This document shows positions 1-64,000 of a stretch of 64,000 bases of DNA, piece after piece. The stretch is taken from assembly GCA_013298665.1 (NCBI GenBank), contig JAAFIK010000015.1, positions 1-64,000 of the forward strand. The letters are read 5' to 3'. The first letter of the stretch is position 1. Each line of letters starts with the position of its first letter. The notes below the pieces were generated by a model. It made no database searches and was not told the DNA's origin. It saw only the letters and a list, made by a program, of their open reading frames with translations. Source of the DNA: Chitinophagales bacterium (GTDB lineage Bacteria; Bacteroidota; Bacteroidia; Chitinophagales; Chitinophagaceae). A program made the translations under genes and the position numbers.

Positions 1-66
1 CCCCTCCTGCTGCCTGCAACTTTTTATCCTGCTACCAGAGTACCACATATTTTGTATCTTTTCGCT

Positions 67-1407
67 ATGCAAACAAAAGCCAGGCTTGGCCTCTTCGACT
101 TTACCATGATTGTGGTTACCCTCGTAATTGGTATGGGTATATTTAAAACGCCTGTGAACGTGGCAAAAGCTGCCCCCGACGGGTTTCTTTTCTTTGCCTG
201 CTGGATTGCCGGGGGGCTGGTAGCGCTTTGCGGCGCCCTTACCTATGCGGAAATCGGCAGCCGCTTCCCCGTTACCGGCGCCTATTACAAAGTGTTTTCC
301 TACGCCTACCATCCTTCCGTGGCCTTTGCCGTGAACTGCATCATCCTCATTTCCAATGCGGCTTCACTGGCCGGGGTAGCCCTGATTGGTGCCGAATATA
401 TGGTGAGTTTTTTATGGCCGGGGCGCCTGGATACGGCCACGGTACGCGTCATCATCGCCATTGCATCCATAGTCATCTTTTACGGGGTAAACCTGCTGGG
501 GCTCAAAATGAGTGCACGCACGCAAACCATCCTGGCCATCATCAAGATATCGCTGATCCTGTTGCTGATTGCCCCGCTTTTCTTTGCCCCTGCACCCCCG
601 GAAACGGCAAATGCCCTGCATACCATCAACCCCACCCTGATGGAATACCTCAAGGCATTTGGTATAGGGCTGGTGGCGGTATCCTTTACCTGCGGGGGGT
701 ACCAGCAAACCATCAATTTTGGCGGGGAGGTACGCAACCCGGGTAAAAATATCCCCCGGGGCATCTTTCTCGGTATTGCCATCATCATCACACTTTACCT
801 GCTCATCAACTATGCATACTACAAGGTTATCGGTTTTGAAAACCTGAAAACAGCAACCGGTATTGCAGCCCTGATGGCCACCAATGTGCTGGGCAGCGCG
901 GCGGGTAAGGTATTGTCGGTACTCCTGTTCCTGTCGGTACTGGCCTATGTTAATGTGCTGCTCATGAGCAACCCGAGGGTGATGCAGGCCATGAGCGAAG
1001 ATGGTATCCTGCCGCGCGTTTTTGCCAAAAGAACCGCAGGCCGCGATGTACTGTTTACCTCACTGAGCGTTTTTGCGGGTATTTGTGTAGTGGTTATTTT
1101 CTGGGCAGAAACCTTTGATAAAATACTCAGCTTTACCATTTTCCTGGATTGCTTCGGTATGGTACTCTCCGCAGCCACCATTTTTGTGCTGCGCCCGCGA
1201 ACCAGGCACCTCGACAATACCGGCATTTACAAAATGCGGTTGTACCCGCTTCAACCCATCATCTTTATACTGGCCTATGTTTTTGTGGGTATCGCCATCG
1301 CGATGGATTATGAAGACAACCACTATGCAGCACTCAAGGGAACAGGGGTGTTGCTGGTGTCGCTGGGTTTGTTTTTTGTCATCCGCCGGTTCCGGGCACA
1401 ACAATAA
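67..1407 (+). CDS. APC superfamily amino acid permease (LAT-like)
   Basis: Inner membrane transporter of the amino acid-polyamine-organocation superfamily, 446 aa, with about 12 hydrophobic segments over its whole length. The first helix carries the family signature GMGIFKTP, followed by a WIAGGLVALCGALTYAEIG stretch and a PVTGAYY motif, as in LAT-type exchangers. The ATG at 67 is preferred over an in-frame TTG at 52 because the family starts shortly before the first helix. The stop lies 5 nt before the next gene, so the two are probably co-transcribed. Pairing with a Cys/Met-type PLP enzyme suggests uptake of the amino acid that enzyme uses; this is inference. The substrate cannot be read from the sequence. 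Confidence 0.9.
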   Translation: MQTKARLGLFDFTMIVVTLVIGMGIFKTPVNVAKAAPDGFLFFACWIAGGLVALCGALTYAEIGSRFPVTGAYYKVFSYAYHPSVAFAVNCIILISNAASLAGVALIGAEYMVSFLWPGRLDTATVRVIIAIASIVIFYGVNLLGLKMSARTQTILAIIKISLILLLIAPLFFAPAPPETANALHTINPTLMEYLKAFGIGLVAVSFTCGGYQQTINFGGEVRNPGKNIPRGIFLGIAIIITLYLLINYAYYKVIGFENLKTATGIAALMATNVLGSAAGKVLSVLLFLSVLAYVNVLLMSNPRVMQAMSEDGILPRVFAKRTAGRDVLFTSLSVFAGICVVVIFWAETFDKILSFTIFLDCFGMVLSAATIFVLRPRTRHLDNTGIYKMRLYPLQPIIFILAYVFVGIAIAMDYEDNHYAALKGTGVLLVSLGLFFVIRRFRAQQ

Positions 1408-1412
1408 CCAAC

Positions 1413-2579
1413 ATGGATATCTCATACATCATCAACGAATTGGGGGAAGACCGGGAGCAATATTTTAATGCCATTGCCCCACCCATCATACAAACGAGCA
1501 ATTTTGCCTTCCGGAAAATGGACGACCTGCGCCAGGCATTTGCCGATGAGTATTCCACCTATCTCTACAGCCGGGGGCTGAATCCTACCGTAGAAATATT
1601 ACGGAAAAAACTGGCAGCGCTGGATGGGGCAGAAGATGCCCTGGTATTCAACAGTGGTGCCGCAGCCATATTTGCTGCCGTACTGGCCAATGTGCAGTCG
1701 GGCGACCATATCGTATCGGTGGATAAGCCCTATACCTGGGCACAACGGATGTTCAACCATATCCTGCCCCGTTTTAAGGTGACCACCACCTATATTGACG
1801 GAAGGGATATTGAACAATTTGAACGCGCCATCCTGCCCAATACAAAGGTGATCTACCTCGAAAGTCCCAACAGTTGGGATTATGCACTGCAGGACCTGCG
1901 GGCCGTTGCGGCGCTGGCCAAAGCGGCGGGTATCGTTACCATCTGCGACAACAGCTATTGTACCCCCCTGTACCAGCAACCGGTTCTGCTGGGTATCGAT
2001 CTGGTACTGCAATCGGCTACCAAATACATCAGCGGCCATAGCGATGTGGTGGCGGGTGTACTCAGCGGCAGCCGTGAGCGGATGGCAAAAATCTTCAACA
2101 GCGAGTACCTTAATACCGGCAGCGGCATACAACCCTTTAATGCCTGGCTGCTCATCCGCGGTCTGCGCACCCTGCCCATGCGGCTCAGTCATATTTCTGC
2201 CACCACTACAAAACTGGTCGCTTTTCTTAAGCAATGCCCCGAAGTGGCCGAAGTAATCTTTCCTTTTGATCCGGATTTTCCGCAATACGAACTGGCCCGG
2301 CAGCAGATGAGCGGTGCCTGCGGGCTGCTCACCATCGTTCTCAGCACCACATCGCTCAACGCCATCCAGCGTTTCTGCGAAGGACTCCGGCACATCAGCA
2401 TGGCCGTAAGCTGGGGCGGGCACGAATCGCTGATTGTGCCCAAATGTGCAGGTATGCCTGCGGGTCAGTTTAACCCCGCCAACCGCGAACACCGGATGAT
2501 CCGCCTGTATGTGGGTCAGGAAGAGCCGGATTACCTGATCAGCGACCTTAAACAGGCCCTGGACGGGATGCATGGATAA
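1413..2579 (+). CDS. Cys/Met metabolism PLP-dependent enzyme (cystathionine lyase/synthase family)
   Basis: Fold-type I PLP enzyme of the trans-sulfuration family (Cys_Met_Meta_PP), 388 aa, a normal length. Visible motifs are YSRGLNPT near residue 50, the DALVFNSGAAAIFAA substrate and PLP phosphate region near 75, YLESPNSW, the PLP-ring aspartate in TICDNSYCTPLYQQP, and the Schiff-base lysine Lys204 in SATKYISGHSDVV. Family members act as cystathionine gamma-synthase, beta- or gamma-lyase, or methionine gamma-lyase; which one applies is not decidable here. It begins 5 nt after the permease gene, so import plus breakdown of a sulfur or hydroxy amino acid is plausible. Confidence 0.88.
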   Translation: MDISYIINELGEDREQYFNAIAPPIIQTSNFAFRKMDDLRQAFADEYSTYLYSRGLNPTVEILRKKLAALDGAEDALVFNSGAAAIFAAVLANVQSGDHIVSVDKPYTWAQRMFNHILPRFKVTTTYIDGRDIEQFERAILPNTKVIYLESPNSWDYALQDLRAVAALAKAAGIVTICDNSYCTPLYQQPVLLGIDLVLQSATKYISGHSDVVAGVLSGSRERMAKIFNSEYLNTGSGIQPFNAWLLIRGLRTLPMRLSHISATTTKLVAFLKQCPEVAEVIFPFDPDFPQYELARQQMSGACGLLTIVLSTTSLNAIQRFCEGLRHISMAVSWGGHESLIVPKCAGMPAGQFNPANREHRMIRLYVGQEEPDYLISDLKQALDGMHG

Positions 2580-2627
2580 TCTCTGCCGTTTATCCTTTAG
2601 TTTTTAGGGCATTACAGTTGTATCTGT

Positions 2628-2635
2628 TACATTTG
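2628..2635 (+). promoter_or_regulatory. Candidate Bacteroidota -7 box (TACATTTG)
   Basis: Perfect match to the Bacteroidota -7 consensus TAnnTTTG, ending only 4 nt before the ATG at 2640. A TTTAG sequence about 20 nt upstream could serve as a weak -33 element. If used, it would give an almost leaderless transcript for the TolC-type gene. Confidence 0.35.
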
Positions 2636-2639
2636 TCGT

Positions 2640-4088
2640 ATGAAAACAAAAACACTTCTGATCATCATAGCAGCCCTGTATGCAGGTACAGTCAGCGCCC
2701 AGGAAAAATGGGGGCTTCTGAAGTGTGTGCAGTATGCCATGGATAATAATATCAGTATCAAGCTGGCAGACCTGCAAACCAATTATGCAGCTCTCCAGGT
2801 CAAACAAGATAAATTGGGGCAGTACCCCAATGTCAGTTTCAGCAACAACTACGGCATGAGTTTTGGTTTGCGTGAAAACCCGACTACGGGTGTATTGTCT
2901 AACCAGCGCTTTGTGAGTACCGGGCTCAACCTGCAAACCAACGTGAGCATTTTCAACTGGTACAGCCGCAAAAACCAGATTGCTGCCGATGAACTGGAAC
3001 TGCTGGCTGCGAGGGCTACGGTAGATAAACAAAAAAACGACATCGCCCTGATTGTGGCCAACCTGTACCTGCAGATACTGCTCAGCAAAGAGCAGGAGAA
3101 AATTGTGGATGTACAGTTGCAGCAGACTTTGGTACAATTAGAGAAGACAAGAAAATTAGTCAACGCCGGCAGTTTACCCGAGCTGAATGCCGCAGAACTG
3201 GAAGCGCAGGCAGCAAGGGATACCGCCAACCTCATTACCGCCCGGGGCGCCACACAGCAAAGTATATTGTCCCTCAAGTCTACCATGAACCTCGATGCTG
3301 CCGCACCCTTTGACATTGATACCCCGCCCGTAGATAAAATATTTGTGGAAGATATTGCCTCGCTGCAGCCTGACGTAGTGTATACCCTTGCCCTGCAGAA
3401 CCTGCCACAGCAGCGGGTAAACGACCTGAAATCCAGGGCTGCGGCAAAAACCAGCCGGGTAGCCTGGGCAGCCATGCGCCCAACCATCGGCGCATTCGGC
3501 AGCCTGTCGAGCAATTATATTTATTTCCGCACACCTTATTATGGGGTACAGGCCGCGGGTCAGGAACAAACCGGAGCCTTTGTTAATAACGGCGGTACCA
3601 TTCTGCCTGTATTGCGCCCCGTATTTACCTCTACGGGTAAGGTAGAGGGCTATATTACACCCGCCCCCTTTTTCAGGCAGCTCAACAATAACTTTGGCCA
3701 GAACATCGGCGTCAACCTCAGTGTTCCCATCTTTAACGGCGGGGCATTACGTACGGGGTATGCGCGCAGCAAACTGAACCTCAAAAACTGGGAGATCGTT
3801 AAAGAACAGGATAACCAGAAGCTGAAGAATGATATCTACCAGGCCTATAATGCCGCAATGACGGCATTGCAGAAATTCAATGCCTCTGCCAAGAGTGTGA
3901 GTACGGCAGAAAAAAGTTTTTCGTTTGCACAGAAACGTTATGCGGTGGGTATGCTGGGTACCTTTGAATTGATCACCAACCAGAACAACCTGTTCCGTGA
4001 AAAACTGCAGCACATCCTCAACCAGTACGACTATGTATTTAAAATGAAGGTGCTGGAGTTTTATAAAGGACAAGGTTTGAAATTGTAA
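2640..4088 (+). CDS. TolC-family outer membrane efflux protein
   Basis: Outer membrane channel of the TolC/OEP family, 482 aa. An N-terminal signal peptide (MKTKTLLIIIAALYAGTVSAQ) is followed by the usual start of the mature protein, with a helical segment from about residue 28 (LLKCVQYAMDNNISIKLA) and long coiled-coil helices in both halves. Its role is to form the exit duct of a tripartite exporter or type I secretion system. The periplasmic adaptor gene follows 53 nt downstream. No inner membrane pump or ATPase gene adjoins the pair, so the partner must lie elsewhere. Confidence 0.9.
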   Translation: MKTKTLLIIIAALYAGTVSAQEKWGLLKCVQYAMDNNISIKLADLQTNYAALQVKQDKLGQYPNVSFSNNYGMSFGLRENPTTGVLSNQRFVSTGLNLQTNVSIFNWYSRKNQIAADELELLAARATVDKQKNDIALIVANLYLQILLSKEQEKIVDVQLQQTLVQLEKTRKLVNAGSLPELNAAELEAQAARDTANLITARGATQQSILSLKSTMNLDAAAPFDIDTPPVDKIFVEDIASLQPDVVYTLALQNLPQQRVNDLKSRAAAKTSRVAWAAMRPTIGAFGSLSSNYIYFRTPYYGVQAAGQEQTGAFVNNGGTILPVLRPVFTSTGKVEGYITPAPFFRQLNNNFGQNIGVNLSVPIFNGGALRTGYARSKLNLKNWEIVKEQDNQKLKNDIYQAYNAAMTALQKFNASAKSVSTAEKSFSFAQKRYAVGMLGTFELITNQNNLFREKLQHILNQYDYVFKMKVLEFYKGQGLKL

Positions 4089-4141
4089 TCAGGAAACTGA
4101 CGCCGGGATATGTAATGATGCCCGGTACAAAAAGTATAGCT

Positions 4142-5536
4142 ATGAGCAAATCGTTGAAATGGATTTTAACCGGAGTTGCCCTTCTGGTAGTAGTACTGGT
4201 GGTTTTAGCGAAGACCGGTGCATTCGGGAAAAAGAGCGGGATAAAAGTAAGTACAGAAAAAGTACAGCGGCGTACCATTACCGAAATTGTGAGTGCCAAT
4301 GGTAAGGTTTACCCGGAAGTGGAAGTAAAAGTGAGTCCCGACATCAGTGGGGAAATTACCCAGTTGACCGTAAAGGAAGGCGACAGTGTAAAAAAAGGAC
4401 AGGTGCTGGCGCGCATTTATGCGGACATCTACAGTATCCAGCGCGACCAGGCTGCTGCGGGCGTATCGCAAAGCCAGGCGCAGGTAGCCAGTTCACAAGC
4501 ACAGGTGGCCAACTCACAGGCCGCGCTCGCCGCGCTGAAGTCTAATGTGGAACAGGCTCAGCGCACCTTCGATATGCAAAAAAAACTGTTTGAAGAAAAG
4601 GTCATCAGCCAGAGTGAGTTTAATGTGGCCGATGCAGCACTGAAAGCCAGTACCGCGAATTATAACGCGGCGGTACAGGGCATACGCGGCACACAGGCTT
4701 CCGTACAAAGCGCACAGGCCTCCGTACAAAGTGCAAAGGCTAACCTCCAGAAAACCAGCAAGGATCTCGGCCGTACGGCTGTTATTGCACCGATGGATGG
4801 TGTGGTAAGCCTGCTCAATGTAAAGGAAGGAGAGAAAGTGGTGGGCAACAGCATGATGGCGGGTACAGAAATGCTGCGTGTAGCCGATATGCAGCAAATT
4901 GAATTGCGCGTGGATGTAAGTGAAAACGATATACCCAAGGTGAAACTCGGCGATAGCGCCAGTGTGGAAGTTGATGCTTACAGTGCCCGTAAATTCAGGG
5001 GTATCGTTACCCAAATCAGCAGCAGTAATAACGGTGCTTCAACACAAAACAGCCTCGCCAATACCAGTAATGATGTAACAAACTATAAAGTATATATCCG
5101 CATACTGCCCGAAAGCTATATGGACCTGATGGGTAAGGGACGTTTTCCGTTCAGACCCGGGATGAGTGCGAGTGCTGATATCCAGACAAAAACGCATACC
5201 AATGTCATCAGTGTACCCATTAATGCCGTCACCACAAGGTTATCGGGCGACAGTACCGGTACTGAGCGTAAAAAAGATGAGAACAGCATGACCAATACAC
5301 CTGCAGTTGATGATAATGATATTGATGTGGTGGCCTTTGTATTACAAAAGGATGGCAGCATCAAAAAAGTACATGTAGAAACGGATATCCAGGACATCAA
5401 TAATATTGAAGTGACCAAAGGGTTGAAAGAAGGCGATGAAGTGATCACCGGTCCTTATGAAGTGGTGAGCCGTACACTTTCTGAAAAATCAAAAGTAAGG
5501 GTGGTGGATAAAAAAGAATTGTTTGATAAAAATTAG
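4142..5536 (+). CDS. Periplasmic adaptor (membrane fusion) protein, HlyD/MacA type
   Basis: Membrane fusion protein of 464 aa. A single N-terminal membrane anchor (about residues 5-25) precedes a biotinyl-lipoyl-like half motif (VSPDISGEITQLTVKEGDSVKKGQVLA), a long Ala/Gln/Ser-rich coiled-coil hairpin (about 100-215), the second lipoyl half (TAVIAPMDGVVSLLNVKEGE), and beta-barrel and membrane-proximal domains. This order is that of MacA/HlyD-type adaptors, which link an inner membrane transporter to TolC. The ATG at 4142 places the anchor directly at the N-terminus; an in-frame ATG at 4115 would add nine residues. The next gene is convergent, ending 6 nt away, so no pump follows. Confidence 0.88.
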   Translation: MSKSLKWILTGVALLVVVLVVLAKTGAFGKKSGIKVSTEKVQRRTITEIVSANGKVYPEVEVKVSPDISGEITQLTVKEGDSVKKGQVLARIYADIYSIQRDQAAAGVSQSQAQVASSQAQVANSQAALAALKSNVEQAQRTFDMQKKLFEEKVISQSEFNVADAALKASTANYNAAVQGIRGTQASVQSAQASVQSAKANLQKTSKDLGRTAVIAPMDGVVSLLNVKEGEKVVGNSMMAGTEMLRVADMQQIELRVDVSENDIPKVKLGDSASVEVDAYSARKFRGIVTQISSSNNGASTQNSLANTSNDVTNYKVYIRILPESYMDLMGKGRFPFRPGMSASADIQTKTHTNVISVPINAVTTRLSGDSTGTERKKDENSMTNTPAVDDNDIDVVAFVLQKDGSIKKVHVETDIQDINNIEVTKGLKEGDEVITGPYEVVSRTLSEKSKVRVVDKKELFDKN

Positions 5537-5542
5537 GCGGCA

Positions 5543-6277
5543 TCAGGGGAACATCGCTTCGGCTCTGGCCACGCTCTCGGTTTTTCCCACATCGATCCAG
5601 CGGTTGTGCTGGTGTTCGTATCCCATAATTTTATGACCGGATGCAAGATCGAGGTACATATCGGTAAGCGAGAATTTACCAGTTTGCCGGATCAGCGGAA
5701 ATACAGCGGGTTCAAAAACCACCACACAACTGTAAGCCATCGGCTGTAAAGCGGTTGCCGGGACAACGATTTTTTCCTCACCCGTTTGGGTATTTCTCCA
5801 GCCACAAAGCCGGTTGCCGGCATCAAATAAGAAATAGCGTGTTGTTTTTCTTTGGGAAATGGCAAAGGAAATCAGGTTTTGCTGCTCCCGGTGAAAGGTC
5901 AGCAGTTGCTGTATATCCAGGTCGGTCAGGATATCTGCGTTTATGGTAACGAATGGCTGGTTGCCCTCCAGCAATGGCCTCGCCTTTACCAGCCCGCCTC
6001 CGGTTTCCAGTACAGCTTCCGTTTCATCGCTGATGGTAACCCGGCTTCCCCAGCCAAAGTTTTGCGTTACAGCGTCAACGATCTGCAGTGCAAAGTGGTG
6101 TACATTTACCACTACATCTGTTATGCCCTGTTGTTGCAGGTATTCGATATTGCGTTGCAGCAGGCTTTTACCGTTTACCATTGCGAGTGCTTTGGGGTGG
6201 TGTTCCGTCCAGGGCTTGAACCGGGTACCCAATCCGGCGGCAAAAATCATGGCCTTGATGGTTGGTTGGTTGGTCAT
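5543..6277 (-). CDS. MurU-like sugar-1-phosphate nucleotidyltransferase
   Basis: NTP-transferase of 244 aa. The nucleotide-binding loop AMIFAAGLGTRFKPWTEHHP is followed by PKALAMVNGKSL, and the stretch ISDETEAVLETGGGLVKA closely recalls MurU, which makes UDP-MurNAc from MurNAc-1-phosphate. The metal-binding Asp is in TINADILTD. It overlaps the upstream kinase gene by one base (TAATG), which implies translational coupling. An AmgK-like kinase next to a MurU-like enzyme is the known arrangement of the anabolic peptidoglycan recycling route of Pseudomonas-type bacteria. The exact sugar remains inferred; mannose-1-phosphate guanylyltransferase is the common alternative annotation. Confidence 0.82.
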   Translation of the reverse strand: MTNQPTIKAMIFAAGLGTRFKPWTEHHPKALAMVNGKSLLQRNIEYLQQQGITDVVVNVHHFALQIVDAVTQNFGWGSRVTISDETEAVLETGGGLVKARPLLEGNQPFVTINADILTDLDIQQLLTFHREQQNLISFAISQRKTTRYFLFDAGNRLCGWRNTQTGEEKIVVPATALQPMAYSCVVVFEPAVFPLIRQTGKFSLTDMYLDLASGHKIMGYEHQHNRWIDVGKTESVARAEAMFP

Positions 6278-7743
6278 TATCCGGTTGTATTCAGGTATTT
6301 TGTTTCGTAAATGTCCTGTGCAATATGCTCCAGTGTCATTTTCACGTTGTACTTATTCCTTAAATGGCGTACCACCGCATCCGCAGCATATACACTGCGG
6401 TGTTGTCCGCCGGTACAGCCAAAATTGATCATCAGGCTTTTAAAGCCACGCTTTATGTAATCTTCCACAGTAATATCCACGGTATTATAAATGTTATTGA
6501 GGAATTCAGGCATCCGGGTACGCTGCTCAAGAAAATCTTTTACGGGCTTATCCCTGCCTGTCAGTTGTTTGTATTCGTCGAAGCGCCCCGGGTTGAGTAT
6601 GCCCCGGCAATCGAATACAAAGCCCCCGCCATTATCGGTTTCGTCTGCCGGATAGCCGTTTTTTTTGTAAGAAAAGCTACTCACTTTTACCACCAGCGGT
6701 GTATCGGGTGTGGCCCGTATGGGGGTAAAGGATTGTATCACTTCTTCACTCACGCAGAGGTCGATCACCTTTTTGAATGCCGGTAATACAATACCTATGC
6801 TCTGGTTGTTGCTGAACCATTGCAGGTTGCTGAGTGCGAGGGGGATACTGGTGAGAAAATGTGCTTTACGTTCAAAGAGGCCACGAAAACCGTAAGCACC
6901 CAGTACCTGTAGTAAGCGGATGAGTACATAACCATTATACTGGCTGCGGAAGACCGCCCTGTCTACCGGTTGCCCGATGATCTGTTCAAAAGCATCCATA
7001 TAATCTTCGAGCAACTGTTGTTTCCATGTATCGGGCAGATTGGCCTTAGCCTGCCAGAGCAGAGATGCTGCATCGTACTGCGGAGCCCCTTTCATACCGC
7101 CCTGGTAATCGATAAAGTGTATGGATCCTTCCGGCCTGACCATGATGTTCCGGCTCTGGAAGTCGCGGAACATAAAATATTTATACTCCGTGTGTGCCAG
7201 ATAGGTACTCAGGGCCTCAAAGTCATCAATCAGTTTTTGTTTGTCGTAAGGCCTGCGCAGGGCATCGAGAAAGTAGTACTTGAAGTAAAGCAGATCGGCC
7301 ATGATGGCCTGTTTACCAAACTCTGTGCTGGTGAGGCATTTGCTGTAGTCCAGGCCTTCATCGCCCGTGATCTGCAGCCTTGCGAGTTGCTGCAGGCTTT
7401 GTTTAAAGAGGCCGTATACGGCGGGGGTAAAGCCCTCGCTTTCGAGGCGGCTGAGCAGGGAAAAGTCGCCAAAGTCTTCCTGGATATAGATACCCGCTTC
7501 TGTATCAGCAGCATGGATGACTGGTACATTCAACCCCTTGCCGGCAAAATGTCTGGAGAAATAGATAAACGTGTCGTTTTCTTTGGCATTGTCGCCATAG
7601 GTGGCAATATACGACCCGCTGCCGGTGTGGAGCCGGTAATAATGCCTTTCGCTCCCCGACTGCGGCAGTTTATCGATCGCATTTACAGTATCGGTACTGA
7701 AACCGGCAAACAGGCGGAGTATTTTTTCGGTAATTGTCTGCAT
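6277..7743 (-). CDS. AmgK-like sugar kinase fused to a RapZ C-terminal domain
   Basis: Two-domain protein of 488 aa. Residues 1 to about 320 form an aminoglycoside phosphotransferase-type kinase, with the catalytic loop FRDFQSRNIM (Asp194, with Phe-Arg in place of the usual His-Gly) and the metal-binding IDYQGGMKG (Asp212). Residues of about 351-465 match the C-terminal domain of RapZ: SFSYKKNGYP, FVFDCRGILNP, LTGRDKPVKDFL and NFGCTGGQHRSVY. In E. coli that RapZ domain senses glucosamine-6-phosphate and binds small RNAs. The kinase is expected to phosphorylate MurNAc or GlcNAc at C1 for the MurU-like partner, whose gene it overlaps by one base. The N-terminal RapZ ATPase domain is absent. Confidence 0.82.
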   Translation of the reverse strand: MQTITEKILRLFAGFSTDTVNAIDKLPQSGSERHYYRLHTGSGSYIATYGDNAKENDTFIYFSRHFAGKGLNVPVIHAADTEAGIYIQEDFGDFSLLSRLESEGFTPAVYGLFKQSLQQLARLQITGDEGLDYSKCLTSTEFGKQAIMADLLYFKYYFLDALRRPYDKQKLIDDFEALSTYLAHTEYKYFMFRDFQSRNIMVRPEGSIHFIDYQGGMKGAPQYDAASLLWQAKANLPDTWKQQLLEDYMDAFEQIIGQPVDRAVFRSQYNGYVLIRLLQVLGAYGFRGLFERKAHFLTSIPLALSNLQWFSNNQSIGIVLPAFKKVIDLCVSEEVIQSFTPIRATPDTPLVVKVSSFSYKKNGYPADETDNGGGFVFDCRGILNPGRFDEYKQLTGRDKPVKDFLEQRTRMPEFLNNIYNTVDITVEDYIKRGFKSLMINFGCTGGQHRSVYAADAVVRHLRNKYNVKMTLEHIAQDIYETKYLNTTG

Positions 7744-7828
7744 ATTGATTTAAAACTGTAAAGTACGGGAAAAGCAGGGAATTTTTTAGTGGCTCCCTGA
7801 AAGGCATATTCAGGTATTGCAGAAACAA

Positions 7829-7859
7829 TTGAGCTTCCCATTAAAATTTCCGATATTTG
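7829..7859 (+). promoter_or_regulatory. Candidate promoter for the S8 protease gene
   Basis: A TTG at 7829-7831 lies 20 nt before GATATTTG (7852-7859), which matches the Bacteroidota -7 box TAnnTTTG at seven of eight positions, with G replacing the first T. The predicted leader would be about 90 nt long. Confidence 0.3.
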
Positions 7860-7956
7860 ACAACGCAAACACGCCTTAATACACTCCACTCTGCTAACTG
7901 TAGTAACCTGCAGCGCTAACAGCAAACCTATTTTTTCAACACAAAAATGAACAAAC

Positions 7957-10116
7957 ATGCAGCACATTTCACATTTCACAAAAGTATCACTCATGCTTTG
8001 CTGGATCGGTATGACCGGTGTGGCAAAAGCACAACACAATCTTTCTGTTACCACCGCACGGGGTCATGACCCTGCGTTTTCAGTAAACAGTCATACCGGT
8101 TCAAAAATTGCGCACAAACTCTGGCAGTTGCAGGAAACGACTGAACGGAATAAGCAATGGCGGACGACGGCGGACTCGGCAACTTTTACCACACTCAATA
8201 TCCGGGAAAACGAGGTACGGGTAATTATTGAAGCCGAATCGGGTACAGATATGAAAGCCCTTGAAACAACGCTGGGTAAAAATGGTTTTTCAGCGGTATC
8301 TGTTTTTGAAAACATGATCGGGGGTTATATTGGAATCGGGCAGTTGGGCGTGCTTGATAAAATAGCGCCGGTCAGCTATGTTTATCCTGCTACCCGCGCC
8401 ATGCGCAGGAGCGGTAACGCACTTTCGCAGGCCGATAAGGCAGCCCGTGCAGACATTGCCCGGCAGTTTTACGGCGTTAATGGCGCCGGGGTGAAGATTG
8501 GCCTGATCTCCGACAGCTATAATAATGATGGTATGGCTGAGCAGGGGGTACGCGATGGGGAGTTGCCTGGTTCCGGTAACCCGGAGGGGTTTGTAAAACC
8601 GGTTGTGGTGATGAAGGACTACCGGAGTCCTTTTGCGCTGGATGAAGGACGTGCGCTGGCGGAAATAGTACACGATGTAGCGCCAGGATCGGAGTTGTAT
8701 TATTATACGGGTTATATTGACCAGGTAGACTTTGCAGCAGGCATCCTGGCTTTGGCCGATGCAGGCTGTAAGATTATTGTTGACGATGTGATTTATTTTG
8801 ATGAGCCCTTTTTCCAGGACGGGATCGTGAACCGCGCCATTACAAGGGTTAAGAAAAGGGGGGTAAGTTATTTTACCGCATGTGGCAACTCTGGTTCAAT
8901 CGGGTATGAGCGAAGGTTTAAACCCGTCAATGGCACCCTTAATGGTGCGCCGGTTGCCTTTCACAATTTTTCGGGAAGCAACCAGGCACCGGTGATTGCA
9001 TTGCAATTTACCCTCCCGGCATTTTTTGTAACGGGTATGGTATTACAGTGGGATGAACCTTATTATGCGGGTAACCGTGGTGGTGCCAAAACGGATCTTG
9101 ATTTATTGGTTGCCATAACCGATGATAATGGCACAACCAGTTTTATTGATGACGCAGACAATACCGGGGGTTCCCCTTACAGTTTTGTCGGTATTTTTAA
9201 TAATGAGGCTCACCCGGTTACCATGAAGTTGTACGTTATCCGCAAAGGGGGGAGTACGGCGCCGCGGTACATCAAGATCGTAGACATGAACGGCGGGGCT
9301 AAGTTTTTGCCGGGAGAAACGGTACCCGGTATCAATGCGGGTACTGTAGTGGGACACAGCAATAGCGCCGATGCCATCAGTGTTGGCGCAGCATATTACC
9401 GTAAAACGCAGGCATTCGGCGCCGTACGAGATTCTGTACAACGTTATTCTTCCAGGGGTAATACACCGATATTTTTTACCCCTGATGGCCGCCCGGATTA
9501 TGAACTTCGCCTGAAACCGGATGTGGTTGCTGCGGATGGTGCCAACACTTCTTTTTTCGGCTTCGATTTTGACGGCGATGGTTTCCCCAACTTTGCGGGT
9601 ACGAGTGCGGCGGCACCGGTAGCAGCCGCAGTAGGCGCATTGGCTATGGAAGCAGCTAAATGCCGGGGGCCCATTCACCCCAATTTATTGAAATGGGTAA
9701 TGCTGTTCAGTACCAATGATATGGATGATCCGGCAACACCCCGTTTTGATTATGGCTACGACCGGGCAACCGGCTTTGGTTTTTTGCGGGCAGACGATGT
9801 GGTACGTTTTTTTAACCGTTGTAATCGCGATAACGACGACAGGTCTGCGGGTGAAGATATGGTCTCAACGGTCAGTATTTTCCCCAACCCCGTTGTAGAT
9901 GTACTGCAGGTTCGCCTCAGGAATACTGGTATTGCCAGGAGTAGCGCCGCTTATACCATCGTTGATGCGGGTGGGCGGCAGGTGCTGACCGGGTTGTTAA
10001 AATCTGCTGATCTGGTAAATAATATACCCGTAAGGATGCTTTTACCCGGGGGATATTACATCAGTATTAAGCAGGAAGGGGTAAATACGGTTACGCGGTT
10101 TTTTATGAAACAATAA
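7957..10116 (+). CDS. Secreted S8-family serine protease with T9SS C-terminal sorting domain
   Basis: Exported protein of 719 aa. A signal peptide spans about residues 1-26, ending near GVAKAQ. The peptidase domain is subtilisin-like: Asp186 in GLISDSYN, Asn311 in ACGNSG (oxyanion hole) and Ser550 in GTSAAAP. Where subtilisins have the catalytic His (HGT) this protein reads DEGRALA (Glu230), with HDVAPG nine residues later. The last 85 residues or so begin with VSIFPNPVVD and end with TRFFMKQ, a type A sorting domain of the type IX secretion system, so the enzyme should be surface-bound or released. The ATG at 7957 is chosen because it starts the signal peptide; an ATG at 7947 is in another frame and soon stops. 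Confidence 0.87.
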   Translation: MQHISHFTKVSLMLCWIGMTGVAKAQHNLSVTTARGHDPAFSVNSHTGSKIAHKLWQLQETTERNKQWRTTADSATFTTLNIRENEVRVIIEAESGTDMKALETTLGKNGFSAVSVFENMIGGYIGIGQLGVLDKIAPVSYVYPATRAMRRSGNALSQADKAARADIARQFYGVNGAGVKIGLISDSYNNDGMAEQGVRDGELPGSGNPEGFVKPVVVMKDYRSPFALDEGRALAEIVHDVAPGSELYYYTGYIDQVDFAAGILALADAGCKIIVDDVIYFDEPFFQDGIVNRAITRVKKRGVSYFTACGNSGSIGYERRFKPVNGTLNGAPVAFHNFSGSNQAPVIALQFTLPAFFVTGMVLQWDEPYYAGNRGGAKTDLDLLVAITDDNGTTSFIDDADNTGGSPYSFVGIFNNEAHPVTMKLYVIRKGGSTAPRYIKIVDMNGGAKFLPGETVPGINAGTVVGHSNSADAISVGAAYYRKTQAFGAVRDSVQRYSSRGNTPIFFTPDGRPDYELRLKPDVVAADGANTSFFGFDFDGDGFPNFAGTSAAAPVAAAVGALAMEAAKCRGPIHPNLLKWVMLFSTNDMDDPATPRFDYGYDRATGFGFLRADDVVRFFNRCNRDNDDRSAGEDMVSTVSIFPNPVVDVLQVRLRNTGIARSSAAYTIVDAGGRQVLTGLLKSADLVNNIPVRMLLPGGYYISIKQEGVNTVTRFFMKQ

Positions 10117-10160
10117 TCCCGCTTTTGTATAAAGACTAACGGAAAGCTTTTGTTGTACCA

Positions 10161-10211
10161 TTAACCCAAAGCGGCTGTCTCAGATATGTGGAGGCAGCCG
10201 CTTTGGGTTAA
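10161..10211. terminator. Perfect 17-bp inverted repeat between convergent genes
   Basis: The arms TTAACCCAAAGCGGCTG (10161-10177) and CAGCCGCTTTGGGTTAA (10195-10211) are exact reverse complements around a 17-nt loop. The position between the convergent protease and VIT-domain genes suggests a bidirectional terminator. There is no clear T-tract on either side. Confidence 0.65.
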
Positions 10212-10333
10212 AATACCCGGTGAATACGAATGGTGGCATACAACATCTCGGGAGGCTTTATGCTTGCCCGGCGCCTTGACCGGCGGGTAGCGCCGGATGA
10301 GCAACTGCTTTTACACAACGGGAAAAACAGGTG

Positions 10334-13300
10334 TTATTTCCTGATCCGGGTATCATCAATCTCAATCTCACCAAACTGGTTGTCTAAGGAGACAATATCG
10401 GTTTCTATTGACTGATCGGGTTTGCCAAAATTTCTGATGCGGGTGATCTTTACCAGGGCGGCCAACTGTTTGTAGTACCCATAGTCGTAGTACCGCAGAC
10501 TGATGCTGTAACGCCCCTTCCTTGCATTGCATACCTGGTATTCTGCGAGGGGTGAGTAATCCGTCATCAATAATCTGCCCCTGTTTTCTGCCTGCGGGTG
10601 CAACTGATCGGTAATATGTCCCCCCGGCTCACGCACAAACAGCCGGTTGAATCCTGTTGCGGAAGATTCAAGGATGACACGCAGGTCGGCAGATACCGGT
10701 TTTATCAGCGGGGAGGGGATATCGCTGAGGCTGAGTTTGTCCCGGTGCAATGCGATCATCATATTCATATCTGCCAGCATGGTTTCTTTTGTTTTGATGG
10801 CATCGGGATTGGAAGGATCATTTTCCGACAATATGCCTTTGTACAATATGTGTACAGCACTATCATACAACCCCTCCTGGTAGAGTGACCACCCCAGACT
10901 CCGGTACAGGCCAGTCTGGCCGGGATGATCAGCAAGCAGGCTCTTGTATATATACGAAGCAGCAGTGTATTTTTTTATGTATTCGTATACAAAGGCAACA
11001 GACATCTGTGCTGCCGGGGTGTGGGGATAAAGCGCTGCTACTTTATGCATCATGTCGTCGATATACAGGTCTAACCCCGACTGGTGAAAGTGAATGGCCA
11101 TATCGAGATAAAAGGCCGCGTTCTTTTTATGCTGCTGTTCGAGTTCCCTGTATAAAGCAGGCTTTCCCGCAGGATCAGTATTGTTCATTTCTGTCATATA
11201 CCCAACATCTTCCAGATCCTTCAGGCGGACTTTCTGGTTGTAGTCGTAACCATAACCGGGGCGCCCTTTTTTAGTGGTGATCACGATGGCGCCGTTTGCA
11301 GCTGCACTTCCGTATAGTGCACTGGCCGGAACCGAACGCAGTACATCAATATACTCCACATCGCCGGGCAATAGTTGATCAATCAATCCGAAATCCACCA
11401 CCATACCATCGAGTACCAGGGCCGGGTTGTTATTACCCGTTACTGATGCGGCTCCCCTTATCCTTATGCTGCTTGCCATACCTGGCTGGTTGAATGTTTG
11501 CACAACCACGCCGGCTACTCTTCCCTGCAGCGCTGATGCAATATTGGTGTAACCCATTAATTCATTGCCGGAGATGGTTGATACTGCTGATGCACTGAGT
11601 TGCCGTCTTTTCATGGATGCATATCCCGTTACCACAACTTCTTCCAGATTGGCACCCGCAGCACGGCTGCCGTACAATGCCACCCCTGTTGTTGCTGCCG
11701 TTTGTTGCTGTTGTTTTTCCTGCTCAATGACGGCATAACTCATGGGTACTGCTTCCGGTTGAATCAGGTTGTCTTTCTGCCCCGTCCATAGCAGGCGTTT
11801 ATTGTAGGCTTCGGCAACCATCTTTAACCTTTCTTTTTTATCTGTTTCCCGCAGCATATCATACCGTTGGTGGTAATCGGCTTTTACATATCCTTTTTCG
11901 ATACATGCATCCATCAGGTCGGCGGGTGGTGTGATGTTGTACTTAACATAGTCTTCCACCCGTTCCAGCACGATATAAGCCGTTTGCCAGGTAACTATTT
12001 TATGATCAATACCGAAGCCGAGTGTGGTGTACCAGTAGTGATTGCCCTGAATGATTTCTTCAAATGTTGTCAATGCTTTTACCCGTTCAAACTGCCCGGG
12101 ATCAAGGCGTTTTGATATGAACTGCTTGCTGGTGAATAATACCCGGTTGCCGTATCCGTATTTCAGCAGGATAAACTTTGTGTTTGGCGCTACCTGACCG
12201 GATATGGAACTGCGGACATAAGGCGTATAGTACTGCCGGATATCAATGGCATTGCCGCGATCGTCTTCCGCACCAATACAGGTAATCTCCTGTTGGGTCA
12301 TCACCTGTTTCATTTGAGCGATCAATATGGAGAAATCATAGCCGAGGGAGAATTGGTTGATGCCTTGAGCATTGGCAGGGTTAACGGTATAGTAATAATT
12401 GCGCCAGTGGTAAGTATAGTTGTAACCTGCATACTGATAGTAGCTGTCGTTCATATCCGGATTGGTGACGAGTGCTGCGGGCACCCGTTGGTTTTCTACA
12501 GATTTTTGTCCCCAACTGTTGCCCTGGTCGCTGAAGATGAGTATATAATCATCATGGGTGTCAAAATTCAGTGTACCGATCTGTGTAGCACCATATTGCG
12601 GGAGTGCTGATATGAAGTGCTGCCATTGCCCATCTGTGATCGCAGCATCATTGAAAACCCGGCCGGCTAATGGTTGGTGATTGAAGGGGATAATGGTGAG
12701 TTGCCTGATGGCATATTGCTTAAGTAACCCTTCGAGCAAACGGATATATTCTTTATGGTCATTTTTATCCATGGAGTATGAGCAATCCCAGTATATCCGC
12801 AAGCGCTCCATGGAGATGGAAATATCTTTTTTGGCAGGAGCCGGGATTTTGCAAAAAAAAGCTCCGGTTTGCGGGTGGAGGTAAACATTTCCATCGTTTT
12901 CGGAAACAGATAGTGAGAAACTGATTGGCTGGCTGATGAACTTTTGTTCAGTATTTGTTTGCAGTTGCTGCTGACCCGGGGTACCGGTAAATACCTGCTG
13001 ATCCAGTAATCCCTGCGCTGTTTTGGCTGTGGCATCGGACAGACTGTTGTACACGGCAATACTGAGTTGCCCTGCCTTATTGTTTTGCAGCATCCCCAGT
13101 GTGTACACATACCGGTTGTCTGTGAAGCGTATAACCTCAGTGATAGTGATTTTTACTTTACGGCTGTCGTATGCGGGAACGGGGTACACATTCAGTGTGT
13201 ATTGATTTAAACCCGACATCTGCAGCAGTGCCGGGTCGATACGTTTGCCTACGATGGTGGAATATGCGCGTTGTGCTTTCCACCTTTCTTCAATGCTGCC

Positions 13301-13561
13301 ATCGCGGTACCGGCCGTTCAGCTCAAGTTGAAACCCTGTGATGGCTTGCCCGGGATTCAGGGAAAAACTGAACCGCCCTTCAGCCTCCTCCGGCCGGCTG
13401 TTGTACAATTCAAGTTCAACTGTTGTTTGCACCAGCATTCCGCTGGCGTGGATGGTGATATTGCTGCTTTTGATTTCCATAGCCTGGTCAAAAAGACGCT
13501 GGGTCATTGCACCGGTAAAACAGCATATAGTAATAAGTACTGTAAGAATATATTTCCGCAT
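10334..13561 (-). CDS. VIT / vWA / TonB-plug / TPR fusion protein
   Basis: Exported protein of 1075 aa with an unusual domain order. A signal peptide (MRKYILTVLITICCFTGAMT) precedes a VIT domain (about 25-150). A von Willebrand A-like region follows with a DxSxS metal motif, WDCSYSMD, near residue 257. A SusC-type TonB plug domain (about 638-765) starts at EEVVVTGYASMKRR and runs through SALQGRVAGV, SIRIRGAASV and GAIVITTKKG. A TPR-like helical region (about 805-925) and a C-terminal beta domain resembling DUF2135 with ARKGRYSISLRYY complete it. No TonB receptor beta-barrel is present, so it cannot itself be a transporter. The ATG at 13561 is chosen because it opens a signal peptide; the open frame extends 52 codons upstream without such sense. 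Role unknown; perhaps a surface adhesion or stress protein. Confidence 0.82.
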   Translation of the reverse strand: MRKYILTVLITICCFTGAMTQRLFDQAMEIKSSNITIHASGMLVQTTVELELYNSRPEEAEGRFSFSLNPGQAITGFQLELNGRYRDGSIEERWKAQRAYSTIVGKRIDPALLQMSGLNQYTLNVYPVPAYDSRKVKITITEVIRFTDNRYVYTLGMLQNNKAGQLSIAVYNSLSDATAKTAQGLLDQQVFTGTPGQQQLQTNTEQKFISQPISFSLSVSENDGNVYLHPQTGAFFCKIPAPAKKDISISMERLRIYWDCSYSMDKNDHKEYIRLLEGLLKQYAIRQLTIIPFNHQPLAGRVFNDAAITDGQWQHFISALPQYGATQIGTLNFDTHDDYILIFSDQGNSWGQKSVENQRVPAALVTNPDMNDSYYQYAGYNYTYHWRNYYYTVNPANAQGINQFSLGYDFSILIAQMKQVMTQQEITCIGAEDDRGNAIDIRQYYTPYVRSSISGQVAPNTKFILLKYGYGNRVLFTSKQFISKRLDPGQFERVKALTTFEEIIQGNHYWYTTLGFGIDHKIVTWQTAYIVLERVEDYVKYNITPPADLMDACIEKGYVKADYHQRYDMLRETDKKERLKMVAEAYNKRLLWTGQKDNLIQPEAVPMSYAVIEQEKQQQQTAATTGVALYGSRAAGANLEEVVVTGYASMKRRQLSASAVSTISGNELMGYTNIASALQGRVAGVVVQTFNQPGMASSIRIRGAASVTGNNNPALVLDGMVVDFGLIDQLLPGDVEYIDVLRSVPASALYGSAAANGAIVITTKKGRPGYGYDYNQKVRLKDLEDVGYMTEMNNTDPAGKPALYRELEQQHKKNAAFYLDMAIHFHQSGLDLYIDDMMHKVAALYPHTPAAQMSVAFVYEYIKKYTAASYIYKSLLADHPGQTGLYRSLGWSLYQEGLYDSAVHILYKGILSENDPSNPDAIKTKETMLADMNMMIALHRDKLSLSDIPSPLIKPVSADLRVILESSATGFNRLFVREPGGHITDQLHPQAENRGRLLMTDYSPLAEYQVCNARKGRYSISLRYYDYGYYKQLAALVKITRIRNFGKPDQSIETDIVSLDNQFGEIEIDDTRIRK

Positions 13562-13646
13562 AAGGCAATTGATTTGCCACCAGGATGCGGGGATACCATC
13601 AATTACACAAGGAGTAAAAAAGAGCAGCCGGCTATTGTGCTGACTA

Positions 13647-14735
13647 CTAATCAAACAAACTGGCCTGTCCGCCCGGTCGCCTGAATTTTGAGGTATCGAG
13701 CCCCCAGCGCTCAGCATTCATACCATAGCGTTCCCCATATTTTTTATACTGCTGTGCTACCAATTGCGCGATTGGTCCTTCGCCCCTCATCCGCACCCCC
13801 CAGCGGCTATCGTTTACCTTGCCATCGTGACTTTGCTCAATCAGGTGCCAGACCTTATCTGCACGGTCGGGAAAATTTTTATACAGCCAGTCGTGAAAGA
13901 GCAGTTTAATTGCTCCGTTGAGCCGGATAAAAGTGTAAGCGGTAAAGGAAGCACCATTGTCTGCAGCGGCTTTCATGATGCGTTGGAGTTCATGTTCGTT
14001 GAGCCCGGGTATCATTGGCCCCAGCATAACACCCATTCGTACACCCGATTTGCTGAGTTCATTAATCAGCCTTAGCCTCTGCCTGGCAGTAGTGGTACGG
14101 GGTTCCATAACGCGCCGAAGGTCTTCATCGAGTGAAGTAATGGAGACGAGTATGGATATGAGTTTTTTTGCGGCCATTTCCTGCAGCAGGTCTTTATCGC
14201 GGAGCATGCCGGCATTTTTTGTGATCATTCCCACGGGCTGGTTAAACGCATTGCATACTTCCAGCAGACCTCTTGTAAGCCGGTATTGCTGTTCGGCTGG
14301 TTGGTAGCAGTCGGTATTGCCGCTGATACTGATGGGCATACACACCCATTTGGGATGGGACAGGAATTTGCGGAGTAATTGCGGGGCATTTGTCTTTACG
14401 ATAATTTTCCGCTCAAAATCGAGTCCTGCACTATACCCCAGGTATTCATGTGCATTTCGTGCATAGCAGTAGATGCAGCCATGTTCGCAGCCTGCATAAG
14501 GGTTCATGCTGTAAAACATGCCAATATCAGGACTCTCGATTTTATTGACAATTGATTTGGCCTGCTGTTCAATATACTGTGTGGCCGGATGGGCTTCTGT
14601 CCAGTCATCAATGCCTTCAATGTGTTCCCTGACCAGTTTATTTTTTAAAAACCGGTTGGGTGTGTTGATCTGTGCACCACGTCCGTGCAGGTAGGCAGGG
14701 AGTTCTTCGCGTTCTGGTGTTGTGTTGTCGGTCAT
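13647..14735 (-). CDS. PA0069-family radical SAM protein (spore photoproduct lyase-like)
   Basis: Radical SAM enzyme of 362 aa. The iron-sulfur cluster motif is CEHGCIYCYARN (CxxxCxYC) in the context MNPYAGCEHGC, which is typical of the PA0069/SplB-like group. SAM-binding elements follow (SGNTDCYQPAEQQY, ITKNAGMLRD, SITSLDEDL). Members resemble spore photoproduct lyase but have no settled substrate. It lies in one direction with the 2H phosphoesterase gene upstream (82-nt gap) and the VIT-domain gene downstream (85-nt gap), next to umuDC. The gene context hints at nucleic acid damage repair; that is inference only. Confidence 0.87.
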   Translation of the reverse strand: MTDNTTPEREELPAYLHGRGAQINTPNRFLKNKLVREHIEGIDDWTEAHPATQYIEQQAKSIVNKIESPDIGMFYSMNPYAGCEHGCIYCYARNAHEYLGYSAGLDFERKIIVKTNAPQLLRKFLSHPKWVCMPISISGNTDCYQPAEQQYRLTRGLLEVCNAFNQPVGMITKNAGMLRDKDLLQEMAAKKLISILVSITSLDEDLRRVMEPRTTTARQRLRLINELSKSGVRMGVMLGPMIPGLNEHELQRIMKAAADNGASFTAYTFIRLNGAIKLLFHDWLYKNFPDRADKVWHLIEQSHDGKVNDSRWGVRMRGEGPIAQLVAQQYKKYGERYGMNAERWGLDTSKFRRPGGQASLFD

Positions 14736-14817
14736 GTTGATGTTGTTGTATGGAATTGGCTGAAACGGGCATATGTACTGCGGGCTTTGTCTGCCGCCTT
14801 AAATACCTGTCGGGCTC

Positions 14818-15420
14818 TTATATAAATAATGCGCCCTGTTTGGTGTCAACGGGCAGGTTCATAAAATCAAACCGTTGTACGATCTGCCAGGCATTGCTGT
14901 CGAGCGGACGTTTGAGCAATAGCATCCCATCGGCGATAAAACTCCCTGTAAAATGTTTGTGGGCATATTCCTGCCATGCTTTTTCATACTGCCAGGGCTG
15001 GAGTTTTCGGGCCAGCAGGATGCAGGGGTCGGTGATGAAGTGCGGGCTGTTATCGGTACTCTTCATCAGCCGCTGTGCCGGCCGGAGCGCACGTACCAGT
15101 TGAAGTACCTGGTTTTTAGCCGAAACATTGATGGTTATGGTATGAGAAGGTAAGCCCGCAAAACCGTCCAGGCTGACTTTGAATGGCGCAAAACCCATAG
15201 CAAGCAGGTTCAGCCTGTTGACAAGCCTTTCTTCAGACATCTGCCAGGTAACAAATTGAACCAGCGTCAGGTGAGGTTTACCACCGGTTGGCGATGCCGC
15301 ATACTTTTGCTGAAATACCTGTCTTTGCTGCACAATCCGGTTGCGCAGCTCTTCGTGTGGTTGTAATACCAGCAGGAATTGTGCCTGGTGGTAAGCGGGG
15401 ATGTTTAATAATTTGCCCAT
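14818..15420 (-). CDS. 2'-5' RNA ligase family (2H phosphoesterase) protein
   Basis: Protein of 200 aa with the two catalytic HxT/S motifs of the 2H phosphoesterase superfamily: HLTL in KPHLTLVQFV near residue 55 and HTITINV near residue 105. The length fits LigT/ThpR-like proteins, which act on 2',5'- or cyclic phosphodiester bonds in RNA or nucleotides. It is divergent from umuD with only 88 nt between start codons and is followed by the radical SAM gene in the same direction. The substrate is not evident. Confidence 0.8.
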   Translation of the reverse strand: MGKLLNIPAYHQAQFLLVLQPHEELRNRIVQQRQVFQQKYAASPTGGKPHLTLVQFVTWQMSEERLVNRLNLLAMGFAPFKVSLDGFAGLPSHTITINVSAKNQVLQLVRALRPAQRLMKSTDNSPHFITDPCILLARKLQPWQYEKAWQEYAHKHFTGSFIADGMLLLKRPLDSNAWQIVQRFDFMNLPVDTKQGALFI

Positions 15421-15450
15421 GTGGAGAAAAAAAAGTGGTGATAAAAGTTG

Positions 15451-15481
15451 TTTACTAACTTATTTGGCATAAATTTACTAA
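15451..15481. repeat. Direct repeat TTTACTAA in the umuD / 2H-protein divergent promoter region
   Basis: TTTACTAA occurs at 15451-15458 and again at 15474-15481, 23 bp apart, or about two helical turns. Both copies lie within 60 nt of the umuD start and in the shared region with the divergent gene. This is a possible operator for a damage-responsive repressor; no known SOS box of this type was recognised. Confidence 0.35.
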
Positions 15482-15508
15482 ATATTTTGGGAAAACAAAA
15501 AAAATGAC

Positions 15509-15943
15509 ATGGAAGTTGAAAGATTTTTCAGCGCGGGTTATACCGGAAGCAAGCAATTCAATCAATGGCATATCCCCACGGCTAATGCCACGGGATTTGG
15601 TGCGGCAGCGGATGACTATATGGAGCGGGGTATTGACCTGAATGAGCAGCTTATTAAGAATAAGCCAGCCACCTTTTTTATGCGTGTGAGTGGCAACAGT
15701 ATGGCCGGGGGCGGGATCCATGATGGCGATATTGTTATTGTGGATCGCAGTATCAAGCCGGCGGATGGAAAAATTGTGATTGCCGTGGTGAACGGTGAAA
15801 TGCTGATCCGTCGGCTCGAGCAGCGGCTGAACCGTATGCGGCTGTTGCCTGAAAGTCCGCGGCTTGCAGCTATTGAGATCAATGAGTTCAGTGAAGTGAG
15901 TATATGGGGCGTGGTTATTTATACCATCCATAGCCACTTATAA
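15509..15943 (+). CDS. umuD: UmuD-like S24 peptidase subunit of DNA polymerase V
   Basis: Protein of 144 aa that aligns along its length with E. coli UmuD: TGFGAAADDYMERGIDLNEQL corresponds to the region just after the UmuD cleavage site, and GNSMAGGGI carries the serine nucleophile (Ser64, E. coli Ser60). The P1 residue of the cleavage site, Cys in E. coli, is Thr28 here. The general-base lysine (E. coli Lys97, in FTVKKL) is replaced by Arg101 in MLIRRL. Self-cleavage may therefore be weak or lost, although the fold and the UmuC partner 172 nt downstream argue that it serves translesion synthesis. The ATG at 15509 gives the usual length. Confidence 0.85.
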   Translation: MEVERFFSAGYTGSKQFNQWHIPTANATGFGAAADDYMERGIDLNEQLIKNKPATFFMRVSGNSMAGGGIHDGDIVIVDRSIKPADGKIVIAVVNGEMLIRRLEQRLNRMRLLPESPRLAAIEINEFSEVSIWGVVIYTIHSHL

Positions 15944-16115
15944 ATATGGTCCGTTTTTAATACCGTTACCTGTAATTGTACCTGGGTTCTTTGAAAAGGA
16001 ACCACGAAAGCCGTTGTTAACCGGCAAATGAAATAACCTGTTATTGTATCGTTGGATCAGGCTGTGGAGCAGCACCAGCAGTACTGTTGCTTTCCGCCAC
16101 CACAAAAAAGTAAAA

Positions 16116-17387
16116 ATGAAAGCAATTGTTGACTGCAACAGTTTTTATGCCGCCTGCGAACGTGTTTTTCGCCCGGCTCTTCATGGTAAACCGGTGGTGG
16201 TACTCAGCAATAATGATGGCTGCATCGTTTCGCGCAGTGATGAGGCTAAAAAATTAGGTGTGGGTATGGCTGTGCCGTATTACCAGAGCCGGGAGCTGAT
16301 CGAAAAGAATGATGTGGCCGTATTTTCTTCAAACTATCACCTGTATGGCGATATGAGCTGGCGTGTAATGGAAACCCTCCGTATGCTTTCGCCTGAGGTG
16401 GAAGTGTATTCTGTTGACGAGGCTTTTCTTGGCCTTGATGGTATTGACGAGACGGCATTGGTGGCATATGGGCATTTTGTAAAGGAACAGGTAGAAAAAT
16501 GGACGGGTATTCCTGTAAGTGTGGGTATTGCGCCCACGAAAGTGCTGAGCAAGGTGGCCAACCGGCTGGCAAAAAAGAACAAAGAGGCCACCGGCGGCGT
16601 CATGGTACTGCAGACTGTGGCAGAACAGCAGGTGGCCCTGGAACAGACAGCCGTAGAAGAGCTTTGGGGAGTGGGTGGAAAAAGCGCCCGTAAACTACGG
16701 TTATTCAATATCAACAATGGCTGGCAATTGCGGAGTATGGGTGAGGACTGGGTAAGCAAACATCTTGGCGGCATCACCGGTTTACGCCTGCTCCGGGAGT
16801 TGAATGGCATACCATCGATAGAGATGAAGAACCCGCTCGAAACAAAAAAAATGATTGCAACCACCCGGATGTTTGGTAAGCCGGTACAAACACTCGAACA
16901 ATTGAAAGAGGCTGTTGCTACCTATACCACCCGGGCTGCTGAAAAATTGCGCAGACAACATTCGGCAGCCAGGGTGATTAATGTGTTTCTGGTTACGGTC
17001 AATGATGAAGATAAGTACGAGTTTCATTCCCGGTCGAAAGGAGCTTATACCAGCTTACCGGCGGCTACGTCAATCACACAGGAATTGATTGCCTATGCGC
17101 TGCCGCTGGTGGAGCAACTGTATAAAGAAGGGACAAGATACCTGAAAGCCGGCGTAATACTCAGTGGATTGGTGCCGGATGATGCGGTGCAATACAACCT
17201 GTTCGAGCCGCCTGCATCGGGTCAGATGCGCCGTTTGATGGGTATGATTGATAATGTTAATTTCAGTATGCGTGACGACGTAATCAAATTTGCATCCGCG
17301 GGCACTACTAAAAACTGGAAAATGCGCCAGGAGATGCGCAGTCCGCGCTATAGTACCCGGTGGAATGAGTTGAAGTCCGTCAGGTGA
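16116..17387 (+). CDS. umuC: UmuC-like Y-family DNA polymerase (Pol V catalytic subunit)
   Basis: Translesion polymerase of 423 aa. The first metal Asp6 lies in AIVDCNSFYAACERVF, and the catalytic Asp101-Glu102 lie in YSVDEAFLGLDG. Helix-hairpin-helix and little-finger regions follow. The C-terminus, MRSPRYSTRWNELKSV, is the DUF4113 tail found in UmuC but not in DinB. The ATG at 16116 is chosen because it opens the conserved MKAIVDCNSF; the frame continues 24 codons upstream without homology. It follows umuD and is convergent with the response regulator gene, 7 nt apart. It acts on damaged DNA in the cytoplasm, presumably with the neighbouring UmuD. Confidence 0.93.
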   Translation: MKAIVDCNSFYAACERVFRPALHGKPVVVLSNNDGCIVSRSDEAKKLGVGMAVPYYQSRELIEKNDVAVFSSNYHLYGDMSWRVMETLRMLSPEVEVYSVDEAFLGLDGIDETALVAYGHFVKEQVEKWTGIPVSVGIAPTKVLSKVANRLAKKNKEATGGVMVLQTVAEQQVALEQTAVEELWGVGGKSARKLRLFNINNGWQLRSMGEDWVSKHLGGITGLRLLRELNGIPSIEMKNPLETKKMIATTRMFGKPVQTLEQLKEAVATYTTRAAEKLRRQHSAARVINVFLVTVNDEDKYEFHSRSKGAYTSLPAATSITQELIAYALPLVEQLYKEGTRYLKAGVILSGLVPDDAVQYNLFEPPASGQMRRLMGMIDNVNFSMRDDVIKFASAGTTKNWKMRQEMRSPRYSTRWNELKSVR

Positions 17388-17394
17388 CGGGTAC

Positions 17395-18063
17395 TCAGAT
17401 GAGTTTGAATTCGTAAGCAGCTTTTATAAGCCCGACTGTATTTTTTGCATGGAGTTTATTCAGGAGATTCTGGCGATGCGTATCAACGGTACGTTTGCCA
17501 ATGGCCAGTGCCTCGGCAATTTCATCGTTGGTCATCTCCAGTGCAATCATGCGGAATACCTCAATTTCGCGTTTCGTAAGCCCGTAACTCTCAGGCGTTC
17601 CTGTGCGGACATTGCTGCGTTCAGCATCCAATAGTTTTACAGCTACTTCGTTAGAGTAATAGGCTTTATTATCCATGATTGTCTGCATAGCATGGATCAG
17701 TTGTGTCGGCTCAATATTTTTAAGTACATACCCTTTAGCACCGGCAGCGAGCATGTTCGAGATATAAGATAACTCATCATAATTGGAAAGCGCAAGTACC
17801 TTTGCTTCAGGTTTGTAGAGCATGATGCTTTTTACCGTTTCCGCACCGCTGAGACCCGGCATTTGATAATCAACAATGATAACATCAAAGTTTTGCCGCA
17901 GTATTTTTTGTATAGCATCCTCCCCGCTTTCTGCTTCGGTTATAATAAATTTATAATGCCCCTCCTGCGATTCCAGCATTACTCTTATCCCATCACGCAC
18001 CATCTGATGGTCATCGGCAATCAAAAGCCGGATTGTTTTGGCCGGTACTTCTGTTGTAACCAT
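17395..18063 (-). CDS. NarL/FixJ-type response regulator
   Basis: Two-domain regulator of 222 aa. The receiver domain has the acidic pair Asp17-Asp18 (LIADDHQMVRDG), the phosphorylation site Asp65 (VIIVDYQMPG) and the conserved Lys in AAGAKGYVLK. A LuxR-type helix-turn-helix follows (about 158-220: LTKREIEVFRMIALEMTNDEIAEALAIG). It is the last gene of a three-gene operon, 11 nt after the histidine kinase gene. The target genes are not evident. Confidence 0.93.
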   Translation of the reverse strand: MVTTEVPAKTIRLLIADDHQMVRDGIRVMLESQEGHYKFIITEAESGEDAIQKILRQNFDVIIVDYQMPGLSGAETVKSIMLYKPEAKVLALSNYDELSYISNMLAAGAKGYVLKNIEPTQLIHAMQTIMDNKAYYSNEVAVKLLDAERSNVRTGTPESYGLTKREIEVFRMIALEMTNDEIAEALAIGKRTVDTHRQNLLNKLHAKNTVGLIKAAYEFKLI

Positions 18064-18074
18064 ATTGTGTTCTT

Positions 18075-19226
18075 TTAGCTGTTTACCGGTAAAGTTAATT
18101 CATATTTGGTTCCCTTGCCCGGTGCACTTGAAATCACTACGCTTGCATTATAAGATTGTACCCGGGATTGTACATTGGTCAGCCCCATTCCTCTGGAGGT
18201 CGTTTTCTTCATATCAAAACCCTTACCATTCTCTTTGAGCGTAATATAGGCATGATGCAACTGATGGCGGAAAATAATATCTATGTTACTTGCCTGACCA
18301 TGTTTGATGGCATTGTTGATAAATTCCTGCACGATACGGAAAATGGCAATTTCAAGAGATTTATTCAATTTGGGGAACTGACTGTCGTCGCGGATATGAA
18401 ATTCAAGGTGCTCAACGAGGCTGGTCTGGTTACACAATTCCTTGATGGCTTGCCGCAACCCGAATGTTTCGAGTGTTTTGGGCATAAGGTTGAAGCAGAT
18501 ATTTCTCATATCTGCCAATACCCTCACGAGTGCGTCATTTGATTTAAGCAGGATCTCTTTCTGCTTCTGGCTGCTGACCATATTTACGGATGTGCCGATA
18601 TAGAATTTTATAGCGGATATCTGCTGTCCCAGACTATCATGAATGTCCTTTGCAAAGCGTTGCCGCTCCTTTTCCTGGGTATCAGTAATGGTGCGTATAA
18701 TCAGGTTTTCAGTTTCTTTTTGCAGGGTAATATCTCTTGCCGTAACCAGATAACCAATCCGGCGTTTCTGACTGTCTGACAAGTAGTTGGCGGCAAGGAG
18801 TACAGGGATAAGATTACCTTTGCTGGATTCAAAAACTGCCTCTTTCTGGATAAATCCGCTGCTTTTCCTGAGTTCTCTGGCCATGAATGAAAACAGGGGT
18901 GAAGCGGAAGATGGGAGGAGGAAATCAATCTTTTGTAGAGTCAACAGGTCGAGGTCATAGCCTAACTGCTCTTTCACACTATTATTCGTATTTTTAACAA
19001 ATCCTTTTTTATCAAGTACAAACACCATGTCTGATACTGAATTGAAGATATTGTTGAAATAATCGCGTGAGATGGTGGTAGCTTTCAGTTCTTCTCCCAG
19101 CATATTTACGCCGGCAATGAAAGCATCCACCTCGTCCAGTCTGCTGGATAATCTTAGTTTCTTGTCAAACCTGCCCAGAGAGTAATTACTGAGTAGTTTA
19201 TTGATTTTTTTAAACCTCTCGTCCAC
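18075..19226 (-). CDS. PAS-domain sensor histidine kinase (HisKA_3 / NarX-type)
   Basis: Kinase of 383 aa without a membrane segment, so probably cytosolic. A PAS domain spans about residues 55-170 (SVSDMVFVLDKKGFVKNTNNSV ... TARDITLQK). The dimerisation and phosphoacceptor helix holds His196 in FAKDIHDSLGQQ, and the ATP-binding domain has an N box (EFINNAIKHG) and KENGKGFD and GMGLTNVQSR. HisKA_3 kinases pair with NarL-type regulators, and such a gene follows 11 nt downstream. The PAS ligand is not evident. The upstream gene, 11 nt away, encodes a STAS-like protein that may act as an input or partner. Confidence 0.92.
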   Translation of the reverse strand: MDERFKKINKLLSNYSLGRFDKKLRLSSRLDEVDAFIAGVNMLGEELKATTISRDYFNNIFNSVSDMVFVLDKKGFVKNTNNSVKEQLGYDLDLLTLQKIDFLLPSSASPLFSFMARELRKSSGFIQKEAVFESSKGNLIPVLLAANYLSDSQKRRIGYLVTARDITLQKETENLIIRTITDTQEKERQRFAKDIHDSLGQQISAIKFYIGTSVNMVSSQKQKEILLKSNDALVRVLADMRNICFNLMPKTLETFGLRQAIKELCNQTSLVEHLEFHIRDDSQFPKLNKSLEIAIFRIVQEFINNAIKHGQASNIDIIFRHQLHHAYITLKENGKGFDMKKTTSRGMGLTNVQSRVQSYNASVVISSAPGKGTKYELTLPVNS

Positions 19227-19237
19227 GATTAAGCGTT

Positions 19238-19621
19238 TTATACCGATTCATACCGCCTGAGCCATTTTACAGCAGCGTCAGTATTGGTAAAGATACGAAC
19301 AGGCATGGGTGGTTTATTAACAGAAAGATAGAAGTTTCCCAGAAAAGAACTAAAGGCGGAATCCAGCATCATTGCGGCAGCCCTGAGCCCGCGCGTACCA
19401 TCAGCAGATGCCAGAAAGTCGCGTGCGGCCTTATCCATACTTATTACACCCTGGTTGTATATAACGGCAAGCATATCTTTACCCTGGGTAAATTCAAGGC
19501 GGGTAGCAACAATACTTTTCGCAATATCAAGATTGATTTTCAGGCCTTTTTTATATGTTCCATACAAAATATTATCCTTGATTTCCAATCGCACATATGG
19601 GGTGTCAAATACATCATTCAT
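19238..19621 (-). CDS. Small STAS/SpoIIAA-like protein
   Basis: Protein of 127 aa, soluble, without a signal peptide. The alternation of strands and helices and the end FTNTDAAVKWLRRYE resemble SpoIIAA/STAS-like single-domain proteins that are common in Bacteroidota (DUF7793-like); this is recognition by pattern, not a search. It is the first gene of an operon with the sensor kinase and response regulator, with 11-nt spacing, so a role in signal input or partner switching is likely. A short hairpin (GTTTTTC-CTAA-GAAAAAC, 19654-19671) lies in its upstream region. Confidence 0.7.
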   Translation of the reverse strand: MNDVFDTPYVRLEIKDNILYGTYKKGLKINLDIAKSIVATRLEFTQGKDMLAVIYNQGVISMDKAARDFLASADGTRGLRAAAMMLDSAFSSFLGNFYLSVNKPPMPVRIFTNTDAAVKWLRRYESV

Positions 19622-19768
19622 AAGCGGGGGAAGTTATTTTTATAAAAATACGCGTTTTTCCTAAGAAAAACACTTAGTTCCGGGGTTTAAAAATCAGTAT
19701 TTTATGGGTTGTATAACTGGTTGCAAAGATAGATGTTTGCTGAATAAAACCGGAATAGTAAATATCTC

Positions 19769-22219
19769 ATGAGTAAAACCAACAATTTCTTTGAAACGGT
19801 TGATCAAATTGTGTCGGATGGTGTACAAAAAGGAATTCTGCATCTGTATACTGAAGATGATCGTTTATCGGGAAACAGCATTTTACTCAAAGGTAAAGAA
19901 GTCATCAATTTTGGCTCCTGTAGTTACCTTGGACTGGAGTTTGACGACCGGTTGAAAAATGCTGCGAAACTTGCCGTTGATAACTATGGGACACAATTTT
20001 CAGAATCCCGTGCCTATGTTTCAGTACGGCAGTATGCCGAACTTGAAGAACTGCTTCAGCAATTATTTGCGGCATACTGTGTCGTTATGCCTACCACTAC
20101 GCTTGGCCATATTGCCAATATACCCGTTTTGGTAAATGATACCGATGCCGTAATTGTCGACCATCAGGTGCATAATTCGGTACAGGTTGCTATACAGTTG
20201 CTTAAAGCGAGGGGTGTATATATTGAATTGCTTCGGCACAATCGTATGGATTTACTTGAAAGCCGTGTAAAGCAGTTACGTAGTAAACACCGGAAAATAT
20301 GGTATATGGCTGATGGTATCTATTCTATGTTTGGAGATGCCAGCCCGGTTGATGAAGTTTATGCCTTAATGGATAAATACCCGGAATTGCATTATTATGT
20401 TGATGATGCGCATGGAATGAGTATATATGGAAAACATGGGAGAGGGTATGTCCTGAATAATCGCAGGTTCCACCCCAAAATGGTGATGGGTACCTCATTG
20501 AATAAAGCCTTTGCTTCAGGCGGCGGCGTGATGCTTTACCCTGATGCTGAACTTGCCCGGAGGGTACGTACCTGTGGTGGCCCATTGATTACCTCCGGTC
20601 CGATGCAGCCAGCCGCGTTAGGTGCTGCTGTTGCCGCAGCGCGTATTCACCTGTCTGATGAGATTTATGATATGCAGGCTGATCTGCAGGAAAATATACG
20701 GTTTGCCCAGTTGATGCTTAAGAAATATGGATTGCCCGTTATTTCGACTACTGGTGCAGCGGTATTCTTCATTGGCGTAAGTTTGCCCAAGATGGGTTAT
20801 AACATGATCCGGCGGATGCTTAATGCAGGCTATTACCTTAATCTTGGTATTTTTCCCGCGGTGCCGATGAAAAATACAGGTATCCGCTTTACAATTACCC
20901 GGCTACACACTTTCAGCCAGATTGAGCGTATGGTTCAGACAATGGCGGAAGAGTTCCCAAAGGCACTTGCTGAAGAGGGGTTGACTATGGCACAGATTTA
21001 TAAAGCCTTCAAAATGGCTTTGCCGGAAGACCTTTCGCTGGATAAAGCAGTTGCTGCTGTAATTTCGCAAAGCCTCGCCCTGAAAACAAGTCATTCTACC
21101 AGTATACAAGGTGTAGATCGTCAGTTGTGGAACAGTTTGTTTCATGGTAATGGTACTTTTGACTGGGAAGGAATGGATCTGCTTGAACGTTCTTTTACCG
21201 GGAACGAAAAGCCAGAAGACAACTGGCAGTTTGATTATATTGTTGTGAGCGATACTGCCGGAAACCCCATCGTGGCTACCTTTCTGACTACCGGGTTATG
21301 GAAAGACGATATGCTTTCCCCGGGAGCAATTTCAGCCCAGATCGAAGCCAGGAGAATTGCTGAACCCTATTACCTTACCTCGAAAGTAATTTGCACCGGC
21401 TCTTTACTGACAGAGGGGCAGCATCTTTACATCAATCGCGAATCCTCTCTTTGGAAGGACGCCATGCAATTGCTGTTTGAAAAAATTTATGTACTGCAGG
21501 AAAAGAATAAAGCTGCTAATATCATGTTGCGGGATTTTGACGGAATAGATGAGGCGTTAGACAGTTTCTTCGTGGATAATGGATATTTCCGGATTTCTAT
21601 GCCCGATAACAATATTGTATTGACCCATACCTGGCATGACCGTGAAGGGTTTGTTCAGCATTTGTCCGCCAACTCCAGGGTGAATTTTAAAAAGTATGTG
21701 GCCAGGCATGAAGGTAAGTTTATCACTGAAATCAGGAAAAACCCTGCGCCAGAGGAGCTTGATTACTGGTATTCCCTTTACCTTAATGTAAAAGATCATA
21801 GCCTGGCACTCAATACATTTACGCTGCCACGAAAAATTTTTGAAAACATCGCCGCCCACCCCGACTGGGAAATAATAACACTCAAGGTTAAAGATAATTA
21901 CGATTTTACAGGGATCGAAAAGCCGGTATGCGTTATATTTTGTCATAAAACGGCAGATACCTATACACCATTAGTGATTGGATTGGACTACAGCTATCAT
22001 AAAGAATACAATACATACAGGCAGGCTCTATACCAGATTGTCATGCGGGCTAAGCAACTAAACTGTAAAAAAGTGAATCTTGGTTTTTCGGCCGGTACTG
22101 AAAAGCGAAAGGTTGGTGCGGTATCCCGCTCAACTTATGCTTATATGCAAACCAAAGATAGTTTTAACTTTGAAGTGCTTGCCGCCATGAATACATCTTC
22201 TTCCGCATACAAGATGTAA
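19769..22219 (+). CDS. Alpha-oxoamine synthase fused to a C-terminal acyltransferase-like (GNAT/FemAB) domain
   Basis: Protein of 816 aa. Residues 1 to about 420 are an alpha-oxoamine synthase of the AONS/serine palmitoyltransferase/KBL family: NFGSCSYLGL, VDHQVHNSVQVA, the PLP aspartate and His in YVDDAHGMSIYGKHGRG, and the PLP lysine Lys246 in GTSLNKAFASGGG. Such enzymes condense an amino acid with an acyl-CoA. Residues of about 450-816 look like a GNAT/FemAB-type acyltransferase region (VNFKKYVARHEGKF, GLDYSYHKEYNTYRQALY, KKVNLGFSAGTEKRKVG). In Bacteroidota, enzymes of the first type make sphingolipids or the sulfonolipid precursor capnine; a fused N-acyltransferase would suit such a pathway, but the substrate is inferred. 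It is monocistronic and divergent from the kinase operon. Confidence 0.82.
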   Translation: MSKTNNFFETVDQIVSDGVQKGILHLYTEDDRLSGNSILLKGKEVINFGSCSYLGLEFDDRLKNAAKLAVDNYGTQFSESRAYVSVRQYAELEELLQQLFAAYCVVMPTTTLGHIANIPVLVNDTDAVIVDHQVHNSVQVAIQLLKARGVYIELLRHNRMDLLESRVKQLRSKHRKIWYMADGIYSMFGDASPVDEVYALMDKYPELHYYVDDAHGMSIYGKHGRGYVLNNRRFHPKMVMGTSLNKAFASGGGVMLYPDAELARRVRTCGGPLITSGPMQPAALGAAVAAARIHLSDEIYDMQADLQENIRFAQLMLKKYGLPVISTTGAAVFFIGVSLPKMGYNMIRRMLNAGYYLNLGIFPAVPMKNTGIRFTITRLHTFSQIERMVQTMAEEFPKALAEEGLTMAQIYKAFKMALPEDLSLDKAVAAVISQSLALKTSHSTSIQGVDRQLWNSLFHGNGTFDWEGMDLLERSFTGNEKPEDNWQFDYIVVSDTAGNPIVATFLTTGLWKDDMLSPGAISAQIEARRIAEPYYLTSKVICTGSLLTEGQHLYINRESSLWKDAMQLLFEKIYVLQEKNKAANIMLRDFDGIDEALDSFFVDNGYFRISMPDNNIVLTHTWHDREGFVQHLSANSRVNFKKYVARHEGKFITEIRKNPAPEELDYWYSLYLNVKDHSLALNTFTLPRKIFENIAAHPDWEIITLKVKDNYDFTGIEKPVCVIFCHKTADTYTPLVIGLDYSYHKEYNTYRQALYQIVMRAKQLNCKKVNLGFSAGTEKRKVGAVSRSTYAYMQTKDSFNFEVLAAMNTSSSAYKM

Positions 22220-22304
22220 TTCATTTACCAGAATCCTACTAAAATCATGTAACCACCAGAGAGACCTATGCATAATGCTGTAATTTTATATTTAAAGCTT
22301 GAAC

Positions 22305-22535
22305 ATGAAACTGACAAAAGGAGAATACTGCCAGTTCAGTCTCAAATCAAGGCTAGCTCTACTCAAAGAATTTGGTGTACTGATTACAGAAAAGTATGTT
22401 AACGAAAAATTGATCAGGATTTTCAGGATTTATGATTTTTATGTTGAGGTACTTTATGACTTACTTAACAATAAGTTTTTGAGAGCTGAACCTGTGTACA
22501 ATCATCAAATGGTGGCACACTATCTTTTTGAGTAG
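22305..22535 (+). CDS. Small conserved-looking hypothetical protein
   Basis: Open frame of 76 aa that starts with MKLTKGEYCQFSLKSRLALL. The ATG at 22305 is used; a TTG two codons upstream is also possible. It is rich in aromatic residues (IYDFYVEVLYDLL) and has neither a signal peptide nor a membrane segment. The pattern resembles small proteins of unknown role found in other Chitinophagaceae. It lies 85 nt after the oxoamine synthase gene on the same strand and is convergent with crtY. No function can be given. Confidence 0.6.
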   Translation: MKLTKGEYCQFSLKSRLALLKEFGVLITEKYVNEKLIRIFRIYDFYVEVLYDLLNNKFLRAEPVYNHQMVAHYLFE

Positions 22536-22693
22536 GATACTGCCTTTTTGACATTGGGCGTTTTGAATGAATAGTAATATTCCTGTATTTGTAAACTTCG
22601 AAAGGAACAACTTTTCAAGACAGAAGTCTGTTGCTTTGGGCGCCGGTATTGCAGAAACATATGGTGTAGTACGGGAACTAAACAGCTTTATTA

Positions 22694-23845
22694 TTATTTT
22701 TTCGATAACAACTCAGCAAAAGCTGCCTTTAAGAAAATACCCTGCGGTACAGACCACATAATTCCGAGCTCTTCCGCAAATGAACTGTCATTATCAAGAA
22801 ACCTGAACAACCGGGATGCCTTATTCCGTTTAAACAGCCTCGCGAATAATTCATCACCGGGTATTTTTCCTGCCGATAATACATGGAGCAACGTACTGTC
22901 ATACAACGCAAACCGATTTCTGCCGGCTGGTATACCAGCGAACGGGGGACTGCCATTTTGCAGGTTTTTTACAATGGCTGCTGTCTGTTTTTGTATAAAC
23001 TGAAAGGTATAACCGGTGGAAGCCTTGGTCTGCCCTCCTGCGGTGCCAATAAAATATATACCGTCTTTTTGTCGTGGAAAATGGGCATTCGTCATGGGAA
23101 TAACGCCAAACTCTTCCTCCACTAAGCGATAATCTGTTATCTTAAGGTGCTCGTGGATGTACGTACGCAGCGAGGCTTCATATTGGGCAGGTTTGAGCAG
23201 ACTTTCGGTAAAAAGGGTAAATTCGATCAGCGCCTTGTGGTCGGTTAACGGCATAACATAAACAAAGCCTGTTCCATATTCCTGACTGATGGTAAAATCC
23301 ATCAATGTAGCACATGACTGATCAAAATGAGGTTGATCGGTTTCGATCAGCCACCCTTTAAAATGCTGCAGCAAATAATGCTTGTGTTTCTGTTGGGGTA
23401 TTTCCTGCCGGAGTGATGAGAAAACAAGCGATCCGGAATGTCTGTTGATGGATTGTGTTTTAAGGTGTATGCTATCTGAATCTGTAGCAATGACCTCATC
23501 ATATATGATATCGATGTTTGAATATTGGCTGATAAGTCTGTAACAGTGATTGTAAAAGTCTATACCCCGAATCATTTTATAACGGTAAGGCTGCATATTG
23601 AGCACTCCATTAAAATCTTTGCTGCGAAAGATAACCCGCTCCCAGTTGCGTATGACTACAGGTTCGAAAAAGCCTGCGCCCGCTTCCCAAAAACACCATG
23701 TACGGTCATTCTGTATTTTTGGTGCCTGGTCAATGAGCAGTATTTTTTTTTCTGTAAAAAAAGGTGTCTCAGTCAGGCGCAGCAACAGGCTTAATCCGGC
23801 ACAGCCTGCACCCAGTATGATGATATCGTATGTTTTTTGGGGCAA
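22694..23845 (-). CDS. crtY: Lycopene beta-cyclase (CrtY type)
   Basis: FAD-dependent lycopene cyclase of 383 aa. The dinucleotide-binding motif DIIILGAGCAGLSLLLRL is at the N-terminus, and the CrtY signature NDRTWCFWE follows near residue 47. Further family stretches are YGTGFVYVMPLT, EEFGVIPMTNAHFP and GTAGGQTKASTGYTF. It closes beta-ionone rings on lycopene or on the free end of a hydroxylated acyclic intermediate. It is the last gene of the carotenoid operon, 38 nt after crtZ. With the CruF- and CrtD-like enzymes present, one end of the molecule is probably cyclised and the other hydrated. Confidence 0.92.
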   Translation of the reverse strand: MPQKTYDIIILGAGCAGLSLLLRLTETPFFTEKKILLIDQAPKIQNDRTWCFWEAGAGFFEPVVIRNWERVIFRSKDFNGVLNMQPYRYKMIRGIDFYNHCYRLISQYSNIDIIYDEVIATDSDSIHLKTQSINRHSGSLVFSSLRQEIPQQKHKHYLLQHFKGWLIETDQPHFDQSCATLMDFTISQEYGTGFVYVMPLTDHKALIEFTLFTESLLKPAQYEASLRTYIHEHLKITDYRLVEEEFGVIPMTNAHFPRQKDGIYFIGTAGGQTKASTGYTFQFIQKQTAAIVKNLQNGSPPFAGIPAGRNRFALYDSTLLHVLSAGKIPGDELFARLFKRNKASRLFRFLDNDSSFAEELGIMWSVPQGIFLKAAFAELLSKK

Positions 23846-23883
23846 TGGTTGTTAAGATAACTGTTTTCGCTGAAAAGCAATAA

Positions 23884-24363
23884 TCAGGGCTTTTGCTGAA
23901 TGTGCTTGTCCCGCCTGGTTTTTTGCCAGTAGCGGGAAGCTACAATCAGCATGCCAAAACTTTCTCCCTCCTGTTTTTCAAGGTGTTTGTGGTGCATTTT
24001 ATGAGCCCAGCGGATGGTACGCACATAGCGATTGTTACTGCGGGTAAACCATGGAAACCGTTGGTGGATAATTACATCATGTACGAGAAAATAAGCCAAT
24101 CCATACATAGCCACCCCGAAACCAATGGCTGCGGTCCAATATACCTGATGCTGAAGCCCCAGCATGATGCAAAGCCAGCTGGGGATGGCAAAAATCAGAA
24201 AGAAGGCATCATTTTTCTCAAAAAAACCGGATCCTTTCTGGTGATGGTCTTCATGCAGATACCATAAAAAACCATGCATTACATAACGATGGGTAAGCCA
24301 TGTGATGCCTTCCATGCAACAGAAAGTAAACAATACAATGGATATGAATAAAAACTCGTTCAT
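23884..24363 (-). CDS. crtZ: Beta-carotene 3-hydroxylase (CrtZ type)
   Basis: Membrane-bound di-iron hydroxylase of 159 aa. It carries the full set of histidine boxes: HRYVMH (25-30), HEDHH (about 37-41), HDVIIH and HKMHHKH. Four hydrophobic segments surround them. It adds a hydroxyl to C3 of the beta-ionone ring. The start is 3 nt after the stop of the CruF-like gene, and crtY follows 38 nt later, all in one operon. Confidence 0.92.
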   Translation of the reverse strand: MNEFLFISIVLFTFCCMEGITWLTHRYVMHGFLWYLHEDHHQKGSGFFEKNDAFFLIFAIPSWLCIMLGLQHQVYWTAAIGFGVAMYGLAYFLVHDVIIHQRFPWFTRSNNRYVRTIRWAHKMHHKHLEKQEGESFGMLIVASRYWQKTRRDKHIQQKP

Positions 24364-24366
24364 GCA

Positions 24367-24993
24367 TCAATAATAAAATGTTCGCAGCAGCAGAAAAAAC
24401 ATCAGTTGAATAAGTAACAAATGTATGGCGAATTTGTTGTTTTTGGAAAAAGGCAGAAAGTGAAAAAAGGTCAGGAGGAAAGCTCCTGCAAGGAACCAGC
24501 AGGCATAGTTGTAAAAAGGAATGGTTCCATCTCCTTCCCATTGCCAGAAGCCCAGTTTCACAGCTAACGGCTCCATTACCCAATCAAAAAAAACAGCCAG
24601 CGTGGCACCATCAATGGCTACAGATAGCAGCCGGAGTGGTGGCGATGGTACCTGGCCGGTTGCCGACAGCCGCTGTGCAATCTTGTTCAGTATAGTGTGA
24701 ACGGCTATGCCGCAGCAATACATTATTATAAACCAGTTTACCCCTATAAGTAATGGTACTCCCTGCCAGCGGTAACCCAGTACAGTACCATAGCTGTACC
24801 GGCCAAAAAGCATACCGGTATTCACTCCGATCCATTCCAGCATCAGGCCGGCTATAGTGGCAACTGCAACAAAGCATACAAAAAAGCGATTGGGCTTATC
24901 CTGTGTCCAGACCAGGAGTACAAACATCAGCAGCAGATTGAACGGTGTAGAGTGGATGAAAAACTGCCGGTATGTATCTGAGATGATACCCAT
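24367..24993 (-). CDS. cruF: CruF-like carotenoid 1,2-hydratase (carotenoid biosynthesis membrane protein)
   Basis: Polytopic membrane protein of the Caroten_synth family, at least 208 aa, with motifs GVNTGMLFGRYSYG, GVPLLIGVNW and DGATLAVFFDWVMEPLAVKLG. Members add water across the terminal C1-C2 double bond of acyclic carotenoid ends. The first ATG is at 24993, but the same frame is open for about 45 codons upstream and encodes a good first membrane helix (HTIATILALLFHGFGA). There is no ATG, GTG or TTG in that stretch, so a rare start (ATC at 25101 or ATT at 25035) or a sequence error is possible. It probably overlaps the end of the crtD-like gene. The gene lies between the CrtD-like and crtZ genes. 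Confidence 0.83.
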   Translation of the reverse strand: MGIISDTYRQFFIHSTPFNLLLMFVLLVWTQDKPNRFFVCFVAVATIAGLMLEWIGVNTGMLFGRYSYGTVLGYRWQGVPLLIGVNWFIIMYCCGIAVHTILNKIAQRLSATGQVPSPPLRLLSVAIDGATLAVFFDWVMEPLAVKLGFWQWEGDGTIPFYNYACWFLAGAFLLTFFHFLPFSKNNKFAIHLLLIQLMFFLLLRTFYY

Positions 24994-25084
24994 TGCACCA
25001 AAGCCATGAAAAAGCAGGGCAAGGATAGTGGCAATGGTATGTTTATCCTTGTTGCGTAAAAGAAGCCTGTGGGGTGCCGCTATG

Positions 25085-26584
25085 TTATTTTCGGTGCTGA
25101 TGGTGTGCTGATTTTTGCTGTTGAACTAAATTTGCAACAATACGTGCACTTTTAAGGCAAAGCGGGATACCCCCACCCGGGTGAACACTTCCACCACAGA
25201 AATACAGGCCTTTGATCCCTCCTGTGAAATTCGGGTGTCGTGCGAAGGCTGCCAATCTGGCGTTGGAGCTTGTACCGTACAGTGATCCCATATAACTTTG
25301 TGTTGACGCTTCGATGCCGGAAGGATTAAGTATCGTCTCTGTTTCGATAAGGGATTCAATATCTGTTGCTAAAAGGCGGGTTAGCTTGGCAATGATATTC
25401 TTTCGTGCGTTGGAAACCAGTGTTTCCCAATCCTGTCCCGTATTGGCCGGTGCATTAATCATAACAAACCAATTTTCCTTGCCTTCCGGTGCGTGCCCGC
25501 TCTCCATTTTAGCAGTGATGTTGATGTATACCGTAGGGTCATCATGTAATTTTTTATGCTGAAACAGGCATTCAAACTCCTTCTTATAGTCTGCACTGAA
25601 AAAGATATTGTGGAGGTGCAGCCGGGAAAACTGCTGTTGTATGCCCCAATAAAAAATAATAGCACTGCTGCTCCGCTCCTGTTTCAATAACTTCCGTGCC
25701 TTAAAGGGGTTGTTGAGCAGGCGGCTGTAAGTAAAATAAGCATCTACGTTACTGACCACAACATCAGCCATAATGTTTTCTCCATTCGCGACCACCCCGC
25801 TAACCCTGCCTTCATGGTGAATGATCCGCTCTGCGGGAGTGTTAAAATGAAAGTGTACCCCCCTGGTTAAGGCAAGTTGATACAGTGCTTTGGTAATACT
25901 GATCATGCCTCCTTTGGGATACCAGGTACCCTGGCTATGTTCCAGGTGAGGGATAAGGCTGAGCATACCGGGAGCTTTATAGGGATTGCTTCCATTGTAT
26001 GTGGCGAAGCGATCGAAGAGTTGAATTGCTTCCGGTGTTGTAAAGCTGTTCCGGTTGTGTTTGTGCAGGCTGCCAAAGAGATAACTCCACTTTGCGGCAC
26101 CCATGGCCTTCCATATCCTGCGATGCAACCATGTACCGCGTTTATGAAGGGAGTGATCAATAAAGACAGTGCCGGTATTTTCATATAGCCGCCCTGCTTT
26201 TTTCAAATAACTGCGCAGGTGAGCGGGATTTTCCCCCAATTGTGTTTCTGCTTCAGTTGCAAAGGCTTCCAAATTGGTATATGCATTAACTAACTTTCCA
26301 TTTTCGTAAAAATACCTGCAGGCAATATCTACCGGTGTACAGGAAAAATAAGACGCTATTGGCTCTCCGGCGAGTGTAAATAATTCTTCGATATTCGATG
26401 GCTGGGTAAAGAGAGACGGGCCGGCATCGAACTGGTAACCGTTTTGCTCAAATGCAGAGAGTTTGCCTCCGGGGTAACTGTTTTTCTCGTAAACATTAAC
26501 TTCATATCCCTGAACAGCAAGGCGAATCGCAACAGCGAGACCGGCAACACCGCTTCCGATAATGATGGCTTTTTTGGGGTGCAT
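25085..26584 (-). CDS. crtD: CrtD-like carotenoid desaturase (CrtI family)
   Basis: FAD-dependent desaturase of 499 aa in the CrtI/CrtN/CrtD family: N-terminal AIIIGSGVAGLAVAIRL, then YEKNSYPGGKLSAFEQNGYQ, and a C-terminal FAD motif YFCGGSVHPGGGIPLCLKSA. A separate phytoene desaturase gene (28047-29564) exists, and this one sits directly before the CruF-like hydratase gene. By known pathway logic it is the 3,4-desaturase that acts on 1-hydroxylated carotenoid ends. That specific role is inferred from context. The stop lies inside the extended reading frame of the next gene. The upstream gene is idi, 48 nt away. Confidence 0.86.
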   Translation of the reverse strand: MHPKKAIIIGSGVAGLAVAIRLAVQGYEVNVYEKNSYPGGKLSAFEQNGYQFDAGPSLFTQPSNIEELFTLAGEPIASYFSCTPVDIACRYFYENGKLVNAYTNLEAFATEAETQLGENPAHLRSYLKKAGRLYENTGTVFIDHSLHKRGTWLHRRIWKAMGAAKWSYLFGSLHKHNRNSFTTPEAIQLFDRFATYNGSNPYKAPGMLSLIPHLEHSQGTWYPKGGMISITKALYQLALTRGVHFHFNTPAERIIHHEGRVSGVVANGENIMADVVVSNVDAYFTYSRLLNNPFKARKLLKQERSSSAIIFYWGIQQQFSRLHLHNIFFSADYKKEFECLFQHKKLHDDPTVYINITAKMESGHAPEGKENWFVMINAPANTGQDWETLVSNARKNIIAKLTRLLATDIESLIETETILNPSGIEASTQSYMGSLYGTSSNARLAAFARHPNFTGGIKGLYFCGGSVHPGGGIPLCLKSARIVANLVQQQKSAHHQHRK

Positions 26585-26632
26585 GATTGCTAATATTGAC
26601 GCAATCCCGATGGATACGTCTTTTTCTTTATT

Positions 26633-27145
26633 TTATCCTGCAAGATACTCTTCCAGCTTTGGAAAAGCAATTTTAAACCACGCTGTATATTTTTCAGGAA
26701 AACAGATTAAGTTGTCCCGGATATCATCCATAGGCTTGTAGCAATAATCCTGCACTTCTGCGGGGTCGGTGTTTATCGTGCCTTCATATATACCAGTAAA
26801 TACATGGTCAAATTCATACTCGGTCAATCCGTTATCAAAGGCGGCCTTATATATAAAGGAAAATGCGTTGTTCAATTGAGTGGAGAACCCCATTTCTTCC
26901 TGCAGGCGCCGACAGGCGGCCATTGATGTACTTTCTCCCGGAAGTGGGTGACTACAGCACGCATTTGTCCACAAACCGCCGCTGTGGTATTTGGAAATGG
27001 CTCGCTGTTGCAGTAACATTTCTCCTGAACTATTGAAAATAAATACACTGAATGCCCGGTGCAGGATGGCCTGCCGATGGGCCTGCATTTTTTCCATCAG
27101 CCCCAGCTCCTGGTCAGCTTCATTAACTAGAATTACCTGTGTCAT
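26633..27145 (-). CDS. idi: Isopentenyl-diphosphate delta-isomerase, type I
   Basis: Nudix-fold isomerase of 170 aa that interconverts IPP and DMAPP. The catalytic Cys64 is in TNACCSHP (CxHP), the acid Glu111 in EYEFDHVF, and the Nudix-like helix in AACRRLQEEMGF. The length is normal for bacterial type I enzymes. In the carotenoid operon between crtB and the crtD-like gene, it supplies the DMAPP needed for geranylgeranyl diphosphate. Confidence 0.94.
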   Translation of the reverse strand: MTQVILVNEADQELGLMEKMQAHRQAILHRAFSVFIFNSSGEMLLQQRAISKYHSGGLWTNACCSHPLPGESTSMAACRRLQEEMGFSTQLNNAFSFIYKAAFDNGLTEYEFDHVFTGIYEGTINTDPAEVQDYCYKPMDDIRDNLICFPEKYTAWFKIAFPKLEEYLAG

Positions 27146-27210
27146 AAGGTGTTATACTTTGCAGAAACAAATTCCGGCGATGAGGAAATGTACTGCTGAT
27201 CAAAAAATAA

Positions 27211-28050
27211 TTACAAAATGTTGAACTGGCTGCGAATTCCGGCCTTGGCAAGAATGAGTACTTTACCAAAATTGGGGATGCGTATTCGCTGCTCAAGGAT
27301 ATGGGATGGCTTGGTTTTCTTAATTTTCTTAAAAAGAGAAAGGTAATATTTGTAAGCTACATATACGCCAAATCTTGCCTTAACGGGTAATTGCAGGATA
27401 CTTTTGTATGCTTCTTCAAAATCTGAAGCGATATCTGCTTCAATCTGTTGTTTATCAGACCTGGTGAAATTCATAAAGTCCACACCGGGAAAGTAGGTTC
27501 TGCTGAGGAACTGATAATCAGCTTTTACATCGCGCAGGAAATTTACTTTCTGAAATGCGGCACCAAGGGAGCGTGCACCACCCATAAGTTGCTTGTATTG
27601 TTGCTGATTACCGTCACAAAACACACACAGGCACATCAATCCCACCACTTCAGCACTACCATAAATATATTCTTTATAACCCTCACTATTGTAACTTGTT
27701 TTGCTGAGATCCATCTCCATGCTGTTGAAGAAGGCTTCGATGAGGTGCAGGGGTATATTATACTTGTTAACAGTAAGCTGAAAACTATGCAGGATAGGGT
27801 TGAGGCAAATGCGGCGTTCTATAGCGCGGTAGGTCTCTGTTTTAAATTCGTCGAGTAATGCTGCCTTATCATGGCCATGAAAAGTGTCCACAATTTCATC
27901 GGCAAAGCGAACAAAGCCATAAAGGTTAAACACAGGGCCACGCAGGTCGGGGTGCAACAGTCTGATGGCACTGCTGAAAGACGTACTGTACTTTTCCGTC
28001 GTTATTTTGCTGCATAGTTGACTTACCTGGTGAAACAAGTCCATCATCAA
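27211..28050 (-). CDS. crtB: Phytoene synthase
   Basis: Squalene/phytoene synthase family protein of 279 aa. The first aspartate-rich motif is DEIVD (51-55), the second is in FLRDVKADYQ, and YGSAEVVGLM is the family signature. It joins two geranylgeranyl diphosphates to phytoene. The ATG overlaps the end of crtI by 4 nt, which suggests translational coupling. No GGPP synthase gene lies in the window, so that enzyme must be encoded elsewhere. Confidence 0.95.
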   Translation of the reverse strand: MMMDLFHQVSQLCSKITTEKYSTSFSSAIRLLHPDLRGPVFNLYGFVRFADEIVDTFHGHDKAALLDEFKTETYRAIERRICLNPILHSFQLTVNKYNIPLHLIEAFFNSMEMDLSKTSYNSEGYKEYIYGSAEVVGLMCLCVFCDGNQQQYKQLMGGARSLGAAFQKVNFLRDVKADYQFLSRTYFPGVDFMNFTRSDKQQIEADIASDFEEAYKSILQLPVKARFGVYVAYKYYLSLFKKIKKTKPSHILEQRIRIPNFGKVLILAKAGIRSQFNIL

Positions 28051-29564
28051 AGTTCGGTTTTATTTTTTTGACCAAAATATTTAAGTACCTGACCGGCAAC
28101 CACTTCCCCGCTGATGAGGCTGGGGGGGACGCCTGGCCCCGGCACAGTTAGCTGGCCGGTAAAAAAAAGATTCTTTACCTTTTTGCTGCGGCATGAAGGT
28201 TTTAACACCGCCGTTTGCCATAAAATATTTGCCAGGCCGTAAGCATTGCCCTTAAAGCTGTTGTAAGCCGATACAAAATCACTGTTGGCAAATGATTTTT
28301 TTACAACAACCGCATCACGTATGGTTTGCCCGATCCGTTGTTCGAACCGTTGGGCAATTATATCAAAATACTTATCCCGCAACGCTTCTGAGTCATCCGT
28401 AAGGCCTGCTGCAACGGGAATCAGGAAAAAAAGATTCTCCCCTCCTTCGGGTGCCACAGTTGTATCGCTGACGGACGGCGCACTTACATAAAAAAGAGGC
28501 TCAGTTGGCCAATCAGGAGTAGTATAAATTTCGGCTCCATGCTGGTCAAACGGCACGTCAAAAAATAGTGTATGATGCGTTAAATGCTTTAATTTTTTGT
28601 TCAAACCAACGTAATAAATCAAACAACCAGGTGCCATGACTCTTTTTTCCCAGTACGCATCTGTATAAGTTTGGTAAACTGGTGAAAGCAGTTGCTTCTC
28701 GATAAAATGATAATCTGCACTCCCAATAACTACATCAGCTTCAACGACAAGTTTCTCAGCCTGGGGGGTATTATCATACCTGATTGCTGTTACCGTTTTA
28801 GCCGTATGATCAGCAACCTGTATGTCAGTTACATTGGTATCAAAATGAAATTTGACGCCGAGATCAAGTGCCAGCCGGTACATCGCATCAACAATACTGT
28901 ACATACCACCCTTGGGATACCAGGTACCAAGTTTGATATCTGCATAATTCATAAGGCTGTACAATGCAGGGGTGTCTTGCGGTAATGCACCCAAAAAAAG
29001 GACGGGAAACTCAAGCAATTGCCGTAATTGCGGATGTTGAAAGAACTTGTGAACATGTTTGCGTACAGATGTAAAAACATCAAGTCTGAATAAGCCTTTC
29101 GCGAGATCCCAATCAAGAAATTCACGGTAAGACAGTCCGGGCTTAAAAACGAGTTTATTGATGCCCACCTTGTATTTATACGCAGCTTCTTTCATAAACT
29201 CATCAAGGCGTAAGGCACTTCCGGGTTCTAACCGTTCGAAAATTTCCTTTAACCGGCCATAATCTGCAGGGATATCCATTATGCTATCCTTCTGGTAAAT
29301 ACGATAGGAAGGATCAAGCCGCTCTAAAGTGTAATAATCAGCCACATTTTTACCAAAACCTGCAAAATAGCGTTCAAATACATCCGGCATCCAATACCAG
29401 CTTGGGCCCATATCAAATGTGAAGCCATCAACCTTCATCTGGCGAGCACGCCCACCCGGAATACTGTGCTTCTCCAATACGAGTACATCCCAACCTGCAC
29501 GAGCCATAAATGACGCTGCTGACAGACCTGAAAACCCGCTTCCGATAACGATTACTTTTTTCAA
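28047..29564 (-). CDS. crtI: Phytoene desaturase
   Basis: FAD-dependent desaturase of 505 aa. The N-terminal FAD motif is VIVIGSGFSGLSAASFMARAG, followed by VLEKHSIPGGRARQMKVDGF and FDMGPSWYW. The C-terminal signature is NLFFTGQLTVPGPGVPPSLISG. This is the canonical CrtI form that converts phytoene to lycopene in four steps. It follows the ECF sigma gene by 62 nt and overlaps crtB by 4 nt, so it is the first enzyme gene of the operon. Confidence 0.95.
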   Translation of the reverse strand: MKKVIVIGSGFSGLSAASFMARAGWDVLVLEKHSIPGGRARQMKVDGFTFDMGPSWYWMPDVFERYFAGFGKNVADYYTLERLDPSYRIYQKDSIMDIPADYGRLKEIFERLEPGSALRLDEFMKEAAYKYKVGINKLVFKPGLSYREFLDWDLAKGLFRLDVFTSVRKHVHKFFQHPQLRQLLEFPVLFLGALPQDTPALYSLMNYADIKLGTWYPKGGMYSIVDAMYRLALDLGVKFHFDTNVTDIQVADHTAKTVTAIRYDNTPQAEKLVVEADVVIGSADYHFIEKQLLSPVYQTYTDAYWEKRVMAPGCLIYYVGLNKKLKHLTHHTLFFDVPFDQHGAEIYTTPDWPTEPLFYVSAPSVSDTTVAPEGGENLFFLIPVAAGLTDDSEALRDKYFDIIAQRFEQRIGQTIRDAVVVKKSFANSDFVSAYNSFKGNAYGLANILWQTAVLKPSCRSKKVKNLFFTGQLTVPGPGVPPSLISGEVVAGQVLKYFGQKNKTEL

Positions 29565-29626
29565 CCTGATAAAGATAAACCAGTACGTTTATTAAGCGGT
29601 ATTCCGTTTAAGATTTCAATATGGAT

Positions 29627-30127
29627 TTAAAAACGGGACAATTGTTCTTTGAGAAGTTTTCGCGCAAAGTGAATCCTGCTCTTAATCGTACCCAATGGTT
29701 CTTTCAGTACTACAGCAATTTCATGATACTTATACCCCTCAAAATACAGGTTAAAAGGCTTTCTGAATATATCAGGTAATGCGTGTACTGCTGCCTGTAT
29801 GTCTTTAATCTGCAGGTTAGCTTCAGCGGCATTGTATACAGGAGACTGGCTTCTGTCGAGCAGCGCATCATTAGGTGTATAGTCGAAGATTGTATTCTGT
29901 TTAGCCTTCCTGCGGTAATCGTTGATGAAAATATTGCGCATGATTGTATAAAGCCATGCTTTAATATTTGTACCAACATTATACTTTTCCCGGTTTGCCA
30001 ATGCCCTGTACATGGTTTCCTGTAAAAGATCCTTAGCTACTTCTGAATCGCGGGTAAGCGTGGTAGCAAATGGTTTCAGGAAATCTGTATTGTTAAGGAG
30101 CATCTGGCTGAATTCGATGGTTGACAT
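29627..30127 (-). CDS. ECF-type RNA polymerase sigma factor
   Basis: Sigma-70 family protein of 166 aa. Region 2 (about 10-80) has DLLQETMYRALANREKY and IKAWLYTIMRNIFINDYRRK. Region 4 (about 105-160) ends with HEIAVVLKEPLGTIKSRIHFARKLLKEQL. It heads the carotenoid operon, 62 nt before crtI, which recalls light-induced sigma factors such as CarQ and LitS. No anti-sigma gene lies next to it. A -7 box (TACATTTG) is centred about 30 nt upstream, and a 20-bp element shared with the carH-like gene lies 60-80 nt upstream. Confidence 0.92.
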   Translation of the reverse strand: MSTIEFSQMLLNNTDFLKPFATTLTRDSEVAKDLLQETMYRALANREKYNVGTNIKAWLYTIMRNIFINDYRRKAKQNTIFDYTPNDALLDRSQSPVYNAAEANLQIKDIQAAVHALPDIFRKPFNLYFEGYKYHEIAVVLKEPLGTIKSRIHFARKLLKEQLSRF

Positions 30128-30153
30128 AACAGAATGTTTAAATATTGATACAA

Positions 30154-30161
30154 CAAATGTA
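30154..30161 (-). promoter_or_regulatory. -7 box of the sigma-crt operon (TACATTTG)
   Basis: Read on the minus strand, this is a perfect TAnnTTTG box, 26 nt before the sigma factor ATG. It would start the transcript of the whole carotenoid operon with a leader of about 20 nt. Confidence 0.5.
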
Positions 30162-30186
30162 AACAGAATATTTTAAATAAACCAGT

Positions 30187-30206
30187 ATTTTGTTTAATTT
30201 ATTTGT
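30187..30206. promoter_or_regulatory. Shared 20-bp element, copy 1 (candidate CarH operator)
   Basis: Plus-strand sequence ATTTTGTTTAA-TTT-ATTTGT. The same sequence with only the three central bases changed (AAC) occurs at 31286-31305 upstream of the carH-like gene. It lies just upstream of the -33 region of the sigma-crt promoter, where a repressor would block transcription. A TTTGTTTA/TAAACAAA inverted repeat (30190-30197 and 30214-30221) overlaps it. Confidence 0.5.
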
Positions 30207-30253
30207 CGCAAAACTAAACAAATTGATTGTCAATGTCTTAATTCCGACTCATC

Positions 30254-30286
30254 GGAGTGAATGGCGTAAAAAAGGGAGTGAATGGC
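30254..30286. repeat. 12-bp direct repeat GGAGTGAATGGC
   Basis: Exact copies lie at 30254-30265 and 30275-30286, 21 bp apart (two helical turns), between the carH terminator and the sigma-crt promoter. Possible second regulatory site; nothing more can be said. Confidence 0.45.
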
Positions 30287-30315
30287 ACGAAAAACGGAAA
30301 AAGAACAATTCGGAT

Positions 30316-30350
30316 ATTAAAAAGAGCCACCATAAGTGACTCTTTTTAAT
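30316..30350 (-). terminator. Rho-independent terminator of the carH-like gene
   Basis: Stem ATTAAAAAGAGCCAC (30316-30330) and GTGACTCTTTTTAAT (30336-30350) with a 5-nt loop and one mismatch. On the minus strand it follows the regulator stop by about 20 nt and ends in a T-rich tract. It should insulate the regulator gene from the sigma-crt operon. Confidence 0.8.
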
Positions 30351-30369
30351 AAAATGGTGCTATTGGGAA

Positions 30370-31248
30370 TTACAATCCGCTTACAAATTCCATAACCTCG
30401 CTGAACGATTTTTTGAACGTGATCGGCGGGGGAATCTTCTTCTCGTAAGTATGGGTAAGGTGCCCCGAAATAACAATCGGACAGTTGCTGAATTTTTTGG
30501 TGATATTGCTGATGAACCGGTCAAAATTGAAATTTTGGCCTACCGTGGTGAGGTGACAATAAAGATAATCAGGTTTTTTGAGATTCACCACATAGGCAAT
30601 ATCGTCTAATGGAACGCTTGACCCGAGATAAATGGTGTTTACACCTCTGTTTTTGAGTAAATAACACATAAAAAGAAGACCCAATTCATGATATTCACCT
30701 TCAGGTAAAAATAAGAGAACAGTTTTATCCACATGCAGAGAGGAAACAATGCTTTCAATGCCAACAATAAGTTTCTGACGGATTATATTGGTTACAAGGT
30801 GTTCCTGCGCAGGATTTATATGGCTGGTAAGCCATAAAATACCAATCTTTTCGAGATATGGAAAGATGATCTGTGTAATGGTACGCTCTATGCCCCTGGA
30901 CAGGATGTAATTATCAAGAATCTGTTCAAAATGCTCAACATCCAGATCAACCATACACTGAATCATTTCATTGACAATTCTTTCCTGCTGGGCTTGTAAC
31001 TGATTTAGTGAGAGCAGTTTTTCACGTATATCGGCCTCGCTCATCTTATCAATATGCGATATCTTATAGCCATATTTATTGAGGAGCGCAATATTGAGTA
31101 TTTTTTTTAACTCCGAGTTACTGTAGTACCTGATATTGGTATCTGTGCGCTCGGGTTTCAGGAACGAATACCGCTGCTCCCATATCCGGATGGTATGTGC
31201 CTTGATTCCGGACAAATTTTCAAGGTCTTTTATCGTAAAGGAACTCAT
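30370..31248 (-). CDS. carH: CarH/LitR-like MerR regulator with cobalamin-binding domain (probable light sensor)
   Basis: Regulator of 292 aa. A MerR-type winged helix (1-65: FTIKDLENLSGIKAHTIRIW, NIRYYS) is followed by a helical bundle and a B12-binding Rossmann domain. The helical bundle holds Trp139 and Glu149-His150 (W-x9-EH), the upper-face signature of CarH. The cobalamin ligand motif is ExHxxG in GEYHELG, with His187. CarH family members bind adenosylcobalamin in the dark, repress carotenoid genes, and leave the DNA after light breaks the Co-C bond. Its place directly upstream of the sigma-crt operon and the shared 20-bp element fit this. The ATG at 31248 is preferred over a TTG at 31266. 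Confidence 0.85.
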   Translation of the reverse strand: MSSFTIKDLENLSGIKAHTIRIWEQRYSFLKPERTDTNIRYYSNSELKKILNIALLNKYGYKISHIDKMSEADIREKLLSLNQLQAQQERIVNEMIQCMVDLDVEHFEQILDNYILSRGIERTITQIIFPYLEKIGILWLTSHINPAQEHLVTNIIRQKLIVGIESIVSSLHVDKTVLLFLPEGEYHELGLLFMCYLLKNRGVNTIYLGSSVPLDDIAYVVNLKKPDYLYCHLTTVGQNFNFDRFISNITKKFSNCPIVISGHLTHTYEKKIPPPITFKKSFSEVMEFVSGL

Positions 31249-31285
31249 TATGAATGCTTTATGCAAGTATTACAACCAGTTATTC

Positions 31286-31305
31286 ATTTTGTTTAAAACA
31301 TTTGT
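31286..31305. promoter_or_regulatory. Shared 20-bp element, copy 2 (candidate CarH operator)
   Basis: Plus-strand sequence ATTTTGTTTAA-AAC-ATTTGT, 17 of 20 bases identical to the copy at 30187-30206 and in the same orientation relative to its gene. It lies 38 nt before the regulator ATG, so autoregulation is a natural reading. An ACTGGTT sequence follows both copies, directly in copy 1 and after 5 nt in copy 2. Confidence 0.5.
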
Positions 31306-31327
31306 AAATATATTAAACATTATGGTG

Positions 31328-31352
31328 GGCGCCAATATTTTTAATTGGTGCC
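31328..31352 (-). terminator. Hairpin after the sugar transferase gene
   Basis: GGCGCCAAT (31328-31336) and ATTGGTGCC (31344-31352) form a 9-bp stem with one G-T pair and a 7-nt loop, about 20 nt after the sugar transferase stop. There is no T-tract, so termination is only probable. Confidence 0.45.
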
Positions 31353-31373
31353 TTGGTTGATACGTTAATGGGC

Positions 31374-32030
31374 TCAAAATTGCCTGTCTGGCAATCCTTT
31401 CAGCCATTTGTGGGTAAGCTGGTGTTTGGGGAAAATGATTGACCAGGCAGTCAAAAAGATGATTTTAACATCGGTGAGCAGGGAACAATGCTCCTGGTAC
31501 CACATCTCCAGTGCTCCTTTATAGGGATAAATGGCAGCATACATGGCCTTGGGGTCGGCGGCTTCGGAGACAATCTTTTCTTCATCACGAAAAATGAGTG
31601 ATCCAACCCCTGTCATACCCGGTTTGCAATTATATATCCGTTCACGTATCTCAGTTGGATAAAGTGCTACACTTACTGCCATCAATGGCCGGGGCCCCAC
31701 AATACTCATATCGCCTTTAAATACGTTGATAATCTGTGGCAGTTCATTGATTTTTGTAATACGGAGTAATTTCCCAAATCCCGTAACCCGGGGGTCATTG
31801 CGTAATGTGATTTCACCAGTGCCAATGTTGGGGCTGTTTTTCAGCATCGTGGCAAATTTCCAGATATAGAAGGGCTTGTTGCGATAGCCGAGCCGTTGCT
31901 GAAAATAAAAAACCTCATGTTCTCCTGTAAGCTTCAGTATGATCATACAAGGCAACAATATGGGAGACAGCAGAACCAATGCCACTGTGGCAATCAGGAT
32001 ATCGATAACGCGTTTGAGTAATTTGTACAT
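31374..32030 (-). CDS. Initiating sugar-phosphate transferase (PglC/WcaJ-type)
   Basis: Monotopic phosphoglycosyl transferase of 218 aa. An N-terminal hydrophobic re-entrant segment (KRVIDILIATVALVLLSPI) is followed by FYIWKFATM, TLRNDPRVTGFGKLLR and GDMSIVGPRPLM. These enzymes move a sugar-1-phosphate from a UDP-sugar to undecaprenyl phosphate and start polysaccharide assembly at the inner membrane. The usual catalytic Asp-Glu dyad reads Asn95-Glu96 (TKINELPQ). It is the last gene of a run with PglE-, PglD- and PglA-like genes, so the sugar is perhaps a bacillosamine-type amino sugar. Confidence 0.9.
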   Translation of the reverse strand: MYKLLKRVIDILIATVALVLLSPILLPCMIILKLTGEHEVFYFQQRLGYRNKPFYIWKFATMLKNSPNIGTGEITLRNDPRVTGFGKLLRITKINELPQIINVFKGDMSIVGPRPLMAVSVALYPTEIRERIYNCKPGMTGVGSLIFRDEEKIVSEAADPKAMYAAIYPYKGALEMWYQEHCSLLTDVKIIFLTAWSIIFPKHQLTHKWLKGLPDRQF

Positions 32031-32055
32031 GGGTAATCGTTGGTCTGCAGGAGGG

Positions 32056-33186
32056 TTAAAACGCTTCTTTTATCTTATTAGCCACAGCTTCCAGCTCAGC
32101 ATCAGTAATATTAGTGCTGCAGGGTATGCTCAGGCAATGTTGGTAAACATGGTTGGAGCGGTCGTTAAGGGATACGTAACGGTCGTTGGAAAACATCCGT
32201 AACTGGTTCATCGGTACCCAAAATGGGCGACTCTGCATTTTGTTTTCATTAAGCAACTTCAGTACTGCTTTTTGCCTTTCCGTGCTGATGGTTGGCAGCC
32301 ACCAGTTGGGCGTTACATCGGCGCTTACTTCCTGGAAACCGATGTCGCCAATGCCGCTGAGGGCATCTTTATAGAATCTGATGATTTCGTGTTTGCGACG
32401 GATAAAACCGGACAACTGCTCCATTTGTGCCACGCCCATCGCAGCAGCCACATTCACCAGCCGGTAATTGTACCCTATTTCATCATGCACATACTCAAAT
32501 GAATCGCTTTTGGCCTGTGTAGTAAGGTGCTTGGCTTTTTTGGCGAGCGCCTCGTTGTCGGTAACGATCATACCCCCACCGCCAGTAGTGATGATCTTAT
32601 TGCCATTATAGCTGAAAGTACCCATCAACCCGAAACTGCCGGCGTGTTTGCCTTTATAATAACTACCAAGTGCTTCTGTACTGTCTTCAATAACAGTAAT
32701 GTTGTGCTGTTGTGCAAGTGCCAGTAAACGATCCATATCACCGATATTACCCAGCACATGTACGGGCATGATCACTCTTATGCGGCGACCATCTTTTTTA
32801 TAGTAACAAACGCCTTCGCGTTGTTCTGTTTCTTCTGTAAGAAAGTTTTCCAGCAAATCGAGATCCATCTGCCAGCTGCCGGGATGAGTGTCTATCAATA
32901 TTGGATTTGCACCGGTATATTTGATGGCATTGAGTGTGGCGATGAAAGTGATATTAGGCGCAATAACGTATTCGCCTGCTTCAATGCCCATCAGCACCAG
33001 ACAAATGTGTAATGCAGTAGTACCGCTGCTTGTGGCAACAGCATATTGCGTACCCGCAAATGCAGCACTCATTTTTTCAAACTGGTCCACATAGCTGCCT
33101 ACACTGCTTACCCAGCCGGTTTCGATGCACTCAGAAACATATTTTAACTCATTGCCGCCCATATTAGGGCCAGAAAGAAGAAGCAT
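32056..33186 (-). CDS. DegT/DnrJ/EryC1 sugar aminotransferase (PglE/LegC-like)
   Basis: PLP-dependent aminotransferase of 376 aa that acts on keto-sugar nucleotides. Early motifs GPNMGGNELKYVSECI and TGWVSSVGSYVDQFE are those of the LegC/PglE group. The PLP aspartate is in VIEDSTEALGSYY and the Schiff-base lysine is Lys197 in FSYNGNKIITTGGGG. Members usually convert UDP-4-keto-6-deoxy-GlcNAc to the 4-amino sugar; VioA-like use of a dTDP sugar is an alternative. The ATG at 33186 begins the conserved part; the frame is open 13 codons further up. Located between the sugar transferase and SDR genes. Confidence 0.88.
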   Translation of the reverse strand: MLLLSGPNMGGNELKYVSECIETGWVSSVGSYVDQFEKMSAAFAGTQYAVATSSGTTALHICLVLMGIEAGEYVIAPNITFIATLNAIKYTGANPILIDTHPGSWQMDLDLLENFLTEETEQREGVCYYKKDGRRIRVIMPVHVLGNIGDMDRLLALAQQHNITVIEDSTEALGSYYKGKHAGSFGLMGTFSYNGNKIITTGGGGMIVTDNEALAKKAKHLTTQAKSDSFEYVHDEIGYNYRLVNVAAAMGVAQMEQLSGFIRRKHEIIRFYKDALSGIGDIGFQEVSADVTPNWWLPTISTERQKAVLKLLNENKMQSRPFWVPMNQLRMFSNDRYVSLNDRSNHVYQHCLSIPCSTNITDAELEAVANKIKEAF

Positions 33187-33229
33187 AATTGTGGTTTTAA
33201 AGGGGTTTCCCGGTCGGTCAGGCAATTAT

Positions 33230-34201
33230 TTATATGTTCCTGAACTTTTGCGCAAAAGAATCGGTTACCACACCTGTTTTGAGCAGGGTGTAAATTTCTT
33301 TAATGCCATCAGGTACCGTTTTGGTAATGGTATAACCGAGTTCGTTTTTGATTTTGTCAAAATTTACCCGGTAGTCACGCGGGTCTTCATTCATTTCCAC
33401 ATAGTTCACTTTAACATTCGGTACAATCTTGCACACTTCCTCAATGAGCATCCCTTTGTTGTAGTTTTCCTCGGTAGTACCTACATTGAACACGTTGGCC
33501 CTTACTTTCTCTTCCGGACTTTCAAGTACCAATACTACAGCACGTGCCAGATCATCAACATGGCAGTATGGCCTCCAGAACTGAGCTCCCCAGATTTCCT
33601 GTTCCCCATGTATTGTGGCGTTGCGGGTAAACTCGTTGACGGTAAGGTCGAAACGGATACGCGGCGAAAACCCATATACAGTACTAAAACGTAAAGCAGT
33701 AGAACATATTTTGGTATCCCCGCGTTCTTCGAGTAAATATTTCTCGAATTTCACTTTGAGTTCAGCGTATAGCGATACAGGGCGTAACTCGGAGGTTTCT
33801 GTAACAAATGAGCCCGGATCCGGCATCTTGCCATAATTGCTGCAGGTGCTTGCAAATACAAAACGTTTCAGACCAGCTTTTTCGGCGGCTTCAAAGAGTG
33901 CCACGCTGCCATCCCAGTTGGTTGCATTAGCTTCTTCACTGAATTTTTTGCAGGCAGGATCTCCTACAATTGCGGCAAGGTGTGCCACAGCATCTACTCC
34001 TTCGAGTGCCAATGCAACATCTTCAGCATTGCGGATATCGCCCTTCATAAACTCAAAGCCAGGGTTCAGCATCACGTCGTACAACGCGTCGCCGCCAAAC
34101 TTTAAACTGTCGATTACCTTTACCTGGTACCCTTTGTTCAGCAGTTGGCGTACCAATACCGATCCGATGTACCCTGCGCCACCCGTAACTAATACTTTCA
34201 T
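33230..34201 (-). CDS. NAD-dependent nucleotide-sugar epimerase/dehydratase (extended SDR)
   Basis: Extended short-chain dehydrogenase/reductase of 323 aa. The cofactor motif is MKVLVTGGAGYIGS, the active-site pair Tyr145 and Lys149 (SLYAELK), with Ser/Thr in FASTCSNYG. It belongs to the broad UDP-glucose 4-epimerase-like group and lacks the N-terminal membrane part and Met-Lys active site of PglF-type dehydratases. The substrate is open; it probably makes one of the sugar nucleotides for the surrounding polysaccharide genes. The ATG at 34201 starts the Rossmann motif. Confidence 0.87.
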   Translation of the reverse strand: MKVLVTGGAGYIGSVLVRQLLNKGYQVKVIDSLKFGGDALYDVMLNPGFEFMKGDIRNAEDVALALEGVDAVAHLAAIVGDPACKKFSEEANATNWDGSVALFEAAEKAGLKRFVFASTCSNYGKMPDPGSFVTETSELRPVSLYAELKVKFEKYLLEERGDTKICSTALRFSTVYGFSPRIRFDLTVNEFTRNATIHGEQEIWGAQFWRPYCHVDDLARAVVLVLESPEEKVRANVFNVGTTEENYNKGMLIEEVCKIVPNVKVNYVEMNEDPRDYRVNFDKIKNELGYTITKTVPDGIKEIYTLLKTGVVTDSFAQKFRNI

Positions 34202-34303
34202 GCGATGATTTTTTTTGCGCTGCAAAGGTAGGGGTTTGTGCATGAAAAGCAGCGGCAGCATGGGTTGTTTTAACCAATCTCCCGCCCGGATGTAGCCGTA
34301 TAA

Positions 34304-34930
34304 TTACCTCATCCGTGCAGGATTTCCTACTACGGTTGCCGCATCAGGTACATCTTTTATCACGACTGCGCCTGCGCCAATCATAACATTACTGCCAATG
34401 GATATACCCTGGCGTACCACTGCACCTGCGCCAACAAAAGTATTGCGACCCACTTGTACATTGCCACAGAGTACAGCGCCGGGCCCGATATGGGCAAAAG
34501 CAGCAACATTACACTCGTGTTCTATGATGCAACCGGTATTGCAAATAACACCTTCGTGGATTGTCACAAGGGGATTGATGACAGCCCGGGCAGCAATCAT
34601 AACCCCCGATGTTGCGATGGCAGCAGAGGGGTCTATAATGGCAGCAGTATGCAGAGCATTGATGGGAATGACTTTTTTTTGCCCAAGGGCGGCAGCAATG
34701 TTGCACCGAATGCTATTGTTGCCGATTGCAATAAAAAAATCCTGTATGGCAAAAGCAGCCATGGCTTCAGCCGAGGTTTCGGTACCGAGGTACTCAAGTC
34801 CGAATGGATTGTATTGCTTTACCGTGTTGTCGCAATAATGGGTAACCAGTCTTCCGGCAGACCTGAAGATGCCTGCTGCTACGTAAGCGTGACCGGAGTA
34901 GCCGATGAGTATCACAGATTTTTGGGTCAT
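34304..34930 (-). CDS. PglD-like sugar O/N-acetyltransferase (left-handed beta-helix)
   Basis: Protein of 208 aa. The N-terminal Rossmann-like part (VILIGYSGHAYVAAGI) and C-terminal hexapeptide-repeat helix match the sialic acid O-acetyltransferase NeuD/PglD family. The likely catalytic His138 is in CIIEHECNV and His147 in AHIGPGAVL. PglD acetylates the 4-amino group made by PglE, and a PglE-like aminotransferase gene lies close by. It overlaps the upstream GT4 gene by 4 nt. Confidence 0.88.
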   Translation of the reverse strand: MTQKSVILIGYSGHAYVAAGIFRSAGRLVTHYCDNTVKQYNPFGLEYLGTETSAEAMAAFAIQDFFIAIGNNSIRCNIAAALGQKKVIPINALHTAAIIDPSAAIATSGVMIAARAVINPLVTIHEGVICNTGCIIEHECNVAAFAHIGPGAVLCGNVQVGRNTFVGAGAVVRQGISIGSNVMIGAGAVVIKDVPDAATVVGNPARMR

Positions 34931-36084
34931 GGTTGTTGTAATAATTGCGTATAAGCCTCATGCAAGGCGGCCCAGACAGTTTCCTGCCGGTAAAATTTAT
35001 GTATGTTCTGGTGCAGCCGGCCGGCCATTGTACGCATATCAGCCGGATGCGCCAGCGCGAAATCAATTTGTGCTGACAGGCTGGCCTTGTCGCCTGCCGG
35101 AAATAGTAACCCTGTAAATTTCTCTTCAACAATATCTGTATTTCCGGCTATTGCTGAACATACAATCGGTGTTTGCATGGCACCCGCCTGCAGCAATACA
35201 TTCGGAAAGCCTTCACGGTGTGAGGGGAACACGAAGAGATTGGCAACAGCCATAAAATATTCAACCCGGTTGGTCCAGTCAATATGAATAATTGCCGGAT
35301 TGGTTCTGATCGCATCAAGTGTTTCGGCCGGAAGCGGATCAAGATCCGGCTCAAATTGCCCTGTCAGCAAAAGGCGGATATGGGTATGCGTTTTGTGCAG
35401 TTGGGTAAATACATCTACAAGTTCGGTTATACCCTTGTCCTTTACCAGTCTTCCAACACATAGCAGGTAAGTGAGGCCGGGGTCGAATTGCAGCTGGTCT
35501 TCTGTTTGCTCCAGTAATACAGGATCGAGCATACTGCGGTTGAAACGTTGTACATCAATTCCATTCGACGAACCTTTGCTGATGACCCGTAATTTTCCCG
35601 GATCTGTGAGCTTTTGAGTGAGAATATAATCGTATAGCGAATAACTGTTTGGCCATACCTGGTTAGCCGCCCGGTAGGTTAATTTTTCTGTAAATCGCAA
35701 AATCCGGTATTTGATACCCTTTTCTACCATTAATGGCATACCGGCTACGGTATGTATCCGAACCTTAACCCCGCTGATTTTTGCTGCCAGCATTCCCAGC
35801 AGACCAGCTTTTGGGGTATGGGTATGAACGATAGCAGGCTTTTCTTTGCGGAATAGCCGTATGAGTTGCCACAGGCAGATGAGATCCTGCCAGGGTGTAA
35901 TTTTCCGGGTCATGGGAATCACCGTATGCGGGCACTGTTCTTTAGCCAGGACCTCTTCTAATTCTTTACCCTGAGCACTGACCATCAACACATCAAACCC
36001 GGCATTCTTCATATACAGCATCTGCCCGTGCAACAGGTAACGCAGGGCCATGGGTACTGTAGTGATTCGGATAAGTTTACCCAT
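34927..36084 (-). CDS. Glycosyltransferase family 4 (PglA-like)
   Basis: GT-B fold enzyme of 385 aa. The N-terminal part has the acceptor-side pattern KPAIVHTHTPKAGLLGMLAAK, and the C-terminal part the donor site with VGRLVKDKGITELVDVF and FVFPSHREGFPNVLLQAGAM (the EX7E motif). PglA-type enzymes add the second sugar to the lipid-linked amino sugar; the neighbouring PglC-, PglD- and PglE-like genes support the comparison. It overlaps the next gene by 4 nt and the AsnB gene upstream by 8 nt. Confidence 0.9.
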   Translation of the reverse strand: MGKLIRITTVPMALRYLLHGQMLYMKNAGFDVLMVSAQGKELEEVLAKEQCPHTVIPMTRKITPWQDLICLWQLIRLFRKEKPAIVHTHTPKAGLLGMLAAKISGVKVRIHTVAGMPLMVEKGIKYRILRFTEKLTYRAANQVWPNSYSLYDYILTQKLTDPGKLRVISKGSSNGIDVQRFNRSMLDPVLLEQTEDQLQFDPGLTYLLCVGRLVKDKGITELVDVFTQLHKTHTHIRLLLTGQFEPDLDPLPAETLDAIRTNPAIIHIDWTNRVEYFMAVANLFVFPSHREGFPNVLLQAGAMQTPIVCSAIAGNTDIVEEKFTGLLFPAGDKASLSAQIDFALAHPADMRTMAGRLHQNIHKFYRQETVWAALHEAYTQLLQQP

Positions 36085-37921
36085 TGAGATAAATTTTTCG
36101 ATGCCATACTTCCATAGAAAACAACATCCAGATCATCTTTGCTCTTTTTTCGTCCGACACCCGGAGGGTATGGTCAAGCAAAGGAGCGGTAAACCGCTGA
36201 TCGATAAACTGCCTGTGCAAAGCATTGGGGCTATGCAGGTAATCCATAATCATCTCCCTGAGTTCATTTTCAACCCAACTTTTCAGGGGTATCTCAAACC
36301 CGCGTTTGGGTTGACCTGCAAGTTCGGTGGGCAGGTATTTTTTGGCCAACTGGCGAAGCAGGTACTTGGTGGTGGTGCCATTTATCTTATACTTGTCGTT
36401 CATCCCGGGTACATACTCCAGTAACTCCTTACATAAAAAAGGACTTCTGCCTTCCAGCGAACTGGCCATAGTAGCGATATCCATCTTTACCAGTAAGTCG
36501 CTGAAAAGATTGGTGTCAAAATCCATATTCATCAACTTCTTCAGCCCACTGAGGGGGGAGGATGCAATGGTGTCAAAGTCCTGCCGCAGGGGAGCCATAT
36601 AGTCAAATGATGGCGGTAAGATAAACTGCTCAAAATCTTCCATAATATCCACACCGGCACTCAGGTAAATTTCGAGATTCTTTTTCGAGGCCAGTGAGGC
36701 CAGCCGGTAGAGGTAGTTGTATTTGGATTTTTTATTGTTCGAGGGGGGTAAGATTTTCCTGAGTGCACCGGCACTGCCCCTCACCAGGCCGTTTTTCCTG
36801 AAAAAATCATATTTCGCAAATGGGACATAGCGACGGTAACCACCAAAAAGTTCATCTGCCCCGTCGCCATTAAGGATTACGGTAAGGTGTTTACGCGCTT
36901 CCCGGCTTACATAGTAACTTGGAATAGCTGAACTGTCAAAAAAAGGTTCGCCGTAATTGGCGAGAATTTTTTCCAGATCATCCTTCAGGTTATTGAAAGA
37001 AATATTGATCTCAGTATGGGTGGTTTGGTATTTGTTTGCCACCAGTTTGGCAAGGGGCGCTTCATTATATTCACCATCAAAAGAAACGGTAAAGGTTTTG
37101 AGGCGCTGGTTGTAGCGGCTGCCAATGGCAGTAGCGAGACCGCTGTCAATCCCGCCGCTGAGGAAACATCCCACTTCTAAGTCTGATGATTCTAACCGGC
37201 GTTTAACGGCGGTATTGAGGTAATCGTCAACCTTTTCCATGCTTTCTTCAAAGGTGTCGCTGTTTGGCCGGGCATAATGCGGGTGTATATTCCACCAGCG
37301 CTTTTCGGCTATGGTAAAACTATGGCAATTAACGGTGAGGTAGCTGCCGGCCGGCAATTCTGTTACGTTATGGTAAGGGGTGAGGTGGCGATAAAAGCAG
37401 CCGAGGCGGGTATAGTGGTAAAAATTATCAGCATTGATCTGTAAGGGTAAGAGTTTTTTAAGGGTATTGAGTTCACTGGCAAACACCAGCTTTTCCTCAT
37501 CTTTATAGAAATAGAGGGGCTTTTTACCTGCCCGGTCGCGTGCAATAAACAGCGTTTTGTCCTGATTGTCGTATAGGGCAAAGGCAAACATACCATCCAG
37601 ACAGTCCAGCATGGCTGTGCCCATTTTCCGGTACAGCAAAAGCAGGGTTTCTGTATCAGAAGCTGTTTTTCCGCTAATGCCGTATTGTTCCCGCACCTCT
37701 GCGTGGTTATAAATTTCTCCGTTGAAAATAATCGTATAACGGCCATCCAGCGTCATGGGCTGCTGGCCGGAACCGATATCTACAATGGCTAACCGAAGAT
37801 GGTAGAAGTCAATATTGTCCTCCCGAAAGCCGTTTTGTTCGTCCGGCCCCCGGTGCAACATGCTGCTTTTTATACTATCGTAAGCGAGCTTGAAATTAAC
37901 CGACCCTGCGATACCACACAT
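36077..37921 (-). CDS. Asparagine synthase-like amidotransferase (AsnB family), copy 1
   Basis: Two-domain enzyme of 614 aa. The N-terminal class II glutaminase domain starts MCGIAGSV, with nucleophile Cys2 after Met removal, and has LHRGPDEQNG and IFNGEIYN. The synthetase domain has the PP-loop SGGIDSGLATAIG and NGDGADELFGGY. The ATG at 37921 is chosen because Cys must be residue 2; the frame is open 8 codons upstream. In polysaccharide loci such enzymes often amidate uronic acids or form other amides, rather than make free asparagine; that role is inferred. It heads this minus-strand operon. Confidence 0.9.
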   Translation of the reverse strand: MCGIAGSVNFKLAYDSIKSSMLHRGPDEQNGFREDNIDFYHLRLAIVDIGSGQQPMTLDGRYTIIFNGEIYNHAEVREQYGISGKTASDTETLLLLYRKMGTAMLDCLDGMFAFALYDNQDKTLFIARDRAGKKPLYFYKDEEKLVFASELNTLKKLLPLQINADNFYHYTRLGCFYRHLTPYHNVTELPAGSYLTVNCHSFTIAEKRWWNIHPHYARPNSDTFEESMEKVDDYLNTAVKRRLESSDLEVGCFLSGGIDSGLATAIGSRYNQRLKTFTVSFDGEYNEAPLAKLVANKYQTTHTEINISFNNLKDDLEKILANYGEPFFDSSAIPSYYVSREARKHLTVILNGDGADELFGGYRRYVPFAKYDFFRKNGLVRGSAGALRKILPPSNNKKSKYNYLYRLASLASKKNLEIYLSAGVDIMEDFEQFILPPSFDYMAPLRQDFDTIASSPLSGLKKLMNMDFDTNLFSDLLVKMDIATMASSLEGRSPFLCKELLEYVPGMNDKYKINGTTTKYLLRQLAKKYLPTELAGQPKRGFEIPLKSWVENELREMIMDYLHSPNALHRQFIDQRFTAPLLDHTLRVSDEKRAKMIWMLFSMEVWHRKIYLNG

Positions 37922-37960
37922 GCAATTCCTTTTTAGTCGAGGCAAAATAACTGCATATTA

Positions 37961-37993
37961 TTGAATGACAAATGATTATTTAAGATAAATTTG
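37961..37993 (+). promoter_or_regulatory. Candidate promoter for the membrane protein gene
   Basis: TTG at 37961-37963 lies 22 nt before TAAATTTG (37986-37993), a perfect Bacteroidota -7 box. The ATG of the downstream gene is 49 nt further on. Confidence 0.45.
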
Positions 37994-38041
37994 CTGATAT
38001 CACAAGCTTTAATCTTAAAGAATCGCCTGCCAATTTACTGG

Positions 38042-39388
38042 ATGAACTATCTTGACTATATACTGTTTCCTGTTTATGTTGCGTTTTTTTATCTGGTTTT
38101 TGCTGCGCGCCGAAAAAAATATACCGACCCTTTACTTAAGAAATATCATTTGCAGGGCTTTTGGATCAAAGTGCTTGCTACTATACCTTTTACCTTTTTT
38201 AACTCTAAAATATCGGTAGGCGACTCATTTGTTCTTTACTGGCTGGAGGGACATAATATTTTTAAGCTCATCCTTCAGGATCCGGACAATATCAAATGGC
38301 TTTTCGTAAAGGGTAAAGATTTTGACCAGTCGCTTTTGGCAGATATCTGGAACCTGGGCTATTTTAACGATGAGAACAACTATATGGTGGCCCGTATTGT
38401 GGCCATGCTTTCGTTTTTAACATTTGGTAAGTACTTTGTGATTAACCTTTTCTTCTCAATGATATCTTATTCGGGTGTATGGCGATTGTACCGGTTTTTT
38501 TATGAATTGTACCCTCACCTGCACAAACAACTGGCCATGGCCATACTCTTCCTGCCTACTTTTGTGTTCTGGAGTGCGGGCATCCTTAAAGACTCAATCT
38601 GTACCGGAGCCCTGGGGTGGCTTACCTATGCCCTGTATGAAATGTTTTACAAAAAACAGGGGTTGATTAAGAATACCTTTATCATTCTTTTTGCTTCCTA
38701 TATGCTCATCAACCTTAAGATTTATATCCTCATTTCTTATGTTCCGTTCTTCTCTCTTTTTCTCATCCTGAAGAATGTGAATTTAGTAAGGAATAAACTG
38801 GTGAAACTGATGCTGGGGCCGATGCTGATTGTGGGTAGTGTGTTTGCTGGTCAGCAGGTCATGAAAAAATTTCAGAATGAATTGGGGTCATTTGCCACAG
38901 ACGGGCTTACAGACCGGATAAAAGGCCAGCAGGAAAATTTTAAGGAACAGGCTAAGGCAAATATCGGGGAGTCGAATTTTTCGCTGGGGGTTGATTTTGA
39001 TGGTTCGCTGTCCGGGCTTTTAAAAATGGCTCCTGCTGCCGTTATCGCAACCCTTTACCGACCCTTTTTGTGGGAGTCGCGTAAGCTTTCTACGGTACTG
39101 AGTTCGTTAGAAAGTATGGCAATGATGTTATTGACGCTATATGTCCTCATGAAGGTTGGGCTGAGACATTTTGCCCGAACGCTTATTAAAGACCCTACAG
39201 CTTTGTATTGTATTTTGTTTTCCATTTTGTTTGCATTATTTGTTGGTGCTACCACGCTCAATTTTGGTACACTTTGCCGGTACAAGATTCCCTGTATGCC
39301 ATTTTATGTGATTGCCATGATCATTATCTTAGATCGCCATCGCCATCGTCAAAACAGCCTGAAACCTGTAGTGGCCAAGACTGTTTAA
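38042..39388 (+). CDS. Multi-pass membrane protein, candidate polysaccharide polymerase, copy 1
   Basis: Protein of 448 aa with about nine hydrophobic segments. A conserved motif, LPTFVFWSAGILKDSICTGAL, recurs in the homolog at 51515-52894 (SFIYWSSGLMKDTICISCM). Other shared parts are FRPFPWEA/YRPFLWES and TLNFGTLCRYKIPCMPFY/TPNFGSLARYKIPCLPFY. It lies on the plus strand against minus-strand operons. Size, topology and context in a Wzx-type locus suggest a Wzy/EpsG-like polymerase, but no diagnostic motif proves it. The ATG at 38042 is favoured over a TTG at 37991. Confidence 0.75.
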   Translation: MNYLDYILFPVYVAFFYLVFAARRKKYTDPLLKKYHLQGFWIKVLATIPFTFFNSKISVGDSFVLYWLEGHNIFKLILQDPDNIKWLFVKGKDFDQSLLADIWNLGYFNDENNYMVARIVAMLSFLTFGKYFVINLFFSMISYSGVWRLYRFFYELYPHLHKQLAMAILFLPTFVFWSAGILKDSICTGALGWLTYALYEMFYKKQGLIKNTFIILFASYMLINLKIYILISYVPFFSLFLILKNVNLVRNKLVKLMLGPMLIVGSVFAGQQVMKKFQNELGSFATDGLTDRIKGQQENFKEQAKANIGESNFSLGVDFDGSLSGLLKMAPAAVIATLYRPFLWESRKLSTVLSSLESMAMMLLTLYVLMKVGLRHFARTLIKDPTALYCILFSILFALFVGATTLNFGTLCRYKIPCMPFYVIAMIIILDRHRHRQNSLKPVVAKTV

Positions 39389-39422
39389 GCATCAGCTTTC
39401 CGGAATCTTTATCCATACTCAA

Positions 39423-40424
39423 CTATGCGCCTGCTGCTCTCCTTGCCCTGGATAATGTAAAAGGTGCCAGCAGGGCAGCCAAGGTATTTTTGACGTAATG
39501 GCCAAAACCCGTATCACTGTTGCTATTGCGTGTCCGTGGTTTAAGCCGCTCTAATATATATTGCGGACTGGCGTCAAATTGCCGGGAAAAAGCATCTGCG
39601 GCGGGCCATAAAATGAAGCCCATTTTTTTAAATTTATCGGTCTTCTGGTATACCAGAACAATACCCGCAAAGGCTGTCAGGAAGCACAGATAATTTATTA
39701 CAGCCAGAGCCCGATTGCCAAATTTGGCACGGTGTACATGAAAGCGGTTGCGGATGTAAAAATACATTTTCCACCCGGTCTGGTAATTCCAGTCCTGCTT
39801 ATATGAAAAGGCTGAAGCAGGGTGGTAGTGGATACTGTCGCTGATGGTACATACAGGTATCCTGTTTTGCTTTACGATACGATAGTAGTATTCGGTTTCA
39901 TCGCCCCATACAAACAGCTTGGGTTGTGGTACACCCACGCGTTCAACAATCCTGCGGTGCAGCAGCGTACCATTGAATGGATGGCCGATACCCTCAATTA
40001 CCTTCTCTTTTACGTCATCTATGGTTTGGTAGTGAGCAGTTTTCCAAACAAAGGTTTTTTTGTCTGCTTTATTCAATACCGCGCAATTGCGAAGGCGTAG
40101 TTCGTCGTCACTGTTGACTAAAAGCTTTTCCAGGGCATCTTCTTTGGGATATCCGTCATCATCCATACACCAGATCCAGGAATAACCTTCTTTGTATGCC
40201 CAACTGATGCCTGTGCTGAAGCCACCACTGGAACCAACATTGGTTTGTGTGACAAAGAATACATCGTCCTGCTCTTTCAGCCAGGTTTCAGTATGATCTG
40301 TACTTCCATTATTGACAATGAGGATGGCGTCGAGTGGGCGCGTTTGGCTGCGTAATGCGGTAATGCATTCGGATAGTAAAGCCTGGCGGTTGTACGTAAC
40401 AACTACCGCTATAACCTTTTCCAT
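39423..40424 (-). CDS. GT2 glycosyltransferase (GlfT2-like), copy 1
   Basis: GT-A fold enzyme of 333 aa. It has VVVTYNRQALLSECI at the N-terminus, LIVNNGSTDHTE, the metal-binding triad Asp88-Asp89-Asp90 (CMDDDGYP), WGDETEYYYR as acid/base region, and SIHYHP. This combination is that of galactofuranosyltransferases of the GlfT2 group. UDP-galactopyranose mutase is encoded upstream, though 342 nt away. A hydrophobic stretch near residue 255 suggests membrane association. Confidence 0.88.
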   Translation of the reverse strand: MEKVIAVVVTYNRQALLSECITALRSQTRPLDAILIVNNGSTDHTETWLKEQDDVFFVTQTNVGSSGGFSTGISWAYKEGYSWIWCMDDDGYPKEDALEKLLVNSDDELRLRNCAVLNKADKKTFVWKTAHYQTIDDVKEKVIEGIGHPFNGTLLHRRIVERVGVPQPKLFVWGDETEYYYRIVKQNRIPVCTISDSIHYHPASAFSYKQDWNYQTGWKMYFYIRNRFHVHRAKFGNRALAVINYLCFLTAFAGIVLVYQKTDKFKKMGFILWPAADAFSRQFDASPQYILERLKPRTRNSNSDTGFGHYVKNTLAALLAPFTLSRARRAAGA

Positions 40425-40766
40425 TGGTATTGGCTATTGTGGTTTTAAAGAATTGGATTTCACTTATAATAACGACGGCATTGCCGGATTATTGTACAGG
40501 CATACAGGAATCGGATAAGGGTATCACCATAGTGCCGTATCTGCCTTAGGGGTGTGCAGTATACCGATGAGACATTTAAAGGAAACCTTCCCTCAGGCTA
40601 TAATTGAATAGCTATCGGTCAGGAGATTTCATTTCTGGTCAGCGTATAATCTCTGACAGGATACCAGCATCGTAATGATATACATGTAAAGTCTGATGGG
40701 GTTACTGCCGTTGATGGTATTGATGGGGTATTTCAATACATATCGATGGTCGCGTATTGCTGTGGC
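40425..40766. other. Gene-free stretch between glf and the GT2 gene
   Basis: No credible gene is visible. One imperfect hairpin (GTCAGGAGATT at 40618-40628 with AATCTCTGAC at 40648-40657, one bulged base) could end or pause the glf transcript. The GT2 gene may have its own promoter here, but no clear -7 box was seen. Confidence 0.4.
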
Positions 40767-41927
40767 CTACCCATTTTCCACATTGGCGAATATTGGCAGC
40801 GGGCTGCCCTCCCGGTGCGCGGAGGAGAAACTACGGGCAAATGCCAGGGCCTCGCCAATCACATGGTGCATATCCATATAGCGGTAAGTGGCCAGCCGAC
40901 CCAGGAATGATACACCCTTCAGTTGTTCTGCATCAAACCGGTATTGCAGCAACAGGTTTTTATCTGTTTCAAGGCGTTTCGGGTAGTAGGGGATATCGTC
41001 TGGTGTGGTTTCTTTACTGAACTCCCTGAAGCAAACGGTTTGCTGGTGCTGCTCCCAGGGGGTGAAATGTTTGTGTTCAGTAATACGGGTATAGGGTACC
41101 GATTCATCACAGTAATTCATCTGCGAAAGCCCCTGGTAATCACCATCGGCATAAAACTTTTCAAAGGTTACTGTACGGTAGCCTAACCGGCCATGTACGT
41201 GGCTGAAGTATGCATCCAATGGACCGGTATAAAAAATATGATCGAACCCCGGCGGAGGAGCAGCCGGGTCAAACCGTCGGTTGAGTTCGACCGTAATACC
41301 ATTTATAGCAATCATTTTTTCCATAACAGCAGAATACCCATCCTCAGGAATGCCGGTATACGTGTTGGTATGGTAGTTATCATCGTAATTGAAACGCACA
41401 GGAATGCGCTTCAGAATAGAGGCAGGAAGAGCTGTTGGCTCGCAGCCCCATTGTTTTTTGGTATAGCCATAAAAAAATGCCTCATACAGTTCCCTGCCAA
41501 TAAAGTGAAGTGCCTGCTCCTCAAAATCTTTCGGATCAGTAATGCTTTTGTCGGCCAGTGTGGCGAGGAAGGCTTTTGCTGCTGAGGGGTTGAAAGACTG
41601 GTTAAAATACTGGTTGATGGTTTGCAGATTGACTGGCAGGGGGTATATTTTACCCTTACTATTGGCCTTAACGCGATGTACATAAGGGCGAAATGGTACA
41701 AAGCTGTTGACATAATCCCATATCTCCTTCTTGTCTGTATTAAAGATATGCGGGCCATACTGGTGCACCATTACACCTGTTTTTTCATCGCGTTCGGTAT
41801 GACAGTTGCCACCAATATGGTTACGTTCGTCCCAAATGGTGATGGTACAATCCATTTGCTGTACAAGCTGGTTCGCCAGTACACAACCTGAAAACCCCGA
41901 ACCTACGATGAGAAAGCGTTGTGCCAT
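40767..41927 (-). CDS. glf: UDP-galactopyranose mutase
   Basis: Flavoenzyme of 386 aa that converts UDP-galactopyranose to UDP-galactofuranose. The FAD motif is FLIVGSGFSGCVLANQL, followed by DERNHIGGNCHTE and YGPHIFNTDKKEIWDYV, and the substrate-binding region AFFYGYTKKQWG. The length fits bacterial Glf proteins. It comes 10 nt after the formyltransferase gene. Together with two GlfT2-like enzymes it indicates galactofuranose in the polymer. Confidence 0.95.
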   Translation of the reverse strand: MAQRFLIVGSGFSGCVLANQLVQQMDCTITIWDERNHIGGNCHTERDEKTGVMVHQYGPHIFNTDKKEIWDYVNSFVPFRPYVHRVKANSKGKIYPLPVNLQTINQYFNQSFNPSAAKAFLATLADKSITDPKDFEEQALHFIGRELYEAFFYGYTKKQWGCEPTALPASILKRIPVRFNYDDNYHTNTYTGIPEDGYSAVMEKMIAINGITVELNRRFDPAAPPPGFDHIFYTGPLDAYFSHVHGRLGYRTVTFEKFYADGDYQGLSQMNYCDESVPYTRITEHKHFTPWEQHQQTVCFREFSKETTPDDIPYYPKRLETDKNLLLQYRFDAEQLKGVSFLGRLATYRYMDMHHVIGEALAFARSFSSAHREGSPLPIFANVENG

Positions 41928-41937
41928 TGCTTTGCAG

Positions 41938-42708
41938 TTATTTTACGTTATGAACGATCCTGTGGTATAAATATTGCCATATCGTTGGGTGATACCAGAG
42001 TTTACTCTCCCCTGTTGTTTGCTTTACTTGTAATTGATTTGCGAAAGCGTCGTTAATGGCCTGCCTGAGCAGGGGGATCCCGGCGCCCAGTTGCAACAGT
42101 GGATAGGTTACAAAATTATCGGCGAGGGTGGGGGTTACTGTTTCCTGATACAATACCCCTCCTGTATCGATACCCGGATCGACCAGGTGTACGGTAACGC
42201 CACTGTTGGCTTTGTCTTTATGTACCAATGCCCAGTATGTACCATGTACGCCACGGTATTTCGGGGTAATACCCGCGTGCGTATTGATAAAGGGGCAGGA
42301 TATGCCCGTCAATATCTTTTTCGCAATAATCCGTGTACCATTCACCACCACCAAATCAGGTGCTTCCTGTTGCAGCAGTGCCATTGTTGCAGCATCATTA
42401 ACAGAGGGTACGCGGGTAATGATGCTGGCGGGTATTTCGCTGCCATCGAGCCGGAGTGCCGTGGTTAGTTGCTGCACCCGTTTTTTGCTGGTGGCATCCA
42501 GCACCTTTACGATGAAGGCCTGAAAAAGGATCTGGCCGATAACGGTTATCCAACCTAAGTTTTTTATTCTTCTTTTCAGAAACAGCTTACGGTTTACCTT
42601 GTCTTCAATAATGACCCTGCTGATGCAGTAGTCTTTGCTGAGGGCATGATAAACAGCATGGGTAGAGAAGCCGGCTCCGGCAAGGAGTACTATTTTGTTA
42701 TTTTCCAT
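41938..42708 (-). CDS. Formyltransferase-family protein (probable sugar N-formyltransferase)
   Basis: Protein of 256 aa with the formyl-transferase catalytic triad: Asn142 and His144 in FINTHAGITPKYRG and Asp181 in DPGIDTGGVL. The 10-formyltetrahydrofolate site would lie around VVNGTRIIAK. In polysaccharide loci such enzymes formylate amino-deoxy sugars on nucleotide carriers. It overlaps the deacetylase gene by 11 nt and precedes glf by 10 nt. Which amino sugar it uses is not known; the aminotransferase product of the 32056 gene is a candidate. Confidence 0.84.
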   Translation of the reverse strand: MENNKIVLLAGAGFSTHAVYHALSKDYCISRVIIEDKVNRKLFLKRRIKNLGWITVIGQILFQAFIVKVLDATSKKRVQQLTTALRLDGSEIPASIITRVPSVNDAATMALLQQEAPDLVVVNGTRIIAKKILTGISCPFINTHAGITPKYRGVHGTYWALVHKDKANSGVTVHLVDPGIDTGGVLYQETVTPTLADNFVTYPLLQLGAGIPLLRQAINDAFANQLQVKQTTGESKLWYHPTIWQYLYHRIVHNVK

Positions 42709-43693
42709 GTGCTGCTTTCAGTTCGTTTGCCAGACCGGTCATCGTGCAACTGGTAAAATGATATTGCTGGTGCAATTGCTGGTAGTGCAGGAGTATTTTT
42801 TCGAGAAAAGCCATGTTTTCATCCTGGCAGATGCCAAAATTGTGCGGGTGCCACCACAAATGAAAGGTTTTATTGTGCTGAGCCGCATACGTCATGGCTT
42901 TTTTGATGCGGCGCAGACGCAGACCTTCAAGCAGTTTTGCTTTAGGTTTGTATTGCCGGAGAAACCTGCTTGCAGGGATATTGATGGGTACTGTTGCGGC
43001 CATCTCTTCATCGCTGTAGCAGTGATGACCCGTAATGTTGATATAGGCATCGAGCAGGCGAACAGCCCGGCGCAGCAGTGTTTCGTTTTCAAATGGCCTT
43101 GGTTCGTATATCCAGGATTGTTCGTTGCCACGAACACAAGTAATGCCGTTCCCGGCACAGACCTTCAGGTAATCATCGTTGTACTGGTTGCGCGGGAAGA
43201 CAATACTGGTGATTGTCGTTTCGTACTGCTTTGCCGTGGCGATGGCAGCCTTAAGATCTTCCCGGAAATCATCAATGGTTTGTCCGGCCTCCATGCAGTA
43301 GTAATGCGAAAAAGTATGCGTACCCAATTCCTGACCGGGAGTGGCAAGAATGGCTTTTACGAGGTGATGTCCGAAATGATAAGGATCTGTTGCGTAGGAT
43401 TTGCCTACCTGGTTCATATAATCACCATATGGCGACCGTACCGGGTTGTTGTACCGGGGTTGTTGAGTGGGCAGGTTTTGCAGCAATTGTTCCTTTGTTT
43501 CAAAAAAAAGAAATCCTACAGTGGCAAAAGTAGCCTTAATACCATACCGGGTAAACAATTCCAGCATGCGGGGCAAAACGGTGTGTACACCCAGCAGGTG
43601 GTTACCATAACGTTCTATGGTAATCAGATCCCTGACCCCCCACATCAGTTCAAAATCCAGGGAAACAACAAATTTGCCTTTTTTGTTTTGCAT
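42698..43693 (-). CDS. Polysaccharide deacetylase family protein (NodB fold), copy 1
   Basis: Carbohydrate esterase 4-like protein of 331 aa. Motif 1 is VVSLDFELMWG with Asp13, motif 2 the metal-binding HTFSH in LGTHTFSHYY, motif 3 VFPRNQYNDDYL, and a late WWHPHNFG. No signal peptide is present, so it may act in the cytoplasm on lipid-linked or nucleotide sugars. It overlaps the formyltransferase gene, so removal of an acetyl group followed by formylation is a tempting idea, not shown. Confidence 0.87.
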   Translation of the reverse strand: MQNKKGKFVVSLDFELMWGVRDLITIERYGNHLLGVHTVLPRMLELFTRYGIKATFATVGFLFFETKEQLLQNLPTQQPRYNNPVRSPYGDYMNQVGKSYATDPYHFGHHLVKAILATPGQELGTHTFSHYYCMEAGQTIDDFREDLKAAIATAKQYETTITSIVFPRNQYNDDYLKVCAGNGITCVRGNEQSWIYEPRPFENETLLRRAVRLLDAYINITGHHCYSDEEMAATVPINIPASRFLRQYKPKAKLLEGLRLRRIKKAMTYAAQHNKTFHLWWHPHNFGICQDENMAFLEKILLHYQQLHQQYHFTSCTMTGLANELKAAHGK

Positions 43694-43776
43694 GATTTTA
43701 TTACCACAACTGTTGGGTTCGGCACTCCTGCCGGTGTTGTATACGCATCAATAAATAATACCGGCAAAGATATTGC

Positions 43777-45012
43777 CTACGGGGCGTTAAAGATGCGTGC
43801 ATACACTTTTTTATAGGTTTGTACGGCGTTTTCGAGCGAATAAAAATCAGCCGCACCCTTCCGGATGGCTGTCCGGTCAAAGGGGTTGCCCGCAAGAATT
43901 TTATCAATCACAGCCTGGAAAGAGCTATCGGCAAAATCATCCACGATATAACCCGCATGATACCCGGTTACAATTTCTTTTACATCGCCTACACCACTAT
44001 TAGTGATTACCGGAATGCCCATCGACATGATTTCTCCATGTTTGGTGGGAGAGGAGGATATTTTTGAAAAACAGGGTTTGATAAAGAACAGCGAGTAATC
44101 GCTGAAAGACAATAAAACGGGCACTTCATGACGCTTTGCCTGCCGGGTGATGATTTTTTGGGCAGGAATACCATATTGCGCAGCGGTATGGGTAATTTCA
44201 TCATGCCTGTGCGGAGAAATAAACAGAAATTTTGCTTCCGGCTTCCGGTCGCTCAGCAACTTGCAGAAACGCATCATTTCAGCAGTGAGGTACCATCCAC
44301 CGATAGAGCCGAGGTAGCTGATGATAAAATCGCCGGACTGAATACCAAGCTGCTCCCTGAATGTGTTGCGCATCACCGGGTCAACCTTGTCGGGGTTAAA
44401 CAGGTCTAAGTCGGCGCTGCAGGGAATGACTTCAATCGGCAGCGGCTGGTTGGGTACTTCCGGCCAGCGATGAATCTCGTCTTTAGCAGCGTGGGTAAGA
44501 ACGGTATTGAAATCTGCTTCTGCAAGGCATTCGTATTCGTGTTTTTTGAAAAACCGGTATATCCGCTTATATACAGGATTTTTGAGGTTCCACATCCCGC
44601 CATCAACCCTTTCATCGGCCCAGAAGCCCCTGATGTCGTTCAGGAATTTGACACCTGTTTTTCGCTTCATCCATTGTGCAACGAGGGTGGGCAGGCCTAC
44701 CCTCGTATGGATCATATCAAAGGGCTCTGCCTTGTGCAACTGCATTGCCCTACCGCGAAGCTTAAAGAAGTCATATACTGATGATAATACAGGAGGGCTT
44801 TTGTGGTAGGGGATCGACACCCATTTGATGGGATAAGGGGCTATGAGTTCTTCTACATATACCCTGTTGGCAGCGAATTTGTCGGGCTTGTCGCAACTCA
44901 GTATGGTGAAAGCATAGCCGTAAGCCGTAAGCCCGGCAAGATAGGGTATTACCTGGCTCTGCCCCAGGGGGTCGGTCATGCCGTCGTAAGATATAAACAA
45001 AATTCTTTTCAT
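43777..45012 (-). CDS. Glycosyltransferase family 4, copy 2
   Basis: GT-B fold enzyme of 411 aa. It starts ILFISYDGMTDPLGQSQVIP, a signature of a GT4 subgroup common in exopolysaccharide loci. An N-terminal acceptor domain (TRVGLPTLVAQW) is followed by donor-site parts SYLGSIGGWYLTAEMM and KHGEIMSMGIPVITNSGVGD. It lies 27 nt after the second AsnB gene and 83 nt before the deacetylase gene. Sugar and linkage are unknown. Confidence 0.9.
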   Translation of the reverse strand: MKRILFISYDGMTDPLGQSQVIPYLAGLTAYGYAFTILSCDKPDKFAANRVYVEELIAPYPIKWVSIPYHKSPPVLSSVYDFFKLRGRAMQLHKAEPFDMIHTRVGLPTLVAQWMKRKTGVKFLNDIRGFWADERVDGGMWNLKNPVYKRIYRFFKKHEYECLAEADFNTVLTHAAKDEIHRWPEVPNQPLPIEVIPCSADLDLFNPDKVDPVMRNTFREQLGIQSGDFIISYLGSIGGWYLTAEMMRFCKLLSDRKPEAKFLFISPHRHDEITHTAAQYGIPAQKIITRQAKRHEVPVLLSFSDYSLFFIKPCFSKISSSPTKHGEIMSMGIPVITNSGVGDVKEIVTGYHAGYIVDDFADSSFQAVIDKILAGNPFDRTAIRKGAADFYSLENAVQTYKKVYARIFNAP

Positions 45013-45039
45013 GCGGGATATGCTATTCCTGGATATTGT

Positions 45040-46953
45040 TTACGTCATCCATTTTTTGTACCACATCTGGAATATGAGCAGGTACCAGAAGAGGTTATTG
45101 TAATTCCTGTCACCGGCCATAAAGCGGTTGACGATATGCATGACACCTTCTTTTTTAAAAAGTCCGTGATCCATCAGTGCAGTCTCGTTCATGAACTCGT
45201 CTGCATAAGGCTTCAGGTCGTGCCGCAACCAGTCAAATACCGGTATGCCAAAACCCATCTTCGGTCTGTCCATCATTTCTTTGGGCAGGTATTTATGTAC
45301 AATCTCTTTTAAGATGTATTTTTTATCCTGTCCTTTCATTTTGTAAGCAGAGGGCAATTGTGCCGCAAATTCAATCAGGCGATGATCGAGCAGCGGTTCC
45401 CGCCCTTCCAGGGAAGTACTCATCGCTGCGCGGTCTACTTTTACAAGTATATCGTCTACCATATAGGTTTTATAATCCATTGCCAGCATCCTGTCCAACT
45501 GGTCGAGGTCTTCCCGAAACTCTTTTTCTGAATCAAAGAATGAAGGTGCCTGTTCGATGTGTCCGCTAAGAAGGTCGCGTAACTGGTTGCCGGTGTATAC
45601 CTGGCCCAGCATATAGTCCATCATCGTGCAGGCTGTTGGCTGACCATGCCTGAGTATATTGGAAAATCGTTCCCGCTTGATGGGTGCTGCACTGCTACCC
45701 GATATTTTCGCCAGCAAGCTGCCGGGTATGCGGCTCAATATTTTACCGGCGGGCTTGCGTAGTACACCGGGTATATTTTGTACTTTTTTCAGCAGATCAA
45801 GCGCAAGCGGGTATTTATTGTAACCTGCAAAAGTCTCATCTCCCGCATCGGCGCTTAGTGCTACTGTTACCTCCCTGCGTGCCAGGCGGCTTACGAGTGT
45901 GGTCGGAATGATGGACGAGTCGCCAAATGGCTCATCGCAATACAACGCAATCTCAGGAATGATGTCCTGCGCTTCTTTTGTCGTGCAATAGTATTCCGTA
46001 TGATCGGTGCCGAGGTGTGCTGCCACGGCTTTTGCATATACGGCTTCGTTATGGTCTTCCTCAAAAAAACCAATGGTGTAGGTTTTTAATTGCTCTGTCC
46101 GGTTGGCCTGTAGCAGCGCGGTAACGGCCGAACTATCGTATCCGCCACTGAGGAATACCCCTACGGGTACATCGGCAACCATGCGGTACTGACAGGCTGA
46201 TAGCAGTAATTTTTCCGTTTCGGCAATGGCATCCTCCTCTGTAATATTGAGCTTGGGCTTATTATAAGCTGCATATACATCCCAATATTTTTCAATTACG
46301 GGTTCTCCCCCACCGGCCGACAGACTGAGATAATGCCCCGGAAAAAGTTTGTGCGTATGCTCAAATATGGAAAGCGGCGCGAGGATGTACCCATATTGTA
46401 AAAACTGGCGCAAGGCCTGCGGGTTGATCTTTTTTTGAAAACGCGGGTGCTGGTGAAAGCATTTAAGTTCAGAGGCAAAGAGAAACAAACCGTCCTGCCA
46501 GTAATAGTAAAAGGGTTTTACCCCTGCCCTGTCCCGAAAGCAGGTGATGGTTTGTTTTTCAGTGTCATAAAGTACAAATGCAAACATACCAATGAACCGG
46601 TGGATCATAGCCGGGCCCCATGTCTCCCAGGCGTGCAGGATGACTTCTGTATCGGAATGGCTGACAAAGCTGTGTCCGAGTTGTTCCAGTTCGGTCTTTA
46701 CTTCTGCATAATTATACATCTCGCCATTGAAAACGATACACCAGTGTTTGTACCACATGGGCTGGCGTCCGGCATCCGAAAGATCGATGATGGAAAGGCG
46801 ACGATGTCCCAGGCCTACCTGGCTGTTAGTCAACTGAAAGAACTCCTGTCCGCTACCGTCAGGGCCGCGGTGATACAGCACATCGGTAAAACGTGTAAGC
46901 GTTTCTGCTGATGAAGTGTTCCTGAAATCTATAAATCCTGCGATGCCACACAT
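45040..46953 (-). CDS. Asparagine synthase-like amidotransferase (AsnB family), copy 2
   Basis: Enzyme of 637 aa. The glutaminase domain begins MCGIAGFIDF (Cys2), with YHRGPDGSGQE, LGHRRLSIID and FNGEMYNY. The PP-loop of the synthetase domain is LSGGYDSSAVTALL, with ADAGDETFAGYN further on. The ATG at 46953 is fixed by the need for Cys at residue 2; 9 upstream codons are open. It differs clearly from copy 1, so this is not a recent duplication. It stands between two GT4 genes and probably amidates a sugar acid or amino-acid substituent of the polymer. Confidence 0.9.
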   Translation of the reverse strand: MCGIAGFIDFRNTSSAETLTRFTDVLYHRGPDGSGQEFFQLTNSQVGLGHRRLSIIDLSDAGRQPMWYKHWCIVFNGEMYNYAEVKTELEQLGHSFVSHSDTEVILHAWETWGPAMIHRFIGMFAFVLYDTEKQTITCFRDRAGVKPFYYYWQDGLFLFASELKCFHQHPRFQKKINPQALRQFLQYGYILAPLSIFEHTHKLFPGHYLSLSAGGGEPVIEKYWDVYAAYNKPKLNITEEDAIAETEKLLLSACQYRMVADVPVGVFLSGGYDSSAVTALLQANRTEQLKTYTIGFFEEDHNEAVYAKAVAAHLGTDHTEYYCTTKEAQDIIPEIALYCDEPFGDSSIIPTTLVSRLARREVTVALSADAGDETFAGYNKYPLALDLLKKVQNIPGVLRKPAGKILSRIPGSLLAKISGSSAAPIKRERFSNILRHGQPTACTMMDYMLGQVYTGNQLRDLLSGHIEQAPSFFDSEKEFREDLDQLDRMLAMDYKTYMVDDILVKVDRAAMSTSLEGREPLLDHRLIEFAAQLPSAYKMKGQDKKYILKEIVHKYLPKEMMDRPKMGFGIPVFDWLRHDLKPYADEFMNETALMDHGLFKKEGVMHIVNRFMAGDRNYNNLFWYLLIFQMWYKKWMT

Positions 46954-46994
46954 AATGTACTGCGGGTTTAATGAGGGCAAAGGTAAGCGTCCGT

Positions 46995-48080
46995 TTATAA
47001 ACTTGCGCGGTTAAGCGTTTCATCGTATATATGACGCAAACCTTCTATATGTTTGGGTAATGTGAAATTATTCAGTACATGCTTTTGGCCAAGTGCGCCT
47101 AAGCGGTGGCGTTCTTCCGCACCGGCATTGATGATGGCCTGTAGCTGTTGTACAAAATCGCCGGGATCATGCAGGGAGAAATAACGGGCATTCCCCTCCG
47201 CCTGTTCCCGGAAAGACGGAATATCGCTGAGCAACATGGGCATGCCCATGGCCATGGCTTCCAGTACGCTTAGTGAAAATCCCTCAAAAGATGAGGCCAT
47301 TACATACAAATCGTACTGTGGTAATACCTGCTCAATGTTGCGTACCTCACCCATAAGATTGATCGGTACATTGGCGGTATGAATCTGTGCTTCAAGGCTT
47401 GTGCGCAGGGGGCCGGCACCATAAATGTCCAGTTGAACCGGAATATGGCGGAGTTGTTCAAATGCACGGATAAGATAACTGTAGTTTTTCTGTTCCCGCA
47501 GAGCCCCCACTGAAATAATTCTGAATACCGGACCTGCCTGTTGTGGTGCGGTACGTACCGCGGTAAACCGCGCTGCGTCTACAAAAGTGTAGAGTGGATA
47601 GGCTTTCCAGGGTTTGAGTTTCAGAAAACTGAAGTATTCTGTCAGTGCCCCTTTTGCAACAACAATGATTACTGATTTACGCAAGCGGTAAGTTATCTTG
47701 TCGAGCAACCGGATATACCAGCGTTTATACTCTACCGAAGTGGCGATAAAAGCGTGAATCGTCGTAACCAGCGGAATACGCCGGGGTGTTGAAATCCGGG
47801 CGATGATCGTTGGCCAGAAAAGGTGTGTATGCACCAGGGCGGGGCGCTCTTTGCGGACCAGCCGGCCAAAGCGAAACAGCACTAACGGCAACTGGTAAAG
47901 TGAAGCCATATTAAAACAAACGGCTTTATCGCATTTCAACTCTGCCCCAAAGAGATTAAGCGGGATGATGGTGACAACCACATGCTCATATTCCGGCAGC
48001 TCTTTGATGGCGCGCACCAACATGATCTCGGCTCCGCCACGGCCGAGGTCATAAATGAAATGAACGATTTTTTTCTTCAT
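46995..48080 (-). CDS. Glycosyltransferase family 4, copy 3
   Basis: GT-B fold enzyme of 361 aa. It starts IVHFIYDLGRGGAEIMLVRA, continues with ALVHTHLFWPTIIARISTPRRIPLV split over the acceptor domain, and has the donor site EGFSLSVLEAMAMGMPMLLSD. The protein at 60205-61302 is closely related (HLIDDFGRAGAET, STLYWSTIVARLATPRR, EGFALAVLEGMAMGIPMLLSD), so the two are paralogs at separate ends of the locus. It is 10 nt after the FkbM gene. Confidence 0.9.
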   Translation of the reverse strand: MKKKIVHFIYDLGRGGAEIMLVRAIKELPEYEHVVVTIIPLNLFGAELKCDKAVCFNMASLYQLPLVLFRFGRLVRKERPALVHTHLFWPTIIARISTPRRIPLVTTIHAFIATSVEYKRWYIRLLDKITYRLRKSVIIVVAKGALTEYFSFLKLKPWKAYPLYTFVDAARFTAVRTAPQQAGPVFRIISVGALREQKNYSYLIRAFEQLRHIPVQLDIYGAGPLRTSLEAQIHTANVPINLMGEVRNIEQVLPQYDLYVMASSFEGFSLSVLEAMAMGMPMLLSDIPSFREQAEGNARYFSLHDPGDFVQQLQAIINAGAEERHRLGALGQKHVLNNFTLPKHIEGLRHIYDETLNRASL

Positions 48081-48090
48081 ACCGGATGCA

Positions 48091-48855
48091 CTAAAGCGGA
48101 TAAATATGAAGGTCTATCAGGTTGGTGTTGCGCAAAAAATCTTCTCTGGAGAGGTCTTTGCCATCAGCCATGATCCGGTAGTTGAGGGCGTGAATAAAGT
48201 CGTATATATCTTCCAGTCTGTCGCCCTTGGCTACAATTGGTATGGGATGAATAGCTACAATTGCATAGGGTCGCAACGTTTTAAAGGTATGCGCTGCACC
48301 ACGGATGGTGTCGTATTCTGCGCCCTCCACGTCAATTTTGATAAAGGCTATTTTGCCTGATTTCCGCTCTGATACAATGGTGTCAATACTGGTAATGTCG
48401 ATGTCAATGCCATTCAAAGGCCTGTCGCCCAGGTAAGAAACGAGGCTGTTGCTGTTGTCGGCCACACTGTCGGAAATAAAGAAAGTGGTTTTACCTGGCT
48501 CTTTACCCACCGCTTTTTGTATGGTGACAATGGTGTTCTCCGCTTTGTTGATGCGTACCGTTTGCTCCAGAAGACTGAACGTGGCCGGTGCAGGTTCAAA
48601 AGCGATAACCTTTCCGCCTGCTCCGGTAAGCTTTGAGGCAATTACTGCAAATAAGCCGATATGTGCACCTACGTCAAGTACTGTATCGCCGGGGTTTACC
48701 GAAGCTGTAAGAAAGTCGAAGTTTTCTTTCTCATAGCCTGCCGGAAAATAATTAATATAACGGGTGGGTAGCCTTACCCCATAACCGTGATAGGTTTTCT
48801 TCAGCCCCTTGCCAAACGTAAAAAAATTGACAATCTTGTAAATGAGTTCTTTCAT
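48091..48855 (-). CDS. FkbM-family methyltransferase
   Basis: SAM-dependent methyltransferase of 254 aa. Motif I is VLDVGAHIGLFAVIAS (about 59-74), followed by KVIAFEPAPATFSLL and FIKIDVEGAEYDTIRGA, the FkbM signature with Asp-Val-Glu-Gly. Members put O-methyl groups on sugars or polyketides. The ATG at 48855 lies 4 nt after the flippase stop and is preferred over an upstream TTG inside that gene. In this context it probably methylates a sugar of the polymer. Confidence 0.87.
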   Translation of the reverse strand: MKELIYKIVNFFTFGKGLKKTYHGYGVRLPTRYINYFPAGYEKENFDFLTASVNPGDTVLDVGAHIGLFAVIASKLTGAGGKVIAFEPAPATFSLLEQTVRINKAENTIVTIQKAVGKEPGKTTFFISDSVADNSNSLVSYLGDRPLNGIDIDITSIDTIVSERKSGKIAFIKIDVEGAEYDTIRGAAHTFKTLRPYAIVAIHPIPIVAKGDRLEDIYDFIHALNYRIMADGKDLSREDFLRNTNLIDLHIYPL

Positions 48856-48859
48856 GTTC

Positions 48860-50155
48860 TTATACCTGGCTTTTTTTGAAAACAAATCCCATTTGTTTCC
48901 TGGTAAAAAATAAAGTTATCAATAAAATAATAAAGTAGCTGCAACAGTCTGCAACAGCAGCGCCCATTGCACCCCATGTTTTGATAAAAAAATAGTTATT
49001 GGCAAGGCTTATGGCAATGGAACAAAGCGAAAGCATCAGGATCATCTTTTTTTTCTTGTAATAGAGCAGGCTGGTCAGGTAAAAGAAATAGGCAATTACC
49101 CAAAAATAATAGCCTATACAGAGCAGGTAATAATATTTGAGCCCGCCAAAATAGCCTTCAGGTATAAACAGATGGTAGGCTAAGGGGATAAAAATGAGCA
49201 GGAGTATTAATCCGCCGGTCATGATGGCAGCATAGAGCAGAAAGTTCTTCCGCACAGCAGAACGATTGATTTGCGGTGCTGCAAGCAGGCTGTAAATTTT
49301 CGGAGTAATGTATTGCAGGAGGGATGACCCCAGTGTTAGTATAATGGAGGCGAATATACAGGCAATCGCGTACACACCAACCCCGGCATTATTGTCCTGG
49401 CTGCCGGTGAAATGGGAAAGAAAGAAACTGTCGGAAGAATTCATGCAGAATACGCTGAATTGCATGACGATAATAGGAATGCTGTAGACGAGTTCTTCGC
49501 GAATAATGGCTTTTTTAACCCTGCCAAAAAGGTACCCTTTCCGGATAAAAAAATAAAAGGCGAAAACTGTAATGGTCACATACGATACAAGGATGCCTGC
49601 CACGCGGCCCTCCCAGCCCCATTTGAATAACAATATGAGCAGTATGGCGAGTAATACTTCTATGGAAAGCCTACCCAGTACAACCACCATAAATCTGCGT
49701 GTAAGGTTGTTGTTGCGGATCATACTGATGAAGTGCTCAAAAAGAAAAGATAAGAAAGCAGCTATCGGAATCATCCATGTAAAACTTGCCGGGAGGTGGT
49801 ATTTCTCCTGCAGGGTATCGCGAAACAGGTAAAACAGCAGCAGCGATAGCAGAAATACGCTTACCGGCAGGATCAGGCTGCTGGTAAAAGCATCTCGGAA
49901 AGCCGTTTTACCGAGCTTGAAATAATCGGCATTGATGGATTGCAGCACACCCATTGATACAAATGGAACCAGAAAAATAACGGCACTGCTGAAGAGGCTG
50001 AGCACGCCCATATCCGATTTGCTGAGCACATGGGTGAAAAATGGCAACAATAAAAAAGCAACACCCTTACCCAGAAAATTGGTAACGGTGTACATCCCCA
50101 GCGATTTTAATACCGGATTTTTCCTGAGTTTAAGTAGTTGTGCAACAGACGTCAT
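48860..50155 (-). CDS. Wzx-type polysaccharide flippase
   Basis: Polytopic protein of 431 aa with about 12 hydrophobic segments. The N-terminal NFLGKGVAFLLLPFFTHVLS is typical of the Wzx/MviN-like oligosaccharide flippase group of the MOP superfamily. It should move lipid-linked repeat units across the inner membrane. It is 25 nt after a methyltransferase gene and 4 nt before the FkbM gene. It is the only flippase in the window. Confidence 0.9.
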   Translation of the reverse strand: MTSVAQLLKLRKNPVLKSLGMYTVTNFLGKGVAFLLLPFFTHVLSKSDMGVLSLFSSAVIFLVPFVSMGVLQSINADYFKLGKTAFRDAFTSSLILPVSVFLLSLLLFYLFRDTLQEKYHLPASFTWMIPIAAFLSFLFEHFISMIRNNNLTRRFMVVVLGRLSIEVLLAILLILLFKWGWEGRVAGILVSYVTITVFAFYFFIRKGYLFGRVKKAIIREELVYSIPIIVMQFSVFCMNSSDSFFLSHFTGSQDNNAGVGVYAIACIFASIILTLGSSLLQYITPKIYSLLAAPQINRSAVRKNFLLYAAIMTGGLILLLIFIPLAYHLFIPEGYFGGLKYYYLLCIGYYFWVIAYFFYLTSLLYYKKKKMILMLSLCSIAISLANNYFFIKTWGAMGAAVADCCSYFIILLITLFFTRKQMGFVFKKSQV

Positions 50156-50180
50156 CAGGCAGTATTGGTCTGTGGTAATA

Positions 50181-51143
50181 TCATGGCTTTTTGCCTTTTA
50201 CAACTGCGGCGGAGCAGTTATCAAATGGAATAAATCCGCTCCATACGTTGGTCATCCCATATTTACGAAACCAGCCATCCACGGTACTGATGCGCTGCGG
50301 CTGGTCATATTCAGGTGAAAACATATCAAAAGTATCGAGTATGCAAATCTCGCGCAACTGCCCGGGGGGCAGATTTCGAGGTATAGTACCTTCAATATCG
50401 CAGATCGGGATAAAGCGGTTTACAATGCGTCCGAGGCCGATACGGGAGAAAAAGCGGGTGGCTTTGATCATCCAGTCAATATTGTTTTCAATCCGTTTGT
50501 ACAATTTCTCGTTGGACATTTTTTTTGTCCAGCGGCGAAGAAAGTATTTGGCATGCACCTTTGTCCACCAGCCACGAATGGGGTAAAAATCAACCACGAG
50601 TTCGCCCCCTGGTTTCACCATGCTGATCAGGGTTTTTACACTTTTCTCAACATCTGGTGTATGCTGCAACACCCCAACGCAAACAACTTTGTCGAACTGC
50701 CCGGGCATAAAGGGCATATCATATATACTGGCCTGAAAGAGGTGAAACCGGTCATTAGGCCCATTGTTTTTGAAGTTTGCCTCTACGGCATTGCTGTAAT
50801 CAACGCTATAGAGATTACCTTTTGTAAAATCAAGTATGATTTGGGAAAAACGGCCGGCACCTGAACCTACTTCGAGTATGTTCTTTCCCGTAAGGTCTTC
50901 TTTATCCCAACCCGTTTCAGCAAAAAAACGCACTTTAGAGATATCGAGGTTGCTGACTTTATCTACCTGCGTGCCTACAAACTTATTCCATTGGTAGCCG
51001 AAGTTTTCAGTATAGTTGTCATCTTCAACAATCCGGTAGGCCCCGTTTTTATAGGGGAAAACCAGTTTATCTCCGTCCGACAGTCCATCAGTCCCTGTTG
51101 TAAGCGGCCTGCTGTCTGACGGGTTAATCAATTGTATCGACAT
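50181..51143 (-). CDS. Class I SAM-dependent methyltransferase, copy 1
   Basis: Protein of 320 aa. Motif I is NILEVGSGAGRFSQIILDF near residue 87, followed by acidic VDYSNAVEANF and FDKVVCVGVLQHTP, as in ubiquinone/menaquinone-type methyltransferases. It is the first gene of the operon that continues with the Wzx flippase. The methyl acceptor is unknown; a sugar is likely from context. Confidence 0.87.
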   Translation of the reverse strand: MSIQLINPSDSRPLTTGTDGLSDGDKLVFPYKNGAYRIVEDDNYTENFGYQWNKFVGTQVDKVSNLDISKVRFFAETGWDKEDLTGKNILEVGSGAGRFSQIILDFTKGNLYSVDYSNAVEANFKNNGPNDRFHLFQASIYDMPFMPGQFDKVVCVGVLQHTPDVEKSVKTLISMVKPGGELVVDFYPIRGWWTKVHAKYFLRRWTKKMSNEKLYKRIENNIDWMIKATRFFSRIGLGRIVNRFIPICDIEGTIPRNLPPGQLREICILDTFDMFSPEYDQPQRISTVDGWFRKYGMTNVWSGFIPFDNCSAAVVKGKKP

Positions 51144-51514
51144 TTTGTCCTTTGAATTTTTGGTAACCGAACAGGGTTATTCTGGTAAATTTAAATTGAG
51201 TTTAAGCCCACAAAATAACGGCCTAAACGCAAATAATGCAAAATTATTATCCTCCGCACGCGCTGCCTCCTTCCTGTAGCGCTTTATTCTTCGGGCAGGT
51301 ACCCGCCAAAAAACGGGTGCGAATAGTGCGGTCAAACGCTTGCAGATACTATCTTTGCAACCAATTTCAACCTGATCGACCAGCAACCAGCAGTTCTGCC
51401 AGGAAAACCCCGGCTAAACCGTAATGAAATTCGGTTGGTATAACAAGTATTCGTTATGCCACCCCGATGTTACATTCCGGTTGACGGTCGGATTCATCTG
51501 TAAACAACCAACGA
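51144..51514. other. Divergent intergenic region with promoters
   Basis: The 371 nt between divergently oriented methyltransferase and membrane protein genes hold no credible gene; the one short open frame (51177-51386, minus) lacks support. A TAnnTTTG box for the plus strand lies at 51350-51357. The minus-strand promoter of the long flippase operon should also lie here. Confidence 0.5.
51350..51357 (+). promoter_or_regulatory. Candidate -7 box (TATCTTTG)
   Basis: Perfect match to TAnnTTTG on the plus strand, 157 nt before the ATG of the membrane protein gene. No good -33 box was found at the expected distance. Confidence 0.35.
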
Positions 51515-52894
51515 ATGATTGGTGATTATCACTTATATAGTTATTTCGATTTCCTGTTGGTACCCCTGTTTTATATGCTTTTCAGGTTCCTGATCAGGCT
51601 ATCCCTCAAAAATGAAACAGATACCTGGTATAAAAAGAATGCCTACCTCTACCTTCATATCAAATTGATCTCAGCGATTGTTTTTGCACTTCTGCTCATT
51701 TTTGTTACCCCCGGCGATTCGCAGTTGTATTTCAACGTGGCCATGAAAATAAAAACCCGGATTATTGAAACCGGGGATATCGGTTTACTGGTACGCGATT
51801 TTTCAACGCTTGGGGATTCTTTCTGGACAGGCCAGTTTGATGATATCGGTATGGGTCTGATGGATTCGCTGGGCAATACCCTTCCCGTGCGTATAGCTAC
51901 CCTGCTTTCTTTTCTTTGTTTTGACTCATTTATTGTGATCAACATGTTTTTTGGGCTCTGCTGTGGCTTCCTGCTGATGCGTCCCATCAGGTTGCTGACG
52001 TATAAAGGGGATAAAATGCTGGCCCGGCTCCTGTTTTTTGCTTTCCTGATCCCTTCCTTTATTTACTGGAGCTCGGGATTAATGAAAGATACCATTTGTA
52101 TATCCTGTATGGCAGTACTGCTGCATACAGCTTTTGCATTTTTCTTCGAAAAGCGGGTGCTGGTATTTTTTCCGTTTGTTTTTGCCACAGTGATCCTGTA
52201 CATCACCAAGCCCTATATTGCGCTCACTTTTGTACCGATTGTACTGATGGTGCTTTACCTGCTGTATATCCGTAAGCTGAAATCGAAAGTAGCCGCCACA
52301 TTTGCACTTGTCGCTGTTGGTATCGGGCTGATTATCACGGCGATCAATTCAGACACGATTAACGATATTCTTGATGATAATATCCAAAGCACGGTTTCTT
52401 TATCGGAGAACTTCAAATTCCAGGCTGAAATCACGGAGGGTTCTTTTTTCAGCTATGGAGAAATTGATCCTTCGCTTGGGGGTGTGCTGAAAAAAGCCCC
52501 GCTCGCCATCACCACCGTGTTTTTCAGACCCTTTCCCTGGGAGGCAAAAAAATTCATTACGATGCTCAGCAGTCTTGAGGGGTTGTTGTTTATGGTAATT
52601 ACCCTTGCGCTTGTTTTTAAGGCTGGTCCTGCACGATTTTTTAAAACCCTTTTTACGGATCCCTTCTGTTTACCCTTTCTGTTCTTTATTCTTGTGTTTG
52701 CGCTGTTTACAGGCTTATCCACCCCTAATTTCGGGAGCCTTGCCCGGTATAAGATACCCTGCCTGCCCTTCTACCTTTTTATTATGCTGCGTATAGCCCA
52801 GCGGCTGCCCGAACCGCCAAAACTGTTCAGGAAACTCTTTCGGGGTACATTCACCCCGGGTGATGCCAATGCCGGGCTCTCCGTTGATTCATGA
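51515..52894 (+). CDS. Multi-pass membrane protein, candidate polysaccharide polymerase, copy 2
   Basis: Protein of 459 aa with about nine hydrophobic segments, homologous along its length to the protein at 38042-39388. Shared motifs are PSFIYWSSGLMKDTIC, FFRPFPWEAKKF and TPNFGSLARYKIPCLPFYLF. It ends 18 nt before a convergent nucleotidyltransferase gene. A Wzy/EpsG-like role is inferred from topology, size and context. It has its own upstream region rather than being part of an operon. Confidence 0.76.
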   Translation: MIGDYHLYSYFDFLLVPLFYMLFRFLIRLSLKNETDTWYKKNAYLYLHIKLISAIVFALLLIFVTPGDSQLYFNVAMKIKTRIIETGDIGLLVRDFSTLGDSFWTGQFDDIGMGLMDSLGNTLPVRIATLLSFLCFDSFIVINMFFGLCCGFLLMRPIRLLTYKGDKMLARLLFFAFLIPSFIYWSSGLMKDTICISCMAVLLHTAFAFFFEKRVLVFFPFVFATVILYITKPYIALTFVPIVLMVLYLLYIRKLKSKVAATFALVAVGIGLIITAINSDTINDILDDNIQSTVSLSENFKFQAEITEGSFFSYGEIDPSLGGVLKKAPLAITTVFFRPFPWEAKKFITMLSSLEGLLFMVITLALVFKAGPARFFKTLFTDPFCLPFLFFILVFALFTGLSTPNFGSLARYKIPCLPFYLFIMLRIAQRLPEPPKLFRKLFRGTFTPGDANAGLSVDS

Positions 52895-52912
52895 ATGCAG
52901 ACCAGGTTAAAA

Positions 52913-53653
52913 TCAAATGCCTTTATTAAGGTAATCCGCGATCTGTGAAAGGTCTTCCGGCGTATTAAAACTTAACACATCGTTGTACAATGCGAGGGGG
53001 TACCCTTCTGCTTTTTTGCCTTCGCGTACCAGGGTTTCGATGATGTACAGAAAGCCGTGTTCTTTGCGGCCGCCGGCCATATCGGCAGGGATGTCTTTCT
53101 GCAGGTAATCAAAAACCAATTGCTTTTTAAAAACAAAAAGCCCGATGTCTCTTTCCCCGTCTTTAAGGGGTTCAATACCCAATGCCCTTGTTTCAGCAAC
53201 CATTTGCAATTGCCCTTTTGCCCGCTTTACAATGGTGTAACAGTTGTTGGACAAAGCGGTTACCATCGTAAAATCGTTTTCAAATACCTGGTGGCAATGG
53301 AGCATGTTTTGTACCGTTGCGGCGTTGAGGAGGGGAATGTCGGACCAGGTAAGGATAACATTTGCATCCGGTGCAATAACGGGATCGGCCCGGAGGATGG
53401 CATTACCCATGCCGAGGGGCTCATGCTGGAATACGAGTACGGCCTGCTGGTCAAACTCCTGCAGTACGGCATTGAAAAGGGTTTCATTTGCCGGGTTGAT
53501 GATGATTACGGGACGGTTATCATAAACGGACAGCAGTCTGCATATCCTGATGAGTATGGGTATACCTGCAAGGCGGTAAAGTGTTTTGGGATAATCTAAT
53601 CCGCTTCTTGAACTTCTTCCGCCTGCGGGAATGACGACACGATATTCAGCCAT
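52913..53653 (-). CDS. NTP-transferase (GlmU/MobA-like nucleotidyltransferase)
   Basis: Protein of 246 aa with the nucleotidyltransferase fold. The loop is VVIPAGGRSSRSGLDYPKTL, which is more divergent than the classic GGxGTR, followed by PLGMGNAIL and the metal-binding VILTWSDIPLL. It probably activates a sugar phosphate or another small phosphate ester with NTP. It follows a GT2 gene by 2 nt and ends an operon with HAD, methyltransferase and CofD-like genes. Substrate unknown. Confidence 0.82.
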   Translation of the reverse strand: MAEYRVVIPAGGRSSRSGLDYPKTLYRLAGIPILIRICRLLSVYDNRPVIIINPANETLFNAVLQEFDQQAVLVFQHEPLGMGNAILRADPVIAPDANVILTWSDIPLLNAATVQNMLHCHQVFENDFTMVTALSNNCYTIVKRAKGQLQMVAETRALGIEPLKDGERDIGLFVFKKQLVFDYLQKDIPADMAGGRKEHGFLYIIETLVREGKKAEGYPLALYNDVLSFNTPEDLSQIADYLNKGI

Positions 53654-53655
53654 GA

Positions 53656-54561
53656 TCAGTATGGGTTGATTTTTCTTTTCCGGATGCCATCGGCAATGCC
53701 CCGGTAAATAAATTTACAGTCTCTTCCGGCAATATAACTGAAAAAGCTGGCGGGGCCGTTTCTTTTCCAGATGCGTAACAGTGCAACGCCCACGCAAAGG
53801 AAATCGCGTATAATGGCCTTGTCGTAATAGAGGTGATTGAGGATGATGGTATTCCGTATAAAGTAATACACTTTTTTCTTGTCGATGGTACGGCGCGACA
53901 CATCGGGATGGTAATGCAGGGCTTTTAAGGCCGAATATACCTGGCCCGCTTTTTTCATGCGGCAAAGGAAATCAACCTCATCCCCAAACATAAAATAACT
54001 GCGGTCGATATTGCCTACTTTTTTTACTGCCCGCAGGTCGATGAGTGCCCCGTTGAAGGGGTGGATATGCGGATACTTGTCCATATCCGGGGGAAACTGG
54101 CTGAGCCGGTCGTATTTGCGCCGGCGTGCAAAAATCACGGGATGCCCACCCGTATTGAGTACAGGAAGGCCAAAAACCAGCTCGGTTTGCTGATCTTCTT
54201 TTACGGGTGTGGATGAAATGCAGATGGTTTCTTCATTGGTAAGCGTGAGAAGGGTTTCCAGTGCTTCAGGGTCGGGGAAGCCATCATCATCCATCATCCA
54301 TACATACTGGTACCCTTTTTTTGTGCCTTCATCTATACCCCGCCACCAGCCTCCTGCCGAGCCTGAGTTTTCCTGGGTAATGTGATGGATATTGTTCTCG
54401 CGCAGATAGGCTTCCGTACCATCGGTCGATTGGTTATTGACGATGAGCAGATCAGGCAAATGGGTTTGCTGCTGCAGGTAGGTGATACACCTTTTCAGCA
54501 ACTCGCAGCGGTTGTGGGTTACCACTACTGCCAGTACTTCAGAACTGTCGTTGGGCTTCAT
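53656..54561 (-). CDS. GT2 glycosyltransferase (GlfT2-like), copy 2
   Basis: GT-A fold enzyme of 301 aa, with AVVVTHNRCELLKRCI, LIVNNQSTDGTE, the Asp triad 91-93 (MMDDDGFP), FGDEVDFLCR and ALHYHP. It is related to the GT2 protein at 39423-40424 and shares the galactofuranosyltransferase-like pattern. It overlaps the HAD gene by 23 nt and precedes the NTP-transferase gene by 2 nt. Confidence 0.88.
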   Translation of the reverse strand: MKPNDSSEVLAVVVTHNRCELLKRCITYLQQQTHLPDLLIVNNQSTDGTEAYLRENNIHHITQENSGSAGGWWRGIDEGTKKGYQYVWMMDDDGFPDPEALETLLTLTNEETICISSTPVKEDQQTELVFGLPVLNTGGHPVIFARRRKYDRLSQFPPDMDKYPHIHPFNGALIDLRAVKKVGNIDRSYFMFGDEVDFLCRMKKAGQVYSALKALHYHPDVSRRTIDKKKVYYFIRNTIILNHLYYDKAIIRDFLCVGVALLRIWKRNGPASFFSYIAGRDCKFIYRGIADGIRKRKINPY

Positions 54562-55222
54562 TGTTCAATTGCTGTTTGAGTTCATCCATGGTTGCGGCAG
54601 CAAAGGAAATACCGTTTGCCGTACCGGTTAACGCAGGATCGATGCAAATTACGTCAATCCCGGCAGCAACAGCGGCCTGCAGCCCCGAAAGGGCGTCTTC
54701 GATGACCACGGCGGTAGCCGGCGGGATGGCATATGCTGCAATTACTTTCAGGAAAATATCGGGGTGGGGTTTGGCATGCGCTACATCATCGGCAGTAACG
54801 ACACCGGTAAAAAAATGCCTGATACCAAGTACTTCAAGCCCGGCATTAACATTCATACGCGACCCTGAGCTGGCCACAAATAAACGGAAGTTCTTTTCAT
54901 GCAGCCGGTGAATGAGGGTTTCTGCACCGGGCATAAACGTAATGGCCTTGTGGTATAAGGTATTGGCGGCGAATTGTTTCTTTTTGGTCAGTGCAAGCAG
55001 CAGTTCATCGCTGAGTGCCCTGCCGTTTTGTTCGAAAATGAGCGAGATGGCTTTACGGGTAGACATGCCTGCATAATCACTGTAGCTGAAGCTGAGTGCA
55101 TACGGATCTAACGCCTCTGCATATGCCTTATCGTGCAGGGGCAGCGTATCGGCAATGGTGCCATCAAAATCGAAAATGACGGTCGTCTTTCCTGCAAACA
55201 GTTTTGCTGCGCTTGTATCCAT
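54539..55222 (-). CDS. HAD-superfamily hydrolase (beta-phosphoglucomutase-like)
   Basis: HAD subfamily IA protein of 227 aa. Motif I is VIFDFDGTIADTLP (Asp18, Asp20), motif II VASSGS, motif III AKPHPDIF, and motif IV VIEDALSG. The small cap domain after motif I is of the phosphatase/beta-phosphoglucomutase type. The ATG at 55222 is used; 29 upstream codons are open but not family-like. It overlaps the GT2 gene by 23 nt. It may dephosphorylate or isomerise a sugar phosphate for the NTP-transferase in the same operon. Confidence 0.87.
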   Translation of the reverse strand: MDTSAAKLFAGKTTVIFDFDGTIADTLPLHDKAYAEALDPYALSFSYSDYAGMSTRKAISLIFEQNGRALSDELLLALTKKKQFAANTLYHKAITFMPGAETLIHRLHEKNFRLFVASSGSRMNVNAGLEVLGIRHFFTGVVTADDVAHAKPHPDIFLKVIAAYAIPPATAVVIEDALSGLQAAVAAGIDVICIDPALTGTANGISFAAATMDELKQQLNNEAQRQF

Positions 55223-55260
55223 GTGTATGGTTGATCGGGTATGCAATGAATGGTATCCTG

Positions 55261-56169
55261 TCAGGGTTTCCGCAGATAAACGGTCAGTTGCATACCTGTG
55301 TTGGTCCACTCCATGTATTTTTTGAGCAGTGGCTTTACAAAATTTGGTCCCGCCAGTATTTCACATACCTCATAGTAGTGCCGCTCAAGTTTCAGTCCCA
55401 GCCGGTCGCAACATTTCTGGAAAGAGGGTGTGGTATACTCGTACAGGTGAAAAGGGGCGTGCATCGGGCTCAGGTGCGTCACATAATTGGTACCCCTGAG
55501 TTTATAATAGAAATTAATCAGTTTTGGCACCAGGTGGTCGGCAGACGGTACTTCAATAAACATGATACCGCCGGGACGCAGCCATTTTGCAGCCCTTTCA
55601 ATTACGGTGGCGGGGTGATAAAAATGCTCAACCACGGCGCCCATGGTGATGAAGTCGAAATGGTTCTCGGGGTATTCCACTTCTTCCACGCTGGTGAGGG
55701 ATATGCGGTCGGGAGGTATGCCCAACCACTCAACGGCCCTGTCGCGGAACTGTTGGGAGGGTTCGAGGCCATATACTTCAAAGCCATTTTCCTGCATTGA
55801 TTTCATGGCTTTACCCAGACCGGCACCGATATCGAGGGCCTTCATACCAGGTTTAAAATCAAGCAATTCCCTGGCGTGTTTGATCTGCAGCGAAAAGTAG
55901 CCCGGGTCATAATCATAATAACCTTCTTTCCAGCTATAGGCTTCGGGTTCTATGCCATAATGATCGAGAATGCTGTTGGGGATGGGTTGGGGGCTGCTGT
56001 AGATGAGCCCGCAATTGGTACATTTTTTTACGCTTACCGTAATACCCGTTTTGCTTTTGGGTCGCATGCCCTGCGACTGGCTGAGGCGCTGCCCGAGTAT
56101 TTTGTGCCCGTCTGTCTTGTCGTGACACATTTCACATACGTCAACGTCTTCAAATTTATATATCCTCAT
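55261..56169 (-). CDS. SAM-dependent methyltransferase with N-terminal zinc ribbon
   Basis: Protein of 302 aa. The N-terminus has two CxxC pairs (CEMCHD and CTNCGLIY), a zinc-binding module found in sugar C- or O-methyltransferases. The Rossmann part follows with ALDIGAGLGKAMKSMQENGF, VYGLEPS and FDFITMGAVVEHF. It lies in the operon between the CofD-like and HAD genes with 38-nt gaps on both sides. Confidence 0.86.
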   Translation of the reverse strand: MRIYKFEDVDVCEMCHDKTDGHKILGQRLSQSQGMRPKSKTGITVSVKKCTNCGLIYSSPQPIPNSILDHYGIEPEAYSWKEGYYDYDPGYFSLQIKHARELLDFKPGMKALDIGAGLGKAMKSMQENGFEVYGLEPSQQFRDRAVEWLGIPPDRISLTSVEEVEYPENHFDFITMGAVVEHFYHPATVIERAAKWLRPGGIMFIEVPSADHLVPKLINFYYKLRGTNYVTHLSPMHAPFHLYEYTTPSFQKCCDRLGLKLERHYYEVCEILAGPNFVKPLLKKYMEWTNTGMQLTVYLRKP

Positions 56170-56207
56170 ATTATTTTCTGCTTTGCGCTTTTTTGGCTGC
56201 CGCGGGG

Positions 56208-57431
56208 TTAACTGATTTTAAAGTGCGACAGGTATTGGTTGATGATGAATGATGCGAGGTATTTGCCATCGTGTTTGCCGGGGTTATTGGTATCTTCAAA
56301 AGAGTCGATGATGATGCGGCAGCCGATGCTTTCTATCTCTTCCTGGTTATACATTACATAGTTTTCTATGTTTTTATTGGAAAAACAATTGTTGACCAGT
56401 GCCACGTCTATCAGGCTGGCTACAGGCACATCTTCCTGTGCACCGATGCGGAGGTAACGGAGTGCGCCGGTAATAAAATCGTAAGCGGTATAACTTGGCG
56501 TTTCATAATCCTCCCCGATATTGGTTACAAAGACCTTGAAGGCTTTTTTATTGGCCACGATGGCCTCGGTAAGTCCCTTGGTAATATAACTTGGATAGAG
56601 GGAAGAGTGCTGGGTACCGGTAGAATAAATGATGATGTCTGCATCGCTGATGCTGCGTTGTACACGCGAGGTGATCAGTACCTGGCGGTTCATCAGTTCG
56701 AAATAAGCTTCTATCTCGCTGATGTCCATTCGGGAAATCAGTATCCTGTCGGGGTATTGGTCGAGCAGGTATATTTTTTTGATGCGTGAGTTGGACCGGA
56801 GTTCCACAATCTCCGCTTCCGAATACAGAACGGTACCGTCTTCGCGGATGGCTACCAGTTTTTTGTCTTCGTTGTTGGTGGGCAGAACAGTTCCCTGGAG
56901 TTTGAACAGTTTATCGATGAGGATGGTGGCTTCTTCAAAATTGCCATTGCAATACAGGAATGCACCGGCATAAATGAGGTTCATGATGCTGCAATCGCTG
57001 AAATCGAGCTGTTTGTTTTCAGCCATTTCGATGAGGCGCGTGGTTTTAACGAGGCAGGACATCATTACGCGTAAAGATTCGCGGATGATGGCATCGCTGA
57101 GGGTGACGCCTGCGAGATTGTCGGACTGGCCGGATGCAAAGGCTTCGAGTCCGGCGAGAATCTCATGGTGATTGACCTCTTTACCGTACCTGAAGTCGAA
57201 CAATTGCATGACGGCCTCATAATCGGGGAGGGTACGGGGTACCATTACCTCCTGTACCTTACGGATATCTGAAGGACCGAGCATGCGGAAAAATGCGCGG
57301 ATATTCCCTGTTGATTTTCCGTCGTCGTAGGCATTTACGATAGAGGTAAGGTTGATGCCTTCTGTTGACAGGAGTGTGGGTATCAGGTTCCTTGCACCGC
57401 GCCCGCCATTAAAAACGACAACATTGATCAT
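56208..57431 (-). CDS. CofD/YvcK-like protein (2-phospho-L-lactate transferase family)
   Basis: Protein of 407 aa. The N-terminal VVVFNGGRGARNL and the motif AYDDGKSTGNIRAFF correspond to the substrate loops of the CofD/YvcK fold. CofD joins 2-phospholactate to a flavin precursor; YvcK (GlmR) binds UDP-GlcNAc and steers cell-wall carbon flow. Neither role can be assigned here. The location in a polysaccharide locus, with an NTP-transferase and a HAD enzyme downstream, suggests either regulation by UDP sugars or a phosphate-linked decoration. The ATG at 57431 opens the conserved domain; 47 codons of unrelated frame precede it. Confidence 0.8.
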   Translation of the reverse strand: MINVVVFNGGRGARNLIPTLLSTEGINLTSIVNAYDDGKSTGNIRAFFRMLGPSDIRKVQEVMVPRTLPDYEAVMQLFDFRYGKEVNHHEILAGLEAFASGQSDNLAGVTLSDAIIRESLRVMMSCLVKTTRLIEMAENKQLDFSDCSIMNLIYAGAFLYCNGNFEEATILIDKLFKLQGTVLPTNNEDKKLVAIREDGTVLYSEAEIVELRSNSRIKKIYLLDQYPDRILISRMDISEIEAYFELMNRQVLITSRVQRSISDADIIIYSTGTQHSSLYPSYITKGLTEAIVANKKAFKVFVTNIGEDYETPSYTAYDFITGALRYLRIGAQEDVPVASLIDVALVNNCFSNKNIENYVMYNQEEIESIGCRIIIDSFEDTNNPGKHDGKYLASFIINQYLSHFKIS

Positions 57432-57522
57432 ATTAAAATAATTGATAAATCTTCTTGTGGTGATTAGCGGCGAAAATAGCAAAAAATACTGTATTGCCGT
57501 TTTTGACACAACTCTGGTAATA

Positions 57523-57826
57523 AGTAACAAGAGAAGAAGTATCCGGTAGCGAGACGGGTTCTCGCATCTCACGTCTCAAATCTTATATACCATATCCTAT
57601 AATTGAAAACGCCGTGGTGCGTGTCCCCACGCACCACCAGGGAGTAGCAAGAGAAGAAGTATCCGGTAGCGGGACGGGTTCTCGCATCTCACGTCTCAAA
57701 TCTTATATACCATATCCTATAATTGAAAACGCCGTGGTGCATGTCCCCACGCACCACCAGGGAGTAGCAAGAGAAGAAGTATCCGGTAGCGGGACGGGTT
57801 CTCGCATCTCACGTCTCAAATCTTAT
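57523..57826. repeat. 120-bp tandem repeat, 2.5 copies with hairpins
   Basis: Copies at 57523-57642 and 57643-57762 differ at only three positions; a third copy is cut after 64 bp (57763-57826). Each full unit holds GTGGTGCGTG-TCCC-CACGCACCAC, a perfect 10-bp stem in the first copy and with one mismatch in the second. A second stem, GCGAGA-CGGGT-TCTCGC, is exact in the first copy and G-T paired in the others. No terminal inverted repeats or target duplication are visible. Confidence 0.85.
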
Positions 57827-57973
57827 GTCAAACCATGGCAAAAGGCAGGATACGCCACTGATACGCCACTGTAAAGGGAAGTGGGATATCTATGGGGGAA
57901 CACTGGCTGAAAAGGGGGTAGCAATTAGCTGTGGGGTTGAACCCGCGGTGGCGGACTTTGCCCCGTCATACTC

Positions 57974-58041
57974 AGTAGCAGGATAGTAAGTATCAGGTAG
58001 CAAGACGGATTTTGTCTTGAACCGCGGGTCTCGCATCTCAC
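57974..58041. repeat. Degenerate copy of the 120-bp repeat core
   Basis: This stretch follows the order AGTAGCA, GTATC-GGTAGC, GACGG and TCTCGCATCTCAC of the repeat units, with changes and an insertion that adds a CAAGAC-GTCTTG hairpin. It shows that the repeat family has spread or decayed locally. Confidence 0.55.
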
Positions 58042-58149
58042 ACCCGGAGCAGCAGGTCACCCAGCCAAAGCCAGTGGTGCTACCTCAAAAAAGCAGCAGA
58101 TAACCCATCAGCACTGCCGGGGATATGGGATAAGGGACAGTTTACCCGC

Positions 58150-59136
58150 CTACATAGCATCGTGGTCGTAGGGACCGGGTTCCCAGTGTGCAGCGATATC
58201 AAGCCCTTTGGCATTGTCGCCTTTCATATATACGATAAAGGGGGTGCGTTCGGTAAGGGGGCCTTTTTTGAAAGGGTTGACCAATAATCCGTTCCGGCGC
58301 AATACGGCATAGCCTGTACTGCCCTTTTTTGCCAGGGAAACAAGCCCCTTGCAGGTTTTATCGCCGGCGATATTGTCTTTGAGCATCCGGAAAAGGGCTT
58401 GCTCTGCCTGTTTATCTGCAAATCCCCAGTCGAACAGAAAGATTTTATCCGCATTGCGGTAATAGACGACATAACCGGTGATTGTACCGGCTGCATTTGT
58501 ATAAGCACTCACCTGATACTGGTGCATGGGGTTGGCGATGCGCCAGCGGTAATTGTCGGGCAGCTTGGCGGCGTGTACAGTGCTGTGCGCATTGCTGCTG
58601 AGCAGCAGGGGCCGGAGCAGGGCTATATCGGTAACGGGGGCAATAGTGCCTTTCCCTTTACCGCCGCGTAAGGCGCGAAGAATGGTTAACTGGCGGGGGT
58701 AAAACAACAGTACCAGTTCAAAAAGCTGTATCCACCCGAATTTGATAAAGCCTGGTGTGGATTGAGCACCTCCATAGCCGTATACCTGGAGTTGCCCCTG
58801 TTGCTGCATAAAATCGTAGCAGTGGAGTGCGAGTAACTGAAATAGTCCGCGGCGCCGGTGTTTGGAATGTGTCATGGTATCGCAGGACTGGTAGATGACC
58901 TGCTCACGCCCCTGTACCATATACAGCTCGGGAATTACCCCGTAATAAGCACCTACTTCACCGGTTTCCTTATCTACTGCGGTGAAGCCTATAAAATCGC
59001 CGGCAGGGTTCTGCGTGTATTTCCAACGGAAATAATCAATGTCCACCGTAAGGCCAAAGCAATCTTTCATCAATGGCACCAGCAGTTCGAAGCCTGAGGG
59101 ACCAATCTGCCTGATTTCATAATTTTCCGCACTCAT
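58150..59136 (-). CDS. GNAT-family acetyltransferase
   Basis: Protein of 328 aa. The acetyl-CoA loop is HRRRGLFQLLALHCYDFM near residue 95, after the strand QVIYQSCDTMTH. A second half without clear motifs follows, as in GNAT proteins found in polysaccharide loci and thought to acylate sugars. It overlaps the deacetylase gene upstream by 4 nt, so the two are translationally coupled. Deacetylation followed by acylation with another group is a possible combined role; that is inference. Confidence 0.82.
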   Translation of the reverse strand: MSAENYEIRQIGPSGFELLVPLMKDCFGLTVDIDYFRWKYTQNPAGDFIGFTAVDKETGEVGAYYGVIPELYMVQGREQVIYQSCDTMTHSKHRRRGLFQLLALHCYDFMQQQGQLQVYGYGGAQSTPGFIKFGWIQLFELVLLFYPRQLTILRALRGGKGKGTIAPVTDIALLRPLLLSSNAHSTVHAAKLPDNYRWRIANPMHQYQVSAYTNAAGTITGYVVYYRNADKIFLFDWGFADKQAEQALFRMLKDNIAGDKTCKGLVSLAKKGSTGYAVLRRNGLLVNPFKKGPLTERTPFIVYMKGDNAKGLDIAAHWEPGPYDHDAM

Positions 59137-60113
59137 TTTATTATTTTTTGTATTGTGGATTGAAGGGTTTCTGCACGCAGGATGAGTTTTTCTATAGGTT
59201 CGCCCCCAATGGTAATCCTGTTGTACCGCAGATTGTCTGCAGCTCTTTTGCGGAGGGGATTGGTACGTTCGTTGAGTTCTAATACATACCGGTAGCCTGC
59301 CTGGCCGAGGCTGTTGCTCAGGGCTGCTGTGGTTTCTCCGTTGGGGAGGGCAATTACCTCGATAGGGATACTGAGTTTTTCCTCAAAATATTGTTTGGAC
59401 AACACCACTTCCCGGTACATCTCTTCGGGATCGGTAATGGTGGCCACCACATCGTGGGAAAGGGTATGGTTACCGATTTCGATATGGTGTTTCATAACCT
59501 CCTGTACTTCTGCCCAGTTCATCATTCTTACCCCGGCCTGTACGGCATATTGCTGTTCGAGTGCGAGAATAACGGGTTCGCGTTCGCGCCTGGGGCTGCG
59601 CAACAGGGTGTAAAAAACATGGTTGTACCATTTTCTCCAGTCGCCACCCGATTGTTGCAGGGTTGCTGTTGTACCGTCGGCAAAAGTTATGCGGGTATCG
59701 GTTATATGATTATTGCGGAGAAACTCAAAGATGACGTTGAGGCGCTGTGTCCAGATGGTCATATTTTCATTTACACACTGGTAAACGATATTGTGATTGG
59801 CGGGTAGGTTGTATTTTTTCAGTGCGGGCATGGCGTACTGAACAAAATCATAGTACCCATCATCAAAACTCAGGATCAGTAAGGGCTTTTTGGGTTTTGG
59901 GTGTTCGGCCAGCCCGGCAAATGTGGTAACCGTATAGTGTTTGGCTACATATGCGCAGAGTTGCTCAAATACATGGGGTTGAACCGGGCTCCAGAAAAAA
60001 CTTTTTTCTTCTGATACCTGGTGCAGGGAAAGAATGGTTAGTGCATTGGGCTTGAGTATGCTCCTCAGCAGGCGGGGCATACCTGTTTTATATAAAAGCT
60101 GATATAGATCCAT
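59133..60113 (-). CDS. Polysaccharide deacetylase family protein (NodB fold), copy 2
   Basis: CE4-like protein of 326 aa. Motif 1 is LLILSFDDGYYDF (Asp84, Asp85), motif 2 HTLSH in IGNHTLSHDV, and motif 3 IALPNGET. No signal peptide is seen. It overlaps the GNAT gene by 4 nt and lies 91 nt after the GT4 gene. Unlike copy 1 it keeps the classic DD pair. Confidence 0.88.
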   Translation of the reverse strand: MDLYQLLYKTGMPRLLRSILKPNALTILSLHQVSEEKSFFWSPVQPHVFEQLCAYVAKHYTVTTFAGLAEHPKPKKPLLILSFDDGYYDFVQYAMPALKKYNLPANHNIVYQCVNENMTIWTQRLNVIFEFLRNNHITDTRITFADGTTATLQQSGGDWRKWYNHVFYTLLRSPRREREPVILALEQQYAVQAGVRMMNWAEVQEVMKHHIEIGNHTLSHDVVATITDPEEMYREVVLSKQYFEEKLSIPIEVIALPNGETTAALSNSLGQAGYRYVLELNERTNPLRKRAADNLRYNRITIGGEPIEKLILRAETLQSTIQKIIK

Positions 60114-60204
60114 TGTGGTTTATACTGGACTGATGAAGATACAATAATACAGTTTTTTGGTGGAATTGGTTGTAGTCAGGGGGCTGCGCTGACCAAAGCG
60201 GAGG

Positions 60205-61302
60205 TTATGCATTATTGCCGGTTTTAAGCGCATCCTGATAAATCTCCTGAAGCTGGCGTACATGGTCGTTGAGTGTAAAATTTTCGAGTGCTCTTTTTCT
60301 TCCCGCTTCGGCCATGGTGTGCCTGAGTTGTGGATTGTTGAAGAGTTCGCGTACCTGCGCTTCAAAACCGGTGGTATTGGCGAGGTCGAAATACCGCGCC
60401 GTATCGGCACACTGCTCCCGGTAAGTGGGTATATCGGATAGCAGCATGGGGATACCCATGGCCATGCCTTCCAGTACGGCCAGAGCAAAGCCTTCATAAG
60501 TAGCCGACATAACAAACAGGTCGTATTGGGGCAGGAGGGGCGCAAGATTCATCATTTTCCCCATCAGTTTTACCCGCAGCCCATACTGGTCGATCAGTTG
60601 CTGCATTTCTGTGCGGCAGGGCCCTTCTCCATAAATGTGCAACTCAATGGGGAGGTCTTTGAGCGACTGAAAAGCTTTTACCAGGAATACCTGGTTTTTC
60701 TGGAGTTTGAGGGTGCCTACGCTGATGAGCCGCATGGTACCATCCGTCCGCGGCTGCGGTATGGCGGGCTGAAATATATCGGTATCTACAAAATTGTACA
60801 GTACATGTGTTTTGAAAGGCTTGAGTTTGAGGAAGGTAAAATAATCCTTTAATGTATAGGCGGATACACCCAATACAATGGATTTGCGCCAGCGGTAGGT
60901 AAGCTTATCAAGCCAGCAGATCCACTTTTTTCTGTATTCTATACCATCCGATATGGAGGATTGTACAGAACTGATCAGGGGTATGCGGCGTGGGGTGGCA
61001 AGCCTTGCCACAATTGTACTCCAGTAAAGTGTGCTGTGTACAATATCAACCTTGTTTTCTTTGATGATGCTGCGCAACCGGAAAACGCCCTTGATGAATT
61101 GCTTATAGGATTTCAGGTTGAGGCAATAAAACCGGTCATATTTCAGCTCATCGCCAAATTCATTTTTGTCGTAGAGGTTTACGGCGATATTGTGATAGTT
61201 ACCGAGTTTTTTTAAAACACCCACTACGGTTGTTTCTGCACCGGCGCGCCCAAAATCGTCAATAAGGTGTAAAACTTTTTTCTTTTGTACTGAATTGCTC
61301 AT
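60205..61302 (-). CDS. Glycosyltransferase family 4, copy 4
   Basis: GT-B fold enzyme of 365 aa, paralog of the protein at 46995-48080. It starts KVLHLIDDFGRAGAETTVVG and has the donor-site EX7E region EGFALAVLEGMAMGIPMLLS. The end NFTLNDHVRQLQEIY also mirrors the paralog (NFTLPKHIEGLRHIY). It follows rfbA by 27 nt. Linkage and sugar are unknown. Confidence 0.9.
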   Translation of the reverse strand: MSNSVQKKKVLHLIDDFGRAGAETTVVGVLKKLGNYHNIAVNLYDKNEFGDELKYDRFYCLNLKSYKQFIKGVFRLRSIIKENKVDIVHSTLYWSTIVARLATPRRIPLISSVQSSISDGIEYRKKWICWLDKLTYRWRKSIVLGVSAYTLKDYFTFLKLKPFKTHVLYNFVDTDIFQPAIPQPRTDGTMRLISVGTLKLQKNQVFLVKAFQSLKDLPIELHIYGEGPCRTEMQQLIDQYGLRVKLMGKMMNLAPLLPQYDLFVMSATYEGFALAVLEGMAMGIPMLLSDIPTYREQCADTARYFDLANTTGFEAQVRELFNNPQLRHTMAEAGRKRALENFTLNDHVRQLQEIYQDALKTGNNA

Positions 61303-61329
61303 GCGGTTTGTTTGGGTAAAATAATGGGC

Positions 61330-62193
61330 TTAACCGGCCACGATTGTCTGCAGGTAAGTGCCATAGCCACTTTTGTGCAGACTTTGGGCAAGCGCCAGCA
61401 GTTCGTCTTTGCTGATATAACCCATCCGGTAAGCGACTTCTTCGGGGCAGCCGATTTTGAGGCCCTGTCTTTTTTCGATAACACGAACATATTCTGTAGC
61501 ATCACTCAGGCTGTCGAAAGTGCCCGTGTCGAGCCAGGCAAACCCCCTGTCTAACACGGCCACGCGCAGTTGCTGCTGCCGGAGGTAAAGGTCGTTGATG
61601 GTGGTGATCTCATATTCTCCCCTGGCGCTGGGCTGAATGGATCTGGCCATTTGTACAACGGTATTGTCGTAAAAATACAAACCGGGTACGGCATAATTGC
61701 TCTTTGGCTGTGCTGGTTTTTCTTCAATACTGAGGGCATTGAAATCCTTGTCGAATTCCACCACACCATATCTTTCGGGGTCGCTTACCGGGTAGGCAAA
61801 GATGACAGCGCCCTGCGGATTGGCCGCCGACCGGAGGAGTTTGCTGAAGCCGCTGCCATAAAAAATATTATCGCCGAGTATGAGGGCTACGCTGTCGTTG
61901 CCAATAAAATCTTCGCCGATCACGAAAGCCTGTGCCAGTCCGTTGGGTACTTCCTGAACAGCATAGGAAATGCGGCAGCCCCATTGTTTGCCATCGCCCA
62001 GCAGGCGTACAAACTGCTGCTGGTCTTCGGGGGTGGTGATGACGAGAATATCGCTGATGCCCGCCAGCATGAGTGTGCTGAGGGGATAATAAATCATGGG
62101 TTTATCGTATATGGGCATCAATTGTTTGCTGATGCCCATGGTAATGGGGTAAAGCCTTGTGCCGGATCCGCCTGCCAGAATGATTCCCTTCAT
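61330..62193 (-). CDS. rfbA: Glucose-1-phosphate thymidylyltransferase
   Basis: Enzyme of 287 aa that makes dTDP-glucose from dTTP and glucose-1-phosphate. The signature is [20 protein letters not shown], then [35 protein letters not shown] and [20 protein letters not shown]. The length is that of RmlA. It follows rfbB by 16 nt. rfbC and rfbD are not in the window. Confidence 0.96.
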
Positions 62194-62209
62194 GGTTGAT
62201 TGTATTTAA

Positions 62210-63262
62210 TTACCGTTTGTGGTATTGCTGATTGTAGTATTGCTGGTAGTCGCCGGAGGTTACATGCGCAAGCCATTCTTTATTGTTGAGGTACCAGTCG
62301 ATGGTACGCGAAAGCCCCTCTTCAAACTGCAGGGAGGGTTCCCAGCCCAGTTCTGTTTTCAGTTTGGTGGCATCGATGGCATAACGCAGGTCGTGTCCGG
62401 CCCGGTCTTTTACAAAACAGATCAGTTGGGCGGATGTGCCTGCGGCGCGACCGAGTTTTTCGTCCATCTGTCGGCAGAGTTCTTTGACGAGTGCTATATT
62501 GGTCCATTCGTTGTGTCCGCCGATATTATAGGTTTCTCCAATGCGTCCTTTGTGAAAGATGAGGTCGATGGCGCGTACATGGTCTTCAACATAGAGCCAG
62601 TCGCGTACATTAAGCCCCTCGCCATACACGGGTAAGGGTTTGTTGTGGAATATATTATGGATACAAAGGGGGATGAGTTTTTCGGGAAAATGATAAGGGC
62701 CGTAGTTATTGCTGCAATTGGACAGTTTTACGGGAAGTTGGTAGGTATGGTAAAAAGCGCGCACCAGATGATCGGAGGATGCTTTGGATGCAGAATAGGG
62801 GCTGCGTGGATCGTAGCCCGTTTTTTCCGTAAAGAGCCCGGTTTCGCCGAGCGATCCGTATACTTCATCTGTTGAAATGTGGTAAAATATTTTGTCTTCA
62901 AACTTACCCTGCCAGTTTTCTTTGGCTACCTGCAGGAGGGTAGCAGTACCCAGCACATTTGTGGTAACGAAGGCCAGGGGGTCGGTGATCGACCGGTCTA
63001 CATGGCTTTCGGCGGCGCAGTGGAGTATGCCGGTAAACTGGTATCGGGCAAACAGGTTGCGCAACAACTCCATATCGGTGATGTCGCCTTTTACAAAATG
63101 GTAATTGGGGGCGTTTTCAATGTCTTTGAGGTTTTCCAGGTTGCCGGCATAGGTCAGTTTGTCCAGATTGACCAAGGTATAGTGCGGGTAACGGGCTACA
63201 AACAGTCTTACTAAATTCGATCCGATAAAGCCTGCGCCACCTGTAATGAGTATTGTATGCAT
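62210..63262 (-). CDS. rfbB: dTDP-glucose 4,6-dehydratase
   Basis: Extended SDR of 350 aa that forms dTDP-4-keto-6-deoxyglucose. The NAD motif is ILITGGAGFIGSNLVRLF, the active-site region STDEVYGSLGE with the Asp-Glu pair, and YSASKASSDHL gives Tyr and Lys. The ATG at 63262 starts the Rossmann motif; 84 upstream codons are open but unlike the family. It is the first gene of a minus-strand run, with a -7 box 18 nt before the ATG. Confidence 0.96.
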   Translation of the reverse strand: MHTILITGGAGFIGSNLVRLFVARYPHYTLVNLDKLTYAGNLENLKDIENAPNYHFVKGDITDMELLRNLFARYQFTGILHCAAESHVDRSITDPLAFVTTNVLGTATLLQVAKENWQGKFEDKIFYHISTDEVYGSLGETGLFTEKTGYDPRSPYSASKASSDHLVRAFYHTYQLPVKLSNCSNNYGPYHFPEKLIPLCIHNIFHNKPLPVYGEGLNVRDWLYVEDHVRAIDLIFHKGRIGETYNIGGHNEWTNIALVKELCRQMDEKLGRAAGTSAQLICFVKDRAGHDLRYAIDATKLKTELGWEPSLQFEEGLSRTIDWYLNNKEWLAHVTSGDYQQYYNQQYHKR

Positions 63263-63279
63263 AATAAAATTGACGGCTG

Positions 63280-63287
63280 CAAAATTA
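63280..63287 (-). promoter_or_regulatory. Candidate -7 box for rfbB (TAATTTTG)
   Basis: A perfect TAnnTTTG box on the minus strand, 18 nt before the rfbB ATG. No clear -33 partner. Confidence 0.4.
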
Positions 63288-63370
63288 AACAAAAGATTGG
63301 TGTAATGGCGGATAAACGGGTAAAGGAACCTTATTCGTGCAGGGAAAAGGCTATTTCGCCCGGAGTTTAA

Positions 63371-63378
63371 TACCTTTG
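63371..63378 (+). promoter_or_regulatory. Candidate -7 box for the third membrane protein gene (TACCTTTG)
   Basis: A perfect TAnnTTTG box on the plus strand, 108 nt before the ATG at 63487. Confidence 0.35.
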
Positions 63379-63486
63379 AACTGCTTTTAACGGCTTTACT
63401 ATACTGTTTTGGCAAATCATCATAAATATAATCCATTCCACGAACGGGCGATCTGTTTATAAAGTGCAGCTCATTGAATATATGGC

Positions 63487-64000
63487 ATGAACAACCTCTC
63501 CGAACTGATATCAAACTTAGATTTCCTGCTGCTTTTTTTCCTGATAGGGCTATCCTATGTGTTTATGCGCTTTGTGCTGTTCCGGCATATGGACAATCGC
63601 TTTTATAAACTTCTTGCGCTGGTTTTTGCCCTGAAAATTCTGGGTACACTTACAAACAACCTGCTGATCATCTATTACTGGAAAACGGGTGATGCGATCA
63701 GTTACTATAATGAGGCTAAGAACCTCTGCAAACTGATGCTGAACAATCCACAGAACATCAGGTATCTCTTTGGTCCGGTAGAGCAGTATGATGCATTGAT
63801 CCGGTCGGACAGTGTACTGACGGCCACCACAAGTGGTGCCGGTTTGGAAAGCAATTTCCTGGTTACACGGTTTTGTACTGTTCTTTTTCCCTTTGCCTTT
63901 GGCCGGTTTATTACACTTAATTTCCTGTTCTGCCTGATTTCGACCATTGCCCAGTTCAGGCTGTACCTTGTGCTGAGCCATCGTTATCCGCATATCAAAA
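63487..64000 (+). CDS. Multi-pass membrane protein, candidate polymerase, copy 3 (cut by window end)
   Basis: At least 171 codons without a stop, running off the window. Hydrophobic segments begin near residue 13 (FLLLFFLIGLSYVFMRF). The stretch TGDAISYYNEAKNL and LNNPQNIRYLF matches SVGDSFVLYWLEGHNIF and LQDPDNIKWLF of the copy at 38042, and FITLNFLFCLISTIAQFRLY matches YFVINLFFSMISYSGVWRLY. It is therefore a third member of the same family. It is divergent from rfbB. Confidence 0.75.
   Translation, partial: MNNLSELISNLDFLLLFFLIGLSYVFMRFVLFRHMDNRFYKLLALVFALKILGTLTNNLLIIYYWKTGDAISYYNEAKNLCKLMLNNPQNIRYLFGPVEQYDALIRSDSVLTATTSGAGLESNFLVTRFCTVLFPFAFGRFITLNFLFCLISTIAQFRLYLVLSHRYPHIK

Follow-up and report, generated by a model that had tools for sequence, protein, structure and literature searches.

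A conserved inverted repeat at sigma-carotenoid and carH promoters is a candidate operator of CarH-type B12 photoreceptors in Bacteroidota

The 64,000-nucleotide stretch of Chitinophagales DNA analysed here (the window) carries three copies of an inverted repeat, two before an operon in which an ECF-type sigma factor gene heads carotenoid (crt) genes and one before a carH-like gene. The conserved unit is this 30/31-bp dyad, TGTTTAA-N16/17-TTAAACA, and not the 20-mer noticed earlier. We consider it likely, with a probability of roughly 85%, that the dyad is a CarH operator at which adenosylcobalamin-bound CarH would repress transcription in the dark and be released by light, with autoregulation of carH in this genome. 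On comparative sequence evidence, Bacteroidota appear to induce protective carotenoids in light via a B12-based repressor that acts on a mirror-image site.

Three dyads at the sigma-crt and carH promoters

The original prediction drew attention to two near-identical 20-mers, ATTTTGTTTAATTTATTTGT at 30187-30206 and ATTTTGTTTAAAACATTTGT at 31286-31305. The window sequence bears out their positions, their identity at 17 of 20 bases and their common orientation, which they share because the sigma gene and the carH-like gene downstream of them are both read from the minus strand. A search of the 4.83-Mb genome for ATTTTGTTTAA-N3-ATTTGT, as had been proposed, returned these two exact matches only, both at this locus, and eight more places at 2 mismatches. 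Within the window, three places matched the 20-mer pattern when as many as 3 mismatches were allowed; shuffled sequences averaged 0.59, and 2 of 100 reached three. A place at 39224-39243, with 2 mismatches to the 20-mer, lies inside an open reading frame and was taken as chance.

Read on the gene strand, the 20-mer is ACAAAT-N3-TTAAACAAAAT, that is, the right arm of the dyad with its flank, plus an ACAAAT contributed by the spacer. This full form stood upstream of sigma in 1/108 and upstream of carH in 1/121 loci of the same family, the window itself both times, and in none of the 75 sigma and 80 carH upstream regions of a second locus set; the shorter ACAAAT-N3-TTAAACA was found upstream of sigma at 2 of 108 loci, the window and one relative. 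The expectation that the 20-mer would recur upstream of orthologous genes thus failed: the full pattern was present in none of the relatives examined, which keep the TTAAACA arm and do not conserve the ATTTGT portion. Because relatives retain only one of its arms, the 20-mer was rejected as the operator. The claim that it marks the best candidate operator stood insofar as the element belongs to a candidate operator before both sigma-crt and carH. The element as first listed was too short; the partner arm before sigma had been missed, as had a second operator (30135-30165) by the sigma start codon. The features of the locus are as follows.

31290-31319, minus strand: candidate operator before carH, TGTTTAA-N16-TTAAACA, perfect arms at 31313-31319 and 31290-31296; overlaps the second 20-mer
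30370-31248, minus strand: carH-like gene, 292 aa, MerR DNA-binding domain and B12-binding region
30191-30220, minus strand: candidate distal operator (O1) of the sigma-crt promoter, TGTTTAG-N16-TTAAACA, arms at 30214-30220 and 30191-30197; overlaps the first 20-mer
30182-30184, minus strand: putative -33 element TGG, 20 bp upstream of the -7 box and between O1 and O2
30154-30161, minus strand: putative -7 box TACATTTG, consensus TAnnTTTG; overlaps the left arm of O2
30135-30165, minus strand: candidate proximal operator (O2) of the sigma-crt promoter, TGTTTAC-N17-TTAAACA, arms at 30159-30165 and 30135-30141
29627-30127, minus strand: ECF-type sigma factor gene heading the crt genes, Pfam Sigma70_r2 and Sigma70_r4_2
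22694-29564, minus strand: carotenoid-type block of seven genes downstream of sigma, assigned by Pfam families and listed next
28047-29564, minus strand: amine-oxidase family, crtI-like
27211-28050, minus strand: SQS_PSY, crtB
26633-27145, minus strand: NUDIX, idi-like
25085-26584, minus strand: second crtI-like gene
24367-24993, minus strand: Caroten_synth
23884-24363, minus strand: crtZ-like by our reading, without Pfam match
22694-23845, minus strand: lycopene cyclase

The names crtI, crtB, idi and crtZ are what we take these gene families to be. The gene directly after sigma is crtI-like and no anti-sigma gene is found there, so that CarH would control the sigma factor and the operon together. 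In the family, carH is followed by sigma in 105/121 loci, and the full order carH-sigma-crtI-crtB-idi, which links carH genetically to carotenoid genes, is present in 78/121. Also in the window, an 816-aa open reading frame (19769-22219) presumably encodes an alpha-oxoamine synthase-kind aminotransferase fused to a further domain.

A relaxed dyad pattern matched five places in the whole genome of this organism, three of them at this locus, and two places in the reversed-letter control. The two remaining matches, at an open reading frame without Pfam match and at a START_2 gene, are unproved as regulon members. The only photolyase found in this genome has no dyad in its locus.

The adjacent regulator keeps the cobalamin residues of CarH

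The product of the carH-like gene matched Thermus thermophilus CarH (5c8d) at E=6.3e-20 in phmmer, over query residues 5-219 of 293 aa. A MerR-type N-terminal domain is present (Pfam MerR_1 52.7 bits and MerR 32.8 bits, both above cut-off), as is the four-helix-bundle part of the cobalamin domain (B12-binding_2 31.9 bits, cut-off 23), which the alignment to CarH spans. For the Rossmann part, the Pfam B12-binding score of 23.7 bits is under the cut-off of 32.1; its assignment therefore rests on the partial phmmer alignment, which stops at residue 219, and on conserved residues, including the ligand His187. The cobalamin signatures that the original prediction had named were confirmed: with M1 at 31248, Trp139, Glu149, His150 and His187 are all in place, Glu185 too, and both Wx9EH and ExHxxG are present.

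None of these residues (W139, E149, H150, E185 and H187) varies among 32 aligned proteins, and across 121 family rows the W is found in 121, the E in 119, the H in 120, the second E in 121 and the second H in 120. The motifs GxxW, EH, GxxH and GxxxP, as given in the accessible part of the SignatureFinder work, are all readable in the window protein, and the genome encodes a cobalamin adenosyltransferase (PF01923). Bacteroidota CarH proteins share the recognition-helix motif KAHT and the wing motif TNIR; the corresponding Thermus motifs are SAEV and GGHR. Assignment to the class II LitR type, in which only the four-helix bundle is kept and B12 is not bound, was rejected, as H187 and G209, which in CarH belong to the Rossmann part, do not vary among the 32 proteins. 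The same genome also encodes a second CarH-type protein (C30:24487-25290, locus L385) at 36% identity.

The geometry of the dyad is conserved in the family

CarH matches were found in 193/294 genomes of the same family. The 121 family loci comprise the window and 120 places from 120 genomes, mostly the best matches of the 193, and lining up their upstream regions revealed the shared inverted repeat. Dyads were scored upstream of genes with the arms TGTTTAA and TTAAACA at no more than 1 mismatch each and a start distance of 22-26, and were compared with 200 dinucleotide shuffles. Among the 108 family loci that have a sigma gene with carH nearby, 103 carry a dyad upstream of sigma by this scoring, 58 of them two or more (shuffles: mean 4.7, largest 11 in 200).

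The spacing of the arms is narrowly fixed. In the 108 loci, 121 arm pairs have a start distance of 24, 40 of 23 and one of 25; at the other distances between 14 and 34 there are 6, 6, 6 and 3 pairs at 14-17 and 0-3 elsewhere, with about 1 per distance in shuffles. Information content across 89 aligned loci is 1.3-2.4 bits per column in the arms and at most 0.33 in spacer columns 12-18. Where two dyads are present (62 loci from the carH-nearby and unlinked sets), they lie 55-57 bp apart in 59 of 63 cases.

The dyad also has a fixed relation to a promoter-like element. TAnnTTT[G/A] occurs within the proximal dyad in 81/102 family loci, 80 of them at the same offset, against a shuffle expectation of 10.5; the strict form TAnnTTTG, reported as the -7 consensus of Flavobacterium psychrophilum in the portion of that work available to us, is found in 40/102. 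TTG/TGG triplets are commonest in the family 19-21 bp upstream of the -7-like box.

Upstream of carH itself, a dyad is present in 30/121 family loci (shuffle mean 2.2, largest 9) and an exact right arm in 46/121 (reversed-letter control 4). The autoregulation that had been proposed is, as predicted from these sites, clear in this genome, where both arms before carH are perfect, and not general, since the dyad precedes carH in only 30 of 121 loci. A second locus set, drawn partly from the same genomes as the first, had the dyad before sigma in 75/75 loci with a sigma gene, among them Ferruginibacter paludis, Sediminibacterium goheungense and Hydrotalea flava, and in 23/79 carH upstream regions.

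The dyad before sigma is found where carH is found

A dyad stands before sigma in 102/108 loci with carH nearby and in 11/11 loci with carH elsewhere in the genome, compared with 3/25 loci without a carH match. The association of dyad and carH is strong by Fisher's test (p 1.5e-17), a value uncorrected for relatedness. The carH-less set comprises 25 genomes with sigma among the matches listed and no carH match at E 1e-3; in them, the shuffle rate would give about 1 dyad, versus the 3 observed. Counting loci with a total of at most 1 mismatch gave 112/118 for those bearing carH versus 1/25 for those lacking it. The three carH-less loci with dyads are L304, which has a perfect dyad and no carH found in an assembly that is 69% complete, and L294 and L303, whose dyads are weak. 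All 25 genomes keep sigma (L294-L318), and six of the loci keep crtI-crtB-idi beside it. Conversely, the dyad was absent from six loci with carH nearby (L056, L082, L116, L118, L129 and L153). Ten more loci came from genomes in which all CarH matches are distant or in which sigma lies at the edge of a contig; 4 of these loci had the dyad and 6 lacked it.

Whole-genome counts of the exact dyad follow the same division. It was found in 129/148 genomes with a carH ortholog (reversed-letter control 21), in 32/45 whose CarH matches are all more distant (control 12) and in 20/101 with no CarH match (control 19); the ortholog threshold of 1e-75 was chosen after inspecting the match list. A tree-based pair test on 144 sigma proteins yielded only 3-4 supported pairs and was not significant. 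In a within-genus comparison made after that test, the carH-less member has the worse dyad in 6 of the 7 genera with both kinds (g9, g25, g35, g77, g81 and g86), the exception being g14, which contains L304.

The dyad recurs in other families and beside photoprotection genes

In the phylum sample, a CarH-like protein was present at E 1e-30 in 59/296 genomes, and 21 loci from other families were examined. Within 3.1-3.9 kb, 15/21 had a dyad with at most 1 mismatch in all, against 1/21 in the reversed control. The dyad recurs in six further Bacteroidota families, in f5 at 4/6 loci and in f10 at 1/2; f2 (0/2) and f6 (0/1) show none. In L341, L342 and L346 it immediately precedes crtI without an intervening sigma gene, and in L347 it is 1.2 kb away from carH. 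In Persicobacter psychrovividus, two dyads lie within 260 bp before the carH relative and a weaker one further away.

In genomes with only a distant CarH match, exact dyads were found within 55 bp of genes for a carH paralog (L367, L373, L174), photolyase and photolyase-related proteins (L375), GTP cyclohydrolase I/folE (L374), PTPS (L368, L172), crtI-like proteins (L378, L383, L175, L176), DUF2805 (L376, L382) and SOUL (L171). Part of these genomes were picked for having many dyads; of 19 dyad places in the many-dyad genomes, 7 are at clear light-protection, pigment or carH genes, 2 at DUF2805 genes, and 10 are unclear or intragenic. The 23-bp distance prevails in six genomes of this class (22/25 exact dyads). 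The dyad-linked genes in these genomes probably form a light regulon. Exact dyads were also seen 160 bp before the gene of a sigma-70 factor that has regions 1.2 to 4 (L160:1501-1530, genome G100) and 5 bp upstream of a fasciclin-domain gene (L384:1528-1558, genome G250, which has a carH ortholog).

A model of light-relieved repression and its alternatives

We propose that in the dark adenosylcobalamin-loaded CarH would bind the dyads. O2 lies over both the putative -7 box and the presumed start site, and the end of O1 is just upstream of the -33 region; with this placement over the promoter, the ECF sigma factor and the carotenoid genes would stay off in the dark. Light would break the cobalt-carbon bond; CarH would then disassemble and come off the DNA, allowing transcription of the operon. 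Through the dyad before its own gene, the repressor would limit its synthesis. Two dyads 55-57 bp apart provide four arms, which would suit four DNA-binding domains, supplied by one CarH tetramer or by two cooperating dimers.

A wider proposal is that Bacteroidota CarH binds 30/31-bp inverted repeats two-fold symmetrically, as MerR proteins do, that the whole core promoter of the carotenoid genes is clamped by one adenosylcobalamin tetramer (or two dimers) whose four DNA-binding domains each occupy an arm of two dyads spaced 55-57 bp, and that the same box defines pigment, photolyase and pterin light regulons across the phylum. We offer this only tentatively, as a possibility that is somewhat more apt to fail than to hold in all its parts.

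Could the dyad instead be read by the ECF sigma factor itself, or be a plain conserved promoter and no repressor site? The fixed offset at which it overlaps the -7 box, and the sigma gene that adjoins it in the family, would fit such a role. However, genomes that keep sigma and lack carH rarely have the arms (3/25), even though L301, L306, L307, L308, L312 and L314 among them keep crtI-crtB-idi, and the dyad stands directly before crtI in three loci that have no sigma gene there. The site is, moreover, symmetric and has a second copy upstream of the -33 region. Because of the carH-less genomes and the loci without sigma, we disfavour this reading and regard it as very improbable. That the protein on the dyad is a MerR-type activator, or a B12 sensor that plays no part in the response to light, is a less remote alternative and still a quite unlikely one. 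According to the available part of the literature on them, MerR proteins can act as repressors or as activators, and the promoter sites they bind are pseudo-palindromic; against this, the adjacent protein keeps the photoreceptor cobalamin residues and the signature motifs as far as the partly accessible source defines them, the dyad covers the -7 box, and the genes linked to dyads in distant-CarH genomes include photoprotection genes.

Of greater weight is the question of which CarH-type protein occupies the site, the adjacent one alone, the second paralog (C30:24487-25290), or both. In favour of the paralog, its recognition helix is likewise KAHTxRxWEQRY and it keeps the W/EH residues, two arms overlap its start codon (one perfect, the other with 2 mismatches), and in genomes whose CarH matches are all of the distant class the exact dyad occurs well above control (32/45 versus 12/45). 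Yet the paralog has EFHEIP in place of ExHxxG, and in the five other sampled genomes of the genus (G034, G126, G193, G241 and G281) the ortholog is the sole CarH match and the exact dyad is present. The paralog of this genome might share the dyad sites; that the dyad belongs to it, or to both proteins and not to the adjacent CarH alone, seems to us unlikely, yet the most serious of the alternatives. We retain repression by the adjacent CarH as the preferred reading.

CarH, the model photoreceptor of the B12 type, also serves as an optogenetic tool. If the preferred reading is right, the same core in an inverted arrangement across a phylum would mean that the way CarH assembles on DNA is open to rewiring. 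Light-controlled genes across Bacteroidota could then be sought with the dyad as a pattern, and a 31-bp probe would make it possible to test directly whether flavobacterial and chitinophagal pigments are under light and B12 control.

Comparison with known systems

A literature search gave no CarH operator in Bacteroidota among the matches listed. Classical MerR operators have arms with roughly 10 bp less between them, located within the spacer that separates the two promoter boxes. The dyads resemble them, to the extent that the accessible descriptions allow, as pseudo-palindromes for a winged-helix dimer within or overlapping the promoter.

A likeness also exists to the LitR/CarH family repressors of class II in Pseudomonas. 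The accessible portions of the reports on PplR1 and PmlR2 give the consensus T(G/A)TACA-N12-TGTA(C/T)A, 18 bp from start to start, and expect no B12 binding; P. putida LitR is described there as controlling phrB, folE and cryB. Light-inducible phrB and folE are the kinds of gene that lie beside dyads in distant-CarH genomes, whereas the site here, TGTTTAA-N16/17-TTAAACA, differs from that consensus. Inverted repeats at a carotenoid promoter recall the M. xanthus crt promoter, where they were proposed as the CarA site; the same paper, in the part available, later suggests that CarA too recognises direct repeats and not inverted ones.

The closest comparison is with CarH itself. The adjacent protein has the same architecture, a MerR DNA-binding domain followed by a cobalamin-binding domain, and the same Trp, Glu-His and His residues. 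Operators of CarH from Thermus thermophilus, Bacillus megaterium and Myxococcales consist, in the accessible accounts, of tandem 11-bp direct repeats nnnnTnnACAn, some of them degenerate. T. thermophilus HB8 yielded three such 11-bp repeats when we scanned it with this pattern. Tandem repeats of the full TnnACA core were not enriched in the family (108 loci), where same-strand pairs numbered 4 at a spacing of 11 bp, 7 at 22 and 3 at 33, and the Thermus-type arrangement was rejected here given 4 pairs versus 145 converging pairs of cores at 24/25 bp. The dyads are thus like the known CarH operators, as far as those are described, in having a TnnACA core in each half-site (TAAACA within TTAAACA) and in overlapping a carotenoid promoter, and unlike them in that the arms converge 23/24 bp apart, with the cores at 24/25, instead of following one another in tandem. 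Taken together, the candidate operator of Bacteroidota keeps the TnnACA core found in the sites of known relatives and differs in its arrangement.
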